IMG/VR virus record: IMGVR_UViG_3300027906_000165
Coordinates: 1-22,805 of that record
Length of the DNA stretch: 22,805 bases
Direction: 5' to 3' (one strand)
Source of the DNA: a virus
Part shown: positions 1 through 22,805 of the stretch, in pieces
Layout: each line of letters begins with the position of its first letter
Position numbering within the stretch: position 1 is the first letter of the stretch
The notes under the pieces: model-generated
Told to the model about the DNA's origin: nothing
What the model saw: the letters and a program-made list of their open reading frames with translations, nothing else
Database searches by the model: none
Position numbers and translations under genes: made by a program

Positions 1-873
1 TACAAGAGTTCCAGCAGTTCCACCCTTAACACGAGTAACTGTGTTGGTAGAATCAAAAGTAATTGTTGGGTCGTTGTTGCCGTCTATACCCTGTGCTACG
101 GTTGTTGCTCCAGTAGCAAGGAATGTAAAATCTCCAGAGGCATATGCCTGACCAGCTGTTGCTCTCAGTCTTGTAATAGTATCAACATATACTGAGCTAA
201 CATCAATAGTATTTGTTGCTGCGTTTTGTGTGACAGTAGTAGATCCACTACCAGAAATTTTCATTGCACCTGTCTGTGCAGCACCACCTTGAGCAGCTTG
301 TAGTGTTGTGATAGTGTCTGCATCAGGAGCAGAACCAGCAATAGTAATTACATCTCCAGCTCTAACGATCTCTAACGCAACAGCATTAGAACCAGCTGGC
401 ACAGATTGAGGAGCACCAACAGCAATAGTAACATCATCAGTACCAGATCCAGATCCACCAGCAGTTAATCGAACAATCTTTTGAGTAGCATTTAATCCAT
501 CAGTAGCACTAATAGCGTAAACAGTATTATCATTTGGAGTTACTACTGTACCACCTAATGATATCTGAGTTCCGTTAACGCTTATAGATGAGTTGGATAG
601 AGCATTGTTTGGAATGTTACTAAGCGTATTCTGAGATCCAGATATGATTGCGGAAGTAAGAGTCTTATTAGTAAGAGTCTGGGTTTGTGTTAGATAAACA
701 TCACCAGGCGTACCCCACGACACCGCAGTACCATCACTAGTCAGGTACTTACCTGAACCTGTGTCTGAACTGATAATAATATTATTACCTGATAAATCTA
801 GATTGTCACCTGATACAAGTTCCTCTATTTTTTTAGAAACTTCATTAACAATCAATGGAAAACGATTAGCCAT
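1..873 (-). CDS. Tail-fibre-like structural protein, C-terminus cut by window edge
   Basis: The reading frame is open from the ATG at 873 to the window edge (291 codons, no stop), so only the N-terminal part is present. It begins MANRFPLIVNEVSKKIEEL and continues as a low-complexity chain rich in Ser, Thr, Gly, Asn and Ala. It contains the motif TQTLTNKTLTSAIISG (about residues 63-78), and TLTNKTL-type motifs recur in phage fibre and virion proteins. A segment near residues 40-57 (GKYLTSDGTAVSWGTPG) resembles modules of the large fibre-like protein at 2606-4993. A GGGA Shine-Dalgarno-like sequence precedes the ATG, and a CATAAATA late box lies 33 bp upstream, fitting late expression. It is probably part of the tail fibre or baseplate periphery, but the receptor and exact position cannot be inferred. 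I am confident it is real and structural, less so of its role. Confidence 0.8.
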   Translation of the reverse strand, partial: MANRFPLIVNEVSKKIEELVSGDNLDLSGNNIIISSDTGSGKYLTSDGTAVSWGTPGDVYLTQTQTLTNKTLTSAIISGSQNTLSNIPNNALSNSSISVNGTQISLGGTVVTPNDNTVYAISATDGLNATQKIVRLTAGGSGSGTDDVTIAVGAPQSVPAGSNAVALEIVRAGDVITIAGSAPDADTITTLQAAQGGAAQTGAMKISGSGSTTVTQNAATNTIDVSSVYVDTITRLRATAGQAYASGDFTFLATGATTVAQGIDGNNDPTITFDSTNTVTRVKGGTAGTLV

Positions 874-905
874 TTACATTCCCGATGGATACTACTGCTC
901 TGGTT

Positions 906-913
906 TATTTATG
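906..913 (-). promoter_or_regulatory. T4-type late promoter box CATAAATA
   Basis: The minus strand reads CATAAATA, one base from the T4 late consensus TATAAATA. It lies in the short gap after the protease stop codon and 33 bp before the ATG of the fibre gene at 873. Transcription would start near position 900, giving a leader of about 27 nt. Similar boxes precede other likely virion genes in this window, which supports the call. Confidence 0.6.
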
Positions 914-914
914 T

Positions 915-2603
915 CTAGTAGAATAGAGTCCTTCTTCTAGGAAAGGATTGAGAGGCTTTAGTCATGTCTGGTCTCGCACCAACAACGTCATTACCACAGT
1001 AACCAGAAGTAACTCGTGGATTTTCTAAATGCAATGTCACATTCGGACTACCCTTGTCACAAGTATCATCCGCAAAAGTACCAGTACCAGAATTAAATGT
1101 CATTTCATTAGACAAACCCTGAGTCTGAATCAAATTCATCACATCAGTATTATGAAATCTTTTCTTATTAGTGGCAAGACAAGCAGCGCAACCAGCAACT
1201 TGAGGGGATGCCATACTAGTACCATTAATAGGATAATAATAATTATTACCACCATACTTAGCATCTGCTATACCAACACCAGCATAGTCTCCAGTTATAA
1301 CAGAAGGATCTGCCCACGCAGATACAATAGCATAACCAGGAGCCCATACATCTATTCTCGGTCCATAGTTAGAGAATGATGCTCGTCTCTGATCTTGGTC
1401 ATTATCTATAGCACCAACACATATAACACCAGGTGCAGCACCAGGACTAGAACCTTGATTGAATAATCTCGGTCCTCCAAAAGTACCTGTAACTGTATTA
1501 TTATATCCAGGATCAGTTGGTAACACTATATGAAAGTTCTCGTTGCTTGCTGCACCAATTACAATAACACCGTCAGCAATAGCATCTGCCACATCAGCAT
1601 CAAGAGCAGCAACTCTAGCAGGAAATTTTCTTTTCCATTGTGATATACCAAAGTCTGCTGATATACCTGCCATTGTCCAACCACTAGGGCCTGGATTACC
1701 TGAGTTATATGTAACACCATTATATACAATGGTTGTAATATCAGATATTGCAAACCCAGTTGGATAATCATTTGTATAGTTAGCACCATACCCCCAACTA
1801 TGATTTGTAACAGTAGGATTTCTAAATCCTGTTGTTGGATTGACTGCTTTGTTCTTATGAAATGCTCTTAGATAATCAAAGATTGCCATGACTGGAGTTG
1901 CACTACCACTAAGAACATCTAGATGATAGATGTTTGCTTCTCTTGCCCATCCATAATGTTGTCCAGCAACAGTACCAGTAACATGATTACCATGAAAATC
2001 TACATTAGTTGCTTGAGTTTTGTATGGATAACTACCTGTAGGTAGAGTGGTTCCATCATCATCAATACTGGTAACTATACTATTAAGATTATTATACCAC
2101 TCATAACTAACAAATCTTGACTGATTTGTAGTAGGACTAACCCACTCTTTACAATCAGTTGATACAGGATCATCACAAATAACTACATCGACATGCTTTC
2201 CATCATTAAAGACATCAATGTTTGCTGTCTTAGTATTAGAACCTCCGTCTCCAAAAGAATTCTTACCTCTCTGTGCAGAATCTCCAACCGTATGTAAATG
2301 ACCCCACTGAAAATCAGTAGAATTAACTGTACCACCAGCCTTCATGAAAGTTCCATTCATATTATAAGGTGTGTTATTAACTAACCTCTCAGGAAAAATA
2401 CCTCTATCTTCTGGTCTTAATTCAACAGCAAGTACCCTAGAATCTTCTGCCAACTGTAATGCCTGTGCATCTGTCATCCAATAGTGAGTGTTCCTACTAA
2501 TAGGACGCTTAAGATTTATACGAAAACCATTTGATTCCATGTCATCATAGAACCCTGGTAAATCTTCATATGTATGAAGAGTTACGACATAGATTTTTTC
2601 CAT
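915..2603 (-). CDS. Subtilisin-family (S8) serine protease
   Basis: A 562-residue protein with a complete S8 catalytic set. The Asp motif is VVICDD (Asp144 or Asp145), the His motif HGNHVTGTVAG (His204), the oxyanion-hole Asn lies in GAASNEN (Asn354), and the Ser motif is NGTSMASPQVAG (Ser463). The long N-terminal part (residues 1-130) begins MEKIYVVTLHTYEDLPGFYD and could be a prodomain or a virion-attachment segment; no signal peptide is evident. The first ATG is used, 2 bp after the fibre gene stop, with AGGATTAAAG before it, so translation is probably coupled to that gene and expression late. Lying between two fibre-like genes, it may be a virion-associated protease that trims fibres or digests host surface protein. 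The fold and catalysis are well supported; the role is inference. Confidence 0.9.
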   Translation of the reverse strand: MEKIYVVTLHTYEDLPGFYDDMESNGFRINLKRPISRNTHYWMTDAQALQLAEDSRVLAVELRPEDRGIFPERLVNNTPYNMNGTFMKAGGTVNSTDFQWGHLHTVGDSAQRGKNSFGDGGSNTKTANIDVFNDGKHVDVVICDDPVSTDCKEWVSPTTNQSRFVSYEWYNNLNSIVTSIDDDGTTLPTGSYPYKTQATNVDFHGNHVTGTVAGQHYGWAREANIYHLDVLSGSATPVMAIFDYLRAFHKNKAVNPTTGFRNPTVTNHSWGYGANYTNDYPTGFAISDITTIVYNGVTYNSGNPGPSGWTMAGISADFGISQWKRKFPARVAALDADVADAIADGVIVIGAASNENFHIVLPTDPGYNNTVTGTFGGPRLFNQGSSPGAAPGVICVGAIDNDQDQRRASFSNYGPRIDVWAPGYAIVSAWADPSVITGDYAGVGIADAKYGGNNYYYPINGTSMASPQVAGCAACLATNKKRFHNTDVMNLIQTQGLSNEMTFNSGTGTFADDTCDKGSPNVTLHLENPRVTSGYCGNDVVGARPDMTKASQSFPRRRTLFY

Positions 2604-2605
2604 CT

Positions 2606-4993
2606 TTAATCCTCTAGTTGTATTACAGTAAGACCGACAGTTATTGCAGCAGCACCACCACTCTTATTAACAACCTTTGCATATACATTAGTTGATGGTG
2701 TTCCATCATTATTAAATCCAACCACACCTGGAGTTATTAGTTGAGTCTGATTACCAGTAGTAATTACCTCAGCAATTACTCCACTACCAGGAGTAGGATC
2801 TGTAGTCTCACTTCTAAGTGCATCATTAGTTCTAGCAGTAGTATCTGTATAAAGAGTTACCCATGCTGCTGCTGATGTATAAATCTTAAGAAGAGCATAC
2901 GATTTATATGCTACAACTGTTATATCACCTGATGCATTGTTAGCAATAGATGCAGTTGTTGCGGTATATTCTGCTCTAGTAGATAAACTAGCAGATGGAG
3001 TTGACCAGTTTACGTTACCAGCTCCATCACTGGTCAATATGTCATTGGCAGTTCCGTTTGCAGTAGGGTATGTAAGACCACCAGCAGTTAAAGCACCCGT
3101 AATAGTTGCTCCTGTATTACTTGTTTCAATTCTGGTAGTAGCACCATAATCCAGTTCTATAGCATTAGTAGCAGCTATTTTAACAGAAGAATGGTTATCA
3201 ATAACTAATTCATAATTACCATCACCACTTAAATAATTTTTAGATGCAGAATTACTCCAATGTATTGTAAGATGAGTTGAACCACCATTGTAAAGAGAAA
3301 ATCCTTGATTGGATGTACCAATAGGAACAATAAAACCAGCATCAGCAGTAATAGTGCCGCCAGCAGTAACTGATGCATCAGTAGCAACTGTACCATCACC
3401 ACCTATAGTCAGGCATGATAGATCACTAAAGTTTCCTATCTTAACTGCATTTATACTAGTTCCATCACTATTAGGTCCGTCTGCTCTACATATTGCAGTA
3501 CCATCTTGTCTAAATTGCCATCCTAAAGCACCAAGAGCTTGATAATGTCCGAAGAAGTTTGGAAAATTACCATAGTCACCACCAATAAGAGTCTTAGAAC
3601 TTCCACCACCAGGCCCTGCAATAGTAAACGTCTTCATATCTAACGTACCACCAAGTTCAGGTGTAGTATCAGATACTATATCAGTCAAATATGTATTACT
3701 ATCAATTGTATAAGTACCAGCACCAGTACGTTTCATTAATCCATTGGAGGTGAAGTCACCATCAAGGATCGCAGTTCCCAATGAAGTTAGGTATCCACCA
3801 GCACCATGATCTCCCCAACCATATGCAGTATTCCAATTGGATGAGTTACCACCACTAGCAGTAACAGATCCCGATATAGTAACACCAGTTGCAGTAGTTT
3901 CTAGAATGCTTGTACCTGCATGTCCCAAAGTACAACCACCAGCTGCATCCATTAAGAATCCATAATCATTTCCATTCTGACTCTTCATCTCAACTTGAGC
4001 TGAGTTGATTATTACTTTAGATGTTCCAGAAGATTGTAACGTAACGTTAGTACCATCAGTAGAGATGTCAAGATCAGATCCAAATGACAATTTAGTAAGA
4101 TCTTCAAACACTAAAGCATCAGCAGACCTATCCCAAGCAAGATCTCTACCAGCAGTTGCACCATCAAAAGTTATATCATTATTGAAAGTAAGAGCAGTAC
4201 TTGTTGTAGCACCTCTACCAGTAACTGTTGCTAATGTATCTACTTCAGCAGTAATGAATGAAGTAAGATCAGCAGGTGCAAATGTGAATACACCAGTTCC
4301 ATTATTATATGACAACGATCCACCACCTGATGCAGCAGCAGTAGAAGTAGAAAGATCTGTTAATGCTATACCACTACCAGAAGCAGAAGTAAGGTCAGTT
4401 CCAGGTTCCCATTCACCATTTGCATTGTTCCATTTAAGAACCTGTCCATCACTAGGTGCGTTGGAAGAAACATTTGATAAACCACCAAGAGCAAGAGAAG
4501 TTAAATATCCTGCACTAGCATGGTTACCCCAACCATATGCTGTATCCCAATTACCAATTTTTGCAGTAGTAACTCCAGCAGCATCACCAAGTGATGTTAA
4601 GTATCCACTAAGGTCTGGTGGGGTGTATGTAAATTCTCCGTTACCACCATTATACGACAAATTACCACCGCCACTAGCAGACGCAACAGTCACGCTAGGG
4701 ACACCTGGTATGGATGGTTTATTTTTTATAACTGCAAGTCCAGTAGTAGCATTCCAATCCGACTGGATTTGTACTGCTGGAATTGTAGGCTTATTACTTA
4801 AGTCTTGATAGTTACCACTGAAAGGAGTAGACCATTGTATAGTTGTGCCAGTAGAACTCAGTACTTGTCCTAATGTTCCAAAAGTTCCACCTGCTTGAAG
4901 TTCCTTGCCAGCAGGAATATTCAGACCTTCTTTCAGCTCTATGGGTGAGTTATCAGCGTAGTTGGCAATCTGATTTGCAAGAATTTTTGACAT
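2606..4993 (-). CDS. Modular tail-fibre-like protein
   Basis: A 795-residue Ser/Thr/Gly/Asn-rich protein built from repeated modules typical of phage fibres. These include YQDLSNKPTIP (62-72), two copies of NW(D/N)TAYGWG(N/D)H followed by GYLTSL (148-167 and 386-405), two SASGGGxLSYNxGxGxFT modules (about 105-123 and 221-238), DTTPELGGTLDM (442-453), and G(Q/D)(V/I)L-to-W motifs near 42-56 and 650-666. From about residue 670 the C-terminus looks like a separate globular domain (KSYALLKIYTSAAAWVTLYTD, then AEVITTG and a final ITVGLTVIQLED) that I recall at the ends of other cyanophage fibre proteins, so it may be the distal or receptor-binding tip. A late box and a start-masking hairpin lie directly upstream. 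The next gene, the protease, starts 2 bp after the stop. Confidence 0.85.
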   Translation of the reverse strand: MSKILANQIANYADNSPIELKEGLNIPAGKELQAGGTFGTLGQVLSSTGTTIQWSTPFSGNYQDLSNKPTIPAVQIQSDWNATTGLAVIKNKPSIPGVPSVTVASASGGGNLSYNGGNGEFTYTPPDLSGYLTSLGDAAGVTTAKIGNWDTAYGWGNHASAGYLTSLALGGLSNVSSNAPSDGQVLKWNNANGEWEPGTDLTSASGSGIALTDLSTSTAAASGGGSLSYNNGTGVFTFAPADLTSFITAEVDTLATVTGRGATTSTALTFNNDITFDGATAGRDLAWDRSADALVFEDLTKLSFGSDLDISTDGTNVTLQSSGTSKVIINSAQVEMKSQNGNDYGFLMDAAGGCTLGHAGTSILETTATGVTISGSVTASGGNSSNWNTAYGWGDHGAGGYLTSLGTAILDGDFTSNGLMKRTGAGTYTIDSNTYLTDIVSDTTPELGGTLDMKTFTIAGPGGGSSKTLIGGDYGNFPNFFGHYQALGALGWQFRQDGTAICRADGPNSDGTSINAVKIGNFSDLSCLTIGGDGTVATDASVTAGGTITADAGFIVPIGTSNQGFSLYNGGSTHLTIHWSNSASKNYLSGDGNYELVIDNHSSVKIAATNAIELDYGATTRIETSNTGATITGALTAGGLTYPTANGTANDILTSDGAGNVNWSTPSASLSTRAEYTATTASIANNASGDITVVAYKSYALLKIYTSAAAWVTLYTDTTARTNDALRSETTDPTPGSGVIAEVITTGNQTQLITPGVVGFNNDGTPSTNVYAKVVNKSGGAAAITVGLTVIQLED

Positions 4994-5035
4994 ATACTTC
5001 TAGTCCTGAAGACACTTTCTCTGAGCTAGAAGTAT
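4994..5035 (-). promoter_or_regulatory. Inverted repeat at the start of the fibre gene; candidate translational switch
   Basis: A perfect 10-bp inverted repeat (ATACTTCTAG at 4994-5003, CTAGAAGTAT at 5026-5035) encloses 22 nt. On the minus-strand RNA its 3' arm touches the ATG at 4993 and lies between an AGGA Shine-Dalgarno sequence and the start codon. The 5' arm overlaps the CATAAATA box. Read-through RNA would contain both arms and mask the start; RNA started at the late promoter (expected near 5027) would lack nearly all of the 5' arm. There is no T-run, so it is not a typical terminator. Confidence 0.55.
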
Positions 5036-5040
5036 TTATG
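5033..5040 (-). promoter_or_regulatory. T4-type late promoter box CATAAATA
   Basis: The minus strand reads CATAAATA, 39 bp before the ATG of the fibre gene and overlapping the stop codon of the upstream oxygenase gene. The expected transcription start near 5027 would give a leader of about 33 nt carrying the AGGA ribosome binding site. The same octamer occurs at 906-913 and 16915-16922. Confidence 0.6.
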
Positions 5041-5515
5041 AATAAACCAGATTACCTGCTACTATACTACGACCATTGCATTGGTTAGGTGGTACATAAT
5101 GATCAACCCAACCAGGAAACATTATCAACATACCTTCTGTTGGTCTTATCCTCTTACGAATCTCTCTGAATACTATAGGTGATGAACCTTCTGGTGTATT
5201 AACATAGTATACAAACGCCCAATCATTATGAATATGATTATGAAATTTTTGAAAGTGTCCTTCTTGATATACCTGACCCCACAAATCTACTAACTCAGTG
5301 GGTCTATCTACTAAACTCTGTGCGTACTCTGCAATTTTAACAAACTCTTCTACCTTAAAACAATCCCACTTGGTCATCAATGCTCCTTTATCTTTGGTGA
5401 CACTGTTGTCACATATAATTCTATGCAGCAGACCATTTTCTTCTCGTGCTTTGGGATATTGAAAGGCACGTATCTCTCCTAAATTTAATCCTTCATAGTC
5501 AAATAATCTATTCAT
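5036..5515 (-). CDS. 2OG-Fe(II) oxygenase-like protein
   Basis: A 159-residue protein (from the ATG at 5515, MNRLFDYEGLN) with the iron and cosubstrate pattern of prolyl-4-hydroxylase-like dioxygenases. HxD is His96-Asn-Asp98 within FHNHIHNDW, the distal His is His139 in MFPGWVDHYVPPN, and Arg149 in RSIVAGN is the likely 2-oxoglutarate salt bridge. Such enzymes oxidise protein, nucleic acid or small-molecule substrates using O2 and 2-oxoglutarate; the substrate here is unknown. The family is frequent in T4-like cyanophages, where a link to 2-oxoglutarate signalling has been suggested. A GTG in frame at 5536 is a possible earlier start but has no good ribosome binding site, while GGGA precedes the chosen ATG. 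It slightly overlaps the upstream gene. Confidence 0.8.
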   Translation of the reverse strand: MNRLFDYEGLNLGEIRAFQYPKAREENGLLHRIICDNSVTKDKGALMTKWDCFKVEEFVKIAEYAQSLVDRPTELVDLWGQVYQEGHFQKFHNHIHNDWAFVYYVNTPEGSSPIVFREIRKRIRPTEGMLIMFPGWVDHYVPPNQCNGRSIVAGNLVYS

Positions 5516-5732
5516 ATTCCCATTCAGTAATATCACCTGGAAGAATAAATTGAGACGCTGCTTTCACAGCGTCATCAAGATACTCATAAGGACCATACTC
5601 CTCACCGTTATAATCATAATAAAATTCACCACATCTTTCCTCGACTGTAAAATGATTTACAACCTTGTCTCCATTAACCTCTTCGATTAATCTAAAAGAA
5701 CATGGGTTAGGATATAGTGGGTGGTTTGTCAT
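5508..5732 (-). CDS. Small protein of unknown function
   Basis: A short acidic protein of about 74 residues (MTNHPLYPNPCSFRLIEE to the C-terminal ITEWEYE). It has a tyrosine- and glutamate-rich middle (GEFYYDYNGEEYGPYEYLDD) that looks like a small beta-rich fold followed by a helix. I do not recognise a family. Its start is unclear: in-frame ATGs at 5747, 5744 and 5741 would add up to five residues. All starts overlap the upstream gene by 26-41 bp, and the 3' end overlaps the oxygenase start, so it is probably translated with both neighbours. Confidence 0.6.
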   Translation of the reverse strand: MTNHPLYPNPCSFRLIEEVNGDKVVNHFTVEERCGEFYYDYNGEEYGPYEYLDDAVKAASQFILPGDITEWEYE

Positions 5733-6144
5733 CTGAATCATCATCAAAAGTAATCACATCATTAGTACCCCACGCAGCAGGATCTGGTGTGAATGTTACA
5801 TTATTATCTAAGTCAGTGGTGTCTATGTTTATATCACCTGTGATTAGATCACCTAATATTCCTGTGTCATTTGTAGGAAAGTTGATGACATTATCTAATG
5901 CATCCATGTCTCCACCTGATTTAGAGTCTAATTTAAAATCATACTCTGCCTTATTCCTATAGTAGTCAGATATATTATCTACCTTTCTAATTGGAGTACA
6001 TGCAAGGACATCCTTAACACTATTCAAACATTCGACAAGCATACTAAGATTCTCATCGTTTTTCTGTTCCAAAGATTCCACAAACGCTGCACGAAGTTCT
6101 TCTTCAGCAGCAAGTAAGTGCTTTCTAATATCGTTACAAGACAT
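5707..6144 (-). CDS. Protein of unknown function with helical N-terminus and acidic C-terminus
   Basis: About 145 residues from the ATG at 6144 (MSCNDIRKHLLAAEEEL). The frame extends up to 6198, but the extra 18 residues overlap the 3' end of the membrane-protein gene and look less protein-like, so I take the start 5 bp after that gene's stop. Residues 1-55 look like a helical pair; the middle is charged; the last 60 residues are rich in Asp, Asn and Thr (for example DINIDTTDLDNN and FDDDSDD) and are probably disordered. I recognise no catalytic motif. It lies between a polytopic membrane protein and small genes before the oxygenase. Confidence 0.65.
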   Translation of the reverse strand: MSCNDIRKHLLAAEEELRAAFVESLEQKNDENLSMLVECLNSVKDVLACTPIRKVDNISDYYRNKAEYDFKLDSKSGGDMDALDNVINFPTNDTGILGDLITGDINIDTTDLDNNVTFTPDPAAWGTNDVITFDDDSDDKPPTIS

Positions 6145-6149
6145 ATTTT

Positions 6150-7178
6150 TTATACCATGAATGTTGTTAAAAATGCATAACCGATTAACCAGGCACACAA
6201 TCCACCAAGTACCTTATAGTATTTGCGGATAGGTGTACCAAAGTATTGTTGTCCTATCATAAGACATTTGTGTGCTGGTGACAAGAGGTAACCTGAATAT
6301 TCTGTAGCTAAAAACCACACGAGATATTGAGGACCAAAGATTGCTACGAGAGCAGATGTCATACCAGCATACTTACCTGATGAACCCATGATCCATGCTG
6401 CAACTGCTGCAACAATAGAGACAGGAATAATCATAGAAGGATCTGCACCCTTAAGATATTCCATTACAGGTCCATGAATCTGTTTAACTACACCGCCAAG
6501 AGCAAGAACTATTGATGCGATGATAGCAAACTTTCCATCAAGGTATTTACCCCAGTTCCAATCTTTACAAATGATACTATAGTAACATGCCATAGCACCA
6601 AACCAAGGAAAGAAGAAGATTGCTCCACCTTTACCTGTTGCAAGTAAGAACCATAATGTAGCAATGAAAGGAGCCCATCCTCTCAATGCTCTAATCCAGT
6701 TGAAGTCACTGATGTTACTTAAATCAGGTACAACTGATTGAGGATCAACCTTAGAAAATATATACCACCATGTATATGCTAGGCATATAATAAGAGGTAC
6801 TATAGTATAACTAAGGAATCCCCAATAACTTATACCCATAACTGCCATAGGTAGTGCCACAGTTTTTTCAAGTGGACTCCACCAATAGTAATGATGAGTA
6901 GAAAGATAATCAATAATACCAAAAGCACTTCTCTTCCTCTTATCTGGTGGTGCTATCGCATCAAGAAGAGGTGCTGAGAGTGCAACTCTTCCAGGAATAG
7001 GTAGAACACCACCAAAAATACTAGTAAGAATAATAAGGATACGGTTATCCTTGACATATCTTTTTATCAATGAATAAACATCATCTAATACATGATACTG
7101 ACGGATAAATCCACCTAATATCATGATACCAAAGATGTAACCCATGTAAAGTTCGTTCTTTAGTATAGCTTGTATCAT
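6150..7178 (-). CDS. Polytopic membrane protein, DUF401-like (putative transporter)
   Basis: A 342-residue, very hydrophobic protein with about eight to nine predicted membrane segments (roughly 10-30, 46-65, 108-142, 170-205, 217-235, 248-268, 274-302, 322-341). Two motifs resemble the DUF401 family of integral membrane proteins: GGVLPIPGRVALSAPLLD (about 56-73), and SGYLLSPAHKCLMIGQQYFG near the C-terminus. DUF401 proteins have transporter-like topology but no substrate that I know of. The protein is somewhat shorter than I recall for cellular members. The ATG at 7178 overlaps the stop of the Phd-like peptide as ATGA, so the two are probably translated together. It should sit in the host inner membrane during infection; export, import or membrane remodelling are all possible. 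Confidence 0.75.
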   Translation of the reverse strand: MIQAILKNELYMGYIFGIMILGGFIRQYHVLDDVYSLIKRYVKDNRILIILTSIFGGVLPIPGRVALSAPLLDAIAPPDKRKRSAFGIIDYLSTHHYYWWSPLEKTVALPMAVMGISYWGFLSYTIVPLIICLAYTWWYIFSKVDPQSVVPDLSNISDFNWIRALRGWAPFIATLWFLLATGKGGAIFFFPWFGAMACYYSIICKDWNWGKYLDGKFAIIASIVLALGGVVKQIHGPVMEYLKGADPSMIIPVSIVAAVAAWIMGSSGKYAGMTSALVAIFGPQYLVWFLATEYSGYLLSPAHKCLMIGQQYFGTPIRKYYKVLGGLCAWLIGYAFLTTFMV

Positions 7179-7330
7179 ATATCACACGGAGCGTCATCGA
7201 ATTTCTGAAGGTCAACCGCCACATAAGCATTGCCATCTTTCTTACGAATAAGAAAGTCCTCACCGTTTTCTATACGAGAGGTATACTTATCAATGTCACC
7301 TTGAAATTCTTCTTCTGTAATTTCAATCAT
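7175..7330 (-). CDS. Phd/YefM antitoxin-like small protein
   Basis: A 51-residue protein beginning MIEITEEEFQGDIDKYTSRI and ending FDDAPCDI. The order of features matches the N-terminal DNA-binding part of Phd/YefM antitoxins: a short strand, an EF-helix ending in DKY, ENGE, a strand FLIRKKDG, then AYVAVDLQKF. In that family this region makes the dimer that binds operator DNA, while the C-terminal toxin-binding tail is missing or very short here. No toxin-like gene lies beside it. It overlaps glutaredoxin upstream (ATGA at 7327-7330) and the DUF401-like gene downstream (ATGA at 7175-7178). It could be a regulator, an orphan antitoxin acting against a host toxin, or a decayed relative. The gene is likely real; the family assignment is by eye. 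Confidence 0.6.
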   Translation of the reverse strand: MIEITEEEFQGDIDKYTSRIENGEDFLIRKKDGNAYVAVDLQKFDDAPCDI

Positions 7331-7587
7331 ATTGTACAACAAATTTTTTCTTTTTGCAAGTAGTTAATTGAGTCTTGACAACCACCCAAATGTAACCTGT
7401 CTCCGTATCCATCTAACACAACCTGTGGGAAGGTAGCACCTTCACCAAACTCTTGATAGAATTCTTTCTCAGAAAATTGACTACCAAGTTTATATTCAAC
7501 AAATGTTAATTCTTGATGTTCCATTACTGCTACAAATTTTTCGCAATAAGGACAGTCTGGTTTAGAGTATACAATTAGAGAGATCAT
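7327..7587 (-). CDS. nrdC: Glutaredoxin (NrdC-like)
   Basis: An 86-residue thioredoxin-fold protein with the classic CPYC active site (Cys12, Cys15), the cis-proline motif TFPQV (Pro54) and the glutathione-binding GG motif (LHLGGCQD, about 67-72). The length is usual for a glutaredoxin. In T4-like phages such proteins reduce the phage class I ribonucleotide reductase, and nrdA/nrdB are encoded about 3 kb upstream in the same orientation. Three extra cysteines occur near the C-terminus (Cys70, Cys83, Cys84). It overlaps the talC stop by 4 bp as ATGA. The family is certain; the electron acceptor is inferred from context. Confidence 0.9.
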   Translation of the reverse strand: MISLIVYSKPDCPYCEKFVAVMEHQELTFVEYKLGSQFSEKEFYQEFGEGATFPQVVLDGYGDRLHLGGCQDSINYLQKEKICCTI

Positions 7588-8240
7588 GTTTGATTTTTAG
7601 CCGCAAGATAATCGTTATTAAACAGTTCTAACCCTTCACGAGTTAGGACATGATCATACATCTTATCGAAGACTTTAACAGGTATAGTACATACATTTGC
7701 ACCATACTCAAACGCCCTACCTACATCCCTGACATTCCTAATAGAAGCAGCAAGGATTTGTGTATCAACATCATGCCTCTTATATGTATTAGCGATGTCT
7801 TTTACAAGGCACAAACCTCCAAAAGAATTATCATCTACCCTACCTACAAAAGGAGAAACATAGGTTGCACCTGCCTTTGCAGCAAGTATTGCTTGTGATA
7901 CTGAGAACACAAGAGTTACATTGGTTAATATACCATCATTATGTAACTCATAACAAGCTTTTAGTCCCTCACGAGTGCAAGGTACTTTGATTGTAACATT
8001 ATCACTGAGGGCAATGTAAGGTTGTGCTTGTTCTACCATCTCTTCAGCAGTCTCAGCGACTACCTCAGCAGAGATGGACTCAAGGTTAGGACATGCTTGA
8101 TAGATCTCTTCAATCACATCACTCTGCTGTCTACCTGACCTTAATATAAGAGTGGGGTTAGTGGTTACACCATCAACTAATCCAGTCTTATATCCATCAA
8201 CGATTTGATCCACCTCAGCGGTGTCTAAAAAGATTTTCAT
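7584..8240 (-). CDS. talC: Transaldolase, TalC type
   Basis: A 218-residue short transaldolase starting MKIFLDTAEV, with DGVTTNPTL (23-31), the Schiff-base lysine Lys85 in NVTIKVP, and YVSPFVGRVDD (127-137). Transaldolase exchanges dihydroxyacetone units between sugar phosphates in the pentose phosphate pathway. TalC is a well-known auxiliary metabolic gene of cyanophages, thought to shift host carbon from the Calvin cycle to the pentose phosphate pathway, giving NADPH and ribose-5-phosphate. This fits with the ribonucleotide reductase and glutaredoxin nearby. It overlaps both neighbours by ATGA. Its length matches the TalC/fructose-6-phosphate aldolase-like group rather than the roughly 330-residue cyanobacterial TalB. 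Confidence 0.95.
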   Translation of the reverse strand: MKIFLDTAEVDQIVDGYKTGLVDGVTTNPTLILRSGRQQSDVIEEIYQACPNLESISAEVVAETAEEMVEQAQPYIALSDNVTIKVPCTREGLKACYELHNDGILTNVTLVFSVSQAILAAKAGATYVSPFVGRVDDNSFGGLCLVKDIANTYKRHDVDTQILAASIRNVRDVGRAFEYGANVCTIPVKVFDKMYDHVLTREGLELFNNDYLAAKNQT

Positions 8241-8452
8241 TTTTGTTCATTAAGAGGTTCCATTTTAAGGAACTGTTCATTCAAATTATAAAACAATTTA
8301 TAGTTTAGGGTATTAACCCAATAACCAATGATGTCGTTTCCATCACAATTATATCCATAACCAGTAAGAGGTTCTTCAACCCCATCAATCCTAAATGTTT
8401 TTGACCTACCTGCCTCTAGGTAATTGTGAAATTTTTCATCCAGATTGATCAT
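8237..8452 (-). CDS. Small protein of unknown function
   Basis: A 71-residue protein (MINLDEKFHNYLEAGRSKTF to MEPLNEQK) with many aromatic and Asn residues in the middle (LTGYGYNCDGNDIIGYWVN, NYKLFYNLNEQF), suggesting a small beta sheet with a terminal helix. I recognise no family or catalytic motif. It is held between the zinc-ribbon gene and talC by ATGA overlaps at both ends, which supports real translation from one polycistronic RNA. Confidence 0.65.
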   Translation of the reverse strand: MINLDEKFHNYLEAGRSKTFRIDGVEEPLTGYGYNCDGNDIIGYWVNTLNYKLFYNLNEQFLKMEPLNEQK

Positions 8453-8688
8453 CTTTCCTCGAATGTTAGTTTACGGACTTTTCTTTTACGACGAGCCTCT
8501 TGGTATTTTAGGTCATCAGAGGAGAAAAGTGTTGGTTTCTTAACATTATTAACAGATTCTTCTAACGTAACTAAATCTAGATCACTTGCAGTAACATGAT
8601 CATCTCTTATGGTGGTCATATTAGGACAGCCGCAACATCCTGATCCAACTAGTGTCTTGCCACATACACGGCACTTTACTTTTAACAT
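8449..8688 (-). CDS. Small zinc-ribbon-like protein
   Basis: A 79-residue protein with an N-terminal metal-binding knuckle: KCRVCGKTL (Cys6, Cys9) followed by GSGCCGCPN (Cys18, Cys19, Cys21). This is followed by the conserved-looking segment MTTIRDDHVTASDLDLV and a very basic helix (ARRKRKVRKL) near the C-terminus. I recall similar GCPNMTT proteins in other T4-like cyanophages, without a known role. The zinc knuckle and basic tail suggest nucleic acid or protein binding, for example an adaptor of transcription or replication. The start overlaps the end of the nuclease gene by 7 bp. Confidence 0.7.
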   Translation of the reverse strand: MLKVKCRVCGKTLVGSGCCGCPNMTTIRDDHVTASDLDLVTLEESVNNVKKPTLFSSDDLKYQEARRKRKVRKLTFEER

Positions 8689-9125
8689 TGTTCTTTGAAA
8701 TAATCTTTCCTATAGTAACGTCCTAAGATATTACTATTATAATATGCAGGTGTTCCATCACTCAATGTTTCTATGAGTACATTGTTGACGAACAACTGTT
8801 TAGTCTCTTCAAAATTTACTTTACCCTTTGTGGCATGGAGAGATAAGATTTCTCGCTTAAAGATCTCTTTGCCCAATTGTTTAACATCGGACTTAAGTTC
8901 GTCAGAACTTCCGTAGTACTTTTTCCAGTCACTCTCACTCGTAACTCTTCGTTTCCCACCTCTAGGCTTTCTACGACTGGTAAAATATTTACGTCCGATG
9001 TATCTTTTACCTGTCTGTAAATTAGTAATGCAGTAGACGAAACCGAACTGATCGCCAATATCGTCAGTAGTGAAAGGTTTACCCTCATATAGCCAGGGGT
9101 TTTCGTAAACTCCTCCTTCAACCAT
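8682..9125 (-). CDS. SegE-type GIY-YIG endonuclease-like protein
   Basis: A 147-residue protein with a GIY-YIG-type core: GFVYCITN (28-35), then RYIGRKYF (41-48), a basic RR segment (51-60), SDWKKYYGSS (65-74), and a Glu in NFEETKQLF (Glu106 or Glu107) as candidate metal ligand. The spacing resembles the SegE-like group of phage GIY-YIG proteins. Such enzymes cut DNA and include T4 free-standing homing endonucleases; the role here could be homing, exclusion of rival phages or host DNA breakdown. I see no intron. The ATG at 9125 (MVEGGVYENPWLYEG) is chosen because the segment before GFVY looks conserved. A stronger AGGAG lies farther upstream and better fits an out-of-frame ATG at 9139. Confidence 0.75.
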   Translation of the reverse strand: MVEGGVYENPWLYEGKPFTTDDIGDQFGFVYCITNLQTGKRYIGRKYFTSRRKPRGGKRRVTSESDWKKYYGSSDELKSDVKQLGKEIFKREILSLHATKGKVNFEETKQLFVNNVLIETLSDGTPAYYNSNILGRYYRKDYFKEQC

Positions 9126-9150
9126 TTCATAATTTTCATATCATTATCTC

Positions 9151-9537
9151 CTATTTAGATTGCCAGTTGGTAACAGTTATTTCAATGGAGTTATCATCCA
9201 TTTCCCACTCTTCATCTACAGTGTATCCCATATTCTTAACTGTATTATGTACAGTCATACGAGCATACTGTTGAGTAACTTTTTCAACAAACCTTTTTGG
9301 TGGGACTGGATCTCTCCAAGTTTGTATGTCTGCTACCAGTTCATACTCACCATTACTATTCAAACGAAATCCAATATCATTACCTATAGAAACATCCACC
9401 TTTACCTTTTCATGTTGATGGTTAGTAGGATTGATTAACTCTTGATCCTCTTGAACATCATACTGAAGAAGTTGAAGTGCTTCTATTAGTTCAGGTTTGT
9501 TCTTTAATTTCGTTTTGATCGTGCTGAAGTGTGACAT
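9151..9537 (-). CDS. Ycf35/DUF1257 family protein
   Basis: A 128-residue protein that follows the Ycf35 (DUF1257) pattern from end to end: start MSHFSTIKTKLK, then GNDIGFRLNSNGEYELVAD, then VEKVTQQYARMTVHNTVKNMGY and an acidic strand with ITVTNW. Ycf35 is conserved in cyanobacteria and in plastid genomes of some algae; its molecular role is unsettled. The phage copy overlaps the DUF2997 gene by 47 bp. DUF1257 and DUF2997 genes are neighbours in cyanobacteria, together with a small ferredoxin gene as I recall, so the pair looks like a host-derived cassette. I see no ferredoxin gene here. The family call is strong; the function is unknown. Confidence 0.85.
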   Translation of the reverse strand: MSHFSTIKTKLKNKPELIEALQLLQYDVQEDQELINPTNHQHEKVKVDVSIGNDIGFRLNSNGEYELVADIQTWRDPVPPKRFVEKVTQQYARMTVHNTVKNMGYTVDEEWEMDDNSIEITVTNWQSK

Positions 9538-9694
9538 TTTGTTTATAGTATTCAGGTTTAGGTTCTACGTAGATAACACTACCAAGTTTCTCTTCTATAG
9601 ATTTAGTTATCTCTTGACATTGATTACCAATGACACCCATAACTTCTTCAGTTACAGTACCATCTTGTCTGATGGAAAATTTAATTTGTTTCAT
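9491..9694 (-). CDS. DUF2997 family protein
   Basis: A 67-residue protein with the DUF2997 layout: MKQIKFSIRQDGTVTEEVMG, then GNQCQEITKSIEEKLG, then PKPEYYKQ. DUF2997 proteins are small and typical of cyanobacteria, where they sit next to Ycf35/DUF1257. The conserved Cys in the NQCQEIT segment (Cys26) is a possible ligand or thiol site. About 15 C-terminal residues extend beyond the usual end and overlap the Ycf35 start in another frame, which suggests tight co-expression. The start overlaps the upstream gene by 14 bp. Confidence 0.8.
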   Translation of the reverse strand: MKQIKFSIRQDGTVTEEVMGVIGNQCQEITKSIEEKLGSVIYVEPKPEYYKQNVTLQHDQNEIKEQT

Positions 9695-9911
9695 ATTGTT
9701 TAATACTATCCTCCCATTCTTTTAATGATGATGAACAATCTGGTGGTTCAGGATCTTTATATCCCTTCATCTTTTTCCACCTATTATGCAATGCACCCAA
9801 GATCCATGATTGAGATAAACTCTTTGGACCATTCTCTAACAGTTCAAGTTCTCTCTTGTTGCTTGTGTATGCTTTGTACTCTTCTCTCCAGTTGGAGTCA
9901 TCATAGGTCAT
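9681..9911 (-). CDS. Conserved small phage protein of unknown function
   Basis: A 76-residue, mostly helical, charged protein starting MTYDDSNWREEYKAYTSNKR and containing ELLENGPKSLSQSWILGAL and RWKKMKGYKDPEPPD. I recall similar proteins next to nrdB in other T4-like cyanophages, but no known domain or function. It has no membrane segment or cysteine cluster. The ATG overlaps the nrdB stop as ATGA, so it is probably made together with the reductase; a role in reductase regulation is possible but not shown. Confidence 0.7.
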   Translation of the reverse strand: MTYDDSNWREEYKAYTSNKRELELLENGPKSLSQSWILGALHNRWKKMKGYKDPEPPDCSSSLKEWEDSIKQYETN

Positions 9912-11053
9912 AGCTTAAAACCAGCAAAAGTATCCTTCTTAACATCTTGCTTGATACTACCAACAACATATGATTCAACCTCTGTCTCTTGTGGTGCAAC
10001 CTGCATACCTTTAGAAGATAACCAGTGTGCTGTCCATGGTAATGGATTGTTAGAGATAGGAGTGTCAAAGATTGCATCAAAACCAATTGATTTTAACCTA
10101 CGATTAGCAGTCCATTCAACATACTTCTGTAGTAATTTATCATTAAGTCCTATTATAGAACCATCTTTAAATAAGTACTCTGCCCATGCCTTCTCCTCTT
10201 CTACTGCTTCACGGAACATCTGATAAACATTCTCCTCTTCCTCTTTGGCAATGATAACCATCTCTGGATCATCACCTTCTTTCCACTTATTTAATATATT
10301 TTGAGAGACAACCATGTGTTGTGACTCATCTCTTGCAATAAGGGAGATGATCTTGGCACTTCCTTCAAGTAACTTGAGCTCACCAAATGCAAAGGAGCAA
10401 GCGAAAGAGACATAAAAGCGAATACCTTCAAGAATGTATACATTAGCAACTGCCCTATAAAGTGATCTTTTTAAATCTTTACGTGTCCATTCTGAATTGA
10501 TATGACTCCTCATATCATCTTTCCAAGCAGTACTCTGACCATATTCTTGTGCATAATTAATGAACTCATCGTATGCTTTAGTCACTGACTGAGCACGAGC
10601 AAGGATCTGTTCATCTTCTAAGATTGTATCAAAGACCTCTGATGGATCAGGGTATACATTCTTAATGATATGTGTATATGATCTGCTATGAATCATCTCC
10701 ATAGTCTGCCATATATTCATACAACCCTCTAGTTCAGGTAAAGAAACATAAGGAGCAAACGCCATACCAGGCCCACGTCCTTGAACAGAGTCAAGTAAGA
10801 TCTGATACTTAAGATTGCTTGAGAATATATGTTTCTGTGCAGCATTTAGTGTTTGGTAATCCGCACGATCTTTCTGTAAAGAAACTTCTTCTGGTCTCCA
10901 GAAGAAGCCTAGTTGTGTTTGTGTTAACTTATCAAATATAGGATACTTAAATTTATCGTATCTCTGAACTCCTAACGGAGGACCAAAGAACATCTGTCCT
11001 TTGGTAGTATCTACTTTATTCGTATTGAATACAGTCATACCAGTTATATCCAT
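9908..11053 (-). CDS. nrdB: Ribonucleotide reductase class Ia, beta subunit
   Basis: The diiron-tyrosyl radical subunit, 381 residues from the ATG at 11053 (MDITGMTVFN), 10 bp after the nrdA stop and preceded by a good GAGGA. The frame stays open back to 11104, but that extension overlaps nrdA. The ligand set matches E. coli NrdB in order and spacing: Asp88 (LLDSVQGR), Glu119 and His122 (EMIHSRSY), Glu209 (LEGIRFYVSF), Glu243 and His246 (RDESQH). The radical tyrosine is Tyr126. The C-terminus DTFAGFKL resembles the tail that docks on NrdA. The enzyme makes deoxynucleotides for phage replication. Many marine cyanobacterial hosts rely on the class II, B12-dependent enzyme, so this class I pair is a phage trait. 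Confidence 0.97.
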   Translation of the reverse strand: MDITGMTVFNTNKVDTTKGQMFFGPPLGVQRYDKFKYPIFDKLTQTQLGFFWRPEEVSLQKDRADYQTLNAAQKHIFSSNLKYQILLDSVQGRGPGMAFAPYVSLPELEGCMNIWQTMEMIHSRSYTHIIKNVYPDPSEVFDTILEDEQILARAQSVTKAYDEFINYAQEYGQSTAWKDDMRSHINSEWTRKDLKRSLYRAVANVYILEGIRFYVSFACSFAFGELKLLEGSAKIISLIARDESQHMVVSQNILNKWKEGDDPEMVIIAKEEEENVYQMFREAVEEEKAWAEYLFKDGSIIGLNDKLLQKYVEWTANRRLKSIGFDAIFDTPISNNPLPWTAHWLSSKGMQVAPQETEVESYVVGSIKQDVKKDTFAGFKL

Positions 11054-11063
11054 ATGTTCCTCT

Positions 11064-13376
11064 TTAGATTTTGCAGCTGTCACAGTCGTCTTCCTCCATC
11101 TCAAATATACCTTCTAGTAGATCTTTAATGTCTTCTTTAGGTGCTTCTTCAACTACATCTGATTTAGAATCATATGTATTCTGGTAGTAAGAAGTCTTCC
11201 AACCATATTTAAAGGTCGTCAATAAATCCTGTGCCATTACTGATACAGGAACTTCAGAATTTTCATAATGCTGTGGATTATAACTCCAGTTTCCAGAAAT
11301 TGCTTGATCAAAGAACTTCTGCATAACAGCAACAATATTAATATACCCAGTGTTCCCAGACATATCCCAGAGTAACGTGTAATTGTTCTTAAGGGTTGCG
11401 TACTGTGGTACAACTTGCTTGAGAGGTCCCTTCTTAGACTTCTTCGTTGAGATAAGATCTCTGGGTGGTTCAATGCCATTCGTAGCATTACTGACGACTG
11501 AAGAAGACTCGGATGGCATCTGTGCAGATAAGGTGCTATGTCGTAGACCGAATTCAACAATGCTTTGTCGAAGACCTTCCCAGTCATGCTTAAGTTCATT
11601 CGCAACCAGTTCATCTACATCTTTTTTGTAAGTGTCGATTGGGAGGATACCGTCTGCATACTTGGTGCGATCAAAAGCTCCGCACTTCCCTTTCTCTTTT
11701 GCGATTGCGTTACTTGACTTGAGCAAGTAGTACTGGAAACTTTCAGACATGTCGTGGACGAGTTTCCATGCTTCTGGGTCTTCATATTTTACTCCGTTCT
11801 TTGCTAGGTAATGTGCTAATCCAATATAACCAATACCAAGAGAACGTCTTGCAATAGTACTTCTCTCTGCTGCCTTCACTGGATAGTGTTGGTAGTCAAT
11901 TAACTCTTCTAATCCACGTACAGATAGATCACATAACTCTTCCATCTCCTCTAAGTTACGTAGTTTACCTACGTTAACAGCAGATAGAATACACAATGCT
12001 ATCTCACCATCAGCATCATCAATGTGCTGAATAGGATCTGTAGGTAGTGTGATCTCCTGACATAGGTTACTCATGTTAACCTTGTCTTTAAATGATGAAT
12101 GTTCATTACAGTGATCTATATTCATGATATAGATACGTCCTGTCTCTGCTCTCTCCTTAAGGAGATCTAGGATGAGCTCTTGTGCTCCAATGGTTTTTCT
12201 TGGGACTCTATCATCTGCTTCAAAAGCATTGTATTTGTCATCAAAATCGGGAGTGCCAAAAGACTCGTAAAGCCCAGGAACATTATTAGGACTGAATAAA
12301 CTAACATCCTCATTAGCGATGAATCGTTCATAAAATAATTTCGATATTTGTATACTATAGTCAAGTTTTCTGACACGATTGTCCTCAGTACCTTTATTGT
12401 TCTTAAGGACAAGGATGTCTTCTATTTCTTGATGCCAGATTGGGAAGTGGACAGTTGCTGATCCACCACGGATGCCATTTTGAGTGCAGCATCTGACAGT
12501 CGCTTCAAATTTTTTGAGAAACGGTACGACACCTGTGTGTTGAACTTCTCCCCCTCTGATTTTAGCATTGATGCCACGGATTCTGCCCGCATTAATGCCA
12601 ATGCCCGCCCTTTGAGCAACGTATTTACCAATAGCCATGTCGCTGCTGAAGATGCTGTCAAGCGTGTCATCAGCATCAACAAGAACACAGGAGGCAAATT
12701 GTCTAATTGGGGTTCGCACCCCTGCCATGACTGGTGTTGGGATGTTGATTTTGTGTTTTGAGATTGATTCGTAGTATCTTCTGACATAATCGAGTCTATT
12801 ATCTCCGTAGTTTCTAAACAATGTAGCAGCAATCATCATGTACATATACTGAGGAGTTTCATATACCTCTCCAGTACTTCTATCCTGTACAAGATACTTG
12901 TCAACGATTTGACGTAGACCAGCATATGTGAATAGAAGATCACGACTATGATCTATCCAAGAGTTGATCTTATCCCACTCTTCTTCACTATACTTATCTA
13001 TAATTTCTCCATCATATATGCCACGCTCCACACACTCCTTAGCATGGTTTAAAATAGGTGGATGACTTTTGACCCACGTCGATCCAAAGACCTGCTTTTT
13101 AAGACCAAACAGAAGCAATCTAGCAGCAGCAAACTGATAGTTAGGTTGTTCAATACTAATAAGATCACTAGCAGAACGAACTAAAATTTCTTGTATGTCC
13201 TTAGTCTGAATTCCATCAAAGAATTGCAGACCAGAATTCATTTCTATCTGAGAGGCACTCACACCGCTTCCCAGACCTTCGCAAGCTTCTTCTGTCATCT
13301 TATGAACCTTCTCAAGGTTTAATCCCTCTATAGATCCATTTCGCTTACGTACTTTTATATCTGTACCGTTGGTCAT
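11064..13376 (-). CDS. nrdA: Ribonucleotide reductase class Ia, alpha subunit
   Basis: A 770-residue catalytic subunit. An ATP-cone-like domain lies at about 7-90. Active-site residues match E. coli NrdA closely: Cys230 (FASCVLV), Asn437, Cys439 and Glu441 (NLCQE), Cys462 (ALCILSAVNVG), Tyr730 and Tyr731 (SYYQNT), and the C-terminal redox pair Cys765/Cys768 (CDSCKI). It reduces ribonucleoside diphosphates with NrdB; glutaredoxin at 7327-7587 is the likely electron donor. It begins within the primase stop (ATGA, 13373-13376) and ends 10 bp before nrdB, so primase, nrdA and nrdB are probably on one transcript. No intron or split is seen, although nrd genes of T4-like phages often carry such insertions. 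Confidence 0.97.
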   Translation of the reverse strand: MTNGTDIKVRKRNGSIEGLNLEKVHKMTEEACEGLGSGVSASQIEMNSGLQFFDGIQTKDIQEILVRSASDLISIEQPNYQFAAARLLLFGLKKQVFGSTWVKSHPPILNHAKECVERGIYDGEIIDKYSEEEWDKINSWIDHSRDLLFTYAGLRQIVDKYLVQDRSTGEVYETPQYMYMMIAATLFRNYGDNRLDYVRRYYESISKHKINIPTPVMAGVRTPIRQFASCVLVDADDTLDSIFSSDMAIGKYVAQRAGIGINAGRIRGINAKIRGGEVQHTGVVPFLKKFEATVRCCTQNGIRGGSATVHFPIWHQEIEDILVLKNNKGTEDNRVRKLDYSIQISKLFYERFIANEDVSLFSPNNVPGLYESFGTPDFDDKYNAFEADDRVPRKTIGAQELILDLLKERAETGRIYIMNIDHCNEHSSFKDKVNMSNLCQEITLPTDPIQHIDDADGEIALCILSAVNVGKLRNLEEMEELCDLSVRGLEELIDYQHYPVKAAERSTIARRSLGIGYIGLAHYLAKNGVKYEDPEAWKLVHDMSESFQYYLLKSSNAIAKEKGKCGAFDRTKYADGILPIDTYKKDVDELVANELKHDWEGLRQSIVEFGLRHSTLSAQMPSESSSVVSNATNGIEPPRDLISTKKSKKGPLKQVVPQYATLKNNYTLLWDMSGNTGYINIVAVMQKFFDQAISGNWSYNPQHYENSEVPVSVMAQDLLTTFKYGWKTSYYQNTYDSKSDVVEEAPKEDIKDLLEGIFEMEEDDCDSCKI

Positions 13377-14362
13377 ACTTTTTTCCAGTCGTTAATTTTA
13401 AGGTTTGCTTCTAATTTCTGATATACATGTGATTCTACCACCTTCTGCACATCATGTCCAGCAAGAGACATATCATTTATGTCCTTTTCCTGTATATTCT
13501 TAGGCCAAATGACTACCTTATCTCCTCTGTCGATTGACTTGGAGATTCGGTTGACGATCTCTCTGTTACGTGGCTCGTTATCATAAACCCAAATATAATT
13601 GCGCCAGCCAAACGTCCGAATATCAACATCAGACCCAGCCATCGCAACGGAATTCGTAATGAAGGTGCTGTCAAACGGTCCTTCAACAATGTAAATCGGT
13701 TCTTCATAATTTAATCTGTCCTGTCCAAAGATTTTAGGTTGGTCTTCATCAAGCATGATCGTAATGTATCTCATACGTGCCGTAGGGGCTAGCGATCTGC
13801 CTTGATATCCGAAGAGATTACCGTTTTTATCCCTGAAAGGTATTATTATTCGAGGACCGTCTTGTCTCAGATTGTCAAAGGTTTTCTTCTGTTTGTTAGT
13901 CCATGCTTTAAATTTTGGACAATAATAGAAGTAGTCTAAGTCTTTGATTTTTCTGTCTTCAAGATATTTTCTTGCTGGATGTTCTTTATTTAGATCTGAG
14001 ATTTTCTCTAGATCTATATCAGATTTTTTAAAAACTGGAGGAGTAAATTTAAAGTCTGGATTCTTTGTAGTTGTACCCTTACCTGTCTGCCCATGAGAAA
14101 ATTTCTCCATGATATATTGATCATAGAGCATCCGATCTTGATCTTTCAGGAAGTTTGAGAATGTTCTACCAAGACCACAGTTGTGACACTTGAAGACATA
14201 CCCACTCTTCATTTCAAACAAATATCCTCGTGCCTTATTCTTATGCTTCTGTGAGTCTCCACAGTAAGGACACCTAAAATTAAAAAGGTTCGACTTCTTT
14301 TGTTTAAAAAGAGTCAAACGCGAGGATATTCTGTTTATGTAATTCCCATCAATATAGGACAT
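13373..14362 (-). CDS. 61: DNA primase, T4 gp61-like
   Basis: A 329-residue primase. The N-terminal zinc-binding domain has Cys31, Cys34, Cys59 and Cys62 (CPYC and CHNC). A central part with RIIIPFRDKNGNLFGYQGRS (171-190) leads into a TOPRIM domain with Glu227 (IYIVEGPFDS) and Asp261 (WVYDNEP), and a later KDINDM (293-298). These are the metal-binding and strand features of DnaG-type primases. With the gp41-like helicase encoded about 8 kb upstream it would form the phage primosome and make RNA primers for lagging-strand synthesis. It overlaps nrdA as ATGA and starts 7 bp after the end of the coiled-coil protein gene. The length is similar to that of T4 gp61. Confidence 0.9.
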   Translation of the reverse strand: MSYIDGNYINRISSRLTLFKQKKSNLFNFRCPYCGDSQKHKNKARGYLFEMKSGYVFKCHNCGLGRTFSNFLKDQDRMLYDQYIMEKFSHGQTGKGTTTKNPDFKFTPPVFKKSDIDLEKISDLNKEHPARKYLEDRKIKDLDYFYYCPKFKAWTNKQKKTFDNLRQDGPRIIIPFRDKNGNLFGYQGRSLAPTARMRYITIMLDEDQPKIFGQDRLNYEEPIYIVEGPFDSTFITNSVAMAGSDVDIRTFGWRNYIWVYDNEPRNREIVNRISKSIDRGDKVVIWPKNIQEKDINDMSLAGHDVQKVVESHVYQKLEANLKINDWKKV

Positions 14363-14368
14363 CCATCC

Positions 14369-14776
14369 TTAATCTTGTGATGGATACATCATAGGTCTTT
14401 CTACTGGAATTGTCAACTGTCCTTGTGACGGTTGAAATACTGGTCTAATGATTCTTTGTCCGACTGGACTAACGATGAAAGATATAACAGAAAGAGCACC
14501 AAAAATAGTCCACATCTTCTTTTCCATGAGGCGAAGACGGTCATCAACCTTACGTATATCCCTTTCACAACCTTTCTTTATCTCCTCTGATCTACGGTTT
14601 ACTTCACGATGTACACTATCAACCTTCTCAAACAATACAGCATCAATTCTATCCTGCTTATCAAGTTTCTCATTGTGTACAGCAAGAAGTTGCCCCATCT
14701 TTACAGAGTTTTCCTGTAGAGTTGAGACAACTTTTTCTAGTCTTTCTAGAATAGCAGCATTAATACTTTCTGCCAC
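14369..14776 (-). CDS. Coiled-coil protein with one membrane segment
   Basis: A 135-residue protein. Residues 1-87 form long charged helices with heptad-like spacing (ERLEKVVSTLQENSVKMG, then SVHREVNRRSEEIKKGCERD). One hydrophobic segment follows at 88-104 (MWTIFGALSVISFIVSP), then a Pro/Gln-rich tail with PVFQPSQGQ and RPMMYPSQD. The topology suggests a long cytoplasmic coiled coil anchored in the inner membrane. I do not recognise a named family; similar small proteins are common in T4-like phages. Membrane attachment, superinfection control or a lysis-related task are possible, but nothing in the sequence decides between them. Confidence 0.7.
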   Translation of the reverse strand: MAESINAAILERLEKVVSTLQENSVKMGQLLAVHNEKLDKQDRIDAVLFEKVDSVHREVNRRSEEIKKGCERDIRKVDDRLRLMEKKMWTIFGALSVISFIVSPVGQRIIRPVFQPSQGQLTIPVERPMMYPSQD

Positions 14777-14780
14777 CTAT

Positions 14781-15497
14781 CTATGCAGATCTTATTGCGA
14801 AATCCAAAGCACTCTGATATGTACCAGCATCTTTGTTTAGCATATACTGAAACTGTTGCTTATTAGTATCATCTAATTGACCATACACAGCAGCAATTCT
14901 CTTAGCAGAGAAGTTATCCAAGTTTTGTGTTTGACCATTACTAAACTGGATCTTTGCAAATGACTCTGGTGCATTTGATAGTTCACTAGTTGCAACATCT
15001 AAAGCAACTTGAACAACATCAGTATGATTTTCCATAATATTATTACCTGTAGGTTCTACATGATCTCTCTTCAATTTTTTTGTTTGATCTTGTGCTTTCT
15101 TTTTAAAATCTGACATGCGAGCCTTCATAAGGATATCCATTTCCTTAGTCTTACTCTGCATTTTTTCTTTTGCTTCCTTACGTTTCTTTTGAAGATCTTT
15201 AGAACGACCCAACTTTTTCTTTTGGGCAATTTGTTTCTGTGCTCTCTCAGTCTCAGATGAAACAGCTTCAGGAATTATTTTTTCTTCTACTTGTTCTTTC
15301 ATTTTTCTTTTTTGTATACGTGTAAAGAGAGCTTTTGCACCTGATGTACGACCATCTACATTATCACCATTGTTCTTCTTCATGCGACGATGAACTCTGG
15401 GTTGGACAATTACAAAAGCAGGAGGCAAAGCAACACCACTGCCGTCACCAGCAGAGTTAATTTCTTCATCTATATTAGATTCAATTGCTTTAGACAT
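14781..15497 (-). CDS. Lysine-rich coiled-coil protein of unknown function
   Basis: A 238-residue protein. After an acidic N-terminus (MSKAIESNIDEEINSAGDGSG) comes PPAFVIVQPRVHRRMKKNNG, then about 80 residues of strongly charged, Lys/Glu-rich helix (positions about 70-150). The C-terminal domain of about 75 residues ends YQSALDFAIRSA and looks compact and helical. No enzyme motif is visible. The high lysine content could support DNA contact or a virion-internal role. It overlaps the upstream gene by 28 bp and ends 5 bp before the membrane-protein gene. I do not recognise the family. Confidence 0.7.
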   Translation of the reverse strand: MSKAIESNIDEEINSAGDGSGVALPPAFVIVQPRVHRRMKKNNGDNVDGRTSGAKALFTRIQKRKMKEQVEEKIIPEAVSSETERAQKQIAQKKKLGRSKDLQKKRKEAKEKMQSKTKEMDILMKARMSDFKKKAQDQTKKLKRDHVEPTGNNIMENHTDVVQVALDVATSELSNAPESFAKIQFSNGQTQNLDNFSAKRIAAVYGQLDDTNKQQFQYMLNKDAGTYQSALDFAIRSA

Positions 15498-15826
15498 TCT
15501 GTATCAACTTCCTCATTAAGTTCAGGTGGTAATCTATCGAGAAACAACATGAAAGCCTTGATTATAGACCAATAAGTTGCTTCTACTTTATAAAACAACA
15601 ACGGAGTTGCTGCGTCACCAAACACATTATATAGAACTATAACATGATTTAGTATAAGATGAGTTTTTAACTCATTCGTCATCTTGTAACGTCTCAAGAG
15701 TCTTTTGATGTACTTAAATCTCTTTAAGTCCTCTTCAAAGTCTGAGTATGTTACTGATGATGGGTTGTTATAATTTTGAATAGCAAAGAATAACCAATTT
15801 TCATGGTCCAGTTCACGAATGTTCAT
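15470..15826 (-). CDS. Conserved phage protein of unknown function
   Basis: A 118-residue, probably all-helical protein (MNIRELDHENWLFFAIQNYN), with SDFEEDLKRFKYIKRLLRRY, LILNHVIVLYNVFGDAATPL and FLDRLPPELNEEV. The ILNHVIVLYNVFG segment is typical of a small protein family I recall from T4-like phages and marine relatives, with no known activity. The hydrophobic stretches are interrupted by charged residues, so I do not predict membrane segments. It follows the Ig-like virion gene by 5 bp on the plus-strand map, and its 3' end overlaps the lysine-rich protein gene. Confidence 0.7.
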   Translation of the reverse strand: MNIRELDHENWLFFAIQNYNNPSSVTYSDFEEDLKRFKYIKRLLRRYKMTNELKTHLILNHVIVLYNVFGDAATPLLFYKVEATYWSIIKAFMLFLDRLPPELNEEVDTECLKQLNLI

Positions 15827-15831
15827 TTACA

Positions 15832-16659
15832 TTATGATGAGAATGTTAATGTTGCTGCTCCGTTAGTAATTACTTCTTCTGTTCCACCAGCAGAGTTGAT
15901 CTTAACTCTATAGTTTTGACCATCTAAGGTATCACCACCAAGTGATGCATACGTAAGTGTTGCTGTTGTGAAGTCAGAGTAAGTAATACCTGTGTCAAGG
16001 TTAGCAGTGACGTTAACCCAACGCTTACCAGATGCAGTTTGACGCTGCCACTGATATGTGAGAGTTCCAGGTGTACCAGTTGTACTTGTAGTAACTGCAA
16101 ATGTACCACCACCAGAACTAGAAGCAGAGTTAGCGGGTTGACCAGTTATAGTTACAGCAGATGCAACATCAGCTGCAATTGTATCATCAGCAAGGTCACC
16201 AGATACACTAGATGCAACTGTGACTGCTGCTATACATTCTGCTTTATGGCGTGTGTTACCAGCATGATCCGTAAAGGAACGATACTGCCACCAGCCAGGT
16301 CCGTTTATACCACGTGATTTGTTCTCAGCAAGAGAACCTTCTGTTGCGTCAGCAAACACAAGGTCATAACTGTTACTATCACCACCCAGTATAACGAATT
16401 CCGCAACTGCTCTTGGAGGTGTACGCTTGATTACTTTAGCAGCAGCAAGAGTATTATTAGTAGCTCCTGCATATACTTTGTGTAATTCAATACTTGTTGT
16501 ACTTGTTATAGTCTTAACGATGTAATTAACACCATCAATTTCAAGTACATCACCACCAACTACTGTGTCGGCAGCGTTCTTTGTTACTGTTGCGTCGTTT
16601 TGAGTGACAGCAACTGTGTTTGAGAATGCAGCAGCATCCGTAGTTCCAAAAACAGCCAT
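15832..16659 (-). CDS. Virion structural protein with Ig-like domain
   Basis: A 275-residue protein starting MAVFGTTDAAAFSNTVAV. The N-terminal part has small beta-rich modules (GGDVLEIDGVNYIVKTI). The C-terminal part (about 165-275) looks like an Ig-like fold: VTITGQPANSASSSGGG, then LTYQWQRQTASGKRW and YRVKINSAGGTEEVI, with strands ending in ATLTF. Ig-like domains are common on phage capsids and tails, where they aid weak attachment to carbohydrate or cell surfaces; T4 Hoc is an example. AGGAAAAAAAG precedes the ATG, and a perfect TATAAATA late box lies 35 bp upstream. I call it a structural or decoration protein; its place on the virion is not known. Confidence 0.75.
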   Translation of the reverse strand: MAVFGTTDAAAFSNTVAVTQNDATVTKNAADTVVGGDVLEIDGVNYIVKTITSTTSIELHKVYAGATNNTLAAAKVIKRTPPRAVAEFVILGGDSNSYDLVFADATEGSLAENKSRGINGPGWWQYRSFTDHAGNTRHKAECIAAVTVASSVSGDLADDTIAADVASAVTITGQPANSASSSGGGTFAVTTSTTGTPGTLTYQWQRQTASGKRWVNVTANLDTGITYSDFTTATLTYASLGGDTLDGQNYRVKINSAGGTEEVITNGAATLTFSS

Positions 16660-16693
16660 CTTTTTTTCCTGGTCAAGGTATAGTTCTAAGGTT

Positions 16694-16701
16694 TATTTAT
16701 A
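16694..16701 (-). promoter_or_regulatory. T4-type late promoter TATAAATA
   Basis: A perfect match to the T4 late consensus on the minus strand, 35 bp before the ATG of the Ig-like virion protein. Transcription should start near 16688, giving a leader of about 29 nt that contains AGGA. It lies in the 45-bp gap after the preceding gene. Confidence 0.75.
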
Positions 16702-16704
16702 ATC

Positions 16705-16893
16705 TTAAGACTCTAGTAACGCCTTTGCTACAGCAGCAACTAGTTCATCATCTAGTTTATTCTCTGTTTTAGCAGCTGCTTTCTTAAGCAACTTAATTAC
16801 AAAATCTTTTATTACTGAGTCTAAGTCATCAGGTATCTTATCAACTGCTTTGTTGATGATACTGATCGCGATAGGCATTAAAAAATTAATCAT
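16705..16893 (-). CDS. Small amphipathic helical protein
   Basis: A 62-residue protein (MINFLMPIAISIINKAVDKI, then DFVIKLLKKAAAKTENKLDD, ending VAKALLES). The N-terminus is hydrophobic and the rest is made of amphipathic helices with many Ala, Lys and Leu. It could be a minor virion component or a membrane-active peptide; the N-terminal 15 residues are short for a full membrane span. It sits between two late boxes and has its own CATAAATA 22 bp upstream, so late expression is likely. There is no clear Shine-Dalgarno sequence, and a five-codon frame starting at 16903 overlaps its start codon. Function unknown. Confidence 0.6.
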   Translation of the reverse strand: MINFLMPIAISIINKAVDKIPDDLDSVIKDFVIKLLKKAAAKTENKLDDELVAAVAKALLES

Positions 16894-16913
16894 GATGATT
16901 CATGTAAGTACTA

Positions 16914-17111
16914 TTATTTATGCAACGATTCAGATCCACCTATAGCAAACGGATTGTACTTAGCCGTAGCAATCTGATACATCTTTTCATGCATTGTATC
17001 CTCTATTGTATCAGGTATTGTACCTTTGTCTGTTGCAACAGGCATACTATCATGTGGATGAGGTACATCATCAAACCATTCATCAAGTGGTAGTCTGTGT
17101 AGTGGTTTCAT
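16914..17111 (-). CDS. Small protein of unknown function
   Basis: A 65-residue protein (MKPLHRLPLDEWFDDVPHPH, then TIPDTIEDTMHEKMYQIATA, ending GGSESLHK). It is rich in His, Pro and Asp at the N-terminus and likely helical in the middle. I recognise no domain. Its ATG overlaps the stop of the capsid-targeting-like peptide gene as ATGA, and the gene is the last of three behind the late promoter at 17639-17646, so late expression and a virion or assembly role are plausible. Confidence 0.55.
   Translation of the reverse strand: MKPLHRLPLDEWFDDVPHPHDSMPVATDKGTIPDTIEDTMHEKMYQIATAKYNPFAIGGSESLHK
16915..16922 (-). promoter_or_regulatory. T4-type late promoter box CATAAATA
   Basis: The minus strand reads CATAAATA, overlapping the 3' end of the upstream gene and 22 bp before the ATG at 16893. 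The expected start near 16909 gives a short leader of about 15 nt without an obvious Shine-Dalgarno sequence. Confidence 0.55.
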
Positions 17112-17248
17112 CCTGAGTTGTCTGGTTTAGTGGTCATACCCTTCTCTCCATCACGAATAGTAGGCATAACCTCCACAGTGGGCTTGCGTTTCTCTTTCTT
17201 CTCTTTCTTCTTTTTAGATTCCTCTAGGAATTGAGAGTAGGATTTCAT
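17108..17248 (-). CDS. 46-residue basic peptide with capsid-targeting-like N-terminus
   Basis: A short gene, open from the ATG at 17248 to TGA at 17108, with ATGA overlaps at both ends and AAAGGG before the start. It begins MKSYSQFLEE, followed by SKKKKEKKEKRK and a 24-residue tail ending KPDNSG. The first ten residues closely resemble the T4 capsid-targeting sequence of internal protein I (MKTYQEFIAE). LEE-S fits the known gp21 prohead protease rule (Leu or Ile, any residue, Glu, then cut). The remaining 36 residues are very basic, as expected for a protein packed with DNA. It lies behind a perfect late promoter. I infer a packaged internal protein, possibly injected; the gene call is good, the role inferred. 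Confidence 0.6.
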   Translation of the reverse strand: MKSYSQFLEESKKKKEKKEKRKPTVEVMPTIRDGEKGMTTKPDNSG

Positions 17249-17619
17249 TTCTTATACCCTTTCTTCCAACCTTTTCCTTTAATCTTTTCTATAACGTATG
17301 TCTCACCATTTAATTCATACTCTTCTCTTTCTTCAACTTCTTCTTCTACCTGAACTTCAGCAGGTGCAGTCTCATTCTTACCAAGATAAGCTCCTTTCTT
17401 TATTTCTTTCTTCTTCTTTGTAACATCTTCTATCTCTGCACCATTAGACTGAGGATCCATTCCAGCGAAAGGTTCTTCTGCTAATGTATCAGCAGATGGC
17501 ATTTCAGTTCCTTGGAAAGTATCACCCTCCATCCAATTCTCATACATCTTCATGAGATTCTTTGCATACTCATCCTCAAACTGGACAGTATTAACAGGAT
17601 CTTGGTACTTCATCGTCAT
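17245..17619 (-). CDS. Charged protein of unknown function, first gene after a late promoter
   Basis: A 124-residue protein from the ATG at 17619 (MTMKYQDPVNTVQFEDEYAK); another ATG is at 17613 and a TTG in frame at 17634. The N-terminal 50 residues are probably helical (NLMKMYENWMEG). The middle is acidic with a KKKKEIKKG patch. The C-terminus has a short beta-like motif, YELNGETYVIEKIKGKGWKK. I recognise no family. A perfect TATAAATA lies 20-27 bp before the chosen ATG, which predicts a start near 17633 and argues against the TTG. It overlaps the next gene as ATGA. Late expression suggests a virion or assembly protein. Confidence 0.65.
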   Translation of the reverse strand: MTMKYQDPVNTVQFEDEYAKNLMKMYENWMEGDTFQGTEMPSADTLAEEPFAGMDPQSNGAEIEDVTKKKKEIKKGAYLGKNETAPAEVQVEEEVEEREEYELNGETYVIEKIKGKGWKKGYKK

Positions 17620-17630
17620 TTTATTACTTA

Positions 17631-17843
17631 TCAATTTCTATTTATAGCTCTAATATCCTTTACCCATGCACGAAACATATCACCATCCTCAGTGACACAA
17701 ATAACATAGTTAACACCTGACCTATGGATCTTACCTTTCTGTCCTGTATTAGCATTCATTACATAGTCACCTTCAACAAACACTTCCTTCTTACGGTAGT
17801 GCTGTCGTAGTGCTTGTTCACGTAGTTTCTTAAAGTCCTTCAT
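17631..17843 (-). CDS. Small protein with KOW/SH3-like core
   Basis: A 70-residue protein. A basic N-terminal helix (MKDFKKLREQALRQHYRKKE) is followed by a beta-rich part, EGDYVMNANTGQKGKIHRSG, then NYVICVTEDGDMFRAWVKDI. The GD-V...G..GKI..G.NY pattern resembles KOW or SH3-like small barrels that bind nucleic acid or protein. I recall the WVKDI type ending in small proteins near the nucleotidyltransferase of related phages. Its start overlaps the nucleotidyltransferase stop by 4 bp as ATGA. Function unknown; the fold is suggested by pattern only. Confidence 0.65.
   Translation of the reverse strand: MKDFKKLREQALRQHYRKKEVFVEGDYVMNANTGQKGKIHRSGVNYVICVTEDGDMFRAWVKDIRAINRN
17639..17646 (-). promoter_or_regulatory. 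T4-type late promoter TATAAATA
   Basis: A perfect late consensus on the minus strand, placed inside the last codons of the upstream KOW-like gene. It should start RNA near 17633 and drive the three small overlapping genes down to 16914, including the capsid-targeting-like peptide. Confidence 0.7.
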
Positions 17844-18424
17844 TTTTTACCCATACCTTTTCTTATTTCTATCATGAGTTGAAGTTTATCTGCTTTAGTA
17901 AGAGTGTCTGGTATACCTTCCATAAAACCTTTAACATTTTTATCTAATGCATGTGCTCTCATTTTACTAGCAGAGACACCAGAAACATCATTATCATTAT
18001 CAGGATCACGTTCTCCTGCTGACTTAACCTCTATGCCTCTAAAAGCATATTCTACCTTCTTATCAGGATCTTTGGGGTCCATGTTATATTTTTTTAACAT
18101 TGTATCAAATCCATTAACTCTATCAGATCCAACAACCAAACAAACATCAGTGTAATCACCTTGAAATGACTGCATTACTTTAATAATTATATTAATATCT
18201 TTAGTAGAATAGATATTCTTAGCATGTGTAGGAAATATCTTATGCATCCACTTCAGTTTACTATCAATATCTAAAGGGTTCTTCTTTGCATCATGAGATC
18301 TAGTTGGTATTATAGCATAGTCATCCTTACCTGCTTCTTTAGCAACAGCTTCTATAAGTTTTAAGTGTCCTATAGTTGGTGGATTAAATCTACCCCATGT
18401 AAAGACAATACGTTTACGATCCAT
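17840..18424 (-). CDS. Nucleotidyltransferase (NMN adenylyltransferase/cytidylyltransferase-like)
   Basis: A 194-residue protein from the ATG at 18424 (MDRKRIVFTWGRFNPPTIGH). It carries the nucleotide-binding signature of the nucleotidyltransferase alpha/beta-phosphodiesterase superfamily: GRFNPPTIGH (11-20, T/HxxH type), VVGSDRV (97-103), and VSASKMR (150-156) in the place of the ISSTxxR motif. Family members transfer NMP to phosphate-bearing substrates such as NMN or phosphopantetheine. NAD salvage is a plausible role but the substrate cannot be told by eye. The frame extends to 18451, but the ATG at 18424 directly precedes the signature strand. It overlaps the KxDG gene by 11 bp, so the two may act on linked chemistry. 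Confidence 0.8.
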   Translation of the reverse strand: MDRKRIVFTWGRFNPPTIGHLKLIEAVAKEAGKDDYAIIPTRSHDAKKNPLDIDSKLKWMHKIFPTHAKNIYSTKDINIIIKVMQSFQGDYTDVCLVVGSDRVNGFDTMLKKYNMDPKDPDKKVEYAFRGIEVKSAGERDPDNDNDVSGVSASKMRAHALDKNVKGFMEGIPDTLTKADKLQLMIEIRKGMGKK

Positions 18425-19631
18425 CACCGTCCACCCAATCCTTAGAAACATTAAAGTTAGCCTTAGAGAACTCTAATCTATCAACTAACTTAATAGCATT
18501 GTTTCCATCAGCAATAGCAACATATCCTTCGGGTGCTGTTATTTTATAACCTGTATCTGTCTTCAAATAAGTTCCAAACCTTTCACCTTTCTCAAGCTTA
18601 CGAATGAAAACTTCTTTTGATGATTGCAATATCTTATACAACTCAGCTGTATTCTTCAAAGAATCTAAATTATCTTCTATTAACTGAACTCCAGCATATA
18701 ATTTGGCTAACTTGGATGCTTTTGCTTTTGGTGTCTTAACTTTATCTGCTGCTTTCTTTACTTCTCCTTCAAAATAACTAGTAAATTCTTTAACAAACTT
18801 TGTTGTATCAGGAATCTTTCTACCTTCACGAACATACTTATTAAAAAATATTTTCAATCTAGGTCCAAGAGTTAACTGATCCTTTGCTTCTATTTGCTTT
18901 GCCATTTCATCTAAAAAATCACCAGAACTAGTAAGAATCTGTGTACATTTAGTTTTTAATCTAACAAGAGAAGATCTTTCTGAGTTAGTTAATAGAATAT
19001 CTTTTCCTAATTGTCCTGTCTCTGCACTAAGAACCAAAGCATCCTTAGAATCTTTCAACTTTGAAACATCAAATCCAAACGAGGCACTTAAATTTTCAAT
19101 AGTATTACCATGATAGGTAGTATGAAACACTACTCCTATTTTTGCATTCTTTGCTTTATCATATAAATCATCATCTTTTGATATAGCATATGTAATTGTG
19201 TTTGGTTGGAATGTAATAGATGTTTTACCTCCAATAGTCTGTGTCTTTTTATCATTAGTGAATAAAAGATCTCCTTGTACAACTCCTTCGATACCAAGAG
19301 CAGGAAGATATGCCAACGCTGCCTTTAATTTTTCTACAAGACCAGGAGCATGACCATGATTTCTATCAATATCTTCTGGTGTAAAATTAACCTTCGCATC
19401 CTTATTAAAAATAGATTTAGTACCAACAAAGAACTTACCTAGACCAGGATATATCCCACAAAATACAGCAGGAGCACCATCCCATTTAGTAGTAATCTTA
19501 AATGAATTTGAACCTTTGCCACTAAAGGTACTAGCAAGCAAATCCAAAAAGACAAACGCATCCTTAGCACCCTTCTTACCGTCAAGTAGGATGCTATCTT
19601 CTAAATGTTCTAGGTGTGTGTTCTTACTCAT
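18414..19631 (-). CDS. KxDG-motif protein, DUF6267-like, possibly a ligase-type nucleotidyltransferase
   Basis: A 405-residue protein. Its N-terminal half has motifs like those of covalent nucleotidyltransferases (DNA/RNA ligases, capping enzymes): KITTKWDGAPAVF with KxDG at Lys49-Gly52, a following FFVGTKS strand (about 68-73), GVVQGDLLFT (116-125) in the place of motif III, and IGVVFHTTYHG (165-175) as a possible motif IV region. The C-terminal half (about 215-405) is helical and lysine-rich. I recall related T4-like phage proteins annotated DUF6267. The ligase relation is suggested by motif order only. It overlaps the nucleotidyltransferase gene downstream and the 588-residue gene upstream (ATGA at 19628-19631). 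Confidence 0.75.
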   Translation of the reverse strand: MSKNTHLEHLEDSILLDGKKGAKDAFVFLDLLASTFSGKGSNSFKITTKWDGAPAVFCGIYPGLGKFFVGTKSIFNKDAKVNFTPEDIDRNHGHAPGLVEKLKAALAYLPALGIEGVVQGDLLFTNDKKTQTIGGKTSITFQPNTITYAISKDDDLYDKAKNAKIGVVFHTTYHGNTIENLSASFGFDVSKLKDSKDALVLSAETGQLGKDILLTNSERSSLVRLKTKCTQILTSSGDFLDEMAKQIEAKDQLTLGPRLKIFFNKYVREGRKIPDTTKFVKEFTSYFEGEVKKAADKVKTPKAKASKLAKLYAGVQLIEDNLDSLKNTAELYKILQSSKEVFIRKLEKGERFGTYLKTDTGYKITAPEGYVAIADGNNAIKLVDRLEFSKANFNVSKDWVDGDGS

Positions 19632-21394
19632 CCACCTACCTTTAAGTATGTACTAGATTTCATATAACTTCTCACCTTATTATCTCTAAAGAGATAAAAT
19701 CCTTTTGATGAAGCATAAAGGTACATTGACTTAAGAATATTATCTTTAATATCTCTATGCAACATTGGATTATTATCTAATAGATACCCAACCTCAAATG
19801 ATTGAACTTTATTTTTTACAAACTTTGCAACTGCTCTCAAATTATTTCCACGATGCAATCTATCAATCTCATTTAAAGTTGGTCCTTCATCCCCAGATCT
19901 TCCTCCAAGCATATTAATATATTGAACATATCTTCTTTTATTTTCTAAGACTAATGAATCAGATGCAAAATCTCTATCAACCTGTTGATATCTAAAGAAT
20001 CCTTTATCATATGCTTGTCCAAATATTCTTCTTCTCTCCTGTTGCAACCTTGTAAAATAAGAACTTCCTTTAGAAAGTCTAGTAATCAAATATGTTACTG
20101 GTAACGTTACCTTTCCATGATTAGCAGCAGATCCTTCTTGCTGTAACTGTATTTGAATATCTGCTATAGATCCAGACTCTTCAAATCCTCTAGCATCAAG
20201 ATAAGTATCAGGCATACCAGCAACATCAAAATATATTTTACATTTTAAATTGGTTGCATCATATACTACTCTAGTTACATTAACATTAAGATCAACAAAG
20301 TCTTGAAGTTTAGCTACATCTGGCATTGATATAACTTCTTTATGTACATTAGCAGTATTTGTTTTCTTCAAAGATATTGGTATGATATTTCTATCTTTAA
20401 ACTGTTTGTGAATCCATTTATTATACTCATAAAGATCTCTAAAATCATCAATGAGTTGTACAGTTTGTTTAAGTATTCTATCATTCATATCAGCAGTAAT
20501 AGATGAATTACCAGATGGTTGAAAATCTTTTCTATTATCAAAAGTAGACTTTACTGCTATAATATCTGCTGGATTCCATTTATCCTCTGCCATACCAGCA
20601 CCTTCATATATGAAACGAACATCATTCTTACGAGGATTTCTCTTGATGTCACGAATCATATCTTTATAATTATTTTTAAAACTAGGATACTGATCCTGTC
20701 TATAAAACTTATACGTACCAGAATTTAAGTATGGTCTGTATACTGCATTAGCAATCCATACACAAGATGATGCCCAATCCATACCATCATCAGTTTCATC
20801 TACAAATCGTTCAAATCTTTCCCAATACTGATTAGCAATAACTGTATTAGTTCTAGCATTTCTATTCATTGTAGTTACTGTATCCTCATTCTTGATACAG
20901 TCAATAAACTCTTCAATTGTTATTGGAGTACCCTTTGCTTGTCTAACAGCACATGCAAATGATTGTAATGATTCTGTAAGTGCAGTTCTACCAGCTTGAG
21001 ATATACTCATTCCAGCACTACCGAATCCAATCTTTGTCATAACAGCCAAAGATCTATTCCACTGATTATCCCACGACTCATTATTTTCTAATATAGTTTT
21101 TACTGCCTGTCTATAATCTTTTATATCACTATGACTTAGATCAGAAACAACAAAATTATCCCTAGATAATCTATTAGAGATATGTGGATTTACTTTAACT
21201 TTACCTGCACCTTGATCCAGAGTGAAGTAAGGCATTGCACCACTCTGTATTGGAGCAGGTAATTCAGACTTTACTGTCTCCAAATACTCAACAAAAGCTA
21301 TCAATAAATCTCTTTTTAAATTCCAATTATTAACACCAGTTACATTAGCGGATCGTAAATCACGAGTGGATGTTATTCTAGTATCAAATGCCAT
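19628..21394 (-). CDS. Large protein of unknown function paired with the KxDG protein
   Basis: A 588-residue soluble protein starting MAFDTRITSTRDLRSANVTG. I see no known domain. Visible features are a helical N-terminal region, TLDQGAGKVKVNPHISNRLS (about 77-96), several tryptophan-rich helices (WERFERFVDETDDGMDWASS), a central beta-rich part around residues 360-440 (VVYDATNLKCKIYFDVAG), and a C-terminal helical region ending in KGFYLFRDNKVRSYMKSSTY. It is probably a conserved T4-like cyanophage protein. The stop overlaps the KxDG gene start as ATGA, so the two may form a complex. A small hairpin and a weak late-like box (TCTAAATA at 21417-21424) lie just before the ATG. Confidence 0.75.
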   Translation of the reverse strand: MAFDTRITSTRDLRSANVTGVNNWNLKRDLLIAFVEYLETVKSELPAPIQSGAMPYFTLDQGAGKVKVNPHISNRLSRDNFVVSDLSHSDIKDYRQAVKTILENNESWDNQWNRSLAVMTKIGFGSAGMSISQAGRTALTESLQSFACAVRQAKGTPITIEEFIDCIKNEDTVTTMNRNARTNTVIANQYWERFERFVDETDDGMDWASSCVWIANAVYRPYLNSGTYKFYRQDQYPSFKNNYKDMIRDIKRNPRKNDVRFIYEGAGMAEDKWNPADIIAVKSTFDNRKDFQPSGNSSITADMNDRILKQTVQLIDDFRDLYEYNKWIHKQFKDRNIIPISLKKTNTANVHKEVISMPDVAKLQDFVDLNVNVTRVVYDATNLKCKIYFDVAGMPDTYLDARGFEESGSIADIQIQLQQEGSAANHGKVTLPVTYLITRLSKGSSYFTRLQQERRRIFGQAYDKGFFRYQQVDRDFASDSLVLENKRRYVQYINMLGGRSGDEGPTLNEIDRLHRGNNLRAVAKFVKNKVQSFEVGYLLDNNPMLHRDIKDNILKSMYLYASSKGFYLFRDNKVRSYMKSSTYLKVGG

Positions 21395-21398
21395 GTCT

Positions 21399-21414
21399 CA
21401 AAGGAATACCTTTG
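21399..21414 (-). repeat. Small hairpin in front of the 588-residue gene
   Basis: A perfect hairpin, CAAAGG-TATT-CCTTTG, ends 5 nt before the ATG at 21394. Its 5' arm holds the best purine-rich sequence (AAAGG), placed about 14 nt from the ATG, so folding could either hide it or bring it nearer to the start. Confidence 0.4.
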
Positions 21415-21415
21415 A

Positions 21416-21610
21416 CTATTTAGATTCTAACTCCTCATCTAATACTTCTAGCATATCATTTACTGCTATAAGATTATCTATATCAAATAAGTACGAAGCA
21501 ATATGCTTACTAATATATGGTTTCTCATTACGTGCTGCAAATGCAAGTGCATTCTTTAAACATGCTTGAGCCTCTCTAAGAGACTCTTCTACTTGACCTG
21601 TTAATGGCAT
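21416..21610 (-). CDS. Small helical protein of unknown function
   Basis: A 64-residue helical protein (MPLTGQVEESLREAQACLKN, then ALAFAARNEKPYISKHIASY, ending LEVLDEELESK). It looks like a helical hairpin or repeat. The ATG at 21610 is chosen over the in-frame TTG at 21613, since a strong AAAGGGGG lies before it and it overlaps the mazG stop in TGATG. I recognise no family. Placement after mazG suggests co-translation, but nothing links it to nucleotide metabolism. Confidence 0.7.
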   Translation of the reverse strand: MPLTGQVEESLREAQACLKNALAFAARNEKPYISKHIASYLFDIDNLIAVNDMLEVLDEELESK

Positions 21611-22020
21611 CAACGATCCCCCTTTGCTCTTACTTCAGATTTCTCTACACTAAATTTTCCACCAGGATATCTCTTCTCTAGTTTCTTAACATTACCTCGC
21701 ACAACGTCGTCGAAAGATACGTCCAAAGCCATACAAGCTTGTGCCACATACCACATAACGTCACCCAACTCAATAATAAGATGCTCTCTGTTATCGTTGT
21801 TCCAAGGCTTTCCCTGAAATACCATCTTTTTAACGATCTCCAAAAACTCGCCAGACTCAGCAGCAAGCCCAACACCAGCAGTGGTAAGACGTTCAATATT
21901 TGCACCTTGTCTGTCAAGTTCACCCAGACGGTCAGCAAGACTGACAAAATCCTTAGAACTATCGCTTGTGACAGCATCCACGAAATGAGAGTACTTATCA
22001 AAGTCAACATTATTAGTCAT
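21610..22020 (-). CDS. mazG: MazG-like nucleoside triphosphate pyrophosphohydrolase
   Basis: A 136-residue all-alpha NTP pyrophosphatase. The metal-binding pattern is present: Glu55, Glu58 and Glu61 in AAESGEFLE, and Glu84 and Asp87 in IIELGDVMWYVAQ. The family cleaves NTP or dNTP to NMP and pyrophosphate. MazG is a common cyanophage auxiliary gene; an older idea is that it lowers (p)ppGpp to mimic good nutrition, while later biochemistry on a cyanophage MazG pointed instead to dGTP and dCTP as preferred substrates. It lies 3 bp after the helicase stop and overlaps the next gene by one base. Confidence 0.92.
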   Translation of the reverse strand: MTNNVDFDKYSHFVDAVTSDSSKDFVSLADRLGELDRQGANIERLTTAGVGLAAESGEFLEIVKKMVFQGKPWNNDNREHLIIELGDVMWYVAQACMALDVSFDDVVRGNVKKLEKRYPGGKFSVEKSEVRAKGDR

Positions 22021-22023
22021 AGT

Positions 22024-22805
22024 TTATACGTTCCATTCAGCAAATTTAGATAATCGGTTTTGTGTCTCAGAAAACTGAGGCATCTCTTCTTCTTCTACAT
22101 CCATTACAGATGTACTATCAGCAACATCATACAGCCTCATCTTCGATCTGTCAATACCTACCATAAACTTTCTAGATGAGGTCGGGTCGTTGTACCTGTT
22201 TTTGAGTTGTTTAACCATGATCCTACCTTGTTGTTCGAGTTCCTCAGTAGAGATAAGGGCAAACATAAGATCAGCAGTGGCAGGGAGACCAAAAGACTCA
22301 GAAGTATCGGTAAGGTCAGGATCACTATTACCATAACCACTCCTAGTAGTTTGAGTAGCTGAAACAATAGGTAAGTTATGTTCCACAGCAAGACCGCGAA
22401 GCTCCTCTGCAATCGCCTTAACATACGTATACGAGTTAACAATAGCACCTTTATACCTCACACTAGCACAAATATTTAAGTAATCTATAAAGATTATATC
22501 AGGTTTGAAACTTTTCTTTAAAGATAGATCAGATAAGAGTGCCTTAAAATGACCTGCATGTGCAGATGCTGTAGGGTACTCTTTTATAATCAACTTACCC
22601 TGAGTCTTACGAGTAATCTCTTGGACTTTGGAGTTGTATATAACTTCTGGAAGTTCAGGGATGTCCCTTATATTTACATTGAGAAGATTTGCATCAATTC
22701 GTTCAGCAATTTTCTCCTCTGCCATTTCACATGTAATGTATAGTACGTTCCGTCCTTGCAACAAGACGGAGCTAGCCATGTGGCACATGAATAGAGACTT
22801 CCCGA
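22024..22805 (-). CDS. 41: Replicative DNA helicase, T4 gp41-like, N-terminus outside the window
   Basis: The C-terminal 259 codons of a DnaB-type helicase. The frame enters from the window edge and already contains the end of the P-loop (GKSLFMCHMA, Walker A). It continues with LYITCEMAEEKIAERIDANL, Walker B in DIIFIDYLN, SATQTTRSGYGNSDPD (helicase motif H3-like), and an arginine-finger-like region near KQLKNRYNDP. The final 30 residues are acidic and end LSKFAEWNV. In T4 the gp41 hexamer unwinds DNA and recruits gp61 primase, which is encoded at 13373-14362 here. The Met at 22788 is internal, not the start. Confidence 0.92.
   Translation of the reverse strand, partial: GKSLFMCHMASSVLLQGRNVLYITCEMAEEKIAERIDANLLNVNIRDIPELPEVIYNSKVQEITRKTQGKLIIKEYPTASAHAGHFKALLSDLSLKKSFKPDIIFIDYLNICASVRYKGAIVNSYTYVKAIAEELRGLAVEHNLPIVSATQTTRSGYGNSDPDLTDTSESFGLPATADLMFALISTEELEQQGRIMVKQLKNRYNDPTSSRKFMVGIDRSKMRLYDVADSTSVMDVEEEEMPQFSETQNRLSKFAEWNV

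Follow-up and report, generated by a model that had tools for sequence, protein, structure and literature searches.

The locus considered here raises the question of what a 46-codon gene contributes to a phage when its product opens with a decapeptide resembling the capsid-targeting sequence (CTS) of the T4 internal proteins. The window, a stretch of viral DNA of 22,805 nt analysed over its whole length, carries this frame on the minus strand, at the positions 17108-17248 given in the sequence-only reading. The frame starts with ATG and translates as MKSYSQFLEESKKKKEKKEKRKPTVEVMPTIRDGEKGMTTKPDNSG (46 aa), that is, MKSYSQFLEE followed by SKKKKEKKEKRKPTVEVMPTIRDGEKGMTTKPDNSG, with the predicted protease cut between the two. 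Codons 1-10 (17219-17248, minus strand) were assigned as a T4-type CTS on the basis of score rank, the residues singled out in PMC9026906 and a helix in the AlphaFold model; codons 11-22 (SKKKKEKKEKRK; 17183-17218, minus strand) form, by sequence and composition, the Lys-rich start of the predicted mature peptide, and codons 25-38 (VEVMPTIRDGEKGM; 17135-17176, minus strand) a conserved core delineated by residues invariant in 76 relatives and by pN/pS. The predicted mature 36-mer contains 10 Lys, 2 Arg, 4 Glu and 2 Asp; with a net charge of +6 and a pI of about 10, it is strongly rather than "extremely" basic, as it had been described, and compatible with DNA binding. A Pfam search of the ORF gave no match, and PADLOC recognised neither the ORF nor its neighbours; since PADLOC models defence systems, the latter result is uninformative on anti-defence. 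With about 170 relatives, a fixed gene order and purifying selection, ORF 17108-17248 is a real gene, which we annotate by reading frame, relatives and synteny as a probable CTS-tagged internal head peptide of the phrog_12887 family.

The gene is embedded in a series of genes, on the minus strand where coordinates are given here, in the order DUF6267 protein (T4-GC71; 18414-19631, domain match), cytidyltransferase (PF01467, orthologous group T4-GC190; 17840-18451, domain match), a 70-aa protein (17631-17843), phrog_4359 (17245-17634, profile match and synteny), the ORF, (a 65-aa protein, 16914-17111), a 62-aa protein in the T4-GC424 position (phrog_402; 16705-16893, profile match and synteny), a head protein (phrog_613; 15832-16659, profile match), DUF7207, phrog_4187 and gp61. 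This order is kept in the 13 loci examined, a few of which have single genes missing while some are cut by contig ends. The ATGA overlaps noted earlier on both flanks are present: the stop of the preceding gene overlaps the ORF start at 17245-17248, and the ORF stop the start of the 65-aa frame at 17108-17111. The perfect sequence behind which the ORF was said to lie also exists, TATAAATA at 17639-17646 (minus strand), but it stands about 390 nt upstream of the ORF, ahead of the gene before it; with this putative T4-type late promoter, the two genes would form a two-cistron unit in which the ORF comes second. A second TATAAATA precedes the head protein gene at 16694-16701, and the two copies in the window are not above chance expectation (2.56). 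Of 13 relatives, 12 retain the copy ahead of these two genes; late expression of the unit from this element is putative. As to the 70-aa neighbour, it and its homologues are named "ribonucleotide reductase subunit" in several records, a name that looks wrong, as the similarity of the protein is to the C-terminal portion of cytidyltransferase (phrog_4808/395). Its start, MKDFKKLREQA, was considered as a further CTS (MKDFKKLRE) and rejected, because its counterpart in the fused enzyme lies in the interior of that protein; the window's own cytidyltransferase is devoid of a CTS tag.

In T4, the first ten residues of IPIII are enough for packaging, with CTS residues 4 and 7 mattering in targeting and residues 8 and 10 in cutting (PMC9026906). 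We scored all ATG starts that open frames of 38 codons or more, with T4 IPII/IPIII and 61.1 as the only references and with weight on positions 4, 7, 8 and 10. The ORF ranked first among the window's 225 ATG starts (score 47; runner-up 21) and has an aromatic residue at position 4 and Phe at position 7 (Y4, F7); together with the retention of the motif in its relatives (76/76, see below), this bears out the proposed closeness of MKSYSQFLEE to the T4 internal-protein CTS. When the T4 genome was scored, the top four of 1662 starts were IPIII, IPII, 61.1 and a 95-aa frame at 73878, taken to be IPI as a 19-residue propeptide would leave the 76 residues of PMC3012670; three of these four are training sequences, and independent recovery is confined to the IPI-like frame. 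Fifth was T4 thymidylate synthase (td; MKQYQDLIKD, score 36), apparently a chance false positive. Among five whole cyanophage genomes the operon of the ORF was first in four, represented by the ORF ortholog in S-RSM4 (46 versus 28) and, narrowly, in S-MbCM7 (31 versus 29), and by the operon's cytidyltransferase in Syn9 and P-SSM4 (41 and 46). Scoring of the P-HM2 genome gave no clear CTS match, and the P-HM2 gene in the ORF's position is without the N-terminal tag.

The ORF matches the phrog_12887 profile with an E value of 8e-12 and shares its gene neighbourhood (13 loci). Two scans of IMG/VR yielded about 170 relatives each, in mostly identical sets. A tblastn search with the 46-mer alone picked up the core region only, in Synechococcus myoviruses, and conservation of the N-terminus became visible only on reading the syntenic genes: those of S-CAM4, Sf-CH1b, S-MbCM7, S-RSM4 and S-H9-1 all open with MK[ST]F[KN]Q[FL]RE[ED], followed by a Lys-rich stretch and, after it, VEVMPxxxDGxxGM. 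The S-CAM4 annotation (KU686202) starts at an internal Met (149969) and misses the CTS MKTFKQLRED, which starts at 149855. The CTS pattern is kept in 76 of 76 distinct relatives, with F/Y at position 4 in 75 of them, F/L at position 7 in all, and the core residues E, P, D, G, G and M invariant throughout, in a set that was gathered by the core pattern and leaves out divergent forms such as that of P-HM2. Over 90 distinct DNA sequences, pN/pS was 0.20 for the N-terminal decamer and 0.16 for the core. The N-terminal match is beyond chance because all 76 relatives keep the motif and the CTS codons have a pN/pS of 0.20; a motif not conserved in related phages, which would have spoken against the original proposal, was looked for here and not encountered.

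With respect to proteolysis, gp21 cuts after L/I-X-E (PMC9026906), and LEE|S in the ORF matches this rule, with a small residue after the [L/I]-X-E, predicting a cut after codon 10. Cyanophage gp23 proteins aligned to T4 gp23 read LTE|T, LTE|A, INE|A, LNE|T or MNE|A at the cleavage position, and the gp21 cleavage rule appears to be common to T4 and cyanophages. No gp21 gene is found among the genes of the 22.8-kb window fragment; gp21 (PF03420) is encoded in five of five near-complete relatives. The short-form subfamily, to which the window's ORF belongs, mostly keeps [LI]xE|[SGA], with starts such as MKSLKDFIAE|S, MKSFNDFLAE|G and MKSFKDFIIE|G (ends LEE|S, IIE|G, IAE|S, LAE|G); one small short-form branch, MKTFQEFNEA, does not fit the rule. 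Arg at position 8, carried by most long-form relatives (55 of 76), and Asp at position 10, carried by some, break the rule. Because most long-form relatives carry R8, cutting after residue 10 is doubtful there, while targeting is likely. The gp21-type cut after LEE put forward by the sequence-only reading is thus sustained by the motif of the short-form subfamily but not by most long-form relatives.

Published virion proteomics of related cyanophages bears on whether such tagged proteins reach the head. In S-SM1, the T4-GC190 cytidyltransferase was found in virions by mass spectrometry (PMC3037559), and this protein (S-SM1_190) starts with MKKFSAFLNE|A. For S-CREM2, 52 virion proteins out of about 219 have been reported (PMC10665884); the top-scoring annotated starts in this phage, those of the gp154 cytidylyltransferase (MKNFSSFLTE|A), the gp6 SAM hydrolase, the gp14 kinase (GTG start) and gp136, are all four in the published virion list (P=0.003, or 0.0004 with structural proteins set aside). 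In S-SCSM1, NMNAT (SSCSM1_91; start MKSFLQFLKE|A) and SSCSM1_93 are virion proteins (PMC9602691 and record annotation). The latter, 69 aa long, occupies the ORF's slot directly before GC424 and corresponds to the DUF3008-like cassette of long-form relatives (one of them, L098, is 77% identical to it over 56 aa), having slot and cassette in common with the family while being without the VEVMP core; its C-terminus KRTFKEFLEYIE echoes the tag. The name DUF3008 for the cassette of SSCSM1_93 and the long-form relatives is one that we presume to apply. In CsCl preparations abundant enzymes could be contaminants, and the choice between cargo and contamination was left open (PMC10665884, PMC9602691); the tag argues for these enzymes being cargo. 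Capsid targeting of the ORF product is well supported by the CTS ranking, the conservation of residues 4 and 7 and the mass spectrometry of virions for operon relatives. Two further S-CREM2 proteins deserve mention: gp12 (OR473000, 7704-10313, minus strand), annotated as Cas9 and detected in virions, shows the CTS-like stretch LRFASFMAE|A close to the N-terminus as annotated, and gp155, with YVDVMPN and a K-rich stretch roughly in place, was considered as a family member and rejected, the profile comparison being not significant (probability 2%).

To what extent the tag is used beyond this operon was approached with a strict CTS DNA pattern, which matched at least 120 loci in viral contigs versus 2 for scrambled codons, the matched set being a non-random sample. 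At residue 11, which the pattern leaves unconstrained, 69 of the 118 unique frames among the matches listed have Ala or Ser (about 15% expected), a count that includes related sequences, such that a nominal P value overstates the effect; we read this excess as the mark of a protease site. Among the matches listed, gp21 (PF03420) is present in 10 of 31 strict-pattern contigs, among them all that reach 80 kb, whereas the eight control contigs, which are mostly short, had none; a second control pattern gave six contigs, too few for a firm gp21 baseline. The tagged proteins among the matches listed include PHROG internal head and internal virion proteins, cytidyltransferases, GNAT, DUF5661, SAM lyase (PF23780, nine), ART-PolyVal and a zeta-type kinase. 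Several proteins that carry a perfect T4 CTS and are strongly basic (on contigs L287, L238, L329, L223, L230 and others) match S-AdoMet_lyase (PF23780), and this CTS-tagged family is a candidate for packaged anti-restriction enzymes. CTS-tagged ART-PolyVal, zeta-toxin-like kinase and cytidyltransferase genes were seen in viral contigs, at L273:6037-6813, L247:2990-3670 and L284:4563-5243. A second copy of the tag stands at the C-terminus in L038, L109, L174, SSCSM1_93 and S-SM2_163 (TLLTFKQFMSKL..., KRTFKEFLEYIE, KTLKEFLENI), which suggests targeting from either protein end.

We lean towards a view in which the CTS would be a general loading tag of T4-like phages, cyanophages included, carrying modular enzyme cargo (cytidylyltransferase/NMNAT, SAM lyase, kinase, ADP-ribosyltransferase), possibly at either end; the window operon would then be a conserved internal-protein island and the 46-aa gene its bare, cargo-less form. 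No earlier description of the T4 CTS in cyanophages was found in the papers searched, with most subscription papers lying outside the search. SAM hydrolase, NMNAT/cytidylyltransferase and kinases recur in cyanophage virions as either cargo or contaminants (PMC10665884, PMC9602691), and the tag offers a mechanism for their presence; it also permits genome-based prediction of proteins that ride in the head and are perhaps the first to enter the host.

For the ORF itself, we consider it quite likely that a marine T4-like phage, related to the Kyanoviridae, encodes in it a minimal internal head protein, rich in lysine, made from a late operon of internal proteins and probably DNA-bound. Late in infection, the ORF would be translated in coupling to the preceding gene; the N-terminal helix (residues 1-10, the CTS) would bind the gp22-type prohead core, allowing the peptide to enter the prohead, where a gp21-type protease would cut after Glu10 (LEE|S) and free the 36-residue Lys-rich peptide. 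The latter probably remains on the DNA inside the head and may leave together with it at ejection. For the ORF peptide itself, packaging and cutting are what we infer from the relatives and the tag, and it is probably packed with DNA and freed by the head protease. T4 internal proteins have been observed to touch DNA phosphates only through lysine (PMC3012670), and by analogy the Lys-rich stretch would fit such lysine-DNA contacts. The DNA-condensing role suggested at the outset is a plausible candidate; our guess is that the peptide neutralises charge or organises the DNA and that the VEVMP..DG..GM core serves it as a binding motif. Two likenesses of the core were given up: as a gp23 N-arm mimic, in the manner of T4 61.1, it showed no likeness by eye, and its MPT[IV], likened to the repeated DPMP[ST]V of some cyanophage gp22 proteins, is too short for use.

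A role in assembly is a possible, if clearly less probable, alternative: the tag would bring the peptide into the prohead as an accessory of the scaffold (core), where it would aid core assembly or head sizing and then be mostly lost at maturation, like the T4 gp67/gp68 fragments. The conserved core and the fixed synteny would suit such a function, some cyanophage gp22 N-termini are CTS-like (NEKFEEFVTE|Q, DEKFKKVIAE|S), and head assembly is slowed in IPIII mutants (PMC9026906); yet the Lys-rich mature part is closer to DNA-bound internal proteins than to acidic core peptides such as gp67. We judge it unlikely that the peptide is injected to counter host defence in the manner of T4 IPI, IPII and IPIII, the candidacy voiced in the earlier reading. 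Type IV restriction enzymes are indeed blocked by T4 Ip1-3 (PMC12373910), and SAM lyase and ADP-ribosyltransferase domains occur on tagged proteins elsewhere, but the T4 proteins are hypervariable and mutually unrelated, whereas the ORF core hardly varies and keeps its synteny in diverse phages, a strictness of core and gene order that speaks against an arms-race role and favours a structural or DNA-organising one. Instead of the folded, phage-variable inhibitor domain of Ip1-3, the AlphaFold model of the ORF product has a single helix (residues 4-16) and nothing else (mean pLDDT 70, pTM 0.24), which makes an IPI-like folded inhibitor unlikely. Least probable, and improbable in itself, is a chance N-terminal likeness of a cytoplasmic factor such as a nucleic-acid-binding regulator: loose CTS matches do arise by chance (T4 td) and nucleic-acid binding is general among Lys-rich peptides, but the CTS ranking, operon clustering, P1' signature, S-CREM2 and S-SCSM1 proteomics and late-promoter position all argue against it.

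The internal head protein that we favour finds close parallels in T4. IPI, IPII and IPIII share with the ORF a CTS of the form MK[TS][YF]xxF..., Glu at the predicted cut and a small basic mature part; they differ in length (95-193 aa versus 46), in being hypervariable where the ORF core is conserved and syntenic, and in the IPI fold that is not predicted for the ORF. T4 gp61.1 (54 aa, adjoining gene 61) is likewise tiny and Lys/Glu-rich, starts with the CTS MKTFKEFIKE and lies close to the primase gene 61, but its mature part resembles the gp23* N-arm, whereas the ORF has the VEVMP core. In gp61.1 (NC_000866, 18966-19130, minus strand; our L017), the 28 residues after the CTS match the mature gp23 N-terminus in register from the cleavage site, with 14 of 28 identical and none of 200,000 shuffles as good. 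Cyanophage genes near gp61 are also short gp23 N-arm copies (GFTG..AxGPxAGYDPLM), namely S-SCSM1_97 (L350, 43122-43307), S-CREM2 gp160 (L346, 33342-34235), Syn9 gp190 and S-SM1_197; two of these copies are virion proteins detected by mass spectrometry. The T4-GC190 cytidylyltransferase/NMNAT proteins (S-SM1_190, SSCSM1_91, S-CREM2 gp154) have operon and tag in common with the ORF and have been detected in virions, but represent large enzyme cargo. The members of PHROG 12887 (S-RSM4 SRSM4_060, S-MbCM7_157, Sf-CH1b_175) are direct homologues, with operon slot, N-terminal pattern and core as in the ORF; in contrast to the latter, they are mostly longer mosaics with GPLYAP, DUF3008-like and YERMVKHIKK cassettes and a C-terminal TFKQF repeat, and in them R8 replaces L/I.
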